Below, piece after piece: positions 1 through 64,000 of a stretch of 64,000 nt of DNA. Source of the stretch: Bulleidia sp. zg-1006 (GTDB taxonomy: Bacteria > Bacillota_I > Bacilli_A > Erysipelotrichales > Erysipelotrichaceae); the NCBI RefSeq assembly GCF_016812035.1, contig NZ_CP069178.1, forward strand, positions 248,001 to 312,000, given 5' to 3'. How positions within the stretch are numbered: position 1 is the first letter of the stretch; each line of letters opens with the position of its first letter. Under the pieces are notes generated by a model that worked only from the letters and a program-made list of their open reading frames with translations, ran no database searches and was not told the origin of the DNA. A program made the position numbers and the translations under genes.

Positions 1-3
1 TGG

Positions 4-1806
4 ATGCTTGTGCGTTTGATTGTTGGATTTTTGTTGTTTATTGGTTCGATGGTAACGAATGGATATGTGGAAATTGGTGTCTCTTTATTGGGCTATATGG
101 TCTTAGCCTATGACATTTTATACAAAGCATTTCGCAATATCATTAAAGGAAAAGTCTTTGATGAGAATTTTTTAATGGTTGTTGCAACAGTGTCTGCTTT
201 ATTTCTACAAGAATGGCGTGAAGCAATAGCGGTTATTTTGTTCTATCAGGTGGGGGAATATTTCCAAGATAAAGCGGTGAATCATTCGCGTAAATCCATT
301 GGTGAATTGATGGAAATTCGTCCTGAAGTGGCCATGGTTAAAAGAGCTGATGAATTTAAGATGGTTGCACCGGAAGAGGTTCAAATTGGTGATTTAGTTC
401 GTGTATTACCTGGGGAAAGAATTCCGGTGGATGCGAAGATTGTAGAAGGTAGAAGTAGTTTAAACATGACTTCTTTAACAGGGGAAAGTGCCTGGAAGGA
501 TGTTGAGGCCGGCGATGAAGTAATGAGTGGAGCAATCAATCAGAATGGTACGTTAATGGTAATTTGCACCAATCGCTATGCGGATTCTACAGTAGCTAAG
601 ATTTTAGATTTGGTAGAAAATAATGACCAAGTTAAGTCCAAAGAAGAACGGTTTATTACAAAATTTGCGGAAGTATATACACCAGTGGTAGTCTTCTTAG
701 CGGTATTAGTAGCAGTTGTGGTAAGTCTACAATTAAGAGATTATCAAGAGGGTATTCGTAGGGCTGGTACTTTCTTAGTTATTTCTTGTCCATGTGCTTT
801 GGTTATTTCCATTCCCTTATCTTTTTTCTCGGGAATTGGGGGTTTATCAAAGGAAGGAATTTTAGTTAAAGGAGCGAATGTCTTTGAAAAAATCAATCGT
901 ATTCAAAGAATGGTTTTTGATAAAACAGGTACCTTAACTAAAGGGGAATTTAAGGTTGAAAAAATTATTTCTGAATGTCCGGAAGAAGTATTAAAATATG
1001 CGGCAGCCTTGGAAGTACAGTCCAATCATCCATTATCAAAAGCAATTTTAGCGAAGAATGAGCTTGATGTTGGTGCATGGGATGTAAGAAATGTCAAAGA
1101 GGTGGCCGGTAGAGGACTAGAGGGATTCGTTAATGGGGAAATAGTTCGTGTGGGTAATCAAAAGCAGTTGAGAGAAGTTGGTATTTTGACTCCGACTATT
1201 GATGAAATTGGCACAAAGGTCTTTGTTTCTAAAGGGAATGAGTATTTAGGTTGTCTTATCTTAAATGATCAATTAAAGAAGCATGCTACGAGTTTTATTC
1301 AATATTTAGATGAAAAGAAGATTGATACAAAAATTATTTCCGGTGATGAAGAAAAGATAGTCGCAAAGGTAGCGAAAGAGTTAAATATAAAGACTTATCT
1401 AGCGAATCAGCTACCAGTGGATAAGGTAGAAGCTTTGGTGCAGGAAATGAAAAAAGGCTTTACTTGTTTTGTAGGAGATGGTACGAATGATGCACCTGTT
1501 TTAAGTCGAGCTGATGTATCGATTGCGATGGGTGGTGTTGGTTCTGATGCGGCGATAGAGGTGGCTGATGTTATTTTGATGGATGATGGTATACTTAAGG
1601 TGGAAAGCCTTTTGGTACAATCGAAAAAGGTAATCCGAATTGCATTGGAAAATATTTGGTTTGCGATTGGTATTAAGGTACTTGTTTTAGTACTTGGTGC
1701 TTTAGGTTTTGCGAATATGTGGATGGCTATTTTCGCTGATACAGGGGTGGCTATTTTATGTGTTCTTAATTCTTTACGTTTACTAAAAGTTCATGATGTT
1801 CAGTAA
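4..1806 (+). CDS. P1B-type heavy-metal-translocating ATPase (Zn/Cd/Pb-type)
   Basis: Membrane pump that exports soft divalent metals using ATP. Visible motifs are the transmembrane CPC metal site (residues 262-264, SCPCALV), the phosphorylated Asp306 in DKTGTLTK, the SNHPLSKA His-Pro motif of P1B ATPases, and the GDGTND hinge (491-496). CPC together with the C-terminal ADTGVAILCVLNSLRLL segment favours the ZntA/CadA branch over copper pumps. No N-terminal HMA domain is seen. The frame is open to the left edge, so the true start, possibly with a metal-binding domain, may lie outside the window. The next gene follows with its ribosome-binding site touching this stop codon. Exact metal specificity is inferred. 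Confidence 0.9.
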   Translation: MLVRLIVGFLLFIGSMVTNGYVEIGVSLLGYMVLAYDILYKAFRNIIKGKVFDENFLMVVATVSALFLQEWREAIAVILFYQVGEYFQDKAVNHSRKSIGELMEIRPEVAMVKRADEFKMVAPEEVQIGDLVRVLPGERIPVDAKIVEGRSSLNMTSLTGESAWKDVEAGDEVMSGAINQNGTLMVICTNRYADSTVAKILDLVENNDQVKSKEERFITKFAEVYTPVVVFLAVLVAVVVSLQLRDYQEGIRRAGTFLVISCPCALVISIPLSFFSGIGGLSKEGILVKGANVFEKINRIQRMVFDKTGTLTKGEFKVEKIISECPEEVLKYAAALEVQSNHPLSKAILAKNELDVGAWDVRNVKEVAGRGLEGFVNGEIVRVGNQKQLREVGILTPTIDEIGTKVFVSKGNEYLGCLILNDQLKKHATSFIQYLDEKKIDTKIISGDEEKIVAKVAKELNIKTYLANQLPVDKVEALVQEMKKGFTCFVGDGTNDAPVLSRADVSIAMGGVGSDAAIEVADVILMDDGILKVESLLVQSKKVIRIALENIWFAIGIKVLVLVLGALGFANMWMAIFADTGVAILCVLNSLRLLKVHDVQ

Positions 1807-1817
1807 GGAGAGTGTTT

Positions 1818-2144
1818 ATGTCATTTTTTGTTCATCTGGCGGCTAAGGTGTTCTCCCTTTGGCTAATGGAATATTTGTTTCATTTGGTGAAATTTAGAAG
1901 CTTTGGAAAGTTAATCGTCACTGCATTTGTGCTAATGGTGTTAAATAGTGTTTTAAAACCAATTCTGCATTTTTTGGCACTACCCATTACAATCTTGACA
2001 ATTGGCTTATTTGCACTTGTGATTAATGGAATTGTGGTATATGTAGCGTTTCGTCTATCAGAGGTTCAGATTAATGACTTTTCAACAGCGATTATAATTG
2101 GAATTTTATTGACAATTGTAGACGTTATCATGGCTGTTAAATAA
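1818..2144 (+). CDS. phage-holin family 4-type small membrane protein (PF04020-like)
   Basis: A 108-residue, very hydrophobic protein with about four membrane segments. It resembles the widespread holin-4 superfamily (YvlD-like) proteins that sit in the cytoplasmic membrane; their function is poorly known. The GTG at 1812 is too close to the AAGGAG at 1805-1810. The ATG at 1818, seven bases downstream of that site, is preferred. It is probably co-transcribed with the metal ATPase. Nothing shows phage origin, and the family name is historical. Confidence 0.75.
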   Translation: MSFFVHLAAKVFSLWLMEYLFHLVKFRSFGKLIVTAFVLMVLNSVLKPILHFLALPITILTIGLFALVINGIVVYVAFRLSEVQINDFSTAIIIGILLTIVDVIMAVK

Positions 2145-2168
2145 TAAAATATATATATAGCCTTTTTG

Positions 2169-2593
2169 AAGTGAACCCCAAAAGTCGGACAACCAATAAA
2201 GGAGGTTCACTTTTTGTTATGACAAAACTTACAAGAGAACAGAAAATAGAAATCTAGCACAAAAGAAAAGGCAAAGAAACGGTTAAATCTCTATCAAAAC
2301 AATACAAAATCTTAGGACGCCACATAAACTGCCTTATCAAACTAATCGATACTTATGGAGAAAACATTTTAAGAAAAGATAAGAATAATTATTATAGCCC
2401 TGAATTAAAACTTGAAATTATTAATAAAGTTTTAATGGATAAACAATCGGCTGTGTCGACAGCTTTAGAATATGGTCTTCTATCGTATGGAATGCTTTTT
2501 AACTGGATTAAATCTTATAAGGAAAATGCTTATATTATAGTAGAGAAAAAGAAAGGTCGAAGATCAAGAAGAAAATTTTACTGGGGATTATGA
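2169..2593 (+). mobile_element. IS3-family (IS150-like) relic: left end plus orfA with stop codon
   Basis: The left end begins with AAGTGAACCCCAAAAG. The orfA reading frame starts at ATG 2219 (MTKLTREQKIEI) and encodes a helix-turn-helix transposase A protein, but codon 13 is TAG where a second copy at 48301 has TAT (Tyr). The frame continues with RRSRRKFYWGL to 2593. No orfB is present. The end folds on itself: AAGTGAACC (2169-2177) pairs with GGTTCACTT (2204-2212), and the second arm overlaps the GGAGG ribosome-binding site. This is an inactive remnant. Confidence 0.8.
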
Positions 2594-2983
2594 CAATAAT
2601 CGTATTGACAGTAGTATTGATTGGAGATGGTTACTATAATTTAAAATCGAATTCAGTATACTATGCTGAAAATACAGCTCATAAGGAAGGAACAGAACCG
2701 GTACTTATGATGTTGGTAGATAAAAGAAACCATTAATCAATCTATGATAGCTATAAATTAGGTAAAACAACCTTTAAAGTCTAGGGGGTTAAAGTGGTTT
2801 CTTTAGAAGATACTGTTGAAGATGCTGAGACTTTATTAAATAATCCTAAAAATCCTATTTATTCTTATTATCAGCAATGCTATAGAAAGTGTAAAGACCT
2901 TGGCTCAAGAATTAGAAGGTGCAGGACAACCAACCTATAAAGTGAAGTTTGTAACCACATCACAAGACATAAAAGTTTCATAG
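2590..2983 (+). pseudogene. decayed gene for a secreted or membrane-anchored protein
   Basis: From ATG 2590 a short frame reads MTIIVLTVVLIGDGYYNL, a membrane anchor or signal segment, then stops at 2736. Further pieces follow in other frames: VSLEDTVEDAETLLNNPKNP near 2812, then KTLAQELEGAGQPTYKVKF and a stop at 2983. The pieces look like one eroded extracellular protein broken by stops and frameshifts next to the IS relic. I do not recognise the family. The stretch 2984-3214 contains no convincing gene. Confidence 0.45.
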
Positions 2984-3214
2984 TAGAAAAAGATAGGAAA
3001 TTAACATAAGTTTTCTAAAAATGGTCCCGGATAGTGAGAGGAAAAATAAAGCACTATAGAAACAGAAACAACCACAGAAGTAGCCCTACAGCCCTTGCTG
3101 GAGTGAAATAAACCTACAAGATGATGGAAAAATATATATTCAAACATCAATTTGATACTGTATCAAAAAACAGAAAATTGATTTTAATAAATTATATAAT
3201 ATAGCCCATATAGC

Positions 3215-3240
3215 TAGAAGGTGTACACCTTCTATTTTTT
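3215..3240 (+). promoter_or_regulatory. perfect 20-bp palindrome followed by T-run: terminator or operator
   Basis: TAGAAGGTGTACACCTTCTA at 3215-3234 is a perfect palindrome followed by TTTTTT. It can form an eight-base-pair stem with a four-base loop and so fits an intrinsic terminator, but with no spacer it also fits a dimer operator. A TATAAT hexamer lies just upstream (3195-3200) without a clear -35 partner. It stands before a PRD-type regulator gene. Confidence 0.5.
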
Positions 3241-3248
3241 ATATTACT

Positions 3249-3280
3249 TAAAATTATGTGCTACCTGTCACATAGTTTTA
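3249..3280 (+). promoter_or_regulatory. 12-bp imperfect inverted repeat in leader of PTS regulator
   Basis: TAAAATTATGTG (3249-3260) and CACATAGTTTTA (3269-3280) pair except for one mismatch, with an eight-base spacer. The repeat ends about 17 bases before the ribosome-binding site of the PRD regulator. It may be an operator for self-regulation or an RNA hairpin competing with the upstream palindrome. Confidence 0.4.
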
Positions 3281-3312
3281 AAGGATACAATGAGCACAAA
3301 GGAGGCAATAGT

Positions 3313-4920
3313 ATGATAGATAGTAAACACAGAAAAGAAGAAATATTAATTAAATTACTAAACTTAGAAAAAGTATCCTATCAAACATTGTCTCAAGAAT
3401 ATTTTGTTTCTAAAAGCAGTATAGCGAAAGATTTTGAATATATTCGAGAGCTAATAAAACCTTATGACTTATATTTAGTCTTTAATCAAAGAGGCACATA
3501 TATAGAAGCTTCTGAGACAAAGATACAAAATTTCATAAAAAACCTAATTGAAGAAAAACCCGGTTATTTTGAAGAAAAATTTATTAAAAAAGACCAATTA
3601 AATGCCATACATAATAATTTAATCTATTTTTTAGAAGAAAAAGAATTACCTATATACTTAGATACGGTACGTAAAATATCTATATCATTTGCAGTTTTAT
3701 TTTCAAGAAAAAATAAAGGAAGATATATAGAAGAATTAAATAATAGTATAGATGTTGTAGAAATGTTTAACTTTCAAAATATTCCATTAATCTATGAATT
3801 AATTTATTATATAGGAAGTAAATTAGATTATAGCTTAAGTAAAGAAGATGTATACTATATCGCACTTTTCCTTCTTGGAAATAGAATGAGTGACTTTTTC
3901 ACCAATATAGATGTTCCGGATGGTTTGATTAATCAAGTTAAAGATTTAATACAACAAATATCAATTGGTTTATCAAATAAAGATATGATAGACAATAAAT
4001 TACTTAGAGATTTATCTGTTCATTTAATGTATATGGTACTTAGAAGAAGTATAAATATAAGTATGCACTCAACACTTATAAATGATATCAAAAATAAATA
4101 TCCTGTTTTATACCAACTTACTAGTTTATGGCTGACAAATTTTTGCGATTATTATAAAACAAAATTAACGGATGCTGAAATTATGTATGTTGTAATACAT
4201 ATTCAAGCAGCTATAGAAAGAAACAAAAACAAAAAAAGAATATTAGTTGTCTGTCCAAGCGGCTATGGATTTGGCTCATTTATATCAGCTAAAGTAAAAT
4301 CCAGTTTACCTAGCGATGTATTCGTTGAAGTAGCCTCAGAATTAAATTACAAAGAATTACTTACAGAAAAAATTGCTTATATAGTAAGTACAAGAGAACT
4401 AGACCAAAAAAAGTTACCTTCAGTAGTTATTTCTCCGCTTGTTCAAACAGAAGATATGAAAAAAATATTTGATTTATATCTAAGATTTATATATCAAGAA
4501 AAAGATTATATAAGTCCAAAAACAACGAAACAAAATTTACCGCATTATATATATCATTTAGATTTACAAAATAAAGAAGACATTATAAAAGCACTAATTC
4601 AGAAAGTTAATAATTTAGATGATTGTTCAAAACCATTGTTTATCGATTCTATATTTAATAGAGAGCACATGCAAAGTACATATTTGGGTAATGGAATTGC
4701 CCTTCCACATGGAGACCCTAAATTTATAAATCAAACAATGGTATTAATTGCTGTATTAGAAAAACCTATTTTATGGGATGGTACAAATATTGTTGATACG
4801 ATCATATTACTTTTAGTAAAAAAAGGAGAATCCTATCTGTTAGAAGAATTTATGAATGAATTAGTAGAAGAAGTTAATAATAAAGCACTATTTTTAGAAA
4901 AAATGAAAAAGAGGCGGTAA
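3313..4920 (+). CDS. PRD-domain PTS transcriptional regulator (BglG/MtlR type, with EIIB- and EIIA-like domains)
   Basis: Likely transcriptional activator of the PTS operon that follows, switched by phosphorylation through the phosphotransferase system. Domain order: N-terminal winged HTH (about 1-70), PRD regions (about 150-310, with a PRD-like His in VIHIQAAIERN), an EIIB-like segment beginning ILVVCPSGYGFGS (about 325), and a C-terminal EIIA-like domain with the active His in ALPHGDP. ATG 3313 is chosen because it follows AAAGGAGG at normal spacing; an ATG at 3256 lacks a site. The 535-residue length is somewhat below the usual 640-700, so one PRD may be reduced. The gene is AT-rich compared with the core genes, which may mean acquisition with its operon. 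Confidence 0.85.
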   Translation: MIDSKHRKEEILIKLLNLEKVSYQTLSQEYFVSKSSIAKDFEYIRELIKPYDLYLVFNQRGTYIEASETKIQNFIKNLIEEKPGYFEEKFIKKDQLNAIHNNLIYFLEEKELPIYLDTVRKISISFAVLFSRKNKGRYIEELNNSIDVVEMFNFQNIPLIYELIYYIGSKLDYSLSKEDVYYIALFLLGNRMSDFFTNIDVPDGLINQVKDLIQQISIGLSNKDMIDNKLLRDLSVHLMYMVLRRSINISMHSTLINDIKNKYPVLYQLTSLWLTNFCDYYKTKLTDAEIMYVVIHIQAAIERNKNKKRILVVCPSGYGFGSFISAKVKSSLPSDVFVEVASELNYKELLTEKIAYIVSTRELDQKKLPSVVISPLVQTEDMKKIFDLYLRFIYQEKDYISPKTTKQNLPHYIYHLDLQNKEDIIKALIQKVNNLDDCSKPLFIDSIFNREHMQSTYLGNGIALPHGDPKFINQTMVLIAVLEKPILWDGTNIVDTIILLLVKKGESYLLEEFMNELVEEVNNKALFLEKMKKRR

Positions 4921-4925
4921 GAACT

Positions 4926-5360
4926 ATGAATTATCTTATTTCACCCCAATACGTATTAGTAAAAGATAAAACAGAATCTTGGCAAGAGGCTTTAGAACTT
5001 GCTAGTAAGCCAATATTAGACGATAAAAAAATTGTAAAACAATATATTGAAGAAATGAAAAATTCTGTAATACAAAATGGTCCTTATATGGTTTTAACAG
5101 ACTATTTTGCATTAATGCATGCAAAGCCTAGTCAATATGTAAATGAGCAAGCAATGAGTTTACTCGTATTAAAGGAAGCTGTTGATTTACTTGGAAAACC
5201 AGTAAAAATTATGCTTGTACTAGCAACAAAAGATAATCATTCCCATTTAGAATCATTACAAAAAATTGTAAGTATTTTTGGTAATCAAAAATATTTTGAA
5301 TGTATATTAAATGGAAATATTGAAGAAATAAAAGAAATGATGAAGGAGGTGGGAAAATGA
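4926..5360 (+). CDS. PTS EIIA component, ascorbate/UlaC-type
   Basis: Cytoplasmic phosphocarrier that passes phosphate from HPr to the EIIB partner. The 144-residue protein shows the EIIA(Mtl/Fru/Ntr-like) fold pattern with a probable phospho-His in the LMHAKPS motif and a preceding Gly-Pro-Tyr turn, as in UlaC/SgaA proteins. It starts five bases after the regulator stop and overlaps the EIIB gene by four bases, so it is part of one translationally coupled operon. The sugar is not determined. Confidence 0.85.
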   Translation: MNYLISPQYVLVKDKTESWQEALELASKPILDDKKIVKQYIEEMKNSVIQNGPYMVLTDYFALMHAKPSQYVNEQAMSLLVLKEAVDLLGKPVKIMLVLATKDNHSHLESLQKIVSIFGNQKYFECILNGNIEEIKEMMKEVGK

Positions 5361-5641
5361 AGATTTTGGCAGTATGTGGCTTTGGGGTAGGTAGCTCAAT
5401 GGTTCTTAAAATGACAATTGATAAAGCTATTCGTGAATTAAATATAGATGCAGAAGTGGAAAATACAGATTTATCTTCGGCAAAATCGATGGACGCTGAT
5501 GTTTACTTAACAAGTAGTGAACTAAAAGAAGAATTGTCAAGAAATACAACAAAGCCGGTTTATCCTATAAAAAAATATATGGATAAAGAGGAAGTAAAAG
5601 ATGCTTTAAAACAGTATTTAAGTGAAAGGGGAAATGAATAA
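5357..5641 (+). CDS. PTS EIIB component, ascorbate/UlaB-type
   Basis: Small cytoplasmic phosphocarrier of 94 residues. The phosphocysteine is Cys7 in the N-terminal loop AVCGFGVGSS, typical of the lactose/ascorbate EIIB superfamily. A strong GGAGGTGGG ribosome-binding site lies inside the end of the EIIA gene. It hands phosphate to the substrate carried by the EIIC protein encoded next. Confidence 0.88.
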   Translation: MKILAVCGFGVGSSMVLKMTIDKAIRELNIDAEVENTDLSSAKSMDADVYLTSSELKEELSRNTTKPVYPIKKYMDKEEVKDALKQYLSERGNE

Positions 5642-6891
5642 TGAGTTTTTTAACAGATAATATATTAAGAAATCCACCTATCTTATTAGCACTTATAGCG
5701 CTAATCGGATTAGTTTTACAAAAGAAATCGATATCAGATAGTATTAAAGGTACATTAACGGTTGCCTTTGGGATGGTAATACTAACAGAAGGTGTCAATA
5801 TCTTAGTTGGACAAATTGTACCTATAAACCAAGCCGTTCAATCACGATTAGGAGTTGTTGTTGCTGATGGATTAACAGATGTAACATTTACAGCAAATTA
5901 TGGTGGAATAGTTGGCATATCAATGTTTTTAGGCTTATTAATTCACTTGTTAATCGCAAGATTTACACCTATTAAAACTATATTTCTAACAGGACACATG
6001 CTTTGGTGGTTTCCATTTATATTTGTTGCGATAAGTGTGGAATCAGGATTAAGCAATACTGCAACAATTATACTTAGTGCCTTTTTATCAGCATGTTATT
6101 GGTCATTTATGCCTTGGATTATGAGAAAATTTGTGTGGGATGTTGTTGGAGATGATTCGTTCTTAATTGGACATCCAACAGGGATTTTATCTCTTATATC
6201 AGGTGTTGCAGCTAAAATGTTTGGTGATAAGAGTAAATCAACCGAATCGATTAATATACCTAAAAATTTATCATTCTTTAGAGAAATTTCGATCACAAGT
6301 GGGCTGGTTTTATTCTTAATGTATATAATCACTGCCATAATTTCACCAGGCTTTGTTCCTAAGGGTTCTAATATTATAATGTTTGCTTTAAATGCAGGTA
6401 TTAAATTTGGGGCAGGATTACTTGTTATGTTGTATGGAGTAAGATTACTTATAAATCAAATTATTCCAGCATTCCAAGGTATTGCAGAAAAACTTGTTCC
6501 AAATGCAAAACCAGCATTTGATATACCCATTTTATTTAACTATAAACCAAATGCAGTGTTAATTGGATTTTTAGTTGCGATGATTACTTCAACCATTTTA
6601 ATTATTTTTGTAAATACATCTCATGTATTTGGAGTTATGCTAGTTCCATTAGTTATTACAAGCTTTTTTGAATGTGGAGGAGCTGCAGTAATTGGTGAGG
6701 GGCAAGGTGGTTTAAGAGGAGCTATAATTGGAACAGCAGTTGCCTCTTTAGCAATGGTTTTACTTGTAGGTATATCAGCCGTTATTTATAGTACAACAAT
6801 ACAAAACTGGATGTTAGTTTTTGGTGGAAATGATCTTTCTTTAATGGGAATTTTAGGTAAGTTAGTTTCTCAATTATTTAGAGGATTTTAA
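5641..6891 (+). CDS. PTS EIIC permease, ascorbate/UlaA (SgaT) family
   Basis: Membrane transporter of 416 residues with about ten to eleven hydrophobic segments. The beginning (LRNPPILLALIALIGLVLQKKS) and the glycine-rich FECGGAAVIGEGQGGLRGA motif are characteristic of the UlaA/SgaT class. It overlaps the EIIB stop by one base. With EIIA and EIIB as separate proteins it makes a complete three-part system. No ascorbate-catabolic genes (UlaD, UlaE, UlaF, UlaG) are nearby, so the substrate may be another sugar or acid. Confidence 0.87.
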   Translation: MSFLTDNILRNPPILLALIALIGLVLQKKSISDSIKGTLTVAFGMVILTEGVNILVGQIVPINQAVQSRLGVVVADGLTDVTFTANYGGIVGISMFLGLLIHLLIARFTPIKTIFLTGHMLWWFPFIFVAISVESGLSNTATIILSAFLSACYWSFMPWIMRKFVWDVVGDDSFLIGHPTGILSLISGVAAKMFGDKSKSTESINIPKNLSFFREISITSGLVLFLMYIITAIISPGFVPKGSNIIMFALNAGIKFGAGLLVMLYGVRLLINQIIPAFQGIAEKLVPNAKPAFDIPILFNYKPNAVLIGFLVAMITSTILIIFVNTSHVFGVMLVPLVITSFFECGGAAVIGEGQGGLRGAIIGTAVASLAMVLLVGISAVIYSTTIQNWMLVFGGNDLSLMGILGKLVSQLFRGF

Positions 6892-6894
6892 TTA

Positions 6895-7632
6895 ATGTTT
6901 TCCTATTTTGATAAAATTTACGAGTTATTAGAGATTGTTAAACACCAAGAAAAAGATAACATGATAAAAGTTGCCTCTATAATGTCTGAAAATATTATGA
7001 ATAATAAATCTATATTTATTTTTGGGGCAAGTCATGCAGGTATTTTAACACAAGAATTATTTTATCGTGCAGGAGGACTTATTACTATCAATCCTATATT
7101 TGCAAAAGAAGTTATGCTTGATATTTCTCCTATTACTTCAACAAGTAAAATGGAAAGACTTGAAGGTTATGGAACTATAATAGGAGAAAATGTAGAATTT
7201 AAGAAAGGAGATTTACTAATAGTACATTCAGTATCAGGAAGAAATCCTGTAGCAATTGATTTAGCTTTATATGCAAAATCAAAAGGAGTTATTATAGCTT
7301 GTATTACTAATAAAAAATATTCTTTATCTACTCTTAGTAGACATTCATCAAAGTTAAGAATGTTAGAAATTTCAGATGTTGTGATTGATAATCATGGAGA
7401 TATAGGAGATGCTAGTTGTAGTATAGATGGTTATAAACAAAAAATAGCTCCAACGTCTACTGTTGTAGGAGCAAGTATTTTAAATGAAATAGTTGTACAA
7501 GTTTGTAATAATTTATCAGAAAAAAATGTATCACCATTACCAATTTTCTATTCAGCGAATTTAGATGGTGGAGATAAATTGAATGAGGAATTATTTAAAA
7601 AATATAAAAGCACAATTCATTATAAATTATAA
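6895..7632 (+). CDS. SIS-domain sugar-phosphate-binding protein (PRK02947-like)
   Basis: The 245-residue protein has a phosphosugar-binding SIS fold: FIFGASHAGILTQELFYRAGG near the N terminus and HSVSGRNPVAIDLALYAK in the middle, both typical of the SIS-domain family related to N-acetylmuramate-6-phosphate etherase. It begins three bases after the permease and ends the operon. It probably isomerises or otherwise processes the phosphorylated product of this PTS, or acts as a sensor. Reaction and substrate are unknown. Confidence 0.75.
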   Translation: MFSYFDKIYELLEIVKHQEKDNMIKVASIMSENIMNNKSIFIFGASHAGILTQELFYRAGGLITINPIFAKEVMLDISPITSTSKMERLEGYGTIIGENVEFKKGDLLIVHSVSGRNPVAIDLALYAKSKGVIIACITNKKYSLSTLSRHSSKLRMLEISDVVIDNHGDIGDASCSIDGYKQKIAPTSTVVGASILNEIVVQVCNNLSEKNVSPLPIFYSANLDGGDKLNEELFKKYKSTIHYKL

Positions 7633-7697
7633 GTTTAAACAAATAAAAGTGGTTTAATCGGTAATGTACACAAACGTAGGGTTTACCCGAAAATAGA

Positions 7698-7728
7698 AGA
7701 GAATGAAGGTTAAAAATCATTCTTTTTT
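7698..7728 (+). terminator. intrinsic terminator after the PTS operon
   Basis: GAATGA (7701-7706) pairs with TCATTC (7717-7722) and is followed by TTTTTT. It lies 70 bases after the last gene of the operon. Confidence 0.7.
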
Positions 7729-7936
7729 GTATATTATTTTAACGCCCAAGAAATTGGGTTCACTCCATATAGTGCTTGCCGGGATTTATTCAAGGATAAT
7801 AGAAATGTGTCTATCTCCTGGAATTATAAGAGCAGATAGATGCAATAAAGCTACAGATACATGTAGTTTATAATGACCATGTATTGATAATGCACGAAAC
7901 AATAGCATAATATATTTAAGAACGGAGGTAGATATT
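7729..7936. other. gene-free stretch with a possible protein relic
   Basis: Together with 7633-7697 this leaves about 300 bases with no complete gene. A frame around 7746-7826 reads AQEIGFTPYSACRDLFKDN before a stop, suggesting a gene remnant I cannot name. The last 60 bases hold a candidate promoter and the GGAGGT site of the RelB gene. Confidence 0.35.
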
Positions 7937-8206
7937 ATGGCAACAACAAATTTGAATATCAGAATAGATAAAGAAGTTAAAGACCAAGCAGAAGTAATAT
8001 TTTCTGAATTGGGGCTTAATATGACAACTGCTATCAATATATTTTTAAGAGCAACCATTAGAGAAAATGGCATTCCTTTTAATTTGAAACTAGAGATACC
8101 AAATACTACTATTAAGGCAATAGAAGAAGGAAGAAATATTGCAAGAGATAGCAGTGTGAAGGGCTATTCTAATATAGATGATTTAAGGGAAGCATTGGAA
8201 GCATGA
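7937..8206 (+). CDS. RelB/DinJ-family antitoxin
   Basis: An 89-residue protein starting MATTNLNIRIDKEVKDQAE with the ribbon-helix-helix pattern and the SELGLNMTTAINIFLR helix of the RelB/DinJ family. It would bind DNA at its own promoter and neutralise a partner mRNA interferase. A GGAGGT site lies at proper distance. The stop codon overlaps the start of the toxin gene (ATGA), the usual coupling. The toxin is broken, so this antitoxin is probably an orphan, although it could still guard against a related toxin elsewhere. Confidence 0.9.
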   Translation: MATTNLNIRIDKEVKDQAEVIFSELGLNMTTAINIFLRATIRENGIPFNLKLEIPNTTIKAIEEGRNIARDSSVKGYSNIDDLREALEA

Positions 8207-8416
8207 AATACGAAATAAAGTTTACAACACAGTTTAAGAAAGACCTTAAACTTGCAAAAAAAACAAAATAAAAATTTAGAAAAGCTGTTTGAGGTCGTAG
8301 GTTTATTAGCAGAAGGTAAAAAACTTGATATGAAGTATAGAGATCATGACCTTTCAGGAACTTATAAGGGGACAAGAGAGTGCCATATAGAACCTGCCCG
8401 GCTTTTAGTATTATGA
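8203..8416 (+). pseudogene. YafQ-type toxin, frameshifted and truncated
   Basis: The frame begins MKYEIKFTTQFKKDLKLAKK, typical of YafQ/RelE toxins, then stops after an eight-A run (8256-8263). Removing one A restores NKNLEKLFEVVGLLAEGKKL and on through LSGTYKGTRECHIEP, matching family motifs. The C terminus, which carries the catalytic His in YafQ, is missing: the frame ends at TGA 8414-8416, against the first arm of a terminator that holds an IS-like insert. The gene is inactive unless the A-run is corrected, and even then it lacks its end. Confidence 0.85.
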
Positions 8417-8501
8417 AAAACCACCAGTTATGTACCGACCCCCAAAAGTTAGACCAAAAATCTAATGATTGGAGGTCGGTACATTATGCTGGTGGTTTTT
8501 C
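8415..8501 (+). mobile_element. terminator hairpin interrupted in its loop by a 53-bp IS-derived miniature element
   Basis: GAAAAACCACCAG (8415-8427) and CTGGTGGTTTTTC (8489-8501) are perfect complements, as in an intrinsic terminator. Between them lies an element from TGTACCGACC (8431-8440) to GGTCGGTACA (8474-8483). It is flanked by TTA on both sides, a three-base direct repeat as left by IS3-family insertions. Removing the element and one TTA restores a 13-bp stem with the loop TTATG. The interior carries CCCAAAAGTTAGACC, as at IS3-type left ends, and GGAGGT. Confidence 0.7.
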
Positions 8502-8572
8502 ACTACTTAAAGACTTCGGTTAAATATGATTTTTCTAAATTTCTAACTGAACGCTTCTTTTAGCACTTTTTT

Positions 8573-9730
8573 TCACTTCAAATAGATATAACCACGTAGA
8601 GATTGTGTACCCGTTCCATAACGAGATACCCAGCGCTCATTATAGTGACCATTGAAGTTACCTTCTACGATATGGACACGATCACCGGAAACCTCTGTCA
8701 CATAAGCAACGTGGTGAGAATAAACAACAATAGAACCGGCTCTTGGAGCAGAACCTGTAGCGTAACCAGTCCTTCTAGCATTAGAAATCCAAGCTCCAGC
8801 ATTTCCCCAGTTCGGTAAATTAACCGAAGAACGATCGTGAGCAGCCTGCCATGCCCCGAAGGTACAATTGGACCAACCGCCACCATAAGGATTATTTCCT
8901 CCACCTCTTATTGCGTTAGGACTAGAACTTTCAGCATCAGAGTCATCAGAAGAATCTTGAGAAGCTTGTTTCATTTCTTCCTCTTTCTTCCTTTTTTTCT
9001 CTAATTCTTTCTTTTTCTTTTCCTTTTCTTTCTTCTTTTCTTCCAGTTTTTTCTTATCTCTTTCGACAGCATCTTTGACTTCTGTCGGCGTACGAACAAT
9101 CACTTCCAAGGTAGTGGAAGTGGAGTTACCATCAACATCAACCGCCATATAAGTTACCTTATAACGACCATCCTTATTCATATCTACCTTTCCTGAGTAC
9201 TTAAGAACCGGTAATACACCGGATTCATCATTTACATAGGAAACATAGTTAGCAGGATTCCATTTATCACCATTATTCACAACAACTCTATTACTCTTTA
9301 AGCGTAAGATTGGTGCGCCACTCTGTTCAACTTTTACCATAACGTTTTGAACTAATGAATAACCAACGGAGTCATTCGAAATGTTCTTATTACGATAAAC
9401 AAGATTGATTTTAGCAGTCACAGATTGAATACCAGAAACAGTCCGATCAAAATCAGAAATTTCAGCAGTGCTCTTCGTGAAATCAACATTATTAATATCA
9501 ATATTCTTATCGTATTGAGCACAATTTTGTATAACAAGGTTCTTAATGGTTTCTTTTGGATTGGAGTCTTCCATGCTAACTTCAATTAAAGGTAAATCAG
9601 CAATGGTGGTACTTGTATCATTGCCCGCCGCCCTTACAATAGAGGGAGCACTATTAGCTACTGCGAATACACAAGCTGTAGCTAAACTGACCATAAATGA
9701 GCCAATTCTTTTCAGTTTTTTATTCAGCAT
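8573..9730 (-). CDS. secreted CHAP-domain peptidoglycan hydrolase-like protein
   Basis: A 385-residue exported protein. It has a signal peptide (about 1-34, ending VRAAG), then a region resembling Ig-like extracellular repeats (VVVNNGDKWNPANYVSYV, about 150-215). A long Lys/Glu coiled coil (about 218-258) follows, then a Ser/Asp linker. The C-terminal CHAP domain (about 276-385) has Cys in WSNCTFGAWQ, His in YSHHVAYV and the VEGNF strand, the usual Cys-His catalytic pair. It probably cuts peptidoglycan peptides at the surface or during division. A TAGAAT box (9737-9742, minus strand) lies six bases before the ATG and no ribosome-binding site is visible. Confidence 0.85.
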   Translation of the reverse strand: MLNKKLKRIGSFMVSLATACVFAVANSAPSIVRAAGNDTSTTIADLPLIEVSMEDSNPKETIKNLVIQNCAQYDKNIDINNVDFTKSTAEISDFDRTVSGIQSVTAKINLVYRNKNISNDSVGYSLVQNVMVKVEQSGAPILRLKSNRVVVNNGDKWNPANYVSYVNDESGVLPVLKYSGKVDMNKDGRYKVTYMAVDVDGNSTSTTLEVIVRTPTEVKDAVERDKKKLEEKKKEKEKKKKELEKKRKKEEEMKQASQDSSDDSDAESSSPNAIRGGGNNPYGGGWSNCTFGAWQAAHDRSSVNLPNWGNAGAWISNARRTGYATGSAPRAGSIVVYSHHVAYVTEVSGDRVHIVEGNFNGHYNERWVSRYGTGTQSLRGYIYLK

Positions 9731-9736
9731 AAGTAC

Positions 9737-9742
9737 ATTCTA
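9737..9742 (-). promoter_or_regulatory. -10 box of CHAP gene, leaderless arrangement
   Basis: TAGAAT on the minus strand ends six bases before the ATG at 9730, which places the transcript start at the start codon. Confidence 0.5.
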
Positions 9743-9861
9743 TAGTAAGTTACCCTTCTTTAGCAAGTTTTGACGTTTTTTCACATAATCTTCACAAGAT
9801 TATACGAATTAAATTCTTCACTCATTTTTAGCATTCTCTATAATATTGAGGTTAGCTTTGG

Positions 9862-9867
9862 TATAAT
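9862..9867 (+). promoter_or_regulatory. extended -10 box of dtd, leaderless arrangement
   Basis: TGG followed by TATAAT ends six bases before the ATG at 9874. No Shine-Dalgarno sequence is present between them. Confidence 0.6.
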
Positions 9868-9873
9868 GAACAC

Positions 9874-10332
9874 ATGCGAATTATTATACAAAGAGTGAAA
9901 GAAGCCAGTGTTGAAATTAATCAAAAAATCGTTGGTCAAATCGAACATGGATATATGATTTTAGTGGGTATTCACGATGCTGACACAAAGGCTATTGTGG
10001 AGCACATGGCAAAAAAAGTAAGCCTTTTACGAATTTTCGATGATGAAAATGGAAAAATGAATCGGTCTATCTTAGATAAACAAGGTTCTATTCTTTCGAT
10101 TAGTCAATTTACTTTATTTGCGGACACAAGAAAAGGCAATCGCCCAGGATTTACAGAAGCAGGAAAGCCTGAACATTCCAAGGAATTATATCTGTATTTC
10201 AATGAAACTCTAAGAAATTTGGGGATTGTTGTGGAAGAAGGGGAGTTTGGTGCTGATATGCAAGTTTGCTTACAAAATGATGGACCAATTACGATATACA
10301 TGGATAGTCAGGAGATGTCATGGGGAAAATGA
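9874..10332 (+). CDS. dtd: D-aminoacyl-tRNA deacylase
   Basis: Removes D-amino acids, and in many bacteria glycine, mischarged on tRNA. The 152-residue length is typical for the family. The two signature motifs are present: SQFTLFAD in the middle and NDGPITIYM at the C terminus, whose Gly-Pro pair shapes the chirality-checking pocket. The start begins MRIIIQRVKEASVEI as in the family. It overlaps folD by 13 bases. Transcription seems leaderless from the TATAAT at 9862. Confidence 0.95.
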   Translation: MRIIIQRVKEASVEINQKIVGQIEHGYMILVGIHDADTKAIVEHMAKKVSLLRIFDDENGKMNRSILDKQGSILSISQFTLFADTRKGNRPGFTEAGKPEHSKELYLYFNETLRNLGIVVEEGEFGADMQVCLQNDGPITIYMDSQEMSWGK

Positions 10333-11162
10333 TTTATGGTAATGAAATTGCGGTACAAATTCGCCAACAATTATCTGAACAAATCCGCCAAAGTTCTAAA
10401 CCTGTTACTTTAGCAGTTGTTTTAGTGGGAGACGATCCGGCTTCTGCTTCTTATGTAAAGGGGAAAGAAAAAGCCTGCGCGCAAGTGGGAATAAAAACTA
10501 AGACCTACGTTTATCCACAAGATAGTTGTCAAGAAGAAATCCTATCCCTTGTGAAACAACTTAATAAAGATGAAACGGTAGACGGTATTTTAGTTCAATT
10601 ACCACTTCCAAAACAAATTAACCAAGATGTTGTGGTACAAAGCATTGCTTCGGAAAAGGATGTGGATGGTTTAACTGGAACTAGTGTTGGTAAACTATAT
10701 CGCAATGAAGAAACGTTTGTGCCATGCACGCCATTAGGTATTATGGCTATCTTGAAATCCTTGCCAATTGAATTAGAAGGCAAACACGCCGTTGTGGTGG
10801 GTAGAAGTCATTTGGTTGGAGCTCCGGTGTCTCATTTATTGGTGGATGCGAATTCGACAGTAACGATATGCCACTCAAAAACCAAAGATGTGTCTTATTT
10901 TACGAAACAAGCAGATATTCTTATCGTAGCGGTAGGCAAAGCAAAGTTTATTAAAAAAGAGGATGTTAAAGAAGAAGCGATTGTGATTGATGTTGGTGTT
11001 AATCGTATGGCAGATGGAAAACTTTGTGGAGATGTGGACACGGAAGATGTTTTAGATAAGGTGTCCTACATTACCCCAGTACCAAAAGGAGTAGGACCAA
11101 TGACAATTACAATGTTACTGTGGAATACCTATTATGCACACCAAAGGAGATACCATGATTGA
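10320..11162 (+). CDS. folD: bifunctional methylenetetrahydrofolate dehydrogenase/cyclohydrolase
   Basis: Interconverts 5,10-methylene- and 10-formyl-tetrahydrofolate for purine and one-carbon metabolism. Family features in the 280-residue protein are VGDDPASASYVKGKEKAC with its catalytic Lys, the DGILVQLPLPKQI segment, the DVDGLT turn, and the nucleotide-binding VVGRSHLVGAPVSHLL loop. The end TPVPKGVGPMTITMLL is also diagnostic. It starts inside the end of dtd, with GGAG five bases before the ATG. Confidence 0.96.
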   Translation: MGKMIYGNEIAVQIRQQLSEQIRQSSKPVTLAVVLVGDDPASASYVKGKEKACAQVGIKTKTYVYPQDSCQEEILSLVKQLNKDETVDGILVQLPLPKQINQDVVVQSIASEKDVDGLTGTSVGKLYRNEETFVPCTPLGIMAILKSLPIELEGKHAVVVGRSHLVGAPVSHLLVDANSTVTICHSKTKDVSYFTKQADILIVAVGKAKFIKKEDVKEEAIVIDVGVNRMADGKLCGDVDTEDVLDKVSYITPVPKGVGPMTITMLLWNTYYAHQRRYHD

Positions 11163-11349
11163 TATTCATATTGGCGATATTGTGGAGATGAAGAAGGAAC
11201 ACCCTTGTCATAAATCAAAGCTTTGGACAATCACAAGAGTGGGAGCAGATATTAAAATCCAATGTCAAGGTTGTCAAAAGACCATTATGATGCCTAGATT
11301 TGAATTTGAAAAAAAACTAAAAAAGATTGTTGAAAGAGCAGAGGAATAA
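11155..11349 (+). CDS. DUF951 family protein
   Basis: A 64-residue protein beginning MIDIHIGDIVEMKKEHPC with a later CQGCQK, as in DUF951 proteins, which are found beside ychF in many Firmicutes. They are small beta-rich proteins of unknown role, perhaps nucleic-acid binding. ATG 11155 follows AAGGAGA; an in-frame ATG at 11134 would add seven unlikely residues. It overlaps the folD end and lies three bases before ychF, so it is in the same operon. Confidence 0.85.
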   Translation: MIDIHIGDIVEMKKEHPCHKSKLWTITRVGADIKIQCQGCQKTIMMPRFEFEKKLKKIVERAEE

Positions 11350-11352
11350 ACG

Positions 11353-12456
11353 ATGTCATTAACAGCTGGAATTGTTGGTTTGCCAAATGTTGGTAAATCT
11401 ACTTTATTTAATGCGATTACGAATAGCCAAGTTTTAGCGGAGAATTATCCCTTCGCTACCATCCAACCAAATGTTGGTGTGGTGGAAGTGCCGGATTATC
11501 GCATGGAGGAATTTGTCAAGATTTTTAATCCTAAAAAAACCATTTATACCACCTTTGAATTTACCGATATTGCCGGACTTGTGAAAGGGGCTTCAAAAGG
11601 GGAAGGATTAGGTAATCAATTTTTAGCCAACATTCGTCAAACGGATGCGATTATTCATGTTGTGCGTTGCTTTGATGATAACAATATTGAACATGTGGAA
11701 GGAAGCGTTAATCCTATTCGTGATATTGAAGAAATTAGTTTGGAATTGTGCTTGGCGGATTTAGATACGGTTGAAAATCGTTATGGTAAAATCGCAAGGA
11801 AAGCCACTTCTTCCAAAGATGCGGAAGCGATGAAAGAAGTGAAGGTCTTAGAAAAATTAAAGCCAGCCTTAGAAGCCGGTACACCAATTCGTTTATTGGA
11901 TTTAAGCGAAGAAGAAAAAGATTTTATTCGTAACTATGGTTTATTAAGTTTTAAACCGGTTATCTATGTAGCGAATATGTCAGATGAAGAAATCAGTCAT
12001 CCAACCAAGAATTCATATTATCAAGCTGTAGAAGCCTTTGCCAAAAAGGAGAATAGCCAATGTATTGCGATTTGTGCCAAGATGGAAGAAGAACTATCTT
12101 CTTTAGAGAAAGAAGAAAAGAAAGCTTTCTTAGAGGATTTAGGTATTCAACAATCCGGTTTAGATCAAATTATTAAGGCGACATATCATTTATTAGGTTT
12201 AAGAACTTTCTTTACAGTTGGTGAACCGGAGTGTCGAGCATGGACGTTCCATGAAGGTATGAAGGCACCGCAATGCGCAGGGGTTATTCATACTGATTTT
12301 GAACGAGGATTTATTCGGGCTGAGGTTTATTCGTACGAAGATTTAAGGGAATACCGAACAGAGCAGTCTATTAAAGAACATGGGAAGATGCGTTTAGAAG
12401 GTAAGGAATATGTCATGAAAGATGGCGATGTCGTCTTCTTCCGTTTTAATGTTTAA
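11353..12456 (+). CDS. ychF: redox-regulated OBG-type P-loop ATPase/GTPase
   Basis: Ribosome-associated NTPase of 367 residues. The Walker A loop is GLPNVGKS (residues 8-15) and G3 is DIAGLVKGASKGEGLGNQFL, the hallmark of YchF. The C-terminal TGS-like region contains FFTVGEPECRAWTF and ends MKDGDVVFFRFNV, as in the family. In other bacteria the protein prefers ATP and takes part in stress responses and translation control. It is last in the dtd-folD-DUF951-ychF run. Confidence 0.96.
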   Translation: MSLTAGIVGLPNVGKSTLFNAITNSQVLAENYPFATIQPNVGVVEVPDYRMEEFVKIFNPKKTIYTTFEFTDIAGLVKGASKGEGLGNQFLANIRQTDAIIHVVRCFDDNNIEHVEGSVNPIRDIEEISLELCLADLDTVENRYGKIARKATSSKDAEAMKEVKVLEKLKPALEAGTPIRLLDLSEEEKDFIRNYGLLSFKPVIYVANMSDEEISHPTKNSYYQAVEAFAKKENSQCIAICAKMEEELSSLEKEEKKAFLEDLGIQQSGLDQIIKATYHLLGLRTFFTVGEPECRAWTFHEGMKAPQCAGVIHTDFERGFIRAEVYSYEDLREYRTEQSIKEHGKMRLEGKEYVMKDGDVVFFRFNV

Positions 12457-12466
12457 TCTTAAAAAA

Positions 12467-12498
12467 TTGTGAAGAATAGAACGTGCTTATGGTATGAT
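12467..12498 (+). promoter_or_regulatory. promoter of the DarA gene
   Basis: TTGTGA (12467-12472) and TATGAT (12493-12498) with TG one base before it (extended -10). The 20-base spacer is long, so the extended -10 probably matters. An AGGAGGAG site follows before the gene. Confidence 0.45.
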
Positions 12499-12524
12499 AA
12501 AAATGATAAAAGGAGGAGAATCCT

Positions 12525-12848
12525 ATGAAACTTGTATTAGCGATTGTCTCTAACGACGATGCGACAGCGGTGTCGGCCGCCTTGATGGAAAATAATTTCT
12601 ATATGACGAAATTAGCGACCACAGGAGGATTTTTAAGAGCGGGGAATACGACCTTCATTGTGGGGACAGAAGATGACTTGGTGGAAAAATGTATTGAAAT
12701 TATTGGTACGGAAGCCAAGAAGAGAACAGAGATTGTGCCATCCACTGCATCGTATGATTTAAGTCATTACGCTTCCTTCCCAGTTGAAGTTCAAGTGGGT
12801 GGAGCAACTGTCTTTGTCTTAGACGTGGATCAATTTAAGAAGTTATAA
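12525..12848 (+). CDS. darA: cyclic-di-AMP receptor, PII-like (DarA/PstA)
   Basis: A 107-residue PII-like protein with MKLVLAIVSNDDATAVSAAL at the start, TKLATTGGFLRAGNTTFIVG (the nucleotide-binding strand and loop) and an FVLDVDQF end. DarA trimers bind cyclic di-AMP in Firmicutes; downstream partners are poorly known. It has its own promoter and an AGGAGGAG ribosome-binding site and stands alone between operons. Confidence 0.93.
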   Translation: MKLVLAIVSNDDATAVSAALMENNFYMTKLATTGGFLRAGNTTFIVGTEDDLVEKCIEIIGTEAKKRTEIVPSTASYDLSHYASFPVEVQVGGATVFVLDVDQFKKL

Positions 12849-13167
12849 GCCTAAGAGGGTAATTTTGAAGAGAAGAGAATTCTTAGATAAGTTATCTTTT
12901 TATTTGTTAATGGATGGTTAGGATAGATAGGGATTTGTAGAAAGGAAAAGAATAGTTATTATGTATGAAACGGTTCATCATCAAAATGATTTGCATGAAG
13001 GAATAGGAACCTAGCTTAAAAACAACCATTTGCAAGGTAAAGAGATTGGAGTTATCTATACCTATGATTGCGACACTGCACCCAATCAATAGGATATAGG
13101 AAAAAATAGGTAGAAACATGGATGTTGTTGTATTTTTACAAACATAAAGATTTTTTTGAGTTATCAA
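12849..13167. other. gene-free stretch, possible membrane-protein relic
   Basis: About 320 bases between darA and the convergent CCA gene hold no gene I can support. On the minus strand a frame (12907-13167) would encode two hydrophobic stretches (FLPIFSYILLIGCSVAIIGI and MQIILMMNRF). It has no ribosome-binding site and no recognised family, so it is read as a relic or chance. Confidence 0.4.
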
Positions 13168-13200
13168 TAAACATCCTCTAGTTTGATTAGAGGATGTTTA
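13168..13200 (-). terminator. hairpin at the end of the CCA-adding enzyme gene
   Basis: TAAACATCCTCTA (13168-13180) and TAGAGGATGTTTA (13188-13200) form a perfect 13-bp stem with a seven-base loop. The stop codon of the minus-strand gene is inside the stem. The T-run on the minus side is weak; on the plus side TTTT follows. Confidence 0.6.
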
Positions 13201-14385
13201 TTTTGACTTGAACTTTTTTTGGGCATATTCCCATAAGATAGGATGGGCATTCTTTAATTTTTCTTGCATACAAAGGTTTAATAATTCTTGTAATAAATGT
13301 TTAATTTCAATGCCCTTGTATCCTAATGCTTGAGCATCGTGACCGGTAAATTGCAACTGGGATAAAGAGGTTGGAATGGGTTTTTCTTTGAGCTTTTGAA
13401 ACCATGATGAAAGTTGTGCGCCATCCAAGGAAGCATCTAAAGCAGTTCTATATAAAAGGTAATCTTCTATATTCTCAAAATAAGAAAGAATACGATAACC
13501 ATCATAATCTTCTTGTAAGGGAAGAGATTGGTATTGAAGAATGTTTTCGATTTGATGTATTTCTTGATTACTGAAAGTAAAGTCTTTTAAAACAGAATGG
13601 TAGTTTGGTACTGTAGAAAACAAGATAGCTAAACGACTGATTTGCGACAAAGGTTCTTTTTGAATAGCTTTAAAAACCACTTCTTTTTGAATGTTCGCTA
13701 AAGCAGGAATAGCAGCCACGAAAATAGTAAAGTATTGTTTAAGAAATTGACCGCTCCTTGTATAAGTGAATAATTGTGTTAGTTCTGCATGAATTCTTTC
13801 CTTGGAAATAAAAGCTAATAAGTTTTTCTTTGCAAACATAGCTTTCGCTGTTTCTTCTTCAATCGTAAAGTTCAATCTTGCCGCAAAACGCAGTGCTCTT
13901 AAAATACGCAAAGCATCTTCTTCGAAACGATCTTGAGCATTACCAATACAACGAACACACCCTTCTTTTAAATCCTTTTGCCCATGGAAAAAATCCACTA
14001 ATCCATTTTTCTTACTGTAACAAAGTGCATTGATTGTAAAATCACGACGAGCACAATCTTCTTGTAAGGAAGAAGAAAATTGTACTTGTTTAGGATGACG
14101 GTGATCACGATATTCCCCATCTACTCGATAGGTAGTAATTTCAATTGGATGACCTTTGCTTAAAACTGTTAAAGTGCCATGTTGAATACCGGTTGGGATG
14201 GTTGGATACTGTTTGAAAATACGAACCATTTCTTCTGGTGTCGCATTGGTGGTTAAATCATAATCCTTGATAGGATAAGCCAAAAGATGATTGCGGATAG
14301 CACCACCAACCAAATAAGCTTCATAGCCATGGCTTTCCAATTCTTGCATTAATTCTTGTACATACTTAGGTAAGTCTAGTTCCAT
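13198..14385 (-). CDS. cca: CCA tRNA nucleotidyltransferase
   Basis: Adds or repairs the 3' CCA of tRNA. The 395-residue protein has the class II nucleotidyltransferase head AYLVGGAIRNHLL with KDYDLTTNATPEE (catalytic DxD), the RRDFTINALCY motif, and the RFEEDALRILRALRFAARLN neck. These favour a Firmicute CCA-adding enzyme over poly(A) polymerase. A TATAAT (14392-14397, minus strand) lies six bases before the ATG with no ribosome-binding site, so the transcript looks leaderless. The end overlaps a strong hairpin. Confidence 0.93.
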   Translation of the reverse strand: MELDLPKYVQELMQELESHGYEAYLVGGAIRNHLLAYPIKDYDLTTNATPEEMVRIFKQYPTIPTGIQHGTLTVLSKGHPIEITTYRVDGEYRDHRHPKQVQFSSSLQEDCARRDFTINALCYSKKNGLVDFFHGQKDLKEGCVRCIGNAQDRFEEDALRILRALRFAARLNFTIEEETAKAMFAKKNLLAFISKERIHAELTQLFTYTRSGQFLKQYFTIFVAAIPALANIQKEVVFKAIQKEPLSQISRLAILFSTVPNYHSVLKDFTFSNQEIHQIENILQYQSLPLQEDYDGYRILSYFENIEDYLLYRTALDASLDGAQLSSWFQKLKEKPIPTSLSQLQFTGHDAQALGYKGIEIKHLLQELLNLCMQEKLKNAHPILWEYAQKKFKSK

Positions 14386-14391
14386 ACTCTT

Positions 14392-14397
14392 ATTATA
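14392..14397 (-). promoter_or_regulatory. -10 box of cca, leaderless arrangement
   Basis: TATAAT on the minus strand, then six bases, then the ATG at 14385; no Shine-Dalgarno sequence. Confidence 0.55.
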
Positions 14398-14434
14398 GAG
14401 AAAAAGCTAGTATAATAAAGAAAAAGGAGCTTTT

Positions 14435-14911
14435 ATGAGAATAGGACAATCCACGGATATACATCCCTTTGTGAAGGGACGTGATTTAATCTTAGGTGCT
14501 GTAAAAATTGACTATGAACAAGGCTTACAAGGACACAGTGATGCGGATGCGCTATTACACGCTATTGCGGAAGCAATATTAGGAGCCTTAGGTCTAGGGG
14601 ATTTGGGAACTTGGTTTTCTGATCAAGATCCAGCGTATAAAGGAATAGCATCTTCTGTTTTATTAAAAGATGTTATCCGGAAGATGAAACAACAGCGTTA
14701 TCACATTGGCAATATTGATAGCTTAATATTGATTGAACGACCAAAGATGAATCCTTATATTGCTAAGATGAAAGAAAATATTGCATTACTTTGTGAATGT
14801 GATGAAAATAAAGTGAATGTCAAGGCAACAAGAGGTGAAAGACTTGGTTTTATTGGTCGCCAAGAAGGGGCTATGGCACAAGCGGTTGTTTTATTGGAGG
14901 AAGATAAATAA
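14435..14911 (+). CDS. ispF: 2-C-methyl-D-erythritol 2,4-cyclodiphosphate synthase
   Basis: Catalyses the cyclisation step of the non-mevalonate isoprenoid pathway. The 158-residue protein has the metal site DIHPF near the N terminus, GHSDADALLHAIAEAILGAL with the second His, and KATRGERLGFIGRQEG at the C terminus, all diagnostic. An AAAGGAG site precedes ATG 14435. It ends one base into the HD-domain gene. This indicates that the organism uses the MEP pathway. Confidence 0.96.
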   Translation: MRIGQSTDIHPFVKGRDLILGAVKIDYEQGLQGHSDADALLHAIAEAILGALGLGDLGTWFSDQDPAYKGIASSVLLKDVIRKMKQQRYHIGNIDSLILIERPKMNPYIAKMKENIALLCECDENKVNVKATRGERLGFIGRQEGAMAQAVVLLEEDK

Positions 14912-16134
14912 TGTTTCATAAAACAAATGAAGTAAAAGTATTAAGAGATCCTATTCATGGTTATATTCATGTTGAATATCAAGTGGTTTGGGATGTTATC
15001 AATAATCGTTGGTTTCAACGTTTGCGTCGTATTCGTCAATTGGGTGGTGCTTCGGTTGTCTATCATACGGCTGAGCATACACGCTTTTCTCATTCGTTAG
15101 GGGTGTATGAATTAGTACGTCGTATGGTGACAGAAATTCCGGATTTAGAAAAATCTCTGAATCAAAGGGAAAAGATGATTGCGATGTTGGCAGGCTTATT
15201 GCATGATATTGGCCATGGTCCCTATTCCCATGCCTTGGAAGCTATTACCAATGAAAATCATGAAGTCTTTACTTGTCGCATCATTGAAGAAAATACAGAA
15301 ATCACGGAAATCTTAAATCGTGCTTCGAAAGGTTTAGCTAAAGAAGTAGCGGATGTCATTCGTCACGAAAGTCAAAATCCTTTATTAAGCCAATTAATTT
15401 CTTCTCAATTGGATGCGGATCGAATGGATTATTTATTAAGAGATGCATATTTTACGGGAACGAAATATGGTGAATTTGATTTGGAAAGAATATTGCGTGT
15501 GATTCGGGTGCATGATGATCGTCAATTGGTGGTGAAGGAATCGGGCGTGTATGCGGTGGAAAACTATATTATGGCTCGTTACCACATGTATTGGCAGGTG
15601 TATTACCATCCCGTTGCACGTGCTTTTGAAAGTATTCTTCATTCCTTGTTTCGTCGTTTGAAGGATATTCCATTACAAGGGGAAAGAATAGAAATCATAG
15701 AGCCCATTTTACAAGGGGAAAAATTAGAACTAGAAGAATACTTTCGCTTGGATGAATATGCTTTTAGTTATGCTTTTGGTCAATGGGTGAGCCATCCTGA
15801 TTCAATTATTGCGGATTTATGTGGTCGATTACGAGATCGTGACTTGTTTGATTATGTGGATTACAGTACTGAAAATCAAAAGAAAATTGCTCATATACTA
15901 CAAAGAAAAGGATTGGATGAAAAATATTATTTAACCAAGGATTTGGTCAACCAAAAACCATATCAGCCGTACGTTAAGAATGAACAAGGTGCGATTTGGG
16001 TACGCTTGAAAAATGGTGTCACCAAAGAATTAGAATCCGCCTCGGTGATTGTAGGTAGCTTAACACGTGGCAAAGATAACGATGATAATAAGATTTTCTT
16101 TCCTAAAGAGGTGAGACTTGAAAGCGACGATTAA
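14911..16134 (+). CDS. HD-domain phosphohydrolase (YwfO-like)
   Basis: A 407-residue protein of the deoxyguanosinetriphosphatase-like HD family. The core reads RFSHSLGVYELVRRM, then GLLHDIGHGPYSHALE (HD metal ligands), RHESQNPLLSQLISSQLDADRMDYL and AFESILHSLF. Its relatives hydrolyse dNTPs or nucleotides in the cytoplasm; the substrate here is unknown. It overlaps ispF at the start and a DUF1934 gene at the end, suggesting one transcript. Confidence 0.88.
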   Translation: MFHKTNEVKVLRDPIHGYIHVEYQVVWDVINNRWFQRLRRIRQLGGASVVYHTAEHTRFSHSLGVYELVRRMVTEIPDLEKSLNQREKMIAMLAGLLHDIGHGPYSHALEAITNENHEVFTCRIIEENTEITEILNRASKGLAKEVADVIRHESQNPLLSQLISSQLDADRMDYLLRDAYFTGTKYGEFDLERILRVIRVHDDRQLVVKESGVYAVENYIMARYHMYWQVYYHPVARAFESILHSLFRRLKDIPLQGERIEIIEPILQGEKLELEEYFRLDEYAFSYAFGQWVSHPDSIIADLCGRLRDRDLFDYVDYSTENQKKIAHILQRKGLDEKYYLTKDLVNQKPYQPYVKNEQGAIWVRLKNGVTKELESASVIVGSLTRGKDNDDNKIFFPKEVRLESDD

Positions 16135-16465
16135 ATTATGCACAAAAGAAAACCTGATCAGCGATGGCATTGGATTTTATTCAGAAGGAAAATTGCGTTA
16201 TTTTGAACTGGATAAAAAAACCAAACAAGAAGTTAATTTTAAGGATGATACAATAGAAATTATTCGTAAAGCAGAAGTGGAAACGCATTTAATCTTACGT
16301 CGTTCCGGTGATAGTTCTTGTGAAGTTAATTCGGAATATGGTGTGATGAAAATACCGGTTCGTTTGCTTAGATACGAGAAAAAAAATGGAGAGATTTATC
16401 TTAGTTATGAAATGAATGAAAATGAAATTCATCATTTTCATTGGAAAGTTGAACCCTTGGTGTAA
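16118..16465 (+). CDS. DUF1934 (YwiB-like) beta-barrel protein
   Basis: A 115-residue protein with the DUF1934 pattern: DGIGFYSEGKLRYFELD, then LILRRSGDSSCEV and the end YEMNENEIHHFHWKVEP. The fold is a calycin-like beta barrel; the function is unknown. Translation probably begins at TTG 16118, with AAAGAGGTGAG just upstream, and overlaps the HD gene by 17 bases. Its place before rpoE matches other Firmicutes. Confidence 0.8.
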   Translation: MKATIKLCTKENLISDGIGFYSEGKLRYFELDKKTKQEVNFKDDTIEIIRKAEVETHLILRRSGDSSCEVNSEYGVMKIPVRLLRYEKKNGEIYLSYEMNENEIHHFHWKVEPLV

Positions 16466-16493
16466 GTTTCGTTTAAAAATAGTTGTGGAATGA

Positions 16494-16522
16494 TTGACAA
16501 TCTTGAATTCTTACCTTATATT
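16494..16522 (+). promoter_or_regulatory. sigma-A promoter of rpoE
   Basis: TTGACA (16494-16499) and TATATT (16517-16522) with a 17-base spacer, followed by AAAGGAG before the start codon. Confidence 0.75.
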
Positions 16523-16567
16523 CATTAGGAAATTCACTGCGTAATGATTTATTAAAGGAGAATTTAT

Positions 16568-16900
16568 ATGAGTGTCAATAAAACTATGACAGATGTGGCT
16601 TATGATTTTTTAAGTCGACACAAAAAACAGGTTGAATTTTTAAAGCTTTGGGATGAGGTGAACAAGAAATTCGATATTCCTGAAGATAAAAAGAGAAGAA
16701 AGAAAAGTCAATTTTATTCAGAGTTATTGTTGGATACACGCTTCGCTTCTTTTGAGAACAATCGCTGGGATTTAAGAAATCGTCATCGCTTTGATGAAAC
16801 TCATGTGGACACGCAAGACATTGTGTTTGATGATGAAGACGATGAATTGGATGTAATTGGTTTGGATTTACCAAAAGGAGATGATGCCTTCGACAATTAG
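16568..16900 (+). CDS. rpoE: DNA-directed RNA polymerase delta subunit
   Basis: Firmicute-specific RNA polymerase subunit that raises specificity and recycling of the enzyme. The 110-residue protein has the N-terminal HARE-HTH domain (MTDVAYDFLSRHKKQVEFLKLW to FENNRWDLR) and a short acidic C-terminal tail (DIVFDDEDDELDVIGLD). The tail is shorter than in Bacillus. The gene has its own promoter. Its stop codon is in the loop of a terminator hairpin. Confidence 0.93.
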   Translation: MSVNKTMTDVAYDFLSRHKKQVEFLKLWDEVNKKFDIPEDKKRRKKSQFYSELLLDTRFASFENNRWDLRNRHRFDETHVDTQDIVFDDEDDELDVIGLDLPKGDDAFDN

Positions 16901-16917
16901 TGGAGGCATTTTCTTTT
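16884..16917 (+). terminator. terminator of rpoE
   Basis: ATGCCT (16884-16889) pairs with AGGCAT (16904-16909), followed by TTTTCTTTTT. The rpoE stop codon lies in the loop. Confidence 0.6.
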
Positions 16918-16981
16918 TACTTTTAAAAAAGGAAAAAATGGGATAAAATACTAGTGTTAATAAAGGAGGACGTTACGTCTT

Positions 16982-17848
16982 ATGGTTTTAGTTTCGGCTA
17001 AAGAAATGATTGACAAGGCTCGTCAGGGTCATTATGCGATTGGTGCGTTCAACATCAACAACATGGAGTGGACAAAAGCTATCTTAGCAGGTGCCCAAGA
17101 AACAAACTCACCAGTGATTTTACAAGTATCAGAAGGGGCCGGTAAATACATGTGTGGTTTCAAGCAAGCTGCTGATATGGTTAAGAACATTCACGACCAA
17201 ATGGGTATCACAGTTCCGGTAGCGTTACATTTAGACCACGGTACTTATGAAGGGGCTAAGGCTGCTATTGAAGCTGGTTTCACATCGGTTATGTTTGATG
17301 GTTCACACTATGAATTCAAAGAAAATGAAGAAAAGTCTAAAGAAATCATCGCTTTAGCACATGCCAAGGGAGTTTCTGTAGAATGTGAAGTTGGCGGTAT
17401 CGGTGGTACGGAAGATGGTGTCACATCCAATGGTGAGCAAGCTGATCCGGCTGAGTGTGCGGAAATTGCTGGTTTAGGTGTTGACTTCTTAGCGGCCGGT
17501 ATCGGTAACATTCATGGGGTTTATCCGGCTGATTGGGCAGGTTTAAACTTTGATTTATTAGCTAAGATTGATGAAGCTGTTAACCACACACCATTAGTAT
17601 TACATGGTGGTTCCGGTATTCCTTCTAATCAAATTCACAAGGCAATTGACATGGGTGTTTCTAAGATTAATGTTAATACGGACCTACAAATTGAATTTGC
17701 GAAGGCTACTCGTGCTTACATTGAAGCTGGTAAGGATCAACAGGGTAAAGGCTTTGACCCTCGTAAATTATTGAAGCCGGGTACAGACGCAATCACCGCT
17801 AAGGTCATTGCAATGATTAAGAACTTCGGTTCAGCCGACAAGGCTTAA
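16982..17848 (+). CDS. fba: class II fructose-1,6-bisphosphate aldolase
   Basis: Glycolytic enzyme splitting fructose bisphosphate with a zinc ion. The 288-residue protein has the class II markers HLDHGTYEGAKAAIEAGFTSVMFDGSHY (zinc ligands and catalytic Asp), the EVGGIGGTEDGV loop, NIHGVYP, and the phosphate-binding LHGGSGI plus INVNTDLQ. An AAAGGAGG site precedes the start. Codon and base use are cleaner and less AT-rich than in neighbours, as expected for a highly expressed gene. It is monocistronic, with a strong terminator. Confidence 0.97.
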   Translation: MVLVSAKEMIDKARQGHYAIGAFNINNMEWTKAILAGAQETNSPVILQVSEGAGKYMCGFKQAADMVKNIHDQMGITVPVALHLDHGTYEGAKAAIEAGFTSVMFDGSHYEFKENEEKSKEIIALAHAKGVSVECEVGGIGGTEDGVTSNGEQADPAECAEIAGLGVDFLAAGIGNIHGVYPADWAGLNFDLLAKIDEAVNHTPLVLHGGSGIPSNQIHKAIDMGVSKINVNTDLQIEFAKATRAYIEAGKDQQGKGFDPRKLLKPGTDAITAKVIAMIKNFGSADKA

Positions 17849-17863
17849 GTAAAAAACGAATTT

Positions 17864-17898
17864 GTCAGGAAGGAAGTTAGTTCCTCTCTGACTTTTTT
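17864..17898 (+). terminator. terminator of fba
   Basis: GTCAGGAAGGAA pairs with TTCCTCTCTGAC (one mismatch) and is followed by TTTTTT (17893-17898). Confidence 0.85.
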
Positions 17899-17927
17899 GT
17901 ATGCTTTTCATTCTTTTTAATCTGCTT

Positions 17928-17933
17928 TAAAAT
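17928..17933 (+). promoter_or_regulatory. -10 box of HAD gene, leaderless arrangement
   Basis: TAAAAT ends seven bases before the ATG at 17941, with no Shine-Dalgarno sequence between them. Confidence 0.5.
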
Positions 17934-17940
17934 AGTAGCT

Positions 17941-18606
17941 ATGATAAAAGCAGTTTTATTTGATATGGATGGAATTCTCTTTGATTCAGAGGATTTTTAT
18001 ATGCAAGGAACCATTGCCCAAATGAAATCTTGGGGATACAATGGTCCAATTGAAAAAATATACGCGATTATTGGAACTTCTATGGAGGGAACCTGTGATA
18101 TTCTTTACCAACTTTTAGATGGAAAGAAACCAAAAGAAGATATTGCCAAAGAAAATTATATTTATTTCACCCAAACCAATCCGCTTAAAGCAAGGGATAT
18201 TATGTTTCAAGATGTGCCAAAAGCGTTAGAAACTTTAAAGAATGAGGGTATTCAAATGGCGGTTTGTTCTTCATCGCCTTATGAAACGGTGATGTATATG
18301 ATTAAAGAAATGGGTATTCAGTCTTATTTCAATTACATTGAATCCGGTGAACATTTAGCCCATTTTAAACCGGCTCCGGACATTTATTTAGATGCTTTAA
18401 AGCAGTTAAATGTGAAAGTGGAAGAAGCGATTGTCTATGAAGATAGTCAAATTGGTATCCAAGCGGGTAAGAATGCAGGCATGATAACGATTGCAAGAGA
18501 AGATTTGCGTTATGGGCAAGACCAAAGCCAAGCGGATTTTTGTGTGAAGAATATCAGTGAATTAGTGAAGTGGATAGAGGGGGTTAATCATGGAGAGAGT
18601 CATTAA
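17941..18606 (+). CDS. HAD-superfamily hydrolase, beta-phosphoglucomutase-like
   Basis: A 221-residue cytoplasmic phosphatase or phosphomutase of HAD subfamily I. Motif I is FDMDGILFDSE, with nucleophile Asp and general acid Asp. The helical cap follows, then motif II CSSSPYETV, motif III Lys in HFKPAPDIYLDALK, and motif IV VYEDSQIGIQAGKNAG. The substrate is unknown. It overlaps murA by 17 bases. A -10 box seven bases before the ATG and no ribosome-binding site point to leaderless translation. Confidence 0.85.
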   Translation: MIKAVLFDMDGILFDSEDFYMQGTIAQMKSWGYNGPIEKIYAIIGTSMEGTCDILYQLLDGKKPKEDIAKENYIYFTQTNPLKARDIMFQDVPKALETLKNEGIQMAVCSSSPYETVMYMIKEMGIQSYFNYIESGEHLAHFKPAPDIYLDALKQLNVKVEEAIVYEDSQIGIQAGKNAGMITIAREDLRYGQDQSQADFCVKNISELVKWIEGVNHGESH

Positions 18607-19852
18607 AATTCGAGGTGGGAGAACATTAAGTGGAGAAGTTTCTATATCAGGAGCGAAGAATGCGACTGTCGCTTTAATCCCAGCCGCCATTTTAGCTTCT
18701 GGTCCAGTTACAATTGTTGGTGTTCCACAAATTGCAGACGTACAAAATTTAACGAAAATTTTACAACTATTGCATGTTGAGGTACATCAGGTTGCTAAAG
18801 ATCATCTCATCATCGATCCAGGTCATATGCAAGATATGGATTTGGTGGATGAAGCCGTTACGAAATTAAGAGCCTCCTATTATTTCATGGGTGCTTTGCT
18901 AGGTAAGTATGGTCATGTCAAGATGAAAATGCCTGGTGGTTGTGATTTAGGGCCTAGACCAATTGACTTACATTTGAAAGGTTTTGAGGCATTAGGCGCT
19001 AAAGTTACCTATGAAAGAGGTTGTTATGTGATTGATGCTGATGAGTTAGTGGGAACGGATATTTTCTTAGATTTTGCTTCTGTTGGTGCCACGATTAATA
19101 TCATGATGGCAGCGGTTTACGCAAAGGGCAGAACAACCATTGAAAATGCTGCGAAAGAGCCGGAAATCATTGATGTAGCCACTTTGTTAAATAATATGGG
19201 TGCTAAAGTTCGTGGGGCCGGTACAGATGTTATCACCATTGATGGTGTTAGTACGATGTATGGTTGTATTCATGAAATTATCCCTGACCGTATTGAAGCC
19301 GGTACTTTCTTGATTATGGCGGCGGCTTGTGGAAAGGATGTTACGATTAGTAATGTCATTCCAACACACTTAGAAGCCCTTACTTCCAAACTAAGAGATA
19401 TGGGTGTTCCTTTAAAAATTGAAATCGATAAAATTATCGTTGGTGAAAGCCATTCTTTAAAAACAACCGATATTACCACCCGTATTTATCCCGGTTTTCC
19501 AACTGATTTACAACAACCTTTAACCGCCCTTTTAACCCAAGCGGATGGTGATTCTCGAGTGGAAGAAACAATTTATAAAGAACGTTTTAAGCATTGTGAA
19601 GAACTTAATAATATGGGGGCGAATATTGAAGTTGGAACTGGAGAAGCGATGATTCATGGTCCAACACCTTTGTTTGGCGCAAAAGTCGTCGCTACGGATC
19701 TTCGTTGTGGAGCAGCCATGTTGGTGGCAGGTTTGATTGCGAATGGGGTGACAGAAATCCATGATATTTATCATATTGAACGTGGTTATTCCGAAATCGA
19801 CCAAAAATTGATTGCCTTGGGGGCGGAAATTTGGCGTGAAGAAGTGGAATAA
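18590..19852 (+). CDS. murA: UDP-N-acetylglucosamine 1-carboxyvinyltransferase
   Basis: First committed step of peptidoglycan synthesis, moving enolpyruvate from PEP to UDP-GlcNAc. The 420-residue protein has SISGAKNATVALIPAAILA near the start and the catalytic loop PGGCDLGPRPIDLHL with Cys118, the residue hit by fosfomycin. It ends with GARMLV-like and HIERGYSEIDQKLIALGA motifs. A single copy is seen here; Firmicutes often have two. Its ribosome-binding site lies in the end of the HAD gene. Confidence 0.96.
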   Translation: MERVIKIRGGRTLSGEVSISGAKNATVALIPAAILASGPVTIVGVPQIADVQNLTKILQLLHVEVHQVAKDHLIIDPGHMQDMDLVDEAVTKLRASYYFMGALLGKYGHVKMKMPGGCDLGPRPIDLHLKGFEALGAKVTYERGCYVIDADELVGTDIFLDFASVGATINIMMAAVYAKGRTTIENAAKEPEIIDVATLLNNMGAKVRGAGTDVITIDGVSTMYGCIHEIIPDRIEAGTFLIMAAACGKDVTISNVIPTHLEALTSKLRDMGVPLKIEIDKIIVGESHSLKTTDITTRIYPGFPTDLQQPLTALLTQADGDSRVEETIYKERFKHCEELNNMGANIEVGTGEAMIHGPTPLFGAKVVATDLRCGAAMLVAGLIANGVTEIHDIYHIERGYSEIDQKLIALGAEIWREEVE

Positions 19853-19855
19853 GAC

Positions 19856-19928
19856 TTGCGATTGAAAAGAAATATGTTAATATATTATGGCAATAAGCAC
19901 TTACTTTAAGCACAAATGAGGCTTAAGG
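19856..19928 (+). promoter_or_regulatory. promoter and candidate L31 leader hairpin
   Basis: TTGCGA (19856-19861) and TAATAT (19878-19883) form a promoter with 16-base spacing. In the leader CTTTAAGC (19904-19911) pairs with GCTTAAGG (19921-19928), ending just before the AGAAGGGAG ribosome-binding site. Leaders ahead of L31 genes are known to regulate in several phyla; membership in a known class is not tested. Confidence 0.45.
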
Positions 19929-19947
19929 CAGAAGGGAGAACATATTT

Positions 19948-20160
19948 ATGAAACAAGGAATTCATCCGGAATACCATAAAGTTAAAGTTGTTTGTTCAAG
20001 TTGCGGTACAGAATTTGAAACAGGTTCTACAGCTAAGGAATTAAAAGCTGACACATGTTCAAACTGTCACCCATTCTATACAGGTAGACAACGATTCGCT
20101 CAAGCTCAAGGACGTATTGAGAAGTTTAATCGTAAATACGGCATTAAGGAAGGCGAATAA
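19948..20160 (+). CDS. rpmE: 50S ribosomal protein L31
   Basis: A 70-residue large-subunit protein. It keeps the zinc-binding cysteine pairs CSSCG and [11 protein letters not shown], so it is the zinc-containing type, not the zinc-free alternate form. The end [11 protein letters not shown] is typical. It has its own promoter and a possible regulatory hairpin in the leader, and is followed by a strong terminator. Confidence 0.96.
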
Positions 20161-20184
20161 GAGTGAGAAATCACTCTTTTTTTT
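20161..20184 (+). terminator. terminator of rpmE
   Basis: GAGTGA and TCACTC around a GAAA loop, followed by eight T residues. Confidence 0.9.
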
Positions 20185-20231
20185 AGCTATCTAATTAGAG
20201 TACAATATTTTAGTAAGGAGTATACGTAGCC

Positions 20232-21308
20232 ATGGATGCAGTAAGAGAGAAACTAATTGAAATTGAAAAACGATACCAAACCATCACGAATGATTTGATG
20301 GATGAAAAGGTATTTAGCAATCCCGCTTTATTAACCAAATTATCCAAGGAACAAGCTTCCTTAACCCAATCGCTTGAAGCTTGGCATAAATTGAAAAAAT
20401 TAGATAATCAAATTGAACAAGCCAATGAAATGTTAAAGGAAAGTGATCCCGAATTAAAAGAAATGGCGAAAATGGAATTGGAAGAATGTGTACCAGCGCA
20501 AGAAGAACTTTTAGAACACATTCAACATTTATTGATTCCAAAAGATCCTGATGATGATCATGATGTCATTATGGAAATCCGTGGTGGTGCTGGTGGTGAT
20601 GAGGGTAATATTTTTGCGGGGGATTTGTATCGCATGTATATACGTTATGCGGAAGCGAAAGGTTGGAAGATTCAAGTCATGGAAGCCTCGGCTAGTGAAG
20701 CGGGTGGCTTTTCACAAGTTATTTTCTCCATTAAAGGAAATGAAGTGTACCGTGATTTAAAGTGGGAATCCGGTGTGCATCGAGTTCAACGTGTGCCTAA
20801 GACCGAATCGCAAGGACGTGTGCATACCTCCACAGCAACGGTACTTTGCCAACCGGAAGCGGAAGAAGCGGATATTGTCATTGACCCAAGTGATTTAACT
20901 ATTGAAACTCATCGTGCTTCTGGGGCGGGTGGTCAGCACATTAATAAAACCGATTCAGCCGTTCGTATTGTCCACTTGCCAACAGGGATTACGGTTAACT
21001 GCCAAGATGGACGTTCACAAATTGAAAATAGAGAAACCGCCATGCGATTAATTCGTGCCCGTGTTTATGAAGAAATTAAGCGCCAAAGAGATGAAGCGGC
21101 CGGAGCGGTTCGTCGGGCTAAGATTGGTACCGGTGATCGGTCGGAAAAAATTCGTACCTATAACTACCCACAAAATCGTGTGACGGATCATCGCATTGGT
21201 TTAACCATTACGCAATTAGATCGCATTATGGAAGGTAAGCTGGATGGTATCATCGAAGGATTACAAGCGGAAGAGGAAAAGAGAAAACTAGAGGAAAGCC
21301 AAGGATGA
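20232..21308 (+). CDS. prfA: peptide chain release factor 1
   Basis: Releases the finished peptide at UAA and UAG. The 358-residue protein carries the GGQ peptidyl-hydrolysis motif (233-235, in GAGGQHINKTDSAVRI). Upstream IMEIRGGAGGDEGNIFAGDLYRMY is typical of RF1. The coiled N-terminal domain covers about 1-110. An AAGGAG site precedes ATG 20232. It overlaps prmC by four bases, the partner that methylates the GGQ glutamine. Confidence 0.97.
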   Translation: MDAVREKLIEIEKRYQTITNDLMDEKVFSNPALLTKLSKEQASLTQSLEAWHKLKKLDNQIEQANEMLKESDPELKEMAKMELEECVPAQEELLEHIQHLLIPKDPDDDHDVIMEIRGGAGGDEGNIFAGDLYRMYIRYAEAKGWKIQVMEASASEAGGFSQVIFSIKGNEVYRDLKWESGVHRVQRVPKTESQGRVHTSTATVLCQPEAEEADIVIDPSDLTIETHRASGAGGQHINKTDSAVRIVHLPTGITVNCQDGRSQIENRETAMRLIRARVYEEIKRQRDEAAGAVRRAKIGTGDRSEKIRTYNYPQNRVTDHRIGLTITQLDRIMEGKLDGIIEGLQAEEEKRKLEESQG

Positions 21309-22159
21309 GTTTTTTAAGAGAATTGGTTCTTGATTATGAAAAGAAAGCGTTGGAAAAGGCTATTTCTGAAGAAACTGTTATGGCTTATTTGGTGGAATTG
21401 AGCCAAAGAGAACGCTATGATTTATACCTGCATTTTGAAGAAGAAAGCCCACAAGATTTAGAAAAAGAGTTCTGTGCCGGTATGGAAAGAATTCTCAAGG
21501 GTGAACCAATGGCACATGTGCTAGGCTACTCTTGGTTTTATGGCTATAAAATACTGGTGAATAGGGATGTTTTAATTCCTCGTTATGAAACGGAAGAATT
21601 GTGTGCCAATATTTTAAATCGTATGGATACTTTCTTTTCAAATGCAGAGAAAATAGATATTGCGGATGTTGGAACCGGATCAGGGGCTATCGCGATTACA
21701 CTTTGCAGGGAAGAAGAAAAATGCGTGATGAGAGCGAGTGATATTTCTTCTGAGGCGGTAGATATAGCAAAGAAAAATGCACAGCTTAATGAAGCAACAA
21801 TCGAATTCTTGGTTGGGAATATGTTGGATCCTTTATTGGAAAAAGGAATTCAGTTGGATGTTTTAGTGTGCAATCCGCCGTATATTCCTCAAGCGGAAGA
21901 AATGGAATCTTCTGTGGTAGACTATGAACCTCATGTGGCTTTATTTGGGGGGAAAGATGGATTGAAGTATTATCGAGAAGTCTTTATGAACGCTCATCGT
22001 ATTTTAAAAGAAAAAGCTTTCATGGCTTTTGAAATGGGTTGGAACCAAAGAGAAGCGATGACGAAACTAATCAAAGAAATTTTACCGGAAGATCGCTTTG
22101 AATTTCTCAAAGATATCAATGGAAAAGATCGTATGTTGTTTGTATATCATAATCTTTAA
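21305..22159 (+). CDS. prmC: peptide chain release factor N5-glutamine methyltransferase
   Basis: Methylates the Gln of the GGQ motif in release factors using S-adenosylmethionine. The 284-residue protein has an N-terminal helical domain, a PRYETEEL segment, the SAM-binding loop DVGTGSGAIAI, and the catalytic NPPY at residues 190-193 followed by IPQAE. The four-base overlap with prfA is the classical arrangement. The sequence is somewhat divergent, but all signature motifs are present. Confidence 0.95.
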   Translation: MSFLRELVLDYEKKALEKAISEETVMAYLVELSQRERYDLYLHFEEESPQDLEKEFCAGMERILKGEPMAHVLGYSWFYGYKILVNRDVLIPRYETEELCANILNRMDTFFSNAEKIDIADVGTGSGAIAITLCREEEKCVMRASDISSEAVDIAKKNAQLNEATIEFLVGNMLDPLLEKGIQLDVLVCNPPYIPQAEEMESSVVDYEPHVALFGGKDGLKYYREVFMNAHRILKEKAFMAFEMGWNQREAMTKLIKEILPEDRFEFLKDINGKDRMLFVYHNL

Positions 22160-22160
22160 G

Positions 22161-22187
22161 GAGAGTAGAAAGTTTGTACTCTCTTTT
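22161..22187 (+). terminator. terminator after prmC
   Basis: GAGAGTA (22161-22167) pairs with TACTCTC (22177-22183), followed by TTTT. Confidence 0.65.
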
Positions 22188-22195
22188 ATTTCGTC

Positions 22196-22201
22196 TATAA
22201 T
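22196..22201 (+). promoter_or_regulatory. -10 box of sulfatase-like gene, near-leaderless
   Basis: TATAAT ends nine bases before the ATG at 22211; no Shine-Dalgarno sequence is visible in TATCCAAG. Confidence 0.5.
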
Positions 22202-22210
22202 ATATCCAAG

Positions 22211-24589
22211 ATGATAAATAAACCAAAAAAATGGATACTAATTTTAATCAGCGTATTTTTCCTGTTTTCCACGCTTTTAACATTTACGATCGTTTGGTTG
22301 TTCCATACTTGGCCTAAGCTACAAATTCATGAGTTTTTGTTTGAAATACTGACTCCTTTAAAAGGCACCGGTTCTGATCAAATCCGAAAATTTATTATCT
22401 GGGTGATTGTACCAACTAGTGTTGTAGGGATACTGGTGGCTATTCTTTATTACTTATTAACAGAGGAAAAAAGAAAAATGCTGCGAAAAGGATTGGTGTT
22501 TTTATCCATTATATCGCTAGTTTTAAGTGGTGTTCGTTTTTGGACAAAACTAGATGTTACGAATTATATTAGAAATCAATGGACTGATTCTACTTTTATT
22601 CAAAAAGAATACGTAGATCCTTCAACGGTAGCTCTACAATTCCCTAAGAAGAAAAGAAATTTAATTTATATTAGTTTAGAATCTGTAGAAACAGGATTCT
22701 CCAGTCAAGAATATGGTGGAAAAAAGAAGAATAATTACATTCCTGAGCTAACGAAATTAGCATTGTCTAATCAATGCTTTTCCGCTAATCAAAAAGTACT
22801 AAACGGCGCTGTTTCCTTGACAGGAACAGGATGGACAATGGGTGGTTTATTTGCTCAAACCTCCGGGTTGCCTCTAAAAGTTAATATGGAAGGCAATAGT
22901 ATGATTTCACAAGAAACCTTCTTTCCAAATATAATGAATTTAGGCGATATTCTTGCTAAACAAGGTTATCAGAATGTCTTTATGTTAGGATCGGATGCCG
23001 AGTTTGGTGGTCGTCAGCTATTCTTCAAAAGCCATGGTAATTATGAAATCAATGATTATAATTATGCCAAACAAAAAAACTGGATTCCATCCAACTATCA
23101 TGTGTTTTGGGGCTTTGAAGACCATAAACTCTTTGACTTTGCAAAAATGAAACTAACTAATCTTTCTTCAAGTGATAAACCTTTTAACTTACATCTATTA
23201 ACTGTCGATACTCATTTTGAAGATGGTTATAAAGACCATGAAACACCAACAAAGTTTTCTCAGAATCAATATGGCAATGTGATTTATGGTTCGGATAAAC
23301 GAGTGAGTGATTTTGTGAAGTGGTGTCAGAAACAACCTTGGTATGAAAATACAACGATTGTACTTTCAGGCGATCATCCAACCATGGATAAAGACTTCAT
23401 GGAAGGGGTAGATATGCACCATAAAAGAACCGTGTATTACACCATTGTGAATGGAATAGCGAAACGAGAGAATAGCTCAATCAGTCGTTATTATTCGACG
23501 ATGGATAGTTTTCCAACCACTTTGGCAGCTTTGGGTGTGAAGATACCGGGTGACCGTTTGGCCTTGGGCACAAACTTATATGGTCAGAAAAAGACCTTAG
23601 TGGAAGAATATGGAGAAGATTTCTTAAATGAAGAATTAGCGAAAAAATCTAGCTTTATGGAAAAATTAGCGGCGGTTAAAAAAGAAGAGAATGAACATCC
23701 ATATAACCTAGGCTTTGAAAGCTCTGTCCAAGGAAAACACTTGAAATTAGATTGGAAATATTTATTGGAAAAAGACCAATGGTTGGATACAAGCGGTGTT
23801 TCTATTTTTCAAAAAGGTCAAAGGCTAGAGAAAACTACAGAGAACAGCTATGCACTATTGGATGAAACTTCTCCTTTAATCTTAAAGATAAAAGACAAAG
23901 AGGTACTTCGTGGCGAACCGCATTTCTTTAGTCAGGAGTTTCATTCTTTTATCCAAGCGTTAAAAGGAGCCGATAGGACGAAGTACGATTGGTACATGCT
24001 TAATTCGGGTGATTATATGAACCAAGTCAATTCGGAAAGAAAGAAAAGTTTAATTTCTTTAGGCTTAACGGAAAAAGAACTACGCTTAAATCACAATGTG
24101 CTTTTCACCTCAAGTGGTGTAAAAGAAAGCTCGAAAGAGAGCATTCATTACAAACAGAATGTAGTAGAATGCTTGGCTTCTTTGGATGCTAATGAGAAAT
24201 CTTGGTTTGTGTATAAAGGGAAAAAACACTCAATTTCACAGGGAATTAACTTCTTTGTAGTGAATAAAGAAACAGGAGAGGTAACGCATCGCTCATTTAA
24301 TACGATTGTTGGTTATCCCAGCTTTGATAAAAAAATAATTCAAGTTAAGAATCATCAATTGCAAGTGGAATTGTCTCAATATTCTGGCGTTGTTGGTGAG
24401 GTGTTTGGGAATTTCTTGATTGTTAGCGATGGAAAAGAGAGAAGATTGGTTTATTTAGACTTGGCGAATGGTGTTTGGAAGGCTAATATAGATATTCAAG
24501 GGATGGATGAATCGAAATTAGAAATGATGGGATTTTTAAATGTGAAGAATCAAATCTATTTTATTGGAGATATAGAAGTGCAGGATTAA
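22211..24589 (+). CDS. membrane-anchored sulfatase-fold phosphoglycerol transferase (LtaS/OpgB-like)
   Basis: A 792-residue protein. Three hydrophobic segments fill the first 125 residues, then comes an extracellular sulfatase-type domain (about 145-460): NLIYISLESVETGF, LTGTGWTMGGLFAQTSG (nucleophile Thr region), LLTVDTHF and VLSGDHPTM (metal ligands). Proteins of this kind polymerise or modify glycerol-phosphate polymers on the cell surface using phosphatidylglycerol. The C-terminal 300 residues are an extra region I do not recognise; LtaS itself is about 650 residues. It is followed by a sortase gene, so the pair is envelope-related. Confidence 0.8.
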   Translation: MINKPKKWILILISVFFLFSTLLTFTIVWLFHTWPKLQIHEFLFEILTPLKGTGSDQIRKFIIWVIVPTSVVGILVAILYYLLTEEKRKMLRKGLVFLSIISLVLSGVRFWTKLDVTNYIRNQWTDSTFIQKEYVDPSTVALQFPKKKRNLIYISLESVETGFSSQEYGGKKKNNYIPELTKLALSNQCFSANQKVLNGAVSLTGTGWTMGGLFAQTSGLPLKVNMEGNSMISQETFFPNIMNLGDILAKQGYQNVFMLGSDAEFGGRQLFFKSHGNYEINDYNYAKQKNWIPSNYHVFWGFEDHKLFDFAKMKLTNLSSSDKPFNLHLLTVDTHFEDGYKDHETPTKFSQNQYGNVIYGSDKRVSDFVKWCQKQPWYENTTIVLSGDHPTMDKDFMEGVDMHHKRTVYYTIVNGIAKRENSSISRYYSTMDSFPTTLAALGVKIPGDRLALGTNLYGQKKTLVEEYGEDFLNEELAKKSSFMEKLAAVKKEENEHPYNLGFESSVQGKHLKLDWKYLLEKDQWLDTSGVSIFQKGQRLEKTTENSYALLDETSPLILKIKDKEVLRGEPHFFSQEFHSFIQALKGADRTKYDWYMLNSGDYMNQVNSERKKSLISLGLTEKELRLNHNVLFTSSGVKESSKESIHYKQNVVECLASLDANEKSWFVYKGKKHSISQGINFFVVNKETGEVTHRSFNTIVGYPSFDKKIIQVKNHQLQVELSQYSGVVGEVFGNFLIVSDGKERRLVYLDLANGVWKANIDIQGMDESKLEMMGFLNVKNQIYFIGDIEVQD

Positions 24590-24609
24590 AATAGAAACGA
24601 GAGGTATTC

Positions 24610-25386
24610 ATGAAAAAAACGAAAACAAAAAAACCTTTGAGCAAGGGAATGAAAGTCTTTTTGGATTTAGTGATGGTTTGTTGCTTATTGGTGGCCGGCT
24701 TTTCAGCTTGGAGTATTGTGCAAGCTTTGAAAGATTATCGTGAATCGCGACAGGCTTATGAAGAAGTTAGAAAAGAAGTGGTTGTGATTGATCAAAAAAC
24801 AAAAGAAGAAAAGGTGGATTTTGCGAAATTAAAGAAGCTTTATCCTGATACAGCCGCTTGGATTAAAATGAAAGATAGTAGGATTGATTATCCGATTGTC
24901 TATGGCGACTCTGTTGATCCGGCAAGAAGAGGAAATGAGTTCTATTTGCATCATTTGATGGATGGTCGTTACCAAAACTCAGGAACATTATTCATGGATG
25001 TTCAAAATGGGCGTGGTTTGAAGTCAAGGGTTTGGACGGTGTATGGACATAATATGCGTGATGGCTCAATGTTTGCGGATATCAATAAATTTCAGAAACA
25101 GTCTTACTATGATAGTCATAAGGAAATGGAATTAGAAACACCAGAGGGTAAGTATAAGGTTTATCCGGTTGCCGGCATCAAAACAACTGGTTCAGATGAT
25201 TATGTGCGCTACCATTTTAGCTCTAATCAAGAGTTTATGGATTATGTGAATATGTTTCAAAAGAAGAGTACTTTTAAATCTGAACAAACGGTAAGTGCGA
25301 AGGATCAGTTGATGTTATTTTCGACTTGTGATTATAGCATTGATGATGGTCGTTATGCTTTGCTTGCAAAAGTGGTTAAGAAATAG
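24610..25386 (+). CDS. srtB: class B sortase
   Basis: Membrane-bound transpeptidase that anchors surface proteins to peptidoglycan. The 258-residue protein has an N-terminal membrane segment (about 16-40) and the catalytic triad His147 (VYGHNMRDGSMF), Cys240 (FSTCDY) and Arg248 (DGRYALLAK). The DYPIVYG and FYLHHLMDGRYQNSGTLFMD motifs are typical of class B. Substrate proteins with a sorting motif are not seen nearby. It follows the sulfatase-like gene by 20 bases with a GAGGT site. Confidence 0.93.
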   Translation: MKKTKTKKPLSKGMKVFLDLVMVCCLLVAGFSAWSIVQALKDYRESRQAYEEVRKEVVVIDQKTKEEKVDFAKLKKLYPDTAAWIKMKDSRIDYPIVYGDSVDPARRGNEFYLHHLMDGRYQNSGTLFMDVQNGRGLKSRVWTVYGHNMRDGSMFADINKFQKQSYYDSHKEMELETPEGKYKVYPVAGIKTTGSDDYVRYHFSSNQEFMDYVNMFQKKSTFKSEQTVSAKDQLMLFSTCDYSIDDGRYALLAKVVKK

Positions 25387-25396
25387 AGGTAGTGGT

Positions 25397-26062
25397 ATGT
25401 TGAAAACGAAAGATTGTTTTGATTTGAACCATAGTTTAGCTGGCTCTTATTTAGAAAAGTATGAATATCCATGGCTTGCCTTATCGGGTATTAAAGAATT
25501 GATTTTAAATTTAGGTGGTTCTCTAGGTGAGGATTATGAAGAGGTTCAACCACAGGTTTGGGTGCATAAAACAGCTAAAGTATTTCCTTCTGCTTATTTA
25601 GGAAGTCCTTGTATCATTGGTGCACGGACAGAAGTGCGTCATTGTGCTTTCATTCGCGGTTCTGTTTTAGTGGGAGAGGATTGTGTGGTTGGCAATTCCG
25701 TGGAATTAAAGAATGTGATTTTGTTTGACCATGTGCAAGTGCCTCATTACAACTATGTTGGCGATTCTATCCTTGGTTACTACAGTCACATGGGAGCAGG
25801 TGCAGTTACTTCCAATGTAAAATCCGATCATAGCTTGGTTGTGATTCATGTGGGTGATGAAGCCATCGAAACGGAATTAAAGAAGTTTGGTGCTATTTTA
25901 GCTGATCATGTGGAAGTTGGTTGTAATGCGGTTTTGAATCCCGGTACAGTGATTGGCTCTAATTCAAGAGTGTATCCAACGACGGGTGTGCGTGGTTTTG
26001 TGCCGGAAAATAGTATTGTTAAGAAAACCGATGTGATTGTGAAAATAAAAAAAGGAGAATAG
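25397..26062 (+). CDS. left-handed beta-helix acyltransferase/UDP-GlcNAc pyrophosphorylase-like protein
   Basis: A 222-residue protein made largely of hexapeptide repeats (for example IIGARTEVRHCAFIRGSVLV, VVGNSVELKNVILFD, VEVGCNAVLNPGTVIG) that form a left-handed beta helix. Similar stand-alone proteins resemble the C-terminal half of GlmU and are annotated as nucleotide-sugar pyrophosphorylase-like; the nucleotidyltransferase domain is absent, so acyl or phosphate transfer is unproven. ATG 25397 is preferred over upstream codons inside the sortase gene, because it follows a GAGGTAGTGG site. Confidence 0.75.
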   Translation: MLKTKDCFDLNHSLAGSYLEKYEYPWLALSGIKELILNLGGSLGEDYEEVQPQVWVHKTAKVFPSAYLGSPCIIGARTEVRHCAFIRGSVLVGEDCVVGNSVELKNVILFDHVQVPHYNYVGDSILGYYSHMGAGAVTSNVKSDHSLVVIHVGDEAIETELKKFGAILADHVEVGCNAVLNPGTVIGSNSRVYPTTGVRGFVPENSIVKKTDVIVKIKKGE

Positions 26063-26069
26063 TATTCCC

Positions 26070-27101
26070 CTAATTCTTTCTAGGTAACTGCTTCAAGAAG
26101 GCTTCAACGTCTTCTTTTTTCGTAGCCCAATCGGTTACCATACGGATAACTTCCTCCTCACCTAAATCTTGCCAAGTCATGAGACCAAAGTCTCTTCGTA
26201 GTTCATTCGTAACTTTTTTAGGTAAGATAGGGAATAATTGATTGCTTTGACATGGATAGAAGAAAGAATATCCTTTTTCTTGAAGACCATTTTTTAAGCG
26301 TTCCGCATGCTCTATGGCTTGTTTAGAAATTTGGAAATAGCGATTCTTTTCAAAAAGAGTTTGAAATTGAATTCCCAATAAGAACCCCTTGGCTAATAAA
26401 CCACCCTTCTGTTTGATGGAAAGACGAAATCCTTTTGCGTATTCTTTTTGATTAAAAATAACGGCTTCACCAAACAAAGCACCAATTTTAGTGCCACCAA
26501 TGTAGAATATATCGCATAAATGAGCAAGGTCTTTGAATTGAACATCATTTTCCTTTGCACACAGACCATAGCCTAATCTAGCTCCATCAATAAAAAAAGG
26601 AATTTTATATTTTTGACAAATGGAATGTAAGTCTATCAATTCTTTTTTGGAGTATAATAGTCCTGTTTCCGTAGGAAATGAAATGTATAAAGCGGCAGGT
26701 TGAACACAATGTTCAGGACTAGGCTCTTTTTCATAAATCTCTAAGGCTTCCTGTACTTGCCGAGCAGATAGTTTACCTTGTTGGCTTGGTAGTAGAGAAC
26801 ATTTATGACCAAGTGCTTCTATAGCTCCTGTTTCATGGGTGTTGATATGACCACTATCAGCGGTTAATACACTTTGATAAGGACGTAAGATGTGCGATAG
26901 AACCGTTACATTGGTTTGAGTGCCGCCCACTAGGAAATGGATTTCACTATCGCATTCTAGTTTTTCTTGAATTAACTTTTTCGCTTCTTCGCAATACCTA
27001 TCTAAACCATAACTGATATTCTGTTCAAAATTACTGGTGTTTAATTTTTCCAGTATTTCGGGAATACATCCCTTACTATAATCATTTTCAAAAAGAATCA
27101 T
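26070..27101 (-). CDS. low-specificity L-threonine aldolase-like PLP enzyme
   Basis: PLP-dependent aldolase or beta-eliminating lyase that splits threonine into glycine and acetaldehyde. The family pattern is present: LVGGTQTNVTVL, ADSGHINTHETGAIEALGH, PFFIDGARLGYGL (PLP ring contact Asp) and the Schiff-base Lys in DIFYIGGTKIGALFGEA. The 343-residue length fits. An upstream in-frame ATG at 27131 exists, but the one at 27101 follows GAGGAGC at proper spacing. It is divergent from the TsaC-like gene. Confidence 0.87.
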   Translation of the reverse strand: MILFENDYSKGCIPEILEKLNTSNFEQNISYGLDRYCEEAKKLIQEKLECDSEIHFLVGGTQTNVTVLSHILRPYQSVLTADSGHINTHETGAIEALGHKCSLLPSQQGKLSARQVQEALEIYEKEPSPEHCVQPAALYISFPTETGLLYSKKELIDLHSICQKYKIPFFIDGARLGYGLCAKENDVQFKDLAHLCDIFYIGGTKIGALFGEAVIFNQKEYAKGFRLSIKQKGGLLAKGFLLGIQFQTLFEKNRYFQISKQAIEHAERLKNGLQEKGYSFFYPCQSNQLFPILPKKVTNELRRDFGLMTWQDLGEEEVIRMVTDWATKKEDVEAFLKQLPRKN

Positions 27102-27153
27102 ATTTAAGCTCCTCATATACAAGTTCATCATAAAGTAGGAAAGGAAAAAAGCA

Positions 27154-27738
27154 ATGTTGATATGTCAAAATTATGAAATCGATGTGCTGGTCGACTTATT
27201 AAAACAAGATGAAGCAGTGGCGGTACCGACGGATACCGTCTTTGGTTTGTGTGCTCGTTACGATCACTTTCAAGCTCAAGAAAATTTAAGAGATTTAAAG
27301 AAAAGACCAGAAACAAAAGCATTCCCAATTATGTGTTCCAATTTTCAACAAGTGTTACAAATCTGTGAAATGAAAGAAGAAGAAAAAAGAGTGATGGAAC
27401 AATTTATGCCTGGTCCTTTGACCATGATTTTAAAGAAAAAGGAAGGAGTACCTTCCTTTGTGAATGATGGGCAAGATACGATTGCGATTCGTTTGGCAAC
27501 TAGCCCTATTTTAGCCGAGATAATTGATAAATTAGGTGTTCCGGTGTATATGACTAGTGCCAACTTATCAGGTGAGCCGGTCGCTTTAACCATACAGGAT
27601 GTACCAGAGGTAAAGGCTGCTTTAAATGGTAAAATTAAATATGGTCAAGCCAGTACGATTGTTGTCTTTGAACAGGGAGCTTGGAAACTCTTGCGTCAAG
27701 GACCAATCACTTTATCGCAAATCCAATCCCTATTTTAA
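27154..27738 (+). CDS. L-threonylcarbamoyladenylate synthase (YrdC/Sua5 domain)
   Basis: First step of the universal t6A37 tRNA modification: threonine, bicarbonate and ATP give threonylcarbamoyl-AMP. The 194-residue protein is a single YrdC domain: AVPTDTVFGLCARYD, LKKRPETKAFPIMC (KRxxxKP-type binding motif), MPGPLTMILKKK, and VYMTSANLSGEPV. It lacks the C-terminal Sua5 domain, so it is the short TsaC-type. It lies next to a divergent PLP enzyme and ends overlapping a convergent gene by nine bases. Confidence 0.92.
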   Translation: MLICQNYEIDVLVDLLKQDEAVAVPTDTVFGLCARYDHFQAQENLRDLKKRPETKAFPIMCSNFQQVLQICEMKEEEKRVMEQFMPGPLTMILKKKEGVPSFVNDGQDTIAIRLATSPILAEIIDKLGVPVYMTSANLSGEPVALTIQDVPEVKAALNGKIKYGQASTIVVFEQGAWKLLRQGPITLSQIQSLF

Positions 27739-28617
27739 AAGTGAAGAAAGGCAATCCAAAGGTATTGTCTTTCCTTTTCGGGTGTTTTCTTGAAAGTATC
27801 GGCTAGTCAGGGCATAGCGAACGGCTTCTTTTAATTGTTCAGGATTACATTCTTCTTTTTCTAAACATAAACCAACATCATAGGGAATACGCTGTTTCTT
27901 AGGTAGGATGAGTTGGGGAATGCCGGCTTGCTTACAAACTTGGTATAGATACATATTTTCTTGATGAATAATCAAAGGAGCTTTGTAGAATAAGATTTGG
28001 TCCGGTTCGAAAAAGCGATAGTTATCTAATACAGGTGTCAACATCTTTTCATAACTAGTACCCCGTTCGAGAAGAATTTTATCACTGGTAGAAAAGGTAT
28101 TATTGCTTTGTATTTCAAGAAGATGTTCGGGAATATCAAAGCTAAAATACACACCAAATCGTCTTAAATCTCGATATCTGAGAATTTGTTCAAGATGATT
28201 TTCTTTTAATAGGCGGTTGAAACCACGGAATAGATTATGCGGACTACGGACTTTTTCAAGATAGCCATCTTGTAAAAAATAGAAAGGAATATGGTTTACG
28301 CTCGTTGCTATAAAGGCTGCGTATCTTCCTAAACTAATGCAACAATCCGGTTGGAAATCCTCTATTGCTTCTTGCATAAGGGCGAAATCTTTTTTAAGGA
28401 AAGAATACGATAATTCTCCTTTCGTATAAATATCTTCCAAGGCATTTTCTGAATGAAAAAAAAGAAGATTATGATTTTTAGGAGAAGAGTAGTGTTTCTT
28501 GGACCAAGAAGGAGAAGAACTAGAGCAAGTAGCGAAATCAATATCAAGATTGAATTGAAGAGCTCTTGCTAGAGTTAGGTAATCTTCTTGATTGCGGATA
28601 AACCAAAGTATTTTCAT
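27730..28617 (-). CDS. uncharacterised protein, GT-B glycosyltransferase-like
   Basis: A 295-residue soluble protein I cannot place with certainty. The N-terminal KILWFIRNQEDYLTLARALQF, the QPDCCISLGRYAAFIATSV segment and a C-terminal EDMYLYQVCKQAGIPQLILPKKQ-like stretch, seen as LYQVCKQAGIPQLILPKKQR, resemble two Rossmann domains of GT-B transferases. The nucleotide-sugar motif is not clear. A TATATT (28624-28629, minus) lies six bases before the ATG, so the mRNA may be leaderless. It overlaps the end of the tsaC-like gene tail to tail. Confidence 0.5.
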   Translation of the reverse strand: MKILWFIRNQEDYLTLARALQFNLDIDFATCSSSSPSWSKKHYSSPKNHNLLFFHSENALEDIYTKGELSYSFLKKDFALMQEAIEDFQPDCCISLGRYAAFIATSVNHIPFYFLQDGYLEKVRSPHNLFRGFNRLLKENHLEQILRYRDLRRFGVYFSFDIPEHLLEIQSNNTFSTSDKILLERGTSYEKMLTPVLDNYRFFEPDQILFYKAPLIIHQENMYLYQVCKQAGIPQLILPKKQRIPYDVGLCLEKEECNPEQLKEAVRYALTSRYFQENTRKGKTIPLDCLSSLLK

Positions 28618-28623
28618 GTTCCC

Positions 28624-28629
28624 AATATA
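28624..28629 (-). promoter_or_regulatory. -10 box of GT-B-like gene, leaderless arrangement
   Basis: TATATT on the minus strand ends six bases before the ATG at 28617; the intervening bases read GGGAAC, too close to be a normal ribosome-binding site. Confidence 0.4.
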
Positions 28630-28663
28630 ACATGCTTTTCAGCTCAGGGAAAACGTGGCAGTC

Positions 28664-28692
28664 TTGAATTATAATTAGATTTCGTATAAAAT
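28664..28692 (+). promoter_or_regulatory. promoter of upp
   Basis: TTGAAT (28664-28669) and TAAAAT (28687-28692) with a 17-base spacer, followed by a GGAGG site. Confidence 0.6.
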
Positions 28693-28718
28693 AGCGAAAG
28701 AAAATTGGAGGTAAACCC

Positions 28719-29339
28719 ATGCTAGAAGTCTTACATCATCCACTCATTACGCATAAGCTGACACAAATGCGACAAATTTCAACAACGACTAAGGATTTCC
28801 GTGAAAATCTGGATGAAATTGCGGAATTGATGGCTTATGAAGTTTGTCGTGATTTACCAACAAAACCAGTTGAAATTGAAACACCTGTTTCTAAATGCAT
28901 TGGTTATCAATTATCGAAAGAAGTTGTGATTGTACCAATTCTTCGTGCCGGTATTGGTCTATTAGATGGTATTCGTCGTCTAGTTCCAACAGCTAAGGTT
29001 GGCTTTATTGGAATGTATCGTGACGAAGAAACATTAGAGCCGGTGGAATATTTTGCGAAGTTTCCAAATGATTTAGAACATTCCATTGTGATGGTCGTTG
29101 ATCCGATGTTGGCGACGGGCGGTAGTGCGAATGACTCTATTAATCAAATTAAGAAGCGTGGGGCTAAAAATATTAAGCTTGTTTGTTTGGTTGGAGCTCC
29201 TGAAGGTGTGCAACTAATTCAAAAGAATCATCCGGATGTGGATATTTATTTAGCGGCTTTGGATGAAAGATTAAACGAACATGGGTATATCGTACCCGGC
29301 TTAGGGGATGCGGGCGACCGTATTTTTGGGACAAAATAA
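28719..29339 (+). CDS. upp: uracil phosphoribosyltransferase
   Basis: Pyrimidine salvage enzyme making UMP from uracil and PRPP. The 206-residue protein has [19 protein letters not shown], the PRPP loop [20 protein letters not shown], and [11 protein letters not shown] at the C terminus, which are the uracil-specific signatures. Start codon and AATTGGAGG site agree. DUF1146 follows directly after the stop. Confidence 0.97.
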
Positions 29340-29531
29340 TTGTTTAAATTTTATCTTCAGTCGGGCATTTATTTAATTGCCTTGGTGCTTAGCTTTTATG
29401 CTTTGCAAGCCCTTGATTTTGAAAGGATTCTTCGTAAGAATAAAGTCAATCAAGCCCAAGTATTATATGGTCTATTGGTTATTGCATTAGCGTATTTGGT
29501 TGGCTCTTTTCTCCTATTCTTTATTCGTTAA
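29340..29531 (+). CDS. DUF1146 (YwzB-like) small membrane protein
   Basis: A 63-residue protein with two membrane segments separated by the DFERILRKNKVNQAQVLYGLL loop, the conserved part of DUF1146. Function unknown; in other Firmicutes it lies near ATP synthase or cell-wall genes. It begins at TTG immediately after the upp stop codon, with GGGA seven bases before, so it is translated by coupling. Confidence 0.8.
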   Translation: MFKFYLQSGIYLIALVLSFYALQALDFERILRKNKVNQAQVLYGLLVIALAYLVGSFLLFFIR

Positions 29532-29541
29532 AAGGGAATTT

Positions 29542-29578
29542 ACCTTCTATTGGGAATATAACGATAGGAGGTTTTTTT
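29542..29578 (+). terminator. terminator-like hairpin that contains the next gene's ribosome-binding site
   Basis: ACCTTCTAT (29542-29550) pairs with ATAGGAGGT (29564-29572) with one G-T pair, followed by six T and then ATG 29579. The AGGAGG of the next gene is in the second arm, so the hairpin can stop transcription or hide the site. Confidence 0.6.
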
Positions 29579-30100
29579 ATGACGGCGAAAGAATTGTGGG
29601 CAAATTATATGGATGATCGAAGAAAGGTCTATGATTTAGTCGTTCCTGACCAAGTGGACAGTGCCTTAGTATCGGAAGCCAATTGGATTACAAGGTCGCA
29701 ATATAGTTGTGGACAATCCTTAGGTGTTCGGGTAAAGGTAGGAGATATTTGTTACTTGGATTATGGACAAGCTTATCTAAATGAGATGGGTTACCAACAT
29801 TTTGGTTTGGTTTTTTCTTTATTTGCTAAGAAAGCTTTGATTATTCCGATGACTTCCAATCCCAGCACCTATGCGAAAGCCTTTGATGCTCATTATCAAC
29901 AAAGTGGCAAGGAACATTTGATGCGTATTGGTTTAGTTCCGGGCTTAGTGAAACCGTCGGTTTTATTTCTAAATGATTTACGTTTTATCAATACCGCAAG
30001 AGTGATTGATGTGAAAGCTTATATTTCACCTGATTCTTCTTTGTTCAAAAGTATTGAGGAAAGAGTAGAAAAAGTTGTCTTTTCTAAAAGAAGGCATTGA
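29579..30100 (+). CDS. PemK/MazF-like domain protein (solitary)
   Basis: A 173-residue protein whose middle reads VRVKVGDICYLDYGQAYL, then HFGLVFSLFAKKALIIPMTSN, matching the strand pattern of MazF/PemK endoribonucleases (GDI-V-DFG, then LVLS, then PMTSN). The C-terminal part NDLRFINTARVIDVK also fits. It is longer than classical MazF (about 110) and has no antitoxin gene beside it, so it may be a host enzyme or an inactive relative. Its ribosome-binding site is buried in a hairpin, which suggests tight translation control. Confidence 0.6.
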   Translation: MTAKELWANYMDDRRKVYDLVVPDQVDSALVSEANWITRSQYSCGQSLGVRVKVGDICYLDYGQAYLNEMGYQHFGLVFSLFAKKALIIPMTSNPSTYAKAFDAHYQQSGKEHLMRIGLVPGLVKPSVLFLNDLRFINTARVIDVKAYISPDSSLFKSIEERVEKVVFSKRRH

Positions 30101-30107
30101 AATGTTG

Positions 30108-30113
30108 TAGAAT
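30108..30113 (+). promoter_or_regulatory. extended -10 box of tilS, leaderless arrangement
   Basis: TTG then TAGAAT, ending six bases before ATG 30120, with no Shine-Dalgarno sequence. Confidence 0.5.
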
Positions 30114-30119
30114 AAGAAC

Positions 30120-31322
30120 ATGAGGAAATTAGAGGGAAAATGGTTGGTGGCTGTTTCGACTGGTCCGGATTCTATGTACTTATTGCATCAATGCTTGGAA
30201 TGCGGGATGAATGTTCAAATTGCTCATGTGAATTATCACCATCGTAGACAAGCGGAAGAAGAAGAGACCTTTATTCGTTCTTTTGCGAAACAGCACCAAA
30301 TTCCACTTCATGTTCAAAATGGAAGCTTTCAGCCGAAAGGAAACTTTGAAGCTGAAGCGAGAAATTGGCGATATGACTTTTTTGCAAAAATTGTTCAAGA
30401 AGAAAATTTAGATGGTGTCTTGGTTGCTCATCAACAAGAGGATCTTTTAGAAACTTTTTTTATGCAAGAAGAAAAAGGACTAGAACCGGCTTATTTTGGC
30501 TTAAAAGAAAGAACCATCATTCATGGCATCGTAGTGGTTCGTCCTTTATTAAACCTTCGTAAAGAAGAAATGATGGCTTATCTAAATCGACATCAATATC
30601 GTTATTTCATAGATCACACCAATTTAGAAAATGAATATCGTCGTAATCAAATTCGTCATAGCCGACTGGAAACAATGAGTGATTTTATGCGTGAAGAGGT
30701 ATTGAAAGAAATAGAGAAAAGAAATTCGGTTCTACAGGAAAGAAGATGTCGTGTAGCCACTTATATTCAACAAGGGAAAGTGAATATAGGCTTTTATCAA
30801 GCATTAGAAAAAGAAGATCGTTTGGCAACTTTAAGAAGCCTGTTGGACCAGAAGAAACATCATTCTAAAGTTCAATTGGAAGAAATGGATCGAATAGTGA
30901 TGCGAAAAAATCATTTCTATATTCCTTTTGAAGAGGACTATATAGCAAGTGATGGCGGCTTTTTCTTTTTGTGGAAAGAAAAAAGGTATTCTTATACCAA
31001 TATTGAGATGAAAGACTACCCTTTCTTTAAAGTAGAAAAAGGTGAAAAGGGAGTGAATGCAGTAACGGTATGGGAAGATGATTATCCATTAACTATCCGT
31101 AATTATCAACAAGGAGATAGTATTCAACTTCGTTTTGGTAAAAAGAGGATATCTCGATTTTTCATTGATCGAAAAATACCAATGTATTTGCGAAAGGTTT
31201 GGCCAATTGTTCTAAATTGCAAGCAAGAAATCATTTTGGTTCCGGGATTGGGATCAGATGTCCATCATTACTCTATAAACCCAAGTATCAATGTGATACA
31301 ATACTTAAATGATAAGGAGTAA
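30120..31322 (+). CDS. tilS: tRNA(Ile)-lysidine synthetase
   Basis: Converts C34 of the CAU anticodon of tRNA-Ile2 to lysidine, an essential step. The 400-residue protein begins with the PP-loop AVSTGPDSMYLLHQCL (usual SGGxDS; here the second residue is Thr), then AHVNYHHRRQAEEEE, VAHQQEDLLETFFMQ (a variant of the AHHxDDxxET motif) and RNQIRH. The C-terminal domain ends with KRISRFFIDRKIP. Order with hpt and ftsH is the conserved Firmicute cluster, supporting the call in spite of the unusual residues. Probably leaderless. Confidence 0.92.
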   Translation: MRKLEGKWLVAVSTGPDSMYLLHQCLECGMNVQIAHVNYHHRRQAEEEETFIRSFAKQHQIPLHVQNGSFQPKGNFEAEARNWRYDFFAKIVQEENLDGVLVAHQQEDLLETFFMQEEKGLEPAYFGLKERTIIHGIVVVRPLLNLRKEEMMAYLNRHQYRYFIDHTNLENEYRRNQIRHSRLETMSDFMREEVLKEIEKRNSVLQERRCRVATYIQQGKVNIGFYQALEKEDRLATLRSLLDQKKHHSKVQLEEMDRIVMRKNHFYIPFEEDYIASDGGFFFLWKEKRYSYTNIEMKDYPFFKVEKGEKGVNAVTVWEDDYPLTIRNYQQGDSIQLRFGKKRISRFFIDRKIPMYLRKVWPIVLNCKQEIILVPGLGSDVHHYSINPSINVIQYLNDKE

Positions 31323-31324
31323 TT

Positions 31325-31873
31325 ATGTGGGAAAAAGAAACAATTAAAAAGGTATTGATTAATCAAGAAGAAATTCAACGGCGTTGCGTTGAATTGGGTG
31401 CAATTATTACAAAAGACTATGAAGGAAAAAAACCATTAATCGTGGCTTTACTTCGTGGCTCGGTACCATTCTTAGCGGAATTGATTAAAAATATTGATTT
31501 AAACCTTCAATATGATTTTATGGATGTTTCATCGTATGAGGGAACGGAATCCATTGGTGATATTCGTATTTTAAAAGACTTGGATTCTTCGATTAAAGGT
31601 GTGGATATTATCTTAGTGGAAGATATTGTGGACACAGGTCGTACGGTTAAAACGGTTTGTGAAACATTGATGAATAAAGGGGCGGCTTCAATTCGGGTTG
31701 TAACTTTATTGGATAAGCCTTGTCGTCGTGTTGTGAATACGAAACCAGAATATATTGGTTTTGAGATTGGCAATGAGTTTGTGGTTGGTTTTGGTATGGA
31801 CTTTAATCAAGATTATCGTTGTTTACCATACATTGGTGTCTTGAAAGATGAGTGCTACCAAACTGAGGAGTAA
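31325..31873 (+). CDS. hpt: hypoxanthine-guanine phosphoribosyltransferase
   Basis: Purine salvage enzyme. The 182-residue protein has VALLRGSVPFLAELIKNI, DFMDVSSYEG, and the PRPP-binding ILVEDIVDTGRTVKTVCETL. The C-terminal YIGFEIGNEFVVGFGMDFNQDYR is typical. It lies three bases after tilS and two before ftsH; in Firmicutes Hpt and TilS can regulate ftsH transcription. Confidence 0.97.
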   Translation: MWEKETIKKVLINQEEIQRRCVELGAIITKDYEGKKPLIVALLRGSVPFLAELIKNIDLNLQYDFMDVSSYEGTESIGDIRILKDLDSSIKGVDIILVEDIVDTGRTVKTVCETLMNKGAASIRVVTLLDKPCRRVVNTKPEYIGFEIGNEFVVGFGMDFNQDYRCLPYIGVLKDECYQTEE

Positions 31874-31875
31874 GA

Positions 31876-33714
31876 ATGAAAAATAGAAATTTAGTACAGC
31901 GTTATTTACCGATATTGATTATTTTAATTGCGCTTGCCAATTTATTGTTGATGAATCCAAATCGGAATACGAATAAGATGACCATCGATGAATTTTCTAA
32001 ATTGGTGGATGCAGGCAGTATTGAAAGTGCTAATTTTTCCGTTGGTCGAAATGTGACGAATATTAAAGGAACTTATAGCAATTCAAGTAAGAAAGCAACT
32101 TTTGATATTACATTACCTAGCCGTAGTGATTTGATCAATAAGAGCATCGATACTTTAAAAACAAAGAACATTACGGTTGTGGATGCGGAAGCCTCCAATA
32201 AGTTTGTGGATGTGATTGTGAGCTTAATTCCATTTATTTTAATGATGGGCTTTGGCTTTTGGATGATTTCCCGTATGGCACAAGCCAATGGTGGTGCGAA
32301 TGGGAAAGCGTTTGAGTTTTCTAATTCAAAAGCTCGTTTGGAAAGCAAGGTGCGTACTCGTTTTGAGGATGTGGCAGGTTGTGATGAAGAGAAACAAGAG
32401 ATGTCGGAAATTATTGACTACTTGAAATATCCGAAGAAGTTTGAAAAGATGGGAGCTCGGATTCCAAAAGGAATTCTGTTGAGTGGTCATCCAGGAACGG
32501 GTAAAACTTTATTAGCGAAGGCGGTTGCAGGGGAAGCGAATGTACCTTTCTATAGCATCTCCGGTTCGGACTTTGTGGAAATGTTTGTCGGGGTTGGTGC
32601 TTCGCGTGTTCGTGATATGTTTAAGAAAGCTAAGCAAACGGCTCCATGTATGATTTTCATTGATGAAATTGATGCGGTAGGGCGTCAACGTGGCGCCGGT
32701 TTTGGCGGCGGTCATGATGAACGTGAACAGACCTTAAACCAATTGTTAGTGGAAATGGATGGTATGCAAGAAAACAATGGTGTTGTCATCATTGCGGCAA
32801 CAAATCGTCCTGATGTTTTAGATCCTGCTTTATTAAGAGCCGGCCGTTTTGATCGTCAAATTACGGTTTCTCTTCCAGACTGGAAAGGACGTAAGGCTAT
32901 TTTAGAAGTGCATGCTCGTAATAAGAAATTGGCGGAAAATGTGAATTTAGAAGCTCTGGCGAAAAGAACACCCGGCTTTTCAGGAGCCGACTTAGAAAAT
33001 GTCTTAAATGAAGCGGCTATTTTAGCGGTTCGTGAAAATACAGAAGAGATTCATATGAATCAAGTGGATGAAGCGATTGACCGTGTGATGATGGGACCGG
33101 CGAAAGTTTCCCGTACTTATGATGAAGCAACGAAAAAGTTAGTGGCTTATCATGAAAGTGGTCATGCGATTATTGGTTTATTCTTAGATGATGCTCAAAT
33201 CGTCCAAAAAGTAACGATTATTCCACGTGGGCAAGCCGGTGGTTATAACTTAATGACACCAAAAGAAGAAAAGATGATGCATACTAAGAAAGACCTGATG
33301 GCTTCCATTACTTCTTATATGGGTGGTCGCACCGCAGAAGAATTATTCTTTGATGATATTACAACCGGAGCGGTAGATGATATCAAGAGAGCAACTAATA
33401 TTGCTCAAGATATGGTCACATTATACGGTATGTCGGATCTTGGCCCGATTAAGTATAATTCTGGTAGTGAGAATGTGTTCTTGGGTCGTGATTATAATCA
33501 ACCCAATAATGTGTCTGGTGAAGTGGCCTATGAAATTGATCAAGAGGTTCGTAAGATTGTGAACGCTTGTCATAATAAAGCAAAGGAAATTATCACCGAA
33601 CATAAGGCTGAATTAGAAAGTGTTGCACATGCGTTGATGGAAAATGAAACATTAACGAATGAACAAATCCGTAACATTGTTAAGGGATTACCAATGGATG
33701 CAGAAACTGAATAA
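31876..33714 (+). CDS. ftsH: ATP-dependent zinc metalloprotease FtsH
   Basis: Membrane-bound AAA+ protease for quality control. The 612-residue protein has two membrane segments (about 11-27 and 110-133), Walker A GHPGTGKT (204-211; usual second residue Pro, here His), Walker [15 protein letters not shown] region with [21 protein letters not shown], and the zinc site HESGH starting at residue 426. The YGMSDLGPI motif and C-terminal helices are standard. It has a ribosome-binding site inside the hpt end and a strong terminator after it. Confidence 0.97.
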
Positions 33715-33735
33715 GTACTCGTAAGAGTACTTTTT
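33714..33735 (+). terminator. terminator of ftsH
   Basis: AGTACTC and GAGTACT around a GTAA loop, followed by TTTTT. Confidence 0.85.
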
Positions 33736-33787
33736 AGTGATGAGTTCTTTTTAAAAGAAAGTATCTTCAGAGTGAAACACTTATTTA

Positions 33788-33815
33788 TTGACAAAAAAAT
33801 CACATATTTTAAAAT
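33788..33815 (+). promoter_or_regulatory. promoter of PplA-like lipoprotein gene
   Basis: TTGACA (33788-33793) and TAAAAT (33810-33815) with a 16-base spacer, then GAGGAGG before the start codon. Confidence 0.7.
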
Positions 33816-33839
33816 AAAAAAAGTATTTGAGGAGGAAAA

Positions 33840-34841
33840 ATGATGAAGAAAGTGTTAACGGCTGTTATATCAGTTGCCTTATTGGCTGGCTGTTCAAGTA
33901 CTGCCAACAAAAAACCGGAAGTTAAGAAATTGAAGGTTGGTATTGGTTCCGTTTCTAATTTGAAACCAAAGGAATTAAAGGATAATCAAGGTTCTGTTCA
34001 ATTTAGTACAACCATCGCCACAGTTGCTTTAGAAGGAGATGTTATCAAGTATTTAAACTTTGATGTTGCTCAAAACACATCAACCTTTGATGGCACAGGT
34101 AAATTTACATCCAATCATACCGAAACACCAACGAAGAAGGAAAAGAAAGATGACTATGGTATGAAGAAAGCTTCTAAGATTGGTAAAGAGTGGTATGAAC
34201 AAGCTGAATCTCTTGAAAAATGGGCGATTGGAAAGAAGGTTTCCGACTTCAAGAATATGAAGACAAAGAAAGATGACCATGGCACAAAAGTAGCTGAAAC
34301 GGATTTACAAACAGGAGTAACTGTTCGTGTGGATGATTTCTTAGCCAGCTTTGATAAAGCAGTAAATGCGGCGGTTGAGGTGGAAGGGGTTACCCAAGTC
34401 GCAAGTGCAAGCTCAACAAAGATGGAAAATAAAGATGCGAAAAGTACTCGTTCTAATGTAACCTATGCAGCTTTGGCTTTGGATAAAGATAATAAGATTG
34501 TTTTAGCTTTAACAGACGTTGCTCAAAACACCGTAAAAGTAACGAATAAGGGTGCTTTTGATGGTGAAGTAAAGCCCGAACAAACTAAGCTTGAAAAGAA
34601 GGATGCTTATGGCATGAAGAAGGCTTCTAAGATTGGTAAAGAATGGTATGAACAAAACGCAGCTTTGGATAAGTGGTTTGTTGGTAAGACGAAAGCTGAT
34701 GTGGAAGGTATGAAGACGGAAGTTAAGAACAATCACGTTGTTTCAACGGATAAGGACCTTCTATCTGGGGCTACGATTGGTGTGGATGAATTCCAAAAGG
34801 CTATCGTAAAAGCGTTCGCAAATGTTAAAGAGGTTAAGTAA
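33840..34841 (+). CDS. PplA-like flavinylated lipoprotein with two FMN-binding repeats
   Basis: A 333-residue surface lipoprotein: signal peptide with lipobox LLAGC (Cys near 18), then two homologous domains (about 35-190 and 200-330). Both contain YGMKKASKIGKEWYEQ, and each ends with a flavinylation-type motif: DLQTGVT (155-161) and DLLSGAT (306-312). D-x-x-S/T-G-A-T is the site where ApbE-type enzymes attach FMN to Thr. PplA of Listeria has this two-domain form and shuttles electrons outward. No ApbE, Ndh2 or EetAB gene is in the window. The second repeat has the canonical motif; the first has Val for Ala. Confidence 0.75.
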   Translation: MMKKVLTAVISVALLAGCSSTANKKPEVKKLKVGIGSVSNLKPKELKDNQGSVQFSTTIATVALEGDVIKYLNFDVAQNTSTFDGTGKFTSNHTETPTKKEKKDDYGMKKASKIGKEWYEQAESLEKWAIGKKVSDFKNMKTKKDDHGTKVAETDLQTGVTVRVDDFLASFDKAVNAAVEVEGVTQVASASSTKMENKDAKSTRSNVTYAALALDKDNKIVLALTDVAQNTVKVTNKGAFDGEVKPEQTKLEKKDAYGMKKASKIGKEWYEQNAALDKWFVGKTKADVEGMKTEVKNNHVVSTDKDLLSGATIGVDEFQKAIVKAFANVKEVK

Positions 34842-34853
34842 CAGCTGATAAAG

Positions 34854-34879
34854 ACTAGGTTAATTCCTAGTTTTTTTTC
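34854..34879 (+). terminator. terminator of lipoprotein gene
   Basis: ACTAGG and CCTAGT around TTAATT, followed by eight T. Confidence 0.85.
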
Positions 34880-34902
34880 TGTTAAAAAGTCAGATAATTC
34901 GC

Positions 34903-34908
34903 TAAAAT
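34903..34908 (+). promoter_or_regulatory. -10 box of small membrane gene, leaderless arrangement
   Basis: TAAAAT ends seven bases before ATG 34916; AAGGG lies between them but is too close to the start codon. Confidence 0.45.
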
Positions 34909-34915
34909 ATAAGGG

Positions 34916-35278
34916 ATGAAAAAAAGTATTGGATTTGGTATTTTTTTAGGCTTTTTACTAGCAGGCTTAGAACTATATTTATGGAAATTTCGTTTTTTAA
35001 GTACTTCTGTATTAGATATGTTTCTGTTTGTACTTATTGGTGGTTCACTTGTTCTATTAAGTGATTGGCTCAAAAAGTGGATAGAGAGAATTTATTTTCT
35101 ACAAAGCACAATGGTGGTTGTCAGTACGATGATTGGTCTTTTCTTTGTGGTTTATATCAGTTATCGTTCCATTCAGTATTCTTTAGTTATATATTGGTTG
35201 ATTTGGCATTTTGTGGAAATTCTTCTAATTTTTATCACAAACTTTTTACAAAAGAAAAGAGATACTTATGAACATTAA
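34916..35278 (+). CDS. small membrane protein of unknown function
   Basis: A 120-residue protein with four hydrophobic segments (about 4-22, 31-50, 62-82, 88-108) and a charged C-terminal tail LQKKRDTYEH. No family is recognised. It overlaps the GH2-like gene by 11 bases, so the two are translationally coupled and may work together at the membrane. Confidence 0.65.
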   Translation: MKKSIGFGIFLGFLLAGLELYLWKFRFLSTSVLDMFLFVLIGGSLVLLSDWLKKWIERIYFLQSTMVVVSTMIGLFFVVYISYRSIQYSLVIYWLIWHFVEILLIFITNFLQKKRDTYEH

Positions 35279-36815
35279 ACCATTCCAAGAATACCCAAGA
35301 ATGTCCTTGCAAAGAGATAATTATGTGATTTTAAATGGTCTATGGGACTTACAGATTTGTTCAAAAGGACAAGATCCGGTTGAAGATGGTTTTCAATCAA
35401 TTCTTGTTCCGTTTGTGCCGGGAACCTCTGCTTCTTTATATCCTAAAAAGCCAAGGGAAAACGAGGTTCTTTGGTATCAACTTCAATTTGCGTATTTGCC
35501 TTGTGAAAAACAGACTTTTCTTCATTTTGAGGCGGTCGATCAAGATTGTGAAATTTACTTGAATGGTGTTCATTTAGGCAATCATCGAGGTAGCTATGAT
35601 GCTTTTGAAGTGGATGTTTCTTCAGTCATCAAATATCAAAATATCCTTGTTGTTCGTGTAGAAGATAATGAATTATCGGCTTTTGGATACCAAAAAGACC
35701 ATCCTTTTTCAGGAATCTATGGTTCGGTTTGGTTAGAAAATAGACCGATACATTGTGTAGATGAAGTTTATGTTGAGTACAAAGATAAAAGAGTGTTTGT
35801 TCATTTGAAAGGTGATTTTGAACAGGCGGCGATTATCATTACAGAAAAAGGGAAGCTCATTCATTCGGGTATTACCAATCAAAAAGTCTATGAAGTCGAA
35901 ATGAAGCATCCACATTTATGGTCTTTGGAAGATCCTTTTTTGTATGATATCTATGTTCAGACAGAGGAAGACTTGGTCAAGAGTTATTTTGCCTTAAGAA
36001 CTATTGAAAAGAAAAAAGGTAAGTTTTGTTTAAATGGGGAAGCCATGTGGATTAATGGTATTGTGGACGAAACTTGGTTAGAAAAGAGTGGACCAATTTG
36101 TGCTAGTGAGAAAGAAATGAAGGAACGTCTTTCGCAAATCAAAGCACTTGGTTTTCAAGCCATTCGTAAATACGGTACATTAGAAAGAAGCCGTTGGTTT
36201 TATCTATGCGATCAAATGGGTATTCTTGTGTTTCAAGATGTTCCGCAAAGTTTTCAAGAAGTTTCATCTCTTTTTGCATGGGGAAAGAAGGAAAGAAGTG
36301 AAAGTGAAAAGAAGGAGTATAGGCAAGAAACCTCTATTCTTTTCGAACAATACAAAACCCATCCTAGTTTAGTGGCCTGGATACTTTTCCCGGATGGTCA
36401 TGGTGCTTTTGAACCGAAGAATTTAAAGGTAAATTGTTTGTGGGATATTTCCGAGGGACAAAGGCTGCTTAGTGGTGATTTTTGTTTGAATGGTCATTTG
36501 GATGCGAGTCGTATTTCCATTAAAACTATTGGCGGCCTAGGTTATTGGCAAGAAAGCCACCATGGCTTGGGTCATGCCCATAAACAGTATGGTGATAAGA
36601 TTGATTGGAACCAAGCGATTGAAGATTTGTTAGAAGCACAAGTTGAAACAAGTGTCCAAAAAGGCTACGCCGGTTATTTCTATAAACGTTTTCAGGATTG
36701 TGGTCGTAAAAATGATGGTTTATTTAGTAAAGAAGCATCGGTAATAAAGGTGAATCCAAGGATATTTGAACAATGGAATCGTTATTTTAGGAGGTTGTAT
36801 AAACATGAAAGATAA
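35268..36815 (+). CDS. GH2-like protein lacking both catalytic glutamates (pseudo-beta-glycosidase)
   Basis: A 515-residue protein with the glycoside hydrolase family 2 plan: jelly-roll domain (VILNGLWDLQIC, LHFEAVDQDCEIYLNGVHLG, about 15-170), Ig-like domain (about 170-245), and TIM barrel (from about 250, NGIVDETW to IRKYGTLERSRWFYLCDQMGILVFQD). Where active enzymes have an Asn-Glu acid/base pair after the HPS motif, this one has Pro375-Asp376 (WILFPDGHG). Where the nucleophile Glu sits before GG, it has Thr420-Ile421 (IKTIGG). Hydrolysis is unlikely; it may bind sugar. No signal peptide, so cytoplasmic. Confidence 0.75.
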   Translation: MNIKPFQEYPRMSLQRDNYVILNGLWDLQICSKGQDPVEDGFQSILVPFVPGTSASLYPKKPRENEVLWYQLQFAYLPCEKQTFLHFEAVDQDCEIYLNGVHLGNHRGSYDAFEVDVSSVIKYQNILVVRVEDNELSAFGYQKDHPFSGIYGSVWLENRPIHCVDEVYVEYKDKRVFVHLKGDFEQAAIIITEKGKLIHSGITNQKVYEVEMKHPHLWSLEDPFLYDIYVQTEEDLVKSYFALRTIEKKKGKFCLNGEAMWINGIVDETWLEKSGPICASEKEMKERLSQIKALGFQAIRKYGTLERSRWFYLCDQMGILVFQDVPQSFQEVSSLFAWGKKERSESEKKEYRQETSILFEQYKTHPSLVAWILFPDGHGAFEPKNLKVNCLWDISEGQRLLSGDFCLNGHLDASRISIKTIGGLGYWQESHHGLGHAHKQYGDKIDWNQAIEDLLEAQVETSVQKGYAGYFYKRFQDCGRKNDGLFSKEASVIKVNPRIFEQWNRYFRRLYKHER

Positions 36816-37689
36816 AATTGTGATTGCCCAAGCGTTTGCAGGGCAAGTGCGTATTCGTTCTCTTCATAGTACGAATTTAGTGGAAGAAGCACGTAAAAGT
36901 CACCATTTGATGGCCACATCAGCGGCAGCTCTTGGTCGAACATTAACGCTTACAGCTATTTTAGCTTCCGATTTAAAGAATCCAAAGGCGAAAGTGACAG
37001 CACTTTTTAATGGCGGTGGACCAATTGGAACGGTCTTAGCGCAAGGAGATGGGTCTGGGCATGTGCGTGGCTTTGTGAGTAATCCCAATATTTATTTGGT
37101 TCGTGAAGATGGTCATTTGGATGTTGGGGCGGCCATTGGTCAATCAGGAACTTTAAAAGTAACGAAAGACTTGGGTTTGAAAGAACCTTTTTCAGGTGTG
37201 GTGAATATTCAAAGTGGTGAAGTTGGTGATGATTTCGCTTATTATTTTGCGGTTTCTGAACAAACACCATCGATTGTTGGCGTAGGTGTATTGGTTAATC
37301 CGGAAGGAGATATTCGTGCTTCTGGAGGAATGATTTTTCAACTTATGCCGGGAGCTAGTGAAGAAACGATTTGTGCTTTGGAAGAAATTGCTCGTACGAT
37401 GAAACCCATCACTGAATTGGTGGATGTAGGTTTAAGCCCGGAAGAAATGATTTATGCCTATATACCAGATGCACAAATTTTAGATGAAAAAGAAGTGGTG
37501 TGGAACTGTTCTTGTTCTAAGGAACATTATTTCCATGCTTTAACCACCTTAGCGGATAAGGACTTGCAAGAAATGATTAAGGAAGACCATGGGGCAGAAG
37601 TTACTTGTCAATTTTGTCATACAAAATATCAATTTAGTGAAGATGAATTAAAGGAAATAGTCCATGCAAAACAGTTGGAAAATCGCTGA
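36805..37689 (+). CDS. hslO: redox-regulated molecular chaperone Hsp33
   Basis: Chaperone activated by oxidative unfolding. The 294-residue protein has the N-terminal VIAQAFAGQVRIRSLHST, GGGPIGTVLAQGDGSGHVRGFV in the core, and the redox zinc centre CSCSKEHY with a later CQFCHTKY. ATG 36805 follows AGGAGGTTG; an in-frame ATG at 36766 lies inside the GH2-like gene and lacks a site. It overlaps the dihydrouridine synthase gene by 26 bases. Confidence 0.96.
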   Translation: MKDKIVIAQAFAGQVRIRSLHSTNLVEEARKSHHLMATSAAALGRTLTLTAILASDLKNPKAKVTALFNGGGPIGTVLAQGDGSGHVRGFVSNPNIYLVREDGHLDVGAAIGQSGTLKVTKDLGLKEPFSGVVNIQSGEVGDDFAYYFAVSEQTPSIVGVGVLVNPEGDIRASGGMIFQLMPGASEETICALEEIARTMKPITELVDVGLSPEEMIYAYIPDAQILDEKEVVWNCSCSKEHYFHALTTLADKDLQEMIKEDHGAEVTCQFCHTKYQFSEDELKEIVHAKQLENR

Positions 37690-38638
37690 TGTTAAAATGG
37701 AAAGCCGTGTGATAGCGGCTCCTTTGGCCGGTATTTCTAATCCCGTGTATCGTTCTTTAATGCATCAATCAGGGGCAGGCTTGGTGGTATCGGAAATGAT
37801 TTCTGACAAAGCCTTGCATTATAAAAGTGAGAAGACATTTAGGATGTGTGAAACTGTCGAGGATGAACATCCTGTTTCTTTACAGATATTTGGTTCGGAT
37901 TTGGAAACCATGGCTGAAGCGGTAGAATATTTAAATGAACATAGTGATTGTGACATAATAGACATCAATATGGGTTGTCCTGTGCAAAAGATTATCAAAT
38001 CACATGCCGGTTCGTATTTATTACAAGATCCACGGTTAGCACAAAAGGTAGCGAAAGCAGTTGTTGATCATTCTCACAAACCGGTAACGGTTAAAATCAG
38101 GTCGGGTTGGGACTTTCAGCACATCAATGCGGTGGAAGTGGCGAAAGGTTTAGAAGATGTAGGTGTTTCAGCCATTGCGGTTCATGGTCGAACGAGAAGT
38201 CAGATGTACAGTGGGAAAGTTGATTTGGATATTATTAAGCAAGTGAAAGAGGCGGTTTCTATTCCAGTCATCGGCAATGGGGATATTAGAACTGTTGCGG
38301 ATGGGAAAAGAATGTTTGAGGAAACAGGTGTAGATGCGATTATGATTGGTCGAGGCTTACTTGGCCGCCCTTATTTTATGTCAGAAATGGTGGCGGCTTT
38401 AAAGGGGGAGAAATTCATTGAACCAAGTCTTTCGCAAAGACTTCATTTATTAGAAGAATACGCTGTTCGTTTATCCGCAAGAATGGGAGAAAGAAATGGG
38501 ATGCAGATGATGAGGGGAATGGCGGCTTGGTATTTAACCGGAATGCCTAATTGTTCGCAAATTAAGAAAGCTGTTTCGAGCATTAACTCTTTAAATGATT
38601 TGCGGCTTATCTTAAAAGAATATGAGGAGAGCCTATAG
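37664..38638 (+). CDS. dusB: tRNA-dihydrouridine synthase (DusB-like)
   Basis: FMN enzyme reducing uridines in tRNA D loops. The 324-residue protein has VIAAPLAGISNPVYRSLMHQ, IDINMGCPVQKIIKSHAGSYLL with the catalytic Cys, TVKIRSGWD, AIAVHGRTRSQMYSG and VIGNGDIRTV. These place it in the bacterial DusB group. hslO next to dusB is common in Firmicutes. It starts inside the end of hslO. Confidence 0.94.
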   Translation: MQNSWKIADVKMESRVIAAPLAGISNPVYRSLMHQSGAGLVVSEMISDKALHYKSEKTFRMCETVEDEHPVSLQIFGSDLETMAEAVEYLNEHSDCDIIDINMGCPVQKIIKSHAGSYLLQDPRLAQKVAKAVVDHSHKPVTVKIRSGWDFQHINAVEVAKGLEDVGVSAIAVHGRTRSQMYSGKVDLDIIKQVKEAVSIPVIGNGDIRTVADGKRMFEETGVDAIMIGRGLLGRPYFMSEMVAALKGEKFIEPSLSQRLHLLEEYAVRLSARMGERNGMQMMRGMAAWYLTGMPNCSQIKKAVSSINSLNDLRLILKEYEESL

Positions 38639-38769
38639 TAAGTGGATCTTTTGGCATTTATAGAAATAATTGAATTGTTTTGATGGGAATAGAATGGTCA
38701 GCAGTAAATTCAAATGAATGGACTGCTTTTTAGTTAGGCAGTTGCGTTTTTAATTCAACTATTTTCCAG

Positions 38770-38775
38770 TACAAT
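38770..38775 (+). promoter_or_regulatory. -10 box of yaaA, leaderless arrangement
   Basis: TACAAT ends six bases before ATG 38782; no Shine-Dalgarno sequence. Confidence 0.45.
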
Positions 38776-38781
38776 AAGAAT

Positions 38782-39497
38782 ATGAAAATTATTTTTTCTC
38801 CAAGCAAGAAAATGAAGATGGATGAAGATTTTCTTACTACCCAAAATCCTTTCTTCTTAAAAGAAGCGAATGAATTATTAGAAGCGATGAAATCATATTC
38901 CGATAAAGAAAGAAAAAAGATTTGGAATGTATCGGATGCTTTATTCCAAAGAACCAATCAAATGCTTTTAGAAACTAAATCGATGTCCGGTAAAACACCA
39001 GCTCTTTTTGCTTATCAAGGCTTAGCTTTCCAACATTTATCAGCGAATGCTTTAGGACAAAAGGAATTGGATTATTTAGAAGAACATTTGTGCATACTAT
39101 CCGCTATGTATGGTGTTTTAAAACCAATGGATGCGGTGGTTTCCTATCGTCTGGAGATGCAAGCTTTTCTGCCAAGTGGAAGTCTTTATTCCTATTGGAA
39201 AATAAATTAAAAGAGTACTTTCAACAGGAAGAAATTATTAATGTAGCTTCAAAAGAATACAGCGATACCCTTTTAAAAGACTATGATGGGAAAGTAACCC
39301 ATATCCTCTTTGGTCATTTAGAAAAAGGAAAACTTAAAACCAAAGGAACACTTGCGAAGATAGGAAGAGGCGACTTGATTTATTCCATGGCAGAAAGAAA
39401 AATCGAAGAAGTCAATAAATTAAGAAACAGCTTTGACCACTATTGGTATCGAGAAGATTTATCAGATGAAGAACACATTGTTTATTTATACGCATGA
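38782..39497 (+). pseudogene. yaaA: YaaA peroxide-stress protein gene with a frameshift
   Basis: The first frame gives MKIIFSPSKKMKMDEDF through SAMYGVLKPMDAVVSYRLEMQ and ends at 39210 in SLYSYWKIN. The rest of the protein continues in another frame (NKLKEYFQQEEIINVASKEYSDTLLK through GRGDLIYSMAERKIEE) to 39497. The break is near 39196-39206 in GGAAAATAAATT, where a one-base change restores the YaaA order. YaaA limits free iron and DNA damage under peroxide. It may be a recent mutation or a sequencing error; the rest looks well preserved. Confidence 0.85.
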
Positions 39498-39515
39498 TAT
39501 TGTAAGTCGCAACTT

Positions 39516-39531
39516 AATTTCCTAGGAAATT
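39516..39531 (+). promoter_or_regulatory. 16-bp perfect palindrome, putative MarR-type operator
   Basis: AATTTCCTAGGAAATT is a perfect inverted repeat 28 bases before the ATG of the MarR-radical SAM gene. It lies upstream of a TAAAAT box (39546-39551), where binding would block RNA polymerase. Self-regulation by the encoded MarR domain is inferred. Confidence 0.55.
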
Positions 39532-39558
39532 TAACTATTTTTGATTAAAATAAATGTG

Positions 39559-40662
39559 ATGGAAGATAACTATTTATTAGCTTTGTCGTTGCTTTATCGA
39601 AACACTAAAAAGTACTTTGACCATAGTCTATCCCAATATAATTTGGGTTGGGGTCAAGTACTTCCTTTACTTATGGTCAATGAACACGCTGGTATTACCA
39701 TGCAAGAATTAACCCAAAGGTCGGTTGTGGATAAAGGAACAACCTCAAAGGTTGTACAAAACTTATTAGATAATGGCTATTTAAAAGTAAAAATTGATGA
39801 ACAAGACCGTCGTGTAAAACATCTTTACACCACTTCCAAAGCATCAGATATCATTAGCTCCATCTATCATTATCGTCAAGAATATGGACAAAGTCTTGCT
39901 AAAGACGTTGATTTTTCACATTTTTTAGAAGAGCTGACGATTGTGATGAAGAATTCAGAAGCGAATGATAAAGAGGAAGATAAAGATTTCCAATCCTTAC
40001 GCATTGGTAAATATAAAAATTTAGATTTAGGAAATTATCCCGATAAAGTAAGCGCCACTATTTATCTATCCGGTTGTAATTTAAAGTGTCCTTTTTGTAA
40101 TCAAAAAGATTTGGTTTTCTTGCCCCAAGAAGCGAATTTATTAGATGTTACAGAAGTTTTAGAAGATTTAAAATCCAGAACAATTTTTTTGGAAGCAGTT
40201 TGTATCAGTGGTGGAGAACCTTGTCAACAAGAAGCCCTTATTCCTTTCTTAGTAGAAATTAAAAAGTTAGGCTTATCGGTTAAATTAGAAACCAATGGTA
40301 CTTTTCCCTATGTGTTAGAAAGTCTTATACAAAGAAAACTAGTGGATTACATCCAACTTGATTGGAAAAATGCAAGTCGGAAAATACCGGAAACTGTTGG
40401 TTTGTTGGCAAGGGATGTTCCTATCCGGCGCATGAAAGAAAGCTTGAAATTGGTACAATGTTCGGGAATTCCCTATGAAATCCATACCACTTTAGTGAAA
40501 GCTTTCCATGGTAAAAAAGATGTAAAACAAATGTATAAAGAATTAGAAGGCGATAAGCATTGGAAGTTGTATCCATTTAGACAAAGCAATCAAGTGATTC
40601 AAAAAGACTTAGTGGAGTGGAGTGAAGAAGAATGGGAGAAGATAAGTCATGTGGAAAGTTAG
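39559..40662 (+). CDS. MarR-type DNA-binding domain fused to NrdG-like radical SAM enzyme
   Basis: A 367-residue fusion. Residues about 1-130 are a MarR winged helix (LGWGQVLPLLMVNEHAGITMQEL, TTSKVVQNLLDNGYLKVK and the wing DEQDRRVKHLYTT). A charged linker follows. Residues about 145-367 are a radical SAM domain of the NrdG2 type: NYPDKVSATIYLSGCNLKCPFCNQ with cluster Cys173, Cys177 and Cys180, then SGGEP and LETNGTFP. NrdG enzymes generate the glycyl radical of anaerobic ribonucleotide reductase. ATG 39559 is preferred: TAAAAT ends seven bases upstream (leaderless pattern), while TTG 39541 is also open. Overlaps the next gene by 14 bases. Confidence 0.85.
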   Translation: MEDNYLLALSLLYRNTKKYFDHSLSQYNLGWGQVLPLLMVNEHAGITMQELTQRSVVDKGTTSKVVQNLLDNGYLKVKIDEQDRRVKHLYTTSKASDIISSIYHYRQEYGQSLAKDVDFSHFLEELTIVMKNSEANDKEEDKDFQSLRIGKYKNLDLGNYPDKVSATIYLSGCNLKCPFCNQKDLVFLPQEANLLDVTEVLEDLKSRTIFLEAVCISGGEPCQQEALIPFLVEIKKLGLSVKLETNGTFPYVLESLIQRKLVDYIQLDWKNASRKIPETVGLLARDVPIRRMKESLKLVQCSGIPYEIHTTLVKAFHGKKDVKQMYKELEGDKHWKLYPFRQSNQVIQKDLVEWSEEEWEKISHVES

Positions 40663-42175
40663 AAAAAGAGATAATAGCTTAACCGAGTTTGAGGTAGATA
40701 AAATCAAAGTTGCCATTAAAAAAGCTTTTCATGGCTCGAAAAAAAGGGTTCCTTCTTCGGTATTAGATTTAATTGCGATACGAGCAGTGGCTGATTTTGA
40801 AGATAAAATTGCGGACGATGTGATTAGTGTTGAAGATATTCAAGACAGTGTGGAACATGTGTTAGCGGAATGTGGTTATTCCGAAGTGGCGAAAGCCTAT
40901 ATTTTATATCGCCGTGAACATGAACGCTTGCGTGAAATTGAAGAGGCGAACCATCAGTATTTAAAAGATATTGAACGCTATTTAGAGGGGAATCAAGAAA
41001 ATACCATTGGTGGTTTAATCTTAAATAACTCAGCTTCCTTAACCGAACTATATTGGTTAGAGGATATTTACGACCGTAGTATTCGAGAGGCGGTTCATAA
41101 AGGCACATTAGAAATCGGTGGTATGGAGATGATGGCTCCTTACGCTTGTATTTGGGATTTGAATTTACTATTAAAAAAAGGAATTTTGCCAGTGCAAGGA
41201 AAGGTAGGTACTTTACCAGCTAAACATTTAAGCACCGCTTGTTCACATATCACCAACTTTATCGGCATTATCCAAAATGAATGGGTGAGTGTACAAGGTT
41301 TTGAACACATAGATACCTTACTAGCTCCTTTTGTGCGTCAAGATGAATTAAGCTATGCTGAAATTAAACAATCGATTCAAACCCTGGTATATGGTTTAAA
41401 TGTTCCTTCTCGTTGGGGCGGAAAAGCTCCTTTTAGCCATTTTGCCTTTGATGGTCGTATTCCCGAAAAATTTATTCATCAAGAAGTGTTTATCGCTGGT
41501 AAGAAAATGACATTTGTTTATGGAGATTTAGAAAAAGAAGCGGGGAAAATCCGTCAAGCTTTCTATGAAGTTTTATTAGAAGGTGATGGCGAAGGAAAAC
41601 CATTTGCGTATCCATGGATAACAGTCAATTATTTGGAAGAGAAGGTGCTTGATTTATTAAAGAAAGACCAATGTTTATTTTGGCGAACAATGCCTCAAGA
41701 TGTGGATAGCCAAATGATTAGCGGCAAAGTGAGTATTTCATTTGACAAGGAAACTTGGAAAGAAAAATTGACCTTAGCTCATAAAGCTTTATTAACCCAA
41801 CAAATTATTCTTGATAAATTGACTGAAAATGGTCTGTATCCATATAGTAAAGCCTATGGTTTACCTGATAAAAAAATCGCGAAAATTTGTTGGAAGAATG
41901 TGTCGCTTGAACAAGCAACGGATTTAATAGAGCTATTGCAGGAAGAAAAAGAAGTCCTTGAAAAAGAAGGCATCTACATGGAATTTATTCCTGAAAAAGA
42001 AATAGATATTATGAAAGGTTTTGCTTTACAAGAAAAAACACAAAGTTTGGATGGTCTTGGGAAGCTACAATCCATCGATTTACCAGAAGAAATGAGTGAT
42101 AAGGATATTTTGCATTATCTATCAAAAATTCAAAAAACCTATCATCTACGTCTTCTTGGCTTCCATTTAAAGTGA
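40649..42175 (+). CDS. ATP-cone/NrdD-like protein without glycyl-radical domain (pseudo-ribonucleotide reductase)
   Basis: A 508-residue protein. Residues 1-90 are an ATP cone (KVRKRDNSLTEFEVDKIKVA). Then comes a recognisable NrdD barrel: HLSTACSHITNFIGIIQNEW (Cys198), EHIDTLLAPFVRQDELSYAE, NVPSRWGGKAPFSHFAFDGR. At the place of the NrdD finger loop RSMCCRL it reads SQMISGK (354-360), so the active-site cysteines are gone. It ends at 508 instead of about 650-750, with no CxxC zinc site and no R-x-x-GY glycyl motif. The next gene is convergent, so no lost piece follows. Catalysis is unlikely; nucleotide sensing or partnering with the fused activase is inferred. Confidence 0.8.
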   Translation: MWKVRKRDNSLTEFEVDKIKVAIKKAFHGSKKRVPSSVLDLIAIRAVADFEDKIADDVISVEDIQDSVEHVLAECGYSEVAKAYILYRREHERLREIEEANHQYLKDIERYLEGNQENTIGGLILNNSASLTELYWLEDIYDRSIREAVHKGTLEIGGMEMMAPYACIWDLNLLLKKGILPVQGKVGTLPAKHLSTACSHITNFIGIIQNEWVSVQGFEHIDTLLAPFVRQDELSYAEIKQSIQTLVYGLNVPSRWGGKAPFSHFAFDGRIPEKFIHQEVFIAGKKMTFVYGDLEKEAGKIRQAFYEVLLEGDGEGKPFAYPWITVNYLEEKVLDLLKKDQCLFWRTMPQDVDSQMISGKVSISFDKETWKEKLTLAHKALLTQQIILDKLTENGLYPYSKAYGLPDKKIAKICWKNVSLEQATDLIELLQEEKEVLEKEGIYMEFIPEKEIDIMKGFALQEKTQSLDGLGKLQSIDLPEEMSDKDILHYLSKIQKTYHLRLLGFHLK

Positions 42176-42904
42176 AAAATGAGCGAATAAAGGACAATGA
42201 TTGGAAGGCTCTTGCCCCACATAATCCTTTTTTATTTTCTTAATATCAAGAAGTTTTAATTGACGAAGTAAAATTTGATCAACAGCTTCTTGCTTATAAC
42301 GGGCAGAACCAAACTTCCCTCGTAAGGTACTACCTAGAGCTTGTGGGCGTATCCAAGTAGATTCCAAGTAAGAAAGTGTTTTTCCGGATAAGGTAGTATT
42401 CATGTCTCCACATAGAATAGTTGGTCCTTTAGGAAGAAGGGATAAAAGAATATGAAGTTGTTCATATCGAACGCTTTCAAACCCTGCATCTAAATGTGTA
42501 TTCGCAATGTTGAATTGTTTACCTTGTTCATTTTGAAGCGTAACGATGGTTACAATTCTTGGGAATTGCGATAGAAGCAATTTCGATCCTTTTTTCGTTG
42601 GTGTTTTGGATAACCAAAGGGTTTGATAGTTTGACACTTTAAAATGGTTTTTATGAATGAAAATGAGATTGGCTTCATTCCTAATAAAACTATGCCGGTA
42701 TTCACCAAAAACTTGGTAGTCTTTTCCTAGTGGTTTTAGAGATTGACGCATGGTTCTTGTGTATTCCTGCACGCAAAGGATATCGGGTTTATATTCGTCT
42801 AAACAGGCTAAAATAGCTGGTAAGCGACGAGAAAAGCGTTTAGAGCCAAATGGATAAACAACATCAGATAATAAGTTAAAAGTCATAATAGAATACTTTT
42901 TCAT
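42167..42904 (-). CDS. endonuclease/exonuclease/phosphatase (EEP) family protein
   Basis: A 245-residue hydrolase of the DNase I-like fold: MTFNLLSDVVYPF (Asn ligand), CVQEYTR (metal Glu), NTHLDAGFESVRYEQL, LCGDMNTTLSG (Asp, Asn) and the C-terminal PSNHCPLFAHFSL with catalytic His. The substrate (DNA, phospholipid head group or phosphoester) cannot be told. There is no signal peptide. TATAAT (42911-42916, minus) lies six bases before the ATG. It overlaps the NrdD-like gene end by nine bases. Confidence 0.83.
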   Translation of the reverse strand: MKKYSIMTFNLLSDVVYPFGSKRFSRRLPAILACLDEYKPDILCVQEYTRTMRQSLKPLGKDYQVFGEYRHSFIRNEANLIFIHKNHFKVSNYQTLWLSKTPTKKGSKLLLSQFPRIVTIVTLQNEQGKQFNIANTHLDAGFESVRYEQLHILLSLLPKGPTILCGDMNTTLSGKTLSYLESTWIRPQALGSTLRGKFGSARYKQEAVDQILLRQLKLLDIKKIKKDYVGQEPSNHCPLFAHFSL

Positions 42905-42910
42905 GCCATG

Positions 42911-42916
42911 ATTATA
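42911..42916 (-). promoter_or_regulatory. -10 box of EEP gene, leaderless arrangement
   Basis: TATAAT on the minus strand, then six bases, then ATG 42904; no Shine-Dalgarno sequence. Confidence 0.5.
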
Positions 42917-42952
42917 CTAGAAAACAAAAAGAAAGACAGCTAATCACTTTGT

Positions 42953-42980
42953 TTGACATATACCCCTATGGGTATATAGT
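42953..42980 (+). promoter_or_regulatory. copper-regulated promoter with CsoR operator
   Basis: TTGACA (42953-42958) and TATAGT (42975-42980), 16-base spacer. The spacer is an inverted repeat TATACCC-CTAT-GGGTATA (42959-42976), the classical CsoR-type site. Apo-CsoR would cover the promoter and copper would release it. Confidence 0.85.
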
Positions 42981-43002
42981 AATATCTATAAGAGGACCAT
43001 AT

Positions 43003-43296
43003 ATGAAATGTCACGCACACGAATATAAACAAAGAAGTGAAGCAGAAAAGAAGGCTTTATTAATGCGCTTGCATCGAATTGAAGGACAAATTAGAGGTAT
43101 TGAGAAGATGGTGGATGAGGATCAATATTGCCCTAATATTGTTATGCAAGTATCCGCTGTTTCATCAGCCTTAAATAGCTTTTCTAAAGAACTAATGGCA
43201 AGTCATATTCAAACTTGTGTAGTGGAAGATCTTCGTGAAGGAAATGAAGAAAGTATTCAAGAACTTGTGAAGATGATTCAAAAGTTAATGAAGTAG
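43003..43296 (+). CDS. csoR: copper-sensing repressor CsoR
   Basis: A 97-residue four-helix repressor. The Cu(I) ligands Cys43 (DQYCPNI), His68 and Cys72 (ASHIQTC) match CsoR, and the helix [16 protein letters not shown] is typical. ATG 43003 follows AGAGGA at normal distance; an upstream ATG at 42949 lies inside the operator and is not used. It controls the operon with copA and the HMA protein. Confidence 0.94.
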
Positions 43297-43304
43297 GAGG
43301 TTGT

Positions 43305-45797
43305 ATGGAAAATTATCAAGTAAAAGGGATGAGTTGTGCAGCTTGTCAAGCAACGGTTGAAAAAGCTGTTAAAAAAGTTCCGGGTGTTCAATCTTGTTCG
43401 GTTTCTTTATTGACTAATTCTATGGTGGTTGAAGGAAATGTTTCGCATCAAGATATTGAAAAAGCAGTGGAAAAAGCTGGCTATCAAGCTATTTCAAATA
43501 GTCATACAGATGTTAAAACAAAGGGGAATGAACTATCGGAAGAAGAAACGCCTAAGTTAATGAAACGCTTTGTACTATCGTTAGGGGTCATTTTAGTTTT
43601 AATGTATTTCAGTATGGGCTATATGATGTTTCATTGGCCTCTACCTTCTTTTTTCAATGAAAACTATATGGCTTTGGGTTTGGTGCAAGCCATTTTGGCA
43701 CTTGTGGTAATGGTGATTAATCGTTCTTTCTTCGTATCAGGATGGAAATCACTGATTCATTTAACACCAAATATGGATACCTTAGTTACCCTAGGCTCGG
43801 GGATTTCATACCTTTGGTCGATTGGTATTTTATTTCGCATGACAGTCACACCGACATTGGAACAAATGACTTTAGCGCATCATCAATATTATTTTGAATC
43901 AGCTGCGATGATTTTGGTTTTTATTGTCTTAGGGAAAACATTAGAAGCTTATTCCAAAGGAAAAACAACCAACGCTTTAAAATCTCTCATTCAACTAAGT
44001 CCAAATGAAGCTCGTTTGTTTATGAATGGGGAAGAAAAAATGGTTTCCATTGAAGAAGTAAAGGTCAATGATTGTATCTTAGTGAAGGCCGGTGAAAAGA
44101 TTGCTGTAGATGGTATTGTTTTACAGGGACAAGCAACGGTGGACGAGAGTGCTTTAACGGGTGAAAGCTTACCAGTAGATAAAAAGGAAGGGGATGTTGT
44201 CAAATCCGCAACCATCAATCGAACTGGATACATGGTCATTCGAGCCACGCAAGTGGGTAAGGATACCAGTTTGGCGCAAATTATTCAACTGGTGAAAGAA
44301 GCTTCCATGACAAAAGCTCCAATTGCTAAAATTGCGGATAAGATTTCCTCTATCTTTGTACCAACCATCTTAGTAATTTCACTTCTCGTGTTCTTTATTT
44401 GGTTCATTTGGACTAAGGATGTTAGCTTATCCATGCAACATGCCGTATCGGTCATGGTGATTGCTTGTCCATGTGCCCTTGGTCTAGCAACGCCAGTAGC
44501 GATTATGGTGGGTAGTGGTGTTGGTTTCCAAAATGGCTTATTGTTTAAAACTTCTGAATCCTTGGAAGAAATGAGTAAGATGGATATTATTGCTTTGGAT
44601 AAGACAGGAACAATCACTAAAGGACAGCCACAAGTGGTAGAGGTCTTTGAAGAAAACTCTGAATTATGGTCACTTGCGTACGCCTTAGAAGCAAAAAGTG
44701 AACATCCTTTTGCGAAAGCCATTGTCGAAAAAGCACGTGAAAAAAAGATAAATTTACAAGAGGTGGAACAATTTAAAACCGTCGTTGGGCATGGCTTAAA
44801 AGCTTATGTGAAGGGCAAAGAGATTGTGGGTGGTTCTTATAGTTATATTTCTTCTTTGACTTCATTGAGTGAAACACAAAAAGAAGATTTGGAAGTACAA
44901 GCTAAGATGGGTAGAACGCCATTATTGTTCATACAAAATGGAATGTATCTAGGATCTATTATTGTAGCTGATCCAATCAAAGAAGATTCTAAGCAGGCTA
45001 TTAAAATCCTACAACAATCCGGTCGTGAAGTGGTGATGATTACAGGCGATCAAGAAGCTACCGCACAAGCAATTGGTAAGCAAGCCGGTGTTCAACACGT
45101 AATTTCAGGCGTTTTACCAGATGAAAAAGAACAAGTTATTTCTTGGCTAAAGCGGTTTGGGAAAGTGGCGATGGTTGGTGATGGTATTAACGATGCACCA
45201 GCTTTAACGGACGCAAATTTAGGCTTAGCAATTGGAGCCGGTACGGATGTAGCGATAGATGCGGCGGATATTGTGTTAAGCCAATCGCATTTATCAGAAG
45301 TGGTACAAGCTATTTATTTAAGTGAAAAGACAGTCCAAACCATCCATGAAAATTTATTTTGGGCTTTTATATATAATTTGGTGTTAGTGCCATCCGCAGC
45401 AGGATTTATTCCCGGAGTTGCGATTGAACCAATGTGGGCTGCAGCAGCTATGGCATTAAGCTCTGTCACTGTGGTATTAAATGCCTTAAGATTAAATTAT
45501 GTTAGGATTACCCGTCAGCCGAAGAATAAGAAAAGAGTAGAGGTTCAATGGATGGAATGGAAAAGAAAGAAGGAAAGTAAAATGAAAAAGATTGTAAAAG
45601 TAGAAGGTATGATGTGTGAACATTGTGAAATGAGCGTTAAGAAAGCCTTGGAAAAAATTGATGGAGTAGAAAGCGCTGTTGTATCTCATGAAAAAGGGAT
45701 TGCAGAGGTATCTTTATCAAAGGATGTTCCGAGTGAAGCCTTTCAAAAGGCAATTGAAGAAAAGGAGTATGAGTTCAAAGGAGTGGAAAATGTTTAA
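43305..45797 (+). CDS. copA: Cu(I)-exporting P1B ATPase with N- and C-terminal HMA domains
   Basis: An 830-residue copper pump. Order: N-terminal HMA (GMSCAACQ, Cys11 and Cys14), eight membrane segments with CPC (388-390), phosphorylated Asp432 in [16 protein letters not shown], and [10 protein letters not shown], as in CopA. A second HMA domain is fused at the C terminus (760-830, GMMCEHCEM). This arrangement is unusual. Met760 has its own ribosome-binding site (AAGGAAAG at 45570-45577, seven-base spacing), so the tail may also be made alone as a CopZ-like chaperone. Copper repression through csoR is likely. Confidence 0.93.
45582..45797 (+). CDS. possible internally initiated CopZ-like copper chaperone (in-frame end of copA)
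   Basis: In the same frame as copA, ATG 45582 follows AAGGAAAG by seven bases and encodes 71 residues starting [19 protein letters not shown]. This is a complete HMA domain with a proper CopZ-like beginning. E. coli makes a free chaperone from copA by frameshifting; here an internal start would do the same. Existence as a separate protein is inferred. Confidence 0.45.
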
Positions 45798-46038
45798 GAC
45801 AACCATTCAAATAGAGGGAATGGCTTGTTCAATGTGTGAAAGCCATATTCAAGATGCACTTCGTCGTTTAGGATCTGTTTCAAAGGTTAAAGCAAGTCGA
45901 AAAAAGAAAGAAGCTTGTTTTGTCTCAGAAGAAGCGTTGGATCCAAAGTTAATTCAAAAGGCAATTGAAGATTCGGGCTATGAGTTCAAGGGTATTTCAA
46001 CAAAGGTGTATGAAAAGAAAAAACTTTGGTTCTTTTAG
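45790..46038 (+). CDS. HMA-domain metallochaperone-like protein
   Basis: An 82-residue HMA protein starting [20 protein letters not shown] with copper-binding Cys pair CSMC. ATG 45790 overlaps the copA stop (ATGTTTAA) and follows AAAGGAGTGG, so it is coupled to copA. The tail KKKLWFF is unusual. It is the third HMA domain in the operon and its sequence differs from the other two, so it may serve a different donor step. Confidence 0.8.
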
Positions 46039-46080
46039 AAGGTGGTGATAGCCATCTTTTTATTTGGAAATTAAAAAGGC

Positions 46081-46150
46081 GAGAAGCTTTGATGTGTCCC
46101 CCAAAAGTTAGACCAAAATCTAACGATAGGGAGGTCGGTACAGCTTCTAG
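46081..46150 (+). mobile_element. second IS-derived miniature element inside a terminator hairpin
   Basis: Between AGAAGCT (46082-46088) and AGCTTCT (46142-46148) lies a copy related to the element at 8431: TGTCCCCCAAAAGTTAGACC then GGGAGGTCGGTACA. The first arm has lost about four bases. The flanks fit a bidirectional terminator of the HMA gene and the convergent aldo/keto reductase gene, with AAAAAGG on one side and CCTTT on the other. Confidence 0.55.
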
Positions 46151-46154
46151 TCCT

Positions 46155-47003
46155 TTAAAAATCACAGGTATCCGGATTAATGTTAGCAGGACCATAATTT
46201 TGAATTCCATCCAGAAATTTAATATCTTCTTTCGCTAATTGAAAAGAATGTAACTGAGAATAATCTTCCATTTCATTCAAATCATTGCTTTGAACAAGTG
46301 GAAGTACATCCTTATCCAATAAATAACGAGCACAAATCATCCGAGTAGACACATGATATTTATTCGCGAATATCTGAATTTCCTTTGCTTTTAGGATAGC
46401 TTCATGGTTAGGCGGTAGAAAGCCAATGGTTTGAATGCCATGAAGTTTTGCACAATCCAAGTTATTCTCAAAAGGAAAGCCGGGATAAAAGCGAGCCTGG
46501 TTGACCATTGGGGCAATATTTGAAAACTCTAAGTATTCTTCAATGTGATGGGCTTGGCAATTACCAATACCAATCGCATGCACCTTTCCACTTCGGTATA
46601 AATCTTCCAAAGCAAACCAAGTTTCCTTTTCAGTATACAAATGGTTTTTTCTAAATTCCAAAGGATTCGGCCAGTTGATTAAGAACAAATCAATGTAGTC
46701 GGTTTTAAAAATCTTTAATAAATGACCAAAATAACGTTTTACACCATTAGTGCCATGGTCATGATTGCCAAGTTTGGCGGTTAAGAATAAATCATCACGA
46801 TGAACATGGCTTTCTTCAATCGCCTTTTGAATGAGTGGAAAATACGTCGAATCTGATGGTAAATCAAGATGACGGAAACCGAAGGTAAGAGCCTTTAAAA
46901 CATCCTTATAAATGGAATTTGCTCTTGTATGATCAATGCGGTAACCAGGGTATGGAATAATAATTCCATTATGTAAATTTGTGATTCGGAATGCGGTTTT
47001 CAT
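46155..47003 (-). CDS. aldo/keto reductase family protein with altered tetrad
   Basis: A 282-residue NAD(P)H-dependent reductase-like barrel protein: FRHLDLPSDSTYFPLIQKAIEES (Asp47 and Tyr54 positions), TAKLGN (Lys77), and IDLFLINWPNP. In active enzymes the last motif is LIHWP; here Asn110 replaces the tetrad His. Activity may be changed or lost. TATAAT (47010-47015, minus) lies six bases before the ATG, so the mRNA is probably leaderless. Confidence 0.82.
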   Translation of the reverse strand: MKTAFRITNLHNGIIIPYPGYRIDHTRANSIYKDVLKALTFGFRHLDLPSDSTYFPLIQKAIEESHVHRDDLFLTAKLGNHDHGTNGVKRYFGHLLKIFKTDYIDLFLINWPNPLEFRKNHLYTEKETWFALEDLYRSGKVHAIGIGNCQAHHIEEYLEFSNIAPMVNQARFYPGFPFENNLDCAKLHGIQTIGFLPPNHEAILKAKEIQIFANKYHVSTRMICARYLLDKDVLPLVQSNDLNEMEDYSQLHSFQLAKEDIKFLDGIQNYGPANINPDTCDF

Positions 47004-47009
47004 GTCTCT

Positions 47010-47015
47010 ATTATA
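47010..47015 (-). promoter_or_regulatory. -10 box of aldo/keto reductase gene, leaderless arrangement
   Basis: TATAAT on the minus strand, then AGAGAC, then ATG 47003. Confidence 0.5.
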
Positions 47016-47116
47016 GCCTTGTTTTTAGTTGAAAACCGTTTCAAGTAAAAGGAAAATATTTACCGCCTGTTATCATGCTTGAGCGATAGGATAAAGACAG
47101 AAAGAGAGGACGTTTT

Positions 47117-47320
47117 ATGGTAGTCAAATCTATATTTCAAGCCAACAGTCGCATTCAATTAGACAAGTTATCCACCTTCGAATTGTACGAATTATTTTCA
47201 AAAGAGAATAATTGGCAGGAGCTAGCAAAAGTTGATTGGCCAAAGTTTGAAAAAAGGATGAAAATTCATGCTTTAAAATATGAAGTTTTGCTTGCAAATA
47301 GGTTGTGGGTTGTTTTATAA
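47117..47320 (+). CDS. small protein of unknown function
   Basis: A 67-residue protein (MVVKSIFQANSRIQLDKLST, then FSKENNWQELAKVDWPKFEK) with an AGAGAGGACG ribosome-binding region. It contains a helix-rich charged middle and no membrane segment. No family recognised. It lies immediately before tRNA-Lys, and readthrough could produce the tRNA precursor. Confidence 0.5.
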   Translation: MVVKSIFQANSRIQLDKLSTFELYELFSKENNWQELAKVDWPKFEKRMKIHALKYEVLLANRLWVVL

Positions 47321-47340
47321 TAATCAAGCAATCCACAGAT

Positions 47341-47413
47341 GGTTCCTTAGCTCAGTTGGCAGAGCAACTGACTCTTAATCAGTGGGTCGTCGGTTCGAGC
47401 CCGACAGGAACCA
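47341..47413 (+). tRNA. tRNA-Lys(CTT)
   Basis: Complete cloverleaf: acceptor GGTTCCT with AGGAACC and A73, D arm GCTC/GAGC, anticodon stem ACTGA/TCAGT around CTCTTAA (anticodon CTT), T arm with GGTTCGAGC. The 3' CCA is not encoded. Confidence 0.96.
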
Positions 47414-47499
47414 CTTACTAGCACAATCGTTAGGTTGTGTTTTTAATTTGTATTGAATGTTGTTTGATAATGAAATGAGATAAAATAGGTGGATATATT

Positions 47500-47709
47500 A
47501 GTCGAATACATTGAAAAATGGATAGCACCAATGATAAATGAGTATATAGAAAGTTTGTAGTCCGTGAAGCAATAGGTGGAAGAAAAGGCAAAGAGAGAAA
47601 ACAACAAGTCGATGTTTACTTTAACTTCATAGGCAACTGTCATGTGTCGCCAAAAGCTAATATAGAAAAATGGCTTAAAAACGGTAAAAATTCTAAGCAA
47701 AGTGATTGA
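47500..47709 (+). pseudogene. C-terminal fragment of a large serine recombinase
   Basis: Bases about 47530-47700 match the end of the intact recombinase gene at 55700-55866: both encode MINEYIE, GGRKGK, QQVDVYFNFIGNCHV-like sequence and end with ATGGCTTAAAAA. This copy has stops and frame changes and no N-terminal part. It is a scar of a related mobile element downstream of tRNA-Lys. The surrounding 47414-47500 has no gene. Confidence 0.8.
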
Positions 47710-47765
47710 GAATGCTGTAAAAAAGGTATAATATGATGACATAAAAATAGATGGAGGTAAAGCAC

Positions 47766-48221
47766 ATGAACAATGAAAAGGTTATGAAAGGTCTTCAAGT
47801 GATAATTACAAATTTATCCCAACAGGCAGATGGACATATAATCCAGGCAAGAGTTTTTGCGAGTCAGGGTTTTAGCAAATTGGCAGATAAATATGCAGAG
47901 CATGCAGTAGAAGAGCGAGGATATGTTCAGCAGTGCATAGATAGACTTATAGATTTAGGTGGAGATGTAAAACTTGAAGCAAAGCAAGAAGCAGTAGTTT
48001 ACAAAAATCCAATTGAATGGATTAAATATGATTTGCAAGTTTCTAAGGATGGACTTGCTTGGCTTGCATCTTTGACTGAGGAAGCAAGAGGAGATTACAC
48101 AACATATGATATTTTGAAAAAGTATTATCAGGACGAAGAAGAAGATGCATACTGGGCTGAAGAGCAGTTAGAGTTGATTGAAATGATTGGAAAAGAAAAT
48201 TGGCTTGTTCAACAGCTGTAA
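47766..48221 (+). CDS. ferritin-like/bacterioferritin-type protein
   Basis: A 151-residue, mostly helical protein: GLQVIITNLSQQADGHIIQA, ADKYAEHAVEERGYVQQCI and YYQDEEEDAYWAEEQLELIE. The repeated Glu-x-x-His and Glu-x-x-x-Glu spacing looks like the di-iron site of bacterioferritin or ferritin-like proteins. Iron storage or oxidant protection is likely, not proven. ATG 47766 follows GGAGGT; an upstream GTG-like start at 47751 is too near that site. TATAAT (47729-47735 region) follows the recombinase scar and probably drives it. Confidence 0.7.
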   Translation: MNNEKVMKGLQVIITNLSQQADGHIIQARVFASQGFSKLADKYAEHAVEERGYVQQCIDRLIDLGGDVKLEAKQEAVVYKNPIEWIKYDLQVSKDGLAWLASLTEEARGDYTTYDILKKYYQDEEEDAYWAEEQLELIEMIGKENWLVQQL

Positions 48222-48299
48222 AAGTGTACTAACAGTTAGAAATTACAACTAAATACAAAGCTATAACATAGCAATTCAAAAACAGTCAATCAATCAGTA

Positions 48300-48398
48300 A
48301 AGTGAACCCCAAAAGTTGGACAAACCAATAAAGGAGGTTCATTTTTTGTTGTGGAAAAACTTACAAGAGAACAGAAAATAGAATTCTATCACAAAAGG
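48300..48398 (+). mobile_element. IS3-family left-end fragment
   Basis: AAGTGAACCCCAAAAGTTGG, then AAAGGAGGTTCAT, then a transposase A start (GTG 48351) reading MEKLTREQKIEFYHKR. Homology with the relic at 2169 stops at about 48398. Only the left end and 16 codons remain. Confidence 0.8.
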
Positions 48399-48423
48399 AA
48401 TTGGTTAATTCAATTCCTTTTGT
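48391..48423 (-). terminator. terminator of pyrR, partly built from IS sequence
   Basis: ACAAAAGGAATTG (48391-48403) and CAATTCCTTTTGT (48411-48423) form a perfect 13-bp stem; the pyrR stop codon is in the seven-base loop. The distal arm begins inside the IS fragment. Confidence 0.65.
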
Positions 48424-48947
48424 ACATAAACTTGATTATTATCATCAATTTCCTTTAATTCAACATGAACGATTTCTTTTTTAGAAGTCGGGATATTTTT
48501 GCCAATATAATCCGGTCGGATTGGTAACTCTCGATGCCCACGATCAATTAGAATAGCTAATTGAATGGAAATCGGTCTTCCTACATCAAAGATAGCATCA
48601 ATTGCGGCTCGCACTGTTCTTCCAGTGTATAAAACATCATCCACAAGGATAATGGTATGGTTTTTTAAAGAAACAGGGATTTGACAAGATTTTGTTCGAG
48701 GACCATTTTTGATTTCACTCAAATCATCACGATATAAAGTAATGTCAATTTCTCCTACAGGTACATTCACATCAACAAATTTCTTAAGTTTTTTTGCCAA
48801 ACGTTTAGCCAAAGGAACGCCCCTTCTTTTAATTCCTAATAGAGCAATATTCTCTAAACCATCATTCTTTTCGATGATTTCATGTGCTAAACGACTTAAA
48901 GAGCGATCCATTTGGTTTTCATCCATAATTTGTATAATTTTACCCAT
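48405..48947 (-). CDS. pyrR: bifunctional pyr operon regulator/uracil phosphoribosyltransferase
   Basis: RNA-binding attenuation protein of pyrimidine genes with weak uracil PRTase activity. The 180-residue protein has the PRPP loop ILVDDVLYTGRTVRAAIDA, the ALLGIKRRGVPLAKRL segment and VGEIDITLYRDDLSE, all typical. A GAGGT site precedes ATG 48947. No pyr genes are adjacent here, so its targets lie elsewhere. The 3' end was rebuilt by an IS fragment without damage to the coding sequence. Confidence 0.94.
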   Translation of the reverse strand: MGKIIQIMDENQMDRSLSRLAHEIIEKNDGLENIALLGIKRRGVPLAKRLAKKLKKFVDVNVPVGEIDITLYRDDLSEIKNGPRTKSCQIPVSLKNHTIILVDDVLYTGRTVRAAIDAIFDVGRPISIQLAILIDRGHRELPIRPDYIGKNIPTSKKEIVHVELKEIDDNNQVYVQKELN

Positions 48948-49031
48948 GATTACCTCACATTTCTATTTTATCTGAAAATGACTTAATTTAGAAAAAGATT
49001 TCGCTGAAAAAAAGAAAGCTTATGTAGTAGT

Positions 49032-49301
49032 ATGAAGTTATTAGAAAACTGTATCTTAGCGGATGGAAAAATATTCCCTGAAAATATTTTAAAAGTAGAT
49101 GATTTTCTAGCAACAGGGTAAGCCACATCGGGGTAATAGCTATTTGTGAATAGTCTAAGGCAGAGATTGTTAGTTTGGGTATTGGAATTGAAAAGGTCTT
49201 TCCAGGTGGTGAAAATACCATTCGTGAAAAGGATATGATGTGTATTCTTTAGTAAAATAGCCCACTTTGAGGATGGGGAAATTATCTGTGTAGTTGAATG
49301 A
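49032..49301 (+). pseudogene. xpt: xanthine phosphoribosyltransferase gene, internally deleted
   Basis: The start MKLLENCILADGKIFPENIL and KVDDFLATG match the N terminus of Xpt, with a stop following. About 80 bases later other frames give IVSLGIGIEKVFPGG, like the C-terminal GIGIVIEKSF region, and IAHFEDGEIICVVE ending at 49301. The central PRPP-binding part is missing. The gene is dead; pyrR next door is divergent. Confidence 0.75.
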
Positions 49302-49579
49302 TAAATAAAAAATCTTTTTACTCCCAGTCTATTTAGGTCTTTGTCAAAAAGCCTACTTTCATTAGCTGGTAGACTTTTAATCTTTTTTTCATCAACATAA
49401 TATACTTTAAAGTTATTAAAGAAAAAGCTTAAAATGTCATTCTTCTCAGTATTTTATGAATATTTTCTATTGTTTATCCGTGTATTTCAGCGTCATTCCA
49501 AAAAAAATATATATAATTAAAAAACCAGTATTTAACTGGTTTTTCGAACACTAACAGATGTTAGCGAAATAGAAAGATA
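49302..49579. other. gene-free stretch between xpt pseudogene and tRNA-Thr
   Basis: No gene seen. It holds an imperfect hairpin around 49355-49383 (AGCCTACT against GGTAGACT), then AT-rich sequence, then the tRNA terminator. Confidence 0.5.
49520..49544 (-). terminator. terminator after tRNA-Thr
   Basis: AAAAACCAGT (49520-49529) and ACTGGTTTTT (49535-49544), usable on both strands. Confidence 0.75.
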
Positions 49580-49652
49580 TGCCGATAATCGGAATCGAAC
49601 CAACGACCTACTCATTACGAATGAGTTGCTCTACCGACTGAGCTATATCGGC
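49580..49652 (-). tRNA. tRNA-Thr(CGT)
   Basis: On the minus strand: acceptor GCCGATA/TATCGGC with A73, D arm GCTC/GAGC, anticodon stem ACTCA/TGAGT around TTCGTAA (anticodon CGT), T loop TTCGATTC. CCA is not encoded. Confidence 0.95.
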
Positions 49653-49780
49653 GTACTTAGTAATGATACTGAAAAACAAAAAAGATTTCAATCATTACAA
49701 AACATTTTGAAGGAATACAGTGTAGAGAATTAATTAATAGCTAATGATACAATAAAGCTATTGAGAGGGAGGATTTCGTT

Positions 49781-50890
49781 ATGAGTAATGACCATTTTGA
49801 ACAATTAGAGATAAAAACGACTATCAAAGAAGAAAAAGAAGGCTATTACCAGTTTGAAGATACTATTTTTTATGGTAATAAAGGTGGTATGTTGGCAGAT
49901 GTTGGTACTATCAATGGCTTGACTGTGACAGATTTAAAATACGATGAAAACGAAGTTCTTTGGCATAAGGTGGATGGTACTTTAAGTAATCCGATTGAAA
50001 TGAAGGTAGATCGTGAAACACGCTATATGAATACAAGCGTCCAAACTTTATTTCATGCGATGGATGGCTATTATCGCCGAAAAGAAGGTAAATATATCAT
50101 TGCGATTGGTGTACAAGCTATGAATCAATGGTATGAAGTCAATGAAACGGTGGATGAAGAAGAATTAAAGAATATTCAAGCGTATATGGATGAAGTGATT
50201 TGGGATGATATTCCAGTTGAATTTTCTTATGTGCCAGGAAAGGATTATCCAGATTCTCATTACCAACATTTAAATCTTGTTCGTGTTGTTAAAATAGGGG
50301 ATTATGACGAGCAACCATGCGGCACTCTTCATGTCAATCATACTGGTGAAATAGGTTCGGCAGTGGTTTTAGGAGCGGAGAAAACCTCCCGTGGTACAAG
50401 AGTTCTATGTACAGTTGGACCGGCAACGAAGCAACGTTTTCAGTTGGAACATCAATATCTAATGGAAGCTAGTAGGCAAGCCGGCGTGAAAGAAAATGAA
50501 CTAAAAGACCGTATTGAAAAGTTACAAAATGACTTAAAAGAAAAGAATAAGAGCGAACAAACTTGGAAAGAAAAAGTCTTAGCTTTTGAATTAGAAAAAG
50601 TAAAAAAGACGAATGAAAAAGTGATTGAAATAGACGGCTTTACAAGTAAAGAGTTAGCTTCTTTCTTAAATCCTTTATTGACTGATAATCGTGAAATAGC
50701 TTTTGTATCAAAGCTGAATAATCAAGTTCATGTGGCTTTGGGGTCAAGCAATGGAAACGCGAGAGTTTATTTAAGGAGCATCCAGGAAAGTATGATGATT
50801 CGTGGTGGTGGATCATTGAAACTGGTCAGTTTCCAATGTGAAGAAGCGATTGAATCAGTTATCGATAAATTAAAGGAAGTTCTAGGTTGA
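49781..50890 (+). CDS. AlaX-like alanyl-tRNA editing-domain protein with DHHA1 region
   Basis: A 369-residue protein like long AlaX enzymes: editing domain (about 1-235) with FYGNKGGMLADVG and PCGTLHVNHTGEIG (Cys180 and His184), a coiled segment (about 235-285) and a DHHA1-like C terminus with GGGSLKLVSFQCEEAIE. AlaX removes Ser or Gly from tRNA-Ala in trans. The first zinc motif HTAxH is replaced by NTSVQ (Asn84, Gln88), so the metal site has only half its ligands. It may be inactive or use another chemistry. A GGGAGG site precedes the start. Confidence 0.82.
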   Translation: MSNDHFEQLEIKTTIKEEKEGYYQFEDTIFYGNKGGMLADVGTINGLTVTDLKYDENEVLWHKVDGTLSNPIEMKVDRETRYMNTSVQTLFHAMDGYYRRKEGKYIIAIGVQAMNQWYEVNETVDEEELKNIQAYMDEVIWDDIPVEFSYVPGKDYPDSHYQHLNLVRVVKIGDYDEQPCGTLHVNHTGEIGSAVVLGAEKTSRGTRVLCTVGPATKQRFQLEHQYLMEASRQAGVKENELKDRIEKLQNDLKEKNKSEQTWKEKVLAFELEKVKKTNEKVIEIDGFTSKELASFLNPLLTDNREIAFVSKLNNQVHVALGSSNGNARVYLRSIQESMMIRGGGSLKLVSFQCEEAIESVIDKLKEVLG

Positions 50891-50914
50891 ACTTCCTTTT
50901 CTTATGTATGTTAG

Positions 50915-50987
50915 TGAGCGATAAGGGACTCGAACCCATGACCCCTTCCACGTCAAGGAAGTGCTCTCCCAGCTGAGCTAATCACTC
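50915..50987 (-). tRNA. tRNA-Val(GAC)
   Basis: On the minus strand: acceptor GAGTGAT/ATCGCTC with one G-T pair, D arm GCTC/GAGC, anticodon stem CTTCC/GGAAG around TTGACGT (anticodon GAC), T loop TTCGAGT. CCA is not encoded. Confidence 0.95.
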
Positions 50988-51003
50988 ATTAAGAAGTTAT
51001 GAA

Positions 51004-51636
51004 TCACTTCTTGTTTTCTTTATTTGAAAATTCACAAATCAGCCATTTGTTGTCAACTTTTTCAACTGAAAGTTTCGTTGAAAAGTTAGAGAAAGTAGCA
51101 TAAGTTTCCAATGTATCAACGGTTTCTTGTAAGTCTTTAATAAGTATAGAAGCCATCATCTTCTTGGCCTCATTCTCGCCTTTCTCTGTCCAAGTCTTAA
51201 TGAAATTATTTCTTTGGGAATTAAATTTCTTTTGGAATACCTCTAAAACAGTATCCAATTCTTTAACGCCTTCAAAAGTAACGTCTATTACATAAACATC
51301 ACCCTCTTTTTTGATTTCACCTATTTGATAAAACTTTATCATTTTATCTAACAATTGATGGAAAATTGTTTTCAATTGCGTTTTTTGTTCTATAGTGAAA
51401 GTAAAAATATTGCCACCTAAGCCATCTGTATTTAAAGCTTGATTGATTGTATCAATCATCTTACTAGCTTCTTTTGTCATGAACTTTTTACAGTTATCAT
51501 AATCTCCCTTATCAAAGGATTGTAGAAATTTTTCCGTAATCGCTTGTACTTCTTTCTTTTCGGATGAACCATTATTGCAAGCAAAAAGACTAATTGAAAC
51601 GACTAAAACAAACAAGATTTTAACAATTTTCTTCAT
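51004..51636 (-). CDS. DUF5105-like lipoprotein
   Basis: A 210-residue surface lipoprotein with a signal peptide and lipobox SLFACNN (Cys20). The mature part begins with an Asn/Ser/Glu linker, then helix-rich sequence EKFLQSFDKGDYDNCKKFMT and DVYVIDVTFEG, resembling DUF5105/DUF4878-type lipoproteins of Firmicutes. Function unknown. It ends near tRNA-Val and is divergent from the FAD oxidoreductase gene. Confidence 0.7.
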   Translation of the reverse strand: MKKIVKILFVLVVSISLFACNNGSSEKKEVQAITEKFLQSFDKGDYDNCKKFMTKEASKMIDTINQALNTDGLGGNIFTFTIEQKTQLKTIFHQLLDKMIKFYQIGEIKKEGDVYVIDVTFEGVKELDTVLEVFQKKFNSQRNNFIKTWTEKGENEAKKMMASILIKDLQETVDTLETYATFSNFSTKLSVEKVDNKWLICEFSNKENKK

Positions 51637-51728
51637 GATATTCTCCCTTGCTTTATTTTAGCAGAAGTAGCACTAAAATTGACATTTTCATCCATTTCAT
51701 CAAGAATTAGACCGCAAGGAGAAAAGTG

Positions 51729-52655
51729 ATGAAAAAAATAGCGTATATCGGAGCGGGACCTTCTGCTTTACTTGGAGCACAGGCTTTATTAAATAAAGGG
51801 GATTATCAAATATCCATTTATGATAAAAATAATCGTTCAGGAGGAGCTGCTTACACAGGTATTCCATCTTGGCGTTTTAGCTTAGCTTTTATAGATAGAG
51901 TTGAAAAAGAATTAAAAGAGAAGGGAACTCAGTTTTACTATAATGTCGAAGTAGGAAAAGATATTCCTTTTGCGAAGCTTCGTGAAGAAAATGATGTGGT
52001 GGTTGTAGCGATTGGTGCTCAGATTGAAAATTTAGCAGGCTTTGAAGCAGGGAATGGCTACGAAGCAGGGTTGACTTTGTTATATAACCTAAATATTTTG
52101 CATCAAGAAAAGGATTACCAAGAAAAGTACCAAAGTGCAATTGTTTGGGGTGGTGGCAATGTGGCGATGGATTGTTGCCGAAGCTTGAAAAGAATTTTGC
52201 CGGATGTGCAACTTTTGTACCGTCGTTCACAAGACGAAATGCCTGCTAGTAAAGGAGAAGTAAAGGACGCTGTAAAAGAAGGTGTTGTTTTCCATTACCT
52301 TGAAAATATTGCGGATATTGTTCGGGATGTGAAGGGGTCTGTGACAGGTGTTCAAGCGGACACGATGGTTCTTGGCGAAAAAGATGAAAGCGGTCGAGCT
52401 TCTGTGCATGTGCAAGAAGGTTCGAAACATTTCATTCCAGCAGATTTGGTGGTTGCGGCTGTTGGTCAAAAGGTTGACTTCTCTGTTTTGGATGAGGGGT
52501 TAAAGACTTTATCAAAATCAGAACATAAGACCAATTTAGAAGGGGTCTTTGTTTGTGGAGATGCTTTGTATGGTCCAGCTATGATTGGTAACGCAATAAA
52601 AGATGGAAAAGCTTGTAGTGAAGAGGTGTTTGAATATTTAAGTCAAGGGCATTAA
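51729..52655 (+). CDS. FAD/NAD(P)-dependent oxidoreductase, GltD-like
   Basis: A 308-residue flavoprotein like the small subunit of glutamate synthase without its N-terminal iron-sulfur domain. Dinucleotide loops: IAYIGAGPSALLGAQALL (FAD) and AIVWGGGNVAMDCCRSLKR (NADPH), then YRRSQDEMPA and the C-terminal VFVCGDALYGPAMIGNAIKDGK. It likely passes electrons from NAD(P)H to an unknown acceptor. ATG 51729 is taken over GTG 51726 because AAGGAG then has six-base spacing. Confidence 0.86.
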   Translation: MKKIAYIGAGPSALLGAQALLNKGDYQISIYDKNNRSGGAAYTGIPSWRFSLAFIDRVEKELKEKGTQFYYNVEVGKDIPFAKLREENDVVVVAIGAQIENLAGFEAGNGYEAGLTLLYNLNILHQEKDYQEKYQSAIVWGGGNVAMDCCRSLKRILPDVQLLYRRSQDEMPASKGEVKDAVKEGVVFHYLENIADIVRDVKGSVTGVQADTMVLGEKDESGRASVHVQEGSKHFIPADLVVAAVGQKVDFSVLDEGLKTLSKSEHKTNLEGVFVCGDALYGPAMIGNAIKDGKACSEEVFEYLSQGH

Positions 52656-52757
52656 GCCCTTTTGTTTTATGAATTCAATAATTTATTAAAGAATTTATAC
52701 TGTAAAAAATTGCAAAGCAAATAGAGGATATATTATAATAAAAAAGAGGAGGTTTGG

Positions 52758-53199
52758 ATGGAAAAAGTATATAAAAGAAATCTTATGGCTGTAATGCTTA
52801 ATTTAATCATTATGGTGTTTGCGGTCGTTTTTGTTTTTTTATTTGTGGGGTATTTTGGTGGTTCAAAGGCTGGGTTTATTGCGTCCGGCATTGCTTTATT
52901 GCTTGCTTTAACAATGATTTATAAGGAAAGTCGAATTAAGGTTGTTGTTCACGATAACGATTTTTCAGTCTATGATGGAAAAAAAGCTTATCATTATAAT
53001 CTTGATGAAGTTTCTATTCAATCAAAATCGGCTGATTATCAAACATTCTCTATATGTTACTACTATAAATGGAGAAAAAGATTATTTTGATTTATCTATG
53101 CTAGGGTATCGGCGATTTCATGAACTATTAGAAGATTTAGGCATCATTGGTGAAAAAAGTAAGGCTATTCAACTCACAGATGAAAAAGAAAAAATGTAG
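52758..53199 (+). pseudogene. small membrane protein gene with a frameshift
   Basis: The first frame gives two membrane segments (MLNLIIMVFAVVFVFLFVGYF, within residues 12-60) and then VHDNDFSVYDGKKAYHYNLDEV, ending at 53090. Just before that the adjacent frame picks up YVTTINGEKDYFDLSMLGYRRFHELLEDLGII and runs to 53199. The natural junction is near 53045-53060. The full protein would be about 145 residues with a PH-like soluble end. Mutation or sequencing error. Confidence 0.6.
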
Positions 53200-53236
53200 T
53201 TTTGATAGGTATCATAAAAAGAAAGGAGAGTAAAAA

Positions 53237-53656
53237 ATGGAACCACACATCATTGCATTAATCGTAGGAGGCACTTTGGTTTTAGGGGCTGTTATTAGCT
53301 TCATCTCCATGAAAGTCAATCAGAATTCAAGAGAAAATTGGTTGGCAACGCATTCGGATTTTGCAAAAATCGAGCTTGCTTCAGAGAATGGTATTTTTAT
53401 ACAAAAGGATTTTCATGCACAAGTTATTAGTGGCGAAGCGGCGTTTTTTGCTGAAGGCACAAAATACATAATTTATGCAGCACCAGGGAACGTCACTCTA
53501 GAGGTTAGCTATACTTACATAAGACCTGGTGTATTGTACAAAAAGGTTAGTAGGACTTGGGGACCAACGAAAGTTGAAATTCAAGTAGAAAGTGGAAAAG
53601 AATATAAGTTGAGCTTTGATAAAGACAAAGAGCAATTTAAACTCACCAGTAAGTAG
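53237..53656 (+). CDS. membrane-anchored protein of unknown function
   Basis: A 139-residue protein: one N-terminal membrane segment (about 4-26), then a beta-rich domain with QVISGEAAFFAEGTKYIIYAA and EIQVESGKEYKLSFDKDKEQ. No family recognised. An AAAGGAGAG site precedes ATG. The protein may face outside. It lies after the frameshifted membrane gene and before tRNA-Leu. Confidence 0.6.
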   Translation: MEPHIIALIVGGTLVLGAVISFISMKVNQNSRENWLATHSDFAKIELASENGIFIQKDFHAQVISGEAAFFAEGTKYIIYAAPGNVTLEVSYTYIRPGVLYKKVSRTWGPTKVEIQVESGKEYKLSFDKDKEQFKLTSK

Positions 53657-53733
53657 AAAAGGGTTGCCATTTTTAAAAATGGCAGTCTTTTTAACTTTAC
53701 AGATGAATAGAAATTCGTTAAAATGGTAGGCAC

Positions 53734-53813
53734 GCGGATATGGCGGAATTGGAAGACGCGCTAGACTTAGAATCTAGTTCCTCGGAGTGCAGGTTCGACC
53801 CCTGTTATCCGCA
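53734..53813 (+). tRNA. tRNA-Leu(TAG)
   Basis: Acceptor GCGGATA/TATCCGC with A73, anticodon stem CTAGA/TCTAG around CTTAGAA (anticodon TAG), a long class II variable arm, T loop TTCGACC. CCA is not encoded. An integrase fragment points at its 3' end. Confidence 0.95.
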
Positions 53814-53823
53814 TTTAATATAA

Positions 53824-53849
53824 AAACCCCAGTAAAATGGGGCTTTTTT
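53824..53849 (+). terminator. terminator after tRNA-Leu
   Basis: CCCC (53827-53830) with flanking A and GGGG (53839-53842), followed by CTTTTTT. Confidence 0.75.
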
Positions 53850-53864
53850 CATTCTATGGACGGA

Positions 53865-54197
53865 TTAATTCTTATATTCATTATTATATTCATTAATTTT
53901 TTTGATTAATTGTTCTTCTGAATTTCTTGACAAGTGAGTATAAGTTTTTAAAGTTTGTTCTATTGTTGCATGTCCTAATCTTTTTGAGACAGCCACAATA
54001 TTAATTCCTTCGCTAATTAGCCAAGTGTCGTGACTATGTCGTAAATCGTATACACGTATTTTTTGAACACCTGATTCAGAAATAGCTTTTTTAAAAACAC
54101 TTTCTATCATTGAAGGATAGGTTCGAACTGTCGCTAAAGGATTAACCTCATAGGGACAGAGAAAATCATAAAAACTTGGAAAGGAGGTAATTCTCAT
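53865..54197 (-). pseudogene. tyrosine integrase, C-terminal fragment
   Basis: About 110 residues of the catalytic half: VQKIRVYDLRHSHDTWLIS (first Arg plus RHxH), VSKRLGHATIEQTLKTYTHL (second box and Tyr nucleophile). The N-terminal arm-binding and core-binding domains are missing. The fragment is cut by the start region of the large serine recombinase. Placed tail-first against tRNA-Leu, it marks an old integration at the tRNA. Confidence 0.85.
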
Positions 54198-55866
54198 GTC
54201 AAATACGAAAAGAATAGGACAGACAGCCCTTTATGAGCGTTTAAGTCGAGATGATGAAATGCAAGGAGAAAGCAATTCCATCACCAATCAAAAACAACTA
54301 CTTGAAAGTTATGCGAAAAGAAACGGCTTTGTAAATATCTATCACTATACCGATGACGGAGTAAGCGGAACAACCTTTGATAGAGAGGGATTTCAAAAGA
54401 TGATAAAAGCAGTAGAAGAAAACAAAGTATCTACTGTGATAGTAAAAGATATGAGTAGGTTTGGCAGAGATTACCTCAAAGTAGGCTTTTACACCGAAAT
54501 ACTTTTCAAAGAAAAGGGAGTAAGGTTTATCGCCATCAATAACGGAATAGACAGTGAAAAACAAGCAGAAAGCGATTTTACCCCATTTCTAAACATTATG
54601 AACGAATGGTATGCGAGAGATACCTCAAGAAAAATACAATCTATCTTCAGAGCAAGAATGGAAGAGGGTAAAAGAGTATCCCCAAGCGTTCCATACGGCT
54701 ATTACAGAAACCCTAAGAATAAACAGGAGCTACTTGTCGATAAAGAGAGTTCAAAGGTCGTAAAACGCATTTATAGGCTTGTTATAGAGGGATATGGAGT
54801 AACACAGATAGCAGATATACTAACCAAAGATAAAGTCCTTATACCGTCAGCCTATGCAGAAATACATTACCCTGAAAATAATCATAGCTCAAAGAAAAGA
54901 GGAATAGAAGACCCGTATTTTTGGACACCGACCACAGTAGGATATATCTTAGAAAAAAGAGAATACATGGGACATACCGTACTTGGTAAAACAATATGCC
55001 TTGATTACAAAACTAAGAAGCGAAGAAAGGCAAAAGAAGATGAACTCATTATCTTCCAAAATACCCATGAAGCTATCATTGACGAAGAAACATGGAATAA
55101 TGCTCAAAGGCTAAGAAAGACAGTAAGAAGAAGTCCAAAGTACGGGACAACCTCACACCCATTTACAGGACTTTTAATCTGTGCAGATTGTGGAGGTAAA
55201 TTAAGCTACAGAGAGCCGGCAGAACATAAAGAAAAGAAATACGATAGTGATTACTCTTTTGTATGTCAACATTACAGACACAGAAAAGGCACTTGCAGTA
55301 TGCACTATATCAAAGTAAAAACAGTGAATGAAATACTCTTAAAATCAATCAAAGAAATAACCGACTTTGCAAAAGAAGAAAAGCAAGAATTTCTAAAAGT
55401 GATGAACAAGCTATCCGATGAAAAACGAGAAGAAAAGTATCAAGAAGATAAAGAGAAATTAGAAAAACTGTCATCAAGAAATGAAGAACTAACAACCCTC
55501 ATTACAAAGCTATACGAAGACCATGCTCTTGGAAAAATACCTGTAAAACACTTTGACAGATTGTTTAATATCTATGATACGGAGCAACAAGACTTAGAAA
55601 AGCAAATACAGTATTTTGAAAATGAAATAGAAAGCTACCATCAGAGAAAAGTTGACACCGATAAATTCCTAAAAATGATAGAAAAGTATACCGATATTGA
55701 GGAATTGACAGTACCAATGATAAATGAGTATATAGAAAAAGTAGTAGTCCATGAAGCCACAGGAGGAAGAAAAGGCAAATATAGAAAACAACAAGTTGAT
55801 GTGTACTTTAACTTTATAGGTAACTGTCAAGTGCCAGAGAAAGTAGATATGGAAAAAATGGCTTAA
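54196..55866 (+). CDS. large serine recombinase (TnpX/TndX type)
   Basis: A 556-residue site-specific recombinase. N-terminal resolvase fold with Ser17 in ALYERLSRDDE, then DDGVSGTTFDREGFQKM and IVKDMSRFGRDYLKVG; recombinase domain about 175-275; zinc ribbon LLICADCGGKLSYRE with later CQHYRHRKGTC; coiled coil about 380-480; C-terminal DUF4368-like DVYFNFIG. It appears intact. AAAGGAGG is eight bases before the ATG. It would move a circular element at dinucleotide cores. A truncated paralog lies at 47500. Confidence 0.93.
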   Translation: MSNTKRIGQTALYERLSRDDEMQGESNSITNQKQLLESYAKRNGFVNIYHYTDDGVSGTTFDREGFQKMIKAVEENKVSTVIVKDMSRFGRDYLKVGFYTEILFKEKGVRFIAINNGIDSEKQAESDFTPFLNIMNEWYARDTSRKIQSIFRARMEEGKRVSPSVPYGYYRNPKNKQELLVDKESSKVVKRIYRLVIEGYGVTQIADILTKDKVLIPSAYAEIHYPENNHSSKKRGIEDPYFWTPTTVGYILEKREYMGHTVLGKTICLDYKTKKRRKAKEDELIIFQNTHEAIIDEETWNNAQRLRKTVRRSPKYGTTSHPFTGLLICADCGGKLSYREPAEHKEKKYDSDYSFVCQHYRHRKGTCSMHYIKVKTVNEILLKSIKEITDFAKEEKQEFLKVMNKLSDEKREEKYQEDKEKLEKLSSRNEELTTLITKLYEDHALGKIPVKHFDRLFNIYDTEQQDLEKQIQYFENEIESYHQRKVDTDKFLKMIEKYTDIEELTVPMINEYIEKVVVHEATGGRKGKYRKQQVDVYFNFIGNCQVPEKVDMEKMA

Positions 55867-56019
55867 AAATGGTATAATATCATTAAATATTTAGAAAGAT
55901 AAATTTGCTTTGATTTCTATCTTAAATAAATAGAGTTATAAATAAGTTTAAGGAAATGATATACTGGTAGTCAATTTTGGTGTGGAATTTGATTTCACAG
56001 TTGAAAGTCGAGGAAAAAT

Positions 56020-56454
56020 GTGAAAGTCAATATGAATATTATTGTTGGCGGAACGGATGATATGTTAATAGATATATTATCTGTCGCAAGAACAGTAAGA
56101 AAAGAAATGAAAATTTTTTTTGAAAGCATTGAGATAGAGGCATTGCAGAAGATGGATATTTGCCTTTGTTTTAGCGGAAATATATCAAAATATTATTCGG
56201 AATCGGGAATTTATCAGCCAAGATATTATTTTACAACCAAGAAATTTGTTGTATATGTTCATTTCTGCTCTAATGAGTGGACTTCTAATAGGGAAGAAAA
56301 TTTAAGTAAGTTTCTTAAAATTTATAAGAATTATCTTTTGGAGCTCTCGAATACCATTAAGAAGAAAATGGCGAATCGTAAGTCTGATTTTGATAATGAG
56401 TGTTATGAGGATATGATTAGAAGAGTTTTTGAAAATTTGGAAATATATGTTTGA
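56020..56454 (+). CDS. unknown small protein, immunity-like candidate
   Basis: A 144-residue soluble protein (MNIIVGGTDDMLIDILSVAR, then YYFTTKKFVVYVHFCSNEWT), with alternating strands and helices. GTG 56020 follows GAGG by six bases. Family not recognised. Small single-domain genes without partners on a mobile island are often immunity proteins of polymorphic toxins; this is the first of five such genes here. Confidence 0.5.
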   Translation: MKVNMNIIVGGTDDMLIDILSVARTVRKEMKIFFESIEIEALQKMDICLCFSGNISKYYSESGIYQPRYYFTTKKFVVYVHFCSNEWTSNREENLSKFLKIYKNYLLELSNTIKKKMANRKSDFDNECYEDMIRRVFENLEIYV

Positions 56455-56500
56455 TAGTTAAATAGTTAAATTTTAAATTTGTAAGGGAGAAATGCTTTTA

Positions 56501-56917
56501 ATGAGTGAAAATATCGTTACTGATTTGAAACAATGTTTGATTCAACTAATTGAACATTTACACAATGAAAATATTATTAAAGATATTAGCGTAGAGGATT
56601 TGAATTGTCAAACATTTAATCATCTTGTGATTTTATTAAGAGATAAGCTCAAGGAAGAATATCCAAAAATAAAGCTAAAACCAATCATGAAAAGTGTTCA
56701 TTATGCAAATGGTTTTAGCGATTTGTCTTTGAAAGAAAGTGCTTTTGTACTTGATGAGGTTGAACAGTATCTCTGTATCAATAAATTTCTTAATCACGAT
56801 AAATCAGTTGAATATTTTAATAATAGGATTACAGCTAATGGATTTGAAATAAATCCAGAAAATTTGCTTTTGGTTATGATAGAAAGTTTGTTATGTTGCA
56901 AGAAGGAATTTAATTGA
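56501..56917 (+). CDS. unknown small acidic-helical protein, immunity-like candidate
   Basis: A 138-residue protein (MSENIVTDLKQCLIQLIEHL, then YPKIKLKPIMKSVHYANGFS and SAFVLDEVEQYLCI). All-helical by appearance. The start could also be ATG 56492, which is only two bases from the GGGAG site; 56501 is eleven bases away. No family recognised. It sits 46 bases after the previous gene. Confidence 0.5.
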   Translation: MSENIVTDLKQCLIQLIEHLHNENIIKDISVEDLNCQTFNHLVILLRDKLKEEYPKIKLKPIMKSVHYANGFSDLSLKESAFVLDEVEQYLCINKFLNHDKSVEYFNNRITANGFEINPENLLLVMIESLLCCKKEFN

Positions 56918-56957
56918 AGTATATTGCTAAATTGTAGAAATTTAGAAAAAATTTTCA

Positions 56958-57022
56958 GTTTGTCGAGATGAAATAAGTAAATAAAAATAATAATATATCA
57001 ACTTACGAAACAGTAAATCACA
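56958..57022 (+). repeat. 65-bp direct repeat, copy 1
   Basis: GTTTGTCGAGATGAAATAAG to AACAGTAAATCACA; the second copy is at 60045-60109 with about seven differences. The pair brackets the relaxase remnant and three immunity-like genes. Confidence 0.75.
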
Positions 57023-57039
57023 AAGGTTTACTGTTTTTT
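57010..57039 (+). terminator. terminator in the mobile island
   Basis: ACAGTAAA (57010-57017) pairs with TTTACTGT (57027-57034), followed by TTTTT. The same left arm exists in the second repeat copy, but there the right arm is cut off. Confidence 0.7.
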
Positions 57040-57074
57040 CTTTGCCTAAAAACAGAAAGAAGGGAAAACAGAAA

Positions 57075-57395
57075 ATGAAAAATATAGATGAAAAAATTTT
57101 AATGACAGAAGAAGAAATCAAGCAGTTACAAAACAAAAGAAAAAAGCTCATCAGTCAGCAGAAACAGGAAGAAAGAAAAAAGAGAGATAGACGGCTTTAT
57201 GAAAAAGGAGGAGTCTTTGAAAGTATATTTACTGAAAGCAAAGACTTTAGCAAAGATGAATTTTATCAGCTAATCACATTCCCAAATATCAAAGAAATAA
57301 TCAATCAAAAAATCTTAAAAATCATAGAGGAACGAGAACAAAGCGAAAATCAAAATACAGAAAACCAAGAGAAAGAAATGGACACAGAGGAATAG
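57075..57395 (+). CDS. DUF3847-like mobilisation accessory protein
   Basis: A 106-residue, highly charged coiled protein (KILMTEEEIKQLQNKRKKLI, then KGGVFESIFTESKDFSKDEF and TFPNIKEIINQKILK), like DUF3847 proteins found just upstream of MobA/MobL relaxases in Firmicute mobilisable elements. ATG 57075 follows AGAAGGGA. It may help assemble the relaxosome. Base content matches the recombinase gene, unlike the chromosome core. Confidence 0.75.
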   Translation: MKNIDEKILMTEEEIKQLQNKRKKLISQQKQEERKKRDRRLYEKGGVFESIFTESKDFSKDEFYQLITFPNIKEIINQKILKIIEEREQSENQNTENQEKEMDTEE

Positions 57396-57549
57396 TCCCT
57401 TGTTTACAAGGGCGCACTTATACACCCTAAAGGGTGTGTGCGTTCTCCGAAGGTTCTTAGCAGAGGGCATATCAGCTAACGCTGATACAGGGGAGCTACA
57501 CTCCCCTACGGAAATAAATTTCCTACCCCTTGTGTACTTCCCAAAAGAA
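57396..57549 (+). other. cluster of inverted repeats, candidate oriT
   Basis: Four hairpins in a row: CCCTTG/CAAGGG (57397-57412), a nested CGCAC..ACACCC/GGGTGT..GTGCG (57413-57442), TATCAGC/GCTGATA (57470-57487) and AGGGGAG/CTCCCCT (57489-57507). Such clusters between an accessory mob gene and a MobQ-type relaxase often mark the transfer origin. Nick site not identified. Confidence 0.55.
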
Positions 57550-57576
57550 ATCGGATAAAGGCTATCCGATTTTTTT
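57550..57576 (+). terminator. terminator before the relaxase gene
   Basis: ATCGGATA (57550-57557) and TATCCGAT (57563-57570), followed by six more T. It separates the mob accessory gene from the relaxase start. Confidence 0.8.
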
Positions 57577-57635
57577 AGGAAGTCTTATCTATCGCCACCA
57601 TATCCATATAAGAAAAAAAGAGGAGGTTTTTAGCT

Positions 57636-58152
57636 ATGGCGATATACCATCTTTGCATAAAGATTATCTCAAGAGGAAAAGGCAAAAGTGCGGTAGCAGC
57701 TTCCGCCTATCGAAGTGGCGAAAAGATAAAAAATGAATATGACGGCATAGTCCATGACTTTACAAGAAAAGGCGGAATAGCCCATACAGAAATCCTATTA
57801 CCACAAAATGCACCACAGGAATTTATAAACCGTTCTGCCTTATGGAACAGTGTGGAAAAAATAGAAAAACAAACAGGAAGATTTTTATAATGAGCATACG
57901 GCGGAGCTTATTCTATTTGAAAGTGCAAGGAAACATCTCAAAGAGCATTTAGGAGAAAACAAGACCTTAAATATATCCAAATGGAAATCGGAACTTACCA
58001 CTTTGAAGAAAGATAAAAAGAGCCTACATAGTCAAATATTAGAAATACGAGAAGAAGTAGAACAGGCTGAAAAAGTTAAGACCTGTATAGAGCAGTTACA
58101 GGAACAAGAAAAACAACTATCACAGGTAAAGAGGAACGAGTTAGACCTATAA
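57636..58152 (+). pseudogene. MobA/MobL (MobQ) relaxase with large internal deletion
   Basis: The start MAIYHLCIKIISRGKGKSAV and ASAYRSGEKIKNEYDG is the relaxase N terminus with the Tyr motif. After KIEKQTGRFL the frame stops at 57890. A second part in another frame reads EHTAELILFESARKHLKEHL to the coiled-coil end (stop 58150-58152). The HxH metal motif and most of the protein are missing, so the element cannot mobilise itself. AGAGGAGG precedes the start. Confidence 0.85.
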
Positions 58153-58227
58153 AACTTGGCTTAAATATGGTACAATATTGTAAATGTTAAGTAAAACAAA
58201 TTAGTATTTATAAAAGGGGTATACCAA

Positions 58228-59097
58228 ATGACTTTAATTGAATATATACGAAAGAGAAACGAAATGACAAGGCAAGAATGGGAAGATACCTTTGAGAAAG
58301 AGGAGATTGAAGTTCTTGCTTTGATACAGAAGACGAGAGGAGCAGGCAAGAGAAACGGCTTTTGGGAAGCCCAAGTTAATTTTCTAGCTTATGTAGATTG
58401 CAAAACAAGGGAATTATACAAGGATGAGGGATGGCTGGTCTATCCTGTTAGCGATGAGGAATATGAAAAAAATCGTATTCTCGATCGATTTAAGAATGAA
58501 ACGATTTATCGCTTAAAGGTACGGATGAAAAAGCAGGAAGATGTTCCTGAGGGCATTACCAAGTCTGCAAGGAATCGACTGCTTGTAACAGAAATTCTTG
58601 AAGAAAGTGTATCTTGTATGCCACTGGAAGAAATTCTCACGGAATACAACAAGCCGATTATTTTGCAAGATAAAATTTTAGGAGAGCTGACTCTGAATAA
58701 AGAATTTAGTTGGTTTGAGGGTAATGTTTCATGGCAGGGTGAAAGGATAGAGATTTTACTCGAAGTAAACAAGGATAATAAGAGCAACTGGACAAAGGCA
58801 AGAAACGCCATGAAGAATTTGTTATCAGAACAGGAAAAATGGGATAAAGAAATGCGCCGATTTGCGGCAAATAAGCTCACTACTCTTGCATGTGAATGGC
58901 GTGATTCGGCAGATGAGCCGATTCCAGAAATTACGGAGCAGAGCTTTTCAGAGCGAATTACGCTCGAGAGCATATCAATAACCTCGGGAGGTTCTTTTTC
59001 CGCCTATTTCGATGATGACTATATGTTTTTTGGACATTGTGTTACAGTACGTGGCAGTTTGAAAAAGGGAATTGTATCGGCGGATATGGAGGGATAA
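58228..59097 (+). CDS. DUF2262-like protein, immunity-type candidate
   Basis: A 289-residue protein. The C-terminal half has ILGELTLNKEFSWFEGNVSW and ARNAMKNLLSEQEKWDKEMR, resembling DUF2262 proteins, which occur singly or near polymorphic toxin loci. The N-terminal half (RTRGAGKRNGFWEAQVNFLA in part) is not recognised. A separate promoter TACAAT (58171-58176) is possible. No toxin gene is adjacent. Confidence 0.6.
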   Translation: MTLIEYIRKRNEMTRQEWEDTFEKEEIEVLALIQKTRGAGKRNGFWEAQVNFLAYVDCKTRELYKDEGWLVYPVSDEEYEKNRILDRFKNETIYRLKVRMKKQEDVPEGITKSARNRLLVTEILEESVSCMPLEEILTEYNKPIILQDKILGELTLNKEFSWFEGNVSWQGERIEILLEVNKDNKSNWTKARNAMKNLLSEQEKWDKEMRRFAANKLTTLACEWRDSADEPIPEITEQSFSERITLESISITSGGSFSAYFDDDYMFFGHCVTVRGSLKKGIVSADMEG

Positions 59098-59157
59098 TCC
59101 GTACAACTCCCGGTTTATAGGGATATGTAAATAAGGAGTTATGAAGGACATTGTTAT

Positions 59158-59610
59158 ATGGAAGATTTAGAAATTTTTGAGGTGGCATGTAAATATTTTT
59201 TACAAACAATTAGTGAATTTAAGGAAACTTTATCAACCAAAGTTAGAGCGTTAGAAATTGCAGACTGGACATATGATAGTGGAATAACAAAAGTTTGCCA
59301 ACCTGATGAAAATGATAAGAAAAAGAGATGTAAAACAGGGATAGAATATCGTTCAAAAGTTGAGCTGTCATTGGAAGATGTAGAAACTATTTGGCGTGAA
59401 TTTAATGCATTTTTTGATAAAACATATATAGCGGATATTGAACGCATTTCAAATAATGAGGAAATAGGGAGATACGAATTTATAACTACAAACTCTAAGG
59501 GAGATGAGATTGAATGTGTGATTTATTTATCTGGTGAGTGGAATATCCCACAGATTCGCCTTTCAGTTTTTGTTACAGCCAGATATAAAAATATGGATTT
59601 TGTAGTATAA
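59158..59610 (+). CDS. unknown small protein, immunity-like candidate
   Basis: A 150-residue protein (FEVACKYFLQTISEFKETLS, then EYRSKVELSLEDVETIWREF and IYLSGEWNIPQIRLSVF). A helix then beta-sheet plan with a conserved-looking GEWNIPQIR strand. GAAGGAC lies eight bases before the ATG. No family recognised; context suggests an immunity protein. Confidence 0.5.
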   Translation: MEDLEIFEVACKYFLQTISEFKETLSTKVRALEIADWTYDSGITKVCQPDENDKKKRCKTGIEYRSKVELSLEDVETIWREFNAFFDKTYIADIERISNNEEIGRYEFITTNSKGDEIECVIYLSGEWNIPQIRLSVFVTARYKNMDFVV

Positions 59611-59633
59611 ATTAGAAGTTGTGAGGGATGACG

Positions 59634-60035
59634 ATGAGCAATCTAAATAGCTTAATTGAAAGAATGGAAAACGAAATAGATACAGATAATTTCATTGAAA
59701 TTATGGATAATTGTATACAGGAAATTGAAGAAAGTGGTATTGGCATTGAAGCAGTGGAACCACTATTACAATTTATAGAGCGACACCCACTTTCTGATTT
59801 TGGAGCACCGGGTTCGATTGTCCATTTTGTAGAAAAATTTTATAAGCAGGGATATGAACCTCTCTTAATCTCTTCTGCCAAACGATGTCCCACTATGCAC
59901 ACTGTTTGGATGTTGAACAGAGTGAAAAACGGAGAGCAAGAGCAGCAGGTATACTTTGAGATTTTAAACGACATTGTTCATAATAAGGATATTGAAGAAG
60001 AAATAAGAAGATTAGCTCAAGACTTTTTGTCTTGA
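59634..60035 (+). CDS. small helical protein, immunity-like candidate
   Basis: A 133-residue protein of HEAT-like helices: NCIQEIEESGIGIEAVEPLL, then HPLSDFGAPGSIVHFVEKFY and KRCPTMHTVWMLNRVKNGE. Proteins with this FGAPG and HTVWMLNR pattern are found in immunity arrays of Firmicutes and proteobacteria. ATG 59634 is preferred over 59628 because GAGGGA ends just at 59628. Last gene of the array. Confidence 0.6.
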   Translation: MSNLNSLIERMENEIDTDNFIEIMDNCIQEIEESGIGIEAVEPLLQFIERHPLSDFGAPGSIVHFVEKFYKQGYEPLLISSAKRCPTMHTVWMLNRVKNGEQEQQVYFEILNDIVHNKDIEEEIRRLAQDFLS

Positions 60036-60044
60036 TAAATCCCG

Positions 60045-60109
60045 GTTTGTCAAGATGAAATAATTAAATAAAAAAATAACATAGCAACTTCCGAAACAGT
60101 AAATCACAA
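60045..60109 (+). repeat. 65-bp direct repeat, copy 2
   Basis: Matches 56958-57022 with about seven differences. It is cut at its right end by an IS-like fragment beginning GTGAATCCCAAAAATTGG. Confidence 0.75.
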
Positions 60110-60111
60110 TG

Positions 60112-60136
60112 AGGTGAATCCCAAAAATTGGACAAG
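60112..60136 (+). mobile_element. third IS3-type left-end scrap
   Basis: AGGTGAATCCCAAAAATTGG resembles the IS ends at 2169 and 48300 (about four differences). No transposase follows. It replaces the right arm of the terminator in repeat copy 2. Confidence 0.55.
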
Positions 60137-60593
60137 CAATTAATGTACTTTCTTTTTTGTTTTCCTAAAATTTTGTGAATGAAAGAATTTTAGAATGCTT
60201 ATATAGCCGTGTTTTTAATGAAAATCAAATTTGAGCGATGTATAAAGCTCTTTTTTACAACATTTCCATCCATTTTGAAGGTTTAGAGAATCATGAAAAG
60301 CGGACGAAAAAAACTCCAAGACAACCTTTATCTCGGAGTAAAACTCTTATCAACACAACTGCCATGTTATAGCAATCTTTTTCGAGAAATATAAGACTTT
60401 TATTTAAATTATGATTCATATACAATTAAGCTAGAGAGAGGGAATCATATTAATATGAAGAAGGATAATATCTATCATGTATGTATGGCAAGGTATAAAA
60501 CAGGAGATTACTGTCAATTTTTAAATTTAATTAGCGAAATTATATGAAATAAATATCCCAATAAATATATGTTGGGTAGAAGGGAAGCTAGCT
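60137..60593. other. gene-free stretch at the right edge of the mobile island
   Basis: About 460 AT-rich bases without a solid gene. One tiny frame (60455-60547) would encode 30 residues, MKKDNIYHVCMARYKTGDYC and on, but its GAGGG is too far upstream. ACTCCAAGACAACC with CTCGGAGT at 60312-60344 makes a weak hairpin. It probably contains the promoter of the secreted-protein gene. Confidence 0.4.
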
Positions 60594-61262
60594 ATGTTTA
60601 AAAAGATAATAACAATCACTACAACCTTTGCGTTTCTTTGCGTGTGTATTGTTTCTAATTTCAGGACTTATGCAATTGAAAATCAAAAAAATTTACCTTT
60701 AGAAACTTATTCATATGTTGATAATAAAGGGCATACACATCAATACTTTGATATATATGGAAACCCTGTAACAATTGAACGAGCAAAAACTTTACTAAAT
60801 AGTAAGATGAATTTTCAGGAAGAAATTCCATCAATTAAAAGAGTCCCTGTATATCCCTTTACCAATACAGTATTAGTTACTTCTCACTATCAAGGTTCGG
60901 GTTCAAGGGTAAAAGTAACTCCAGATGTTCGAGGACCAGCTACTTTAACATATGGAAGAGTAGTCACGACGAGCAGTGGGTATAGCGTTAATTTTGGGGC
61001 AGAAATCAACCTAAAAATTTTTAAAGCGGTAGCCCTTAAATTTGGTGTATCGTATACGAGATCCTCCACTAGTGCAGAATCATTTGGAGCACATTTCGGT
61101 ATTCCATCTGGTAAAATCGGTGCTGTATATTTTACGCCATTTTTGTATGTCGGAAATTGTAAGTATATTGATTCACACGGACGTGGTACTGCAACACGTG
61201 TCTATTTTCCAAAAAAATTAGGCTCATTTACAGATGGTTTATATGAAGTTATCTTACGCTAA
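60594..61262 (+). CDS. secreted beta-rich protein of unknown function
   Basis: A 222-residue exported protein with a signal peptide (about 1-27, FLCVCIVSNFRTYA). The middle is Ser/Thr/Val rich with alternating polar and hydrophobic residues (YSVNFGAEINLKIFKAVALK and VSYTRSSTSAESFGAHFGIP), suggesting a beta sandwich or strand pair able to meet a membrane. I do not recognise a family. GAAGGGAAG precedes the ATG. The lipoprotein gene overlaps its end by 20-29 bases, so the two are coupled. Confidence 0.6.
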   Translation: MFKKIITITTTFAFLCVCIVSNFRTYAIENQKNLPLETYSYVDNKGHTHQYFDIYGNPVTIERAKTLLNSKMNFQEEIPSIKRVPVYPFTNTVLVTSHYQGSGSRVKVTPDVRGPATLTYGRVVTTSSGYSVNFGAEINLKIFKAVALKFGVSYTRSSTSAESFGAHFGIPSGKIGAVYFTPFLYVGNCKYIDSHGRGTATRVYFPKKLGSFTDGLYEVILR

Positions 61263-61878
61263 AAAACATCTTTATTTCTGCATGTTATTGAGTGGGTTGG
61301 TTTTACTTTGTGGTTGTGCCCCCACTTCTAATTCACCATCCTTGCAAAGAGGTTCTGTACCACCACAAAAAGTACAAAATATGCGTTCATTAAAGCCAAT
61401 CTCTGTCGAATCTTTAAAAGTGAAAAAGAATTCTTTTTTCTATGATTTAGAATTTCATCCTATAGATTTTAAAAAACCGATATTGTTAAAAGAAGAGGTT
61501 TATGATATGAATCAGAATCCTCTTAAACAGCTAATTATTAAAGAAACTCTTCTTTCACCGATCAAACTAACGGCTGATTATAAAGTATCTAAAGACACTT
61601 GGAATGGGTTTCAAGATATGGCAGATTTTAGCCTACAAAGTGATACTCTTCAGCATAAAGAAATGCTTAGTCAATGGCTGAAAGTGAATGCATCATTGCC
61701 AATTTCACATAAGTTTAGTCATATTAAGGATTTTCCTTTACAGGAAGGTAAAATAGCGATTTATTTTTACCCTATCTGCTACAAAATTTCAGGCGATACG
61801 ACCTTCTATATGGTGAAGGGAAAAAACCAGTTTCATCAGTTTTATTGCGATGGAATTTATGAAATTCGGGTGAGATAA
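61243..61878 (+). CDS. lipoprotein coupled to the secreted protein
   Basis: A 211-residue lipoprotein: MKLSYAKKHLYFCMLLSGLV with lipobox LLCGC. The rest (SFFYDLEFHPIDFKKPILLK, then PICYKISGDTTFYMVKGK) is beta-rich and unrecognised. ATG 61234 is also possible. Translation must depend on coupling, as no ribosome-binding site is clear. A partnership in which the lipoprotein holds or neutralises the secreted protein is a guess from the overlap. Confidence 0.6.
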   Translation: MKLSYAKKHLYFCMLLSGLVLLCGCAPTSNSPSLQRGSVPPQKVQNMRSLKPISVESLKVKKNSFFYDLEFHPIDFKKPILLKEEVYDMNQNPLKQLIIKETLLSPIKLTADYKVSKDTWNGFQDMADFSLQSDTLQHKEMLSQWLKVNASLPISHKFSHIKDFPLQEGKIAIYFYPICYKISGDTTFYMVKGKNQFHQFYCDGIYEIRVR

Positions 61879-61968
61879 AAGGCTAGGAATGAATTTGTAC
61901 ACAAGGGTAAAAATTGGTAATATAGATAGGGACAAGTGGTTCATCTTTGTTCCATGGAGGATACAGGA

Positions 61969-61996
61969 AAGATGCGATTTATCGCTTCTTTTTTCT
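61969..61996 (+). terminator. terminator after the lipoprotein gene
   Basis: AAGATGCGA (61969-61977) pairs with TCGCTTCTT (61982-61990) with one mismatch, followed by TTTT. Confidence 0.65.
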
Positions 61997-62014
61997 TGAT
62001 AAAAAGGAGAGTCT

Positions 62015-62611
62015 ATGAAGCGAACGGATTTAATTCAACAATTAAAGGAATTTATTCCTTTTAATGAGCAAGAAGAAAAAGATAAACAAGTTTTTTTAAG
62101 ACAATTAAGTATTGATAATATCTTTAAACGTGAAAATGAAGTGGGGCATTTTACAGCATCTTGTTGGATTGTGAATCAAGATTATACAAAGGTTCTGTTG
62201 GCTTACCACAATATTTACCAATCGTATGCTTGGCTAGGTGGTCATTGTGATGGTGATGAAGATTGTTTAGGGGTTGCTTTAAAGGAAGCTAGAGAAGAAA
62301 GTGGCTTAGAGAATATTAAAGTTCTATCTCAAGAGCCGATATCGATTGAAACATTAGTGGTCAATGGTCATGAGAAGAAGGGGAAATATATACCAAGTCA
62401 TCTTCATTTCAATGTAACCTATTTGTTTCAAGCAAATGATCAAGAAAGGCTTCATATTAAAGAAGATGAAAATTCAGCGCTTGCTTGGTTTGATTGTGCC
62501 ACCTTTATGAGTGAGGTTAATGAAATTTGGATGAAAGAAAGAATTTATCAGAAATTAAATGGTAGAATCATACAATATTTTGACGAAAAATGGAGAGGAA
62601 ATCTGCGGTGA
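62015..62611 (+). CDS. NUDIX hydrolase
   Basis: A 198-residue enzyme with a full Nudix box: GGHCDGDEDCLGVALKEARE then ESGL (G-x5-E-x7-KE-x-REE-x-GL). It is preceded by HFTASCWIVNQDYTKVLLAY, typical of the larger Nudix proteins acting on nucleoside diphosphate derivatives. The SHLHFNVTYLFQA segment is shared by a common Firmicute subgroup. AAAAAGGAGAG precedes the ATG. Substrate unknown. Confidence 0.88.
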   Translation: MKRTDLIQQLKEFIPFNEQEEKDKQVFLRQLSIDNIFKRENEVGHFTASCWIVNQDYTKVLLAYHNIYQSYAWLGGHCDGDEDCLGVALKEAREESGLENIKVLSQEPISIETLVVNGHEKKGKYIPSHLHFNVTYLFQANDQERLHIKEDENSALAWFDCATFMSEVNEIWMKERIYQKLNGRIIQYFDEKWRGNLR

Positions 62612-62647
62612 TAGTGCTATTCTTAGAGCTAAATGGAGGATTTTTGT

Positions 62648-63358
62648 ATGTTCGCGCTGGGAACGTTTATTGATACAGCCCTAGGTTTAGTTGGAGGAAT
62701 TATTGGTCTTATTTGTGGACCTAGATTAAATAAAAATTTACAAGAGGTTTTATTACCGGTGGTAGGTCTGTCGCTTATCATTTTAGGTCTTTCAAATATA
62801 TTGACAGGCATGATTTATTTAGAAGGAAACCATCTTCGTACACAAAATACCATGTTATTATTAGCTGGTTTACCTTTGGGAACGCTCATTGGCGAAATAC
62901 TCCATATCCAACGCTCATTAGAATACCTCGCTGAATTTGTTAAAAAGAAAAGTGGAAACACGAAAGACCCTCAATTTGTGCAAGCGTTCTTAGCGACGAC
63001 TTGTATGATAGCGATTGGAGCTATGGGTATTCTTGGTTGTGTGCAGGATGCTTTAGGTGGGGATCATTCTTTATTGATTTGTAAGGGAATTGTTGATTTA
63101 ATCTTAGTTTCTTTAATGAGTGCTTCCTTAGGCAAAGGAGCTATCTTTGCAAATCTACCAATGTTCTTACTACAGATTTCTTTCACAGCTATTTTCAGTT
63201 TATTTGGCGATATGATTTACCCAAAATCCTTAACGAATTTAACCATGATGGGTGGCATTTTAATTATGTGCATTGGTTTAAATGTGGCATTTGATAAAAA
63301 GATACGAGTTATGAATTTATTACCTGCATTATTGATTGCGCTTTTTTGGCTTTGGTAG
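62648..63358 (+). CDS. DUF554 family membrane protein (YqgA/YdfK-like)
   Basis: A 236-residue protein with six or seven membrane segments. The start GTFIDTALGLVGGIIGL, LLAGLPLGTLIGEILHIQ, and FVQAFLATTCMIAIGAMGIL with GDHSLL are DUF554 hallmarks. Possible transporter; substrate unknown. ATG 62648 follows GGAGG by eight bases; ATG 62633 lies before that site. Confidence 0.88.
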   Translation: MFALGTFIDTALGLVGGIIGLICGPRLNKNLQEVLLPVVGLSLIILGLSNILTGMIYLEGNHLRTQNTMLLLAGLPLGTLIGEILHIQRSLEYLAEFVKKKSGNTKDPQFVQAFLATTCMIAIGAMGILGCVQDALGGDHSLLICKGIVDLILVSLMSASLGKGAIFANLPMFLLQISFTAIFSLFGDMIYPKSLTNLTMMGGILIMCIGLNVAFDKKIRVMNLLPALLIALFWLW

Positions 63359-63609
63359 TTGATGAGAGTGAATGATGACTTAAGTTTATCACAAGCCAGT
63401 GGTTCTTCTAAAATGGTTCGATAAGAAACGGAACTAGCGAACTTCACAATCAGAAATAACATGGTTTTGGCATTTTCTAATAAAGATAGAAATAAAGGAA
63501 TGAAGTGATGGTATAGATTAATTTCAAAAAGAAGGCATTCAAAAATTAGTTTCCAAGATGAGAAATGATTGATTGCAACCGTTCGTAAAGGGTAAAATGC
63601 TCTTCTTTT
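63359..63609. other. gene-free stretch
   Basis: About 250 bases between convergent genes. Nothing convincing is seen; weak T-rich sequence near 63600 may serve the CapA gene as terminator. Confidence 0.5.
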
Positions 63610-64000
63610 TTAGTGCATGTTATTAACGGGAATAGAAGAATCTAAAGCGGTGATAACTTTCGTTAAAGTTTTATTCATCTTCTCTTTATTTGGATAAAGT
63701 TTAGTGCTTAGCTGACTATAAGGATATACCTTAAAATTATGATTGCGTGGCTTAGAATAAGTATAAATAAATTCGGTTTTTAAATCATCAAGCGTAATGG
63801 TCGTGATGCCGTTATCAATCGTCTTATTGATGCGAATGGAAGCCATGTAACCATTCATACTTTGTTCACGATTCCATTGGTCACTAATCATATTACCAAA
63901 AGCATAAAAGACAATGCTTTTACGATTGTTGAGCCATTGGATTGGTTGAATGGTGTGGGGATGATTACCAATGATAATATCTGTACCAGCATCGGCTAAA
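63610..64000 (-). CDS. CapA-family (PGA_cap) protein, C-terminal part, cut by window edge
   Basis: The minus-strand frame is open to the right edge and reads LADAGTDIIIGNHPHTIQPIQW, then SIVFYAFGNMISDQWNREQS, ending MH at 63613. ADxIIGNHPHxxQ followed by FYxxGN is the metallophosphatase-like signature of CapA/PgsA proteins involved in polyglutamate capsule. Only the last 129 residues are visible. An internal ATG at 63891 is not the true start. Confidence 0.85.
   Translation of the reverse strand, partial: LADAGTDIIIGNHPHTIQPIQWLNNRKSIVFYAFGNMISDQWNREQSMNGYMASIRINKTIDNGITTITLDDLKTEFIYTYSKPRNHNFKVYPYSQLSTKLYPNKEKMNKTLTKVITALDSSIPVNNMH

Follow-up and report, generated by a model that had tools for sequence, protein, structure and literature searches.

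A MarR-radical SAM fusion and an NrdD-like pseudoenzyme as a candidate regulatory pair for class III ribonucleotide reductase genes in Bulleidia and its relatives

Background

NrdR has been called the universal repressor of ribonucleotide reductase genes in bacteria (PMC12051234), and in the literature the ATP cone is described as essentially restricted to reductases and NrdR. Here we analysed a 64,000-nucleotide stretch (the window; G000:C1:248001-312000) of the complete 1.55-Mb genome of Bulleidia sp. zg-1006, in which the gene for a MarR-NrdG2 fusion protein overlaps that for a short NrdD2-like protein. Like NrdR, this system includes a candidate repressor of reductase genes, an ATP cone and palindromic sites at nrdDG promoters, and the regulator's own gene is often a putative target (PMC9110341). 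Unlike NrdR, it has no Zn ribbon: a MarR helix would read the DNA, a radical-SAM domain is fused to the DNA-binding domain, the cone lies on a separate, dead NrdD, and the site is one 18-bp palindrome instead of the paired NrdR boxes. The fusion system resembles NrdR in its working and is not a member of the NrdR family.

Three other described systems come close. With NrdG2 (TIGR02495) activases the fusion shares a domain scoring above the family cut-off, the CxxxCxxC motif and a position beside an NrdD2 gene, but it carries an N-terminal MarR domain, its partner has no glycine to activate, and often there is no partner gene. It has the winged helix of MarR-family one-component repressors and a palindromic candidate operator at target promoters and, clearly in relatives but in degenerate form in the window, beside its own gene; unlike them, it has a C-terminal radical-SAM domain, a putative sensor, and is encoded with a pseudoenzyme. 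The short NrdD has the ATP cone and N-terminal barrel half of PRK08270-type class III NrdDs (NrdD2, with a C-terminal glutaredoxin-like domain), to which it is 44-47% identical over residues 1-330, but it lacks their finger-loop cysteine, Zn site, glycyl loop and redoxin domain and, in the window, also their HxHD motif. No precedent for a MarR-NrdG fusion or a MarR/NrdG reductase regulator was found in a search of the open-access literature.

Results

The fusion and the short NrdD in the window genome

Profile searches place the MarR domain of the fusion above cut-off (MarR_2 PF12802, 37.1 bits against 27; PF01047, 36 against 24.6) and its NrdG2 domain above the equivalog cut-off (TIGR02495, 168 bits against 131). 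The SGGEP motif is present, and the NrdG2 half retains its radical-SAM residues. Sequence and scores thus agree with the preliminary description of this DNA, which had seen a MarR winged helix joined to an NrdG-type domain with Cys173, Cys177, Cys180 and GGEP; the 14-base gene overlap that it reported is evident from the ORF coordinates (Table 1).

Table 1. Features of the fusion-short NrdD locus, in window positions
Feature	Position	Strand	Details
Candidate operator at the fusion gene's own promoter	39516..39537	+	palindrome AATTTCCTAGGAAATT (39516-39531) running into TAGGAAATTTAACTA (39523-39537)
MarR-NrdG2 fusion gene	39559..40662	+	367 aa from ATG 39559; 81% identical ortholog in G046
MarR winged-helix region, ~residues 1-140	39559..39978	+	DNA-reading helix VDKGTTSKVVQNL
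NrdG2-type radical-SAM domain, residues 149-333	40003..40557	+	TIGR02495 match
CxxxCxxC [4Fe-4S] motif, Cys173/Cys177/Cys180	40075..40098	+	sequence CNLKCPFC
Overlap of fusion and short NrdD genes, 14 bp	40649..40662	+	ORF coordinates
Short NrdD2-like pseudoenzyme, 508 aa	40649..42175	+	ORF and profile matches; 511-aa ortholog in G046
ATP cone, residues 1-92	40649..40924	+	89% of positions invariant in active homologs kept
NrdD2 barrel remnant, ~residues 96-333	40934..41647	+	HxHD motif lost (EIGG)
MISGK, residues 356-360, near deleted finger-loop cysteine (MCCRLR) segment	41714..41728	+	

The short NrdD has an ATP cone well above cut-off (PF03477, 74 bits against 25.8). Its match to NRDD (PF13597) reaches 150 bits against a cut-off of 26.2, but only over profile positions 4-213 of 562, and full-length NrdD models stay below cut-off (PRK08270, 327 against 548; TIGR02487, 103 against 326). 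The finger-loop radical cysteine, the C-terminal Zn site and the RxxGY glycyl loop are all missing from this protein, which ends at 508 aa. The earlier reading of an ATP cone plus NrdD barrel with MISGK at the finger-loop position, a stop at 508 residues and no C-terminal zinc or glycyl site was therefore correct. With the glycyl domain gone, there is no activatable glycine in the NrdD adjacent to the fusion's NrdG2 domain. The HxHD substrate-triphosphate motif has been lost as well (EIGG); most other degenerate forms keep it. Of the residues that do not vary among active NrdD2s, this protein has kept 89% within the cone, 50% and 46% within the two barrel parts and 25% within the last part. 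Since HxHD is gone, the cone appears to be the best-supported nucleotide site. In the cone of P. copri NrdD, Lys7, Arg8, Arg87 and Arg91 are located at the triphosphates (PMC11226230), and the short NrdD keeps a KR and a YR motif where the cone begins and ends in the same way (K6, R7, R88; matched by motif, not structure). A whole-genome search found the ATP cone in only two proteins, the pseudoenzyme and the canonical NrdD. Single-sequence structure prediction was unusable (pLDDT 35-37).

Both proteins have orthologs of 81% identity in the sister species G046, where the short NrdD is 511 aa long, and the most conserved part between the two genomes is the ATP cone (90% identity). Between the window and G046, dN/dS was 0.075 for the fusion, 0.073 for the short NrdD, 0.083 for the neighbouring CopA and 0.025 for the canonical NrdD, these ratios being approximate with synonymous sites near saturation. 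By this measure the short NrdD is under purifying selection, though it is without every catalytic feature. The G046 ortholog and the dN/dS ratios rule out a truncation artefact or decay in one strain; the concern that only this strain might be truncated is answered by that ortholog and by degenerate NrdD2s elsewhere.

Two neighbouring loci were also noted. A YaaA-like gene at 38782-39497 is broken into overlapping frames of 142 and 135 aa in the window and is a single 238-aa ORF in G046 (L034 10068-10784); the split is a frameshift or a sequencing error. On the other side, a copper-type cluster (CsoR-like, CopA-like ATPase and metal-binding domain ORFs; 42949-46038) adjoins the pair, likewise in G046.

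Fusions and NrdD2 partners among relatives

Fusions occur in the family to which the window belongs, in another family of the same order and in at least one further family of the class. Most further NrdG2 matches across the class have no MarR domain; a scan of a contig collection matched only two distant archaeal NrdDs. The fusion's usual place in relatives is before an intact PRK08270-type NrdD2. Finger-loop MCC, HxHD, three aligned Zn-site cysteines and RITGY each occur in 26/26 of these intact proteins, and the C-terminal glutaredoxin-like domain in 25/26. The finger-loop cysteine, present in every active NrdD2, is absent from all 7 short and all 8 intermediate forms. In the eight intermediates the redoxin domain and the finger-loop cysteines are gone and the Zn cysteines and the glycine remain, with RIAGN for RxxGY in G005 and G069 and KVAGY in G070. 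The seven short forms (508-647 aa, those of the window and G046 included) have lost finger-loop cysteines, redoxin domain, Zn site and glycine alike. In G012, G024 and G042 (L043, L051 and L040) the NrdD2 keeps the Zn site and a RITGY/RISGY glycine and has no finger-loop cysteine; here a glycyl radical might form without a thiyl acceptor.

Eleven genomes (G011, G017, G064, G004, G018, G041, G052, G032, G030, G045 and G084) carry the fusion alone, with its MarR helix and all three cysteines retained; any intact NrdD2 in them is encoded at another place, as a rule next to a separate NrdG2 that has no MarR domain. The three Fe-S cysteines are kept in 37/37 fusions with active partners, 11/11 stand-alone fusions and 7/7 with short partners; among the eight with intermediate partners, one (G082) has lost two of the three. 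This G082 fusion (L052/L247; GGDNFRCPYY) still has a near-perfect operator upstream and represents a natural cluster-less variant.

The preliminary description had coupled the fusion specifically to a dead NrdD and asked whether the two always travel together. This held in one direction only. Degenerate NrdD2s lie directly behind a MarR-NrdG2 fusion in 15/15 cases, and a lack of co-occurrence is thus not what we see, but the fusion itself is most often followed by an intact glycyl-radical NrdD2, and in other genomes it has no NrdD2 behind it.

In the fusion-protein tree, dead and intermediate partners fall in several places and imply at least four changes, a count for which the partner state of a few deep "active" entries (e.g., G358, G424, G485) was taken unchecked and that of G028 is uncertain. 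A single clade of degenerate-partner fusions is rejected (AU test, p=2.7e-10). The NrdD2 tree alone groups all degenerate forms together; given their separation in the fusion tree and the outcome of the AU test, this grouping is probably long-branch attraction. A single ancient dead NrdD is ruled out by the same tree and test, and in at least four lineages a degenerate NrdD2 appears to have arisen behind the fusion.

A candidate operator at canonical nrdD

The window genome has a canonical class III operon in which nrdD (732 aa, glycyl loop RTCGY; PRK09263, 933 bits against 657) is followed directly by nrdG (171 bits against 126) and then by a flavodoxin-like gene. A near-perfect palindrome, TAGTTGGAAATCCAACTA, lies upstream of fusion genes with intact partners, and a scan of 100 genomes located it also just upstream of canonical nrdD. 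The core common to the families is the 18-bp palindrome TAGTTG-N6-CAACTA. In the window genome the site reads TAGTTGCATACGCAACTA (C1:318454-318471), lies about 29 bp before the nrdD start and is contained in a longer, 24-bp palindrome, AATTAGTTGCATACGCAACTAATT; its counterpart in G046 is AATTAGTTGCGTACGCAACTAATT. The six short-NrdD genomes that have a canonical nrdD (G000, G046, G047, G059, G060 and G090) each contain the exact site once, always at the canonical nrdD promoter; composition predicts 0.18 occurrences in the 1.55 Mb of G000, where one is observed.

The palindrome at nrdDG promoters, tracking the presence of the fusion, is new here. It occurs at the nrdD promoter in 15/16 genomes with the fusion vs. 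3/21 without (Fisher p=1.3e-6) and, in the second family alone, in 6/7 vs. 0/14 (p=1.3e-4), in a set of genomes picked by fusion state and not randomly. The association partly follows phylogeny. Among 15 distinct nrdD-upstream sequences (G000 included), that of G104 has one mismatch, G107 has the fusion and no site at nrdD, and the rest are exact. The exact matches inspected in fusion-less genomes were mostly within coding sequence. Where promoter elements are readable, the nrdD sites adjoin or overlap the -10 element: they follow closely after a -10-like TATAAT or fall between the -35 and -10 elements, the placement expected for a repressor.

Further sites precede an ~850-aa ATP-cone reductase in G003 and G012. 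In stand-alone-fusion genomes without canonical nrdD the site precedes the solo-activase NrdD2, several with 1-3 mismatches and some with none. The leaders of such nrdD2 genes (L265, L267, L268, L179, L180, L106 and L274) run ~200 nt from operator to start and contain a conserved inverted repeat like GTTTCGTG...CACGAAACATTTTAT. A search of the NrdD2 leaders against Rfam gave no match, and the repeat is possibly the site of a second regulator or a leader RNA. An exact palindrome also occurs at a MarR-like ORF of uncertain start (L293, G076:C37:98132) in a genome that has neither the fusion nor a canonical NrdD.

In several families the fusion gene itself is preceded by the same site as nrdD, which is clear in relatives. 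The window's own-promoter palindrome differs by 2-3 mismatches from the relatives' TAGGAAATCCAACTA / TTGGAAATCCAACTA sites at the same place; it is degenerate, and weak for this genome. As a genome-wide operator AATTTCCTAGGAAATT was rejected, being unique at 0 mismatches with its remaining matches at control level. Most other fusions with a degenerate partner have no such site left upstream either, and autoregulation may therefore have relaxed in the window and these other lineages.

NrdR

TIGR00244, the NrdR model, scored below cut-off in the window genome and in 90/90 relatives (the control was positive in 9/14 known genomes); the matches listed were weak, covered the ATP-cone part and were mostly NrdDs. 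NrdR is missing from fusion-less relatives too, so the fusion did not simply replace NrdR everywhere.

Discussion

Our main reading, to which we give a probability of roughly 60%, is that the fusion acts as a MarR-type repressor of a ribonucleotide reductase regulon, with the dead NrdD as its likely ATP/dATP-reading partner and the pair as a functional stand-in for NrdR. The MarR half would bind the palindrome overlapping the canonical nrdDG promoter and so repress nrdDG. As far as sequence comparison can carry it, a reductase regulon of the fusion is well supported, and so is the predicted binding to TAGTTG-N6-CAACTA with repression of nrdDG, for which site conservation and co-occurrence argue. 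The NrdG2 half, ancestrally the activase of an adjacent NrdD2, would serve as a sensory or coupling domain with its [4Fe-4S]/SAM site, since the three cysteines are kept across active-partner, stand-alone and short-partner fusions. The NrdD2 partner in the window genome would be a pseudoenzyme in which no glycyl or thiyl radical could form and which keeps a nucleotide-binding cone. ATP or dATP in this cone would alter the dead NrdD's hold on the NrdG2 half and, through it, how tightly the MarR half binds the nrdDG operator. That the short NrdD probably feeds the ATP/dATP state to the fusion is suggested by the conserved cone, the gene overlap and the co-retention of the pair. The preliminary description had proposed a regulatory device, not a reductase, and the lost catalytic features, the purifying selection and the MarR-type operator at reductase promoters all favour that view; its cone reading dATP/ATP and Fe-S centre reading redox are consistent with what is conserved. 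From these patterns we infer binding, repression, nucleotide and redox sensing and physical interaction of the pair.

The stand-alone fusions count against the main reading, as they show that some lineages can do without the pseudo-NrdD. They suggest instead that the fusion alone might repress the reductase genes, responding to Fe-S/SAM or redox state through its NrdG2 half, with the short NrdD a vestige or structural stabiliser and no nucleotide sensor. Many genomes have such fusions with intact cysteines, and in one of them, G045, a search for an ATP-cone protein found none. We nevertheless think this unlikely for the window lineage, in which purifying selection acts on the short NrdD as much as on the fusion and the cone is the best-conserved part; gene order and overlap are kept, and at least four lineages have independently kept a dead NrdD behind the fusion.

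Much less probable is a fusion that regulates its own gene and has remained the activase of some glycyl radical enzyme, be it canonical NrdD or a different one, with the short NrdD modulating canonical NrdD through ATP-cone mixed oligomers. The equivalog-level score and retained radical-SAM residues of the NrdG2 domain would fit an activase, but an nrdG of its own follows canonical nrdD immediately, the glycine site cognate to the fusion has been lost, and the operator at nrdDG would be left unexplained. That operator might also belong to another MarR regulator, the link to the fusion being phylogenetic coincidence and the short NrdD a slowly decaying pseudogene. Three genomes from the window's genus, all of them drafts (G022, G058 and G068), indeed have sites with no fusion detected; the sites are weaker in G058 and G068, and in G022 an exact operator stands at canonical nrdD (L183 / G022:C13:53053) in a 97%-complete draft. 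Against this, the same site precedes the fusion gene across families, the association holds within the second family, and two intact ORFs at a dN/dS of 0.07 are not decay; we consider this account highly doubtful as well.

More broadly, it is conceivable, at somewhat less than even odds, that an activase and its reductase have repeatedly become a transcription switch, in which the dead NrdD reads ATP/dATP, nucleotide and Fe-S/redox state are passed on by the activase half, and the working reductase genes are repressed by the MarR half. If the repressor reading is true, a MarR-radical-SAM fusion that controls a regulon would provide another means of coupling dNTP supply to transcription, unrelated to NrdR's solution. 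The repurposing of a radical-SAM enzyme and a reductase as sensors would then be an unusual case of enzymes turned regulators, in repeated and traceable steps. With operator, target and partner now named, the question is directly testable by DNA-binding assays.
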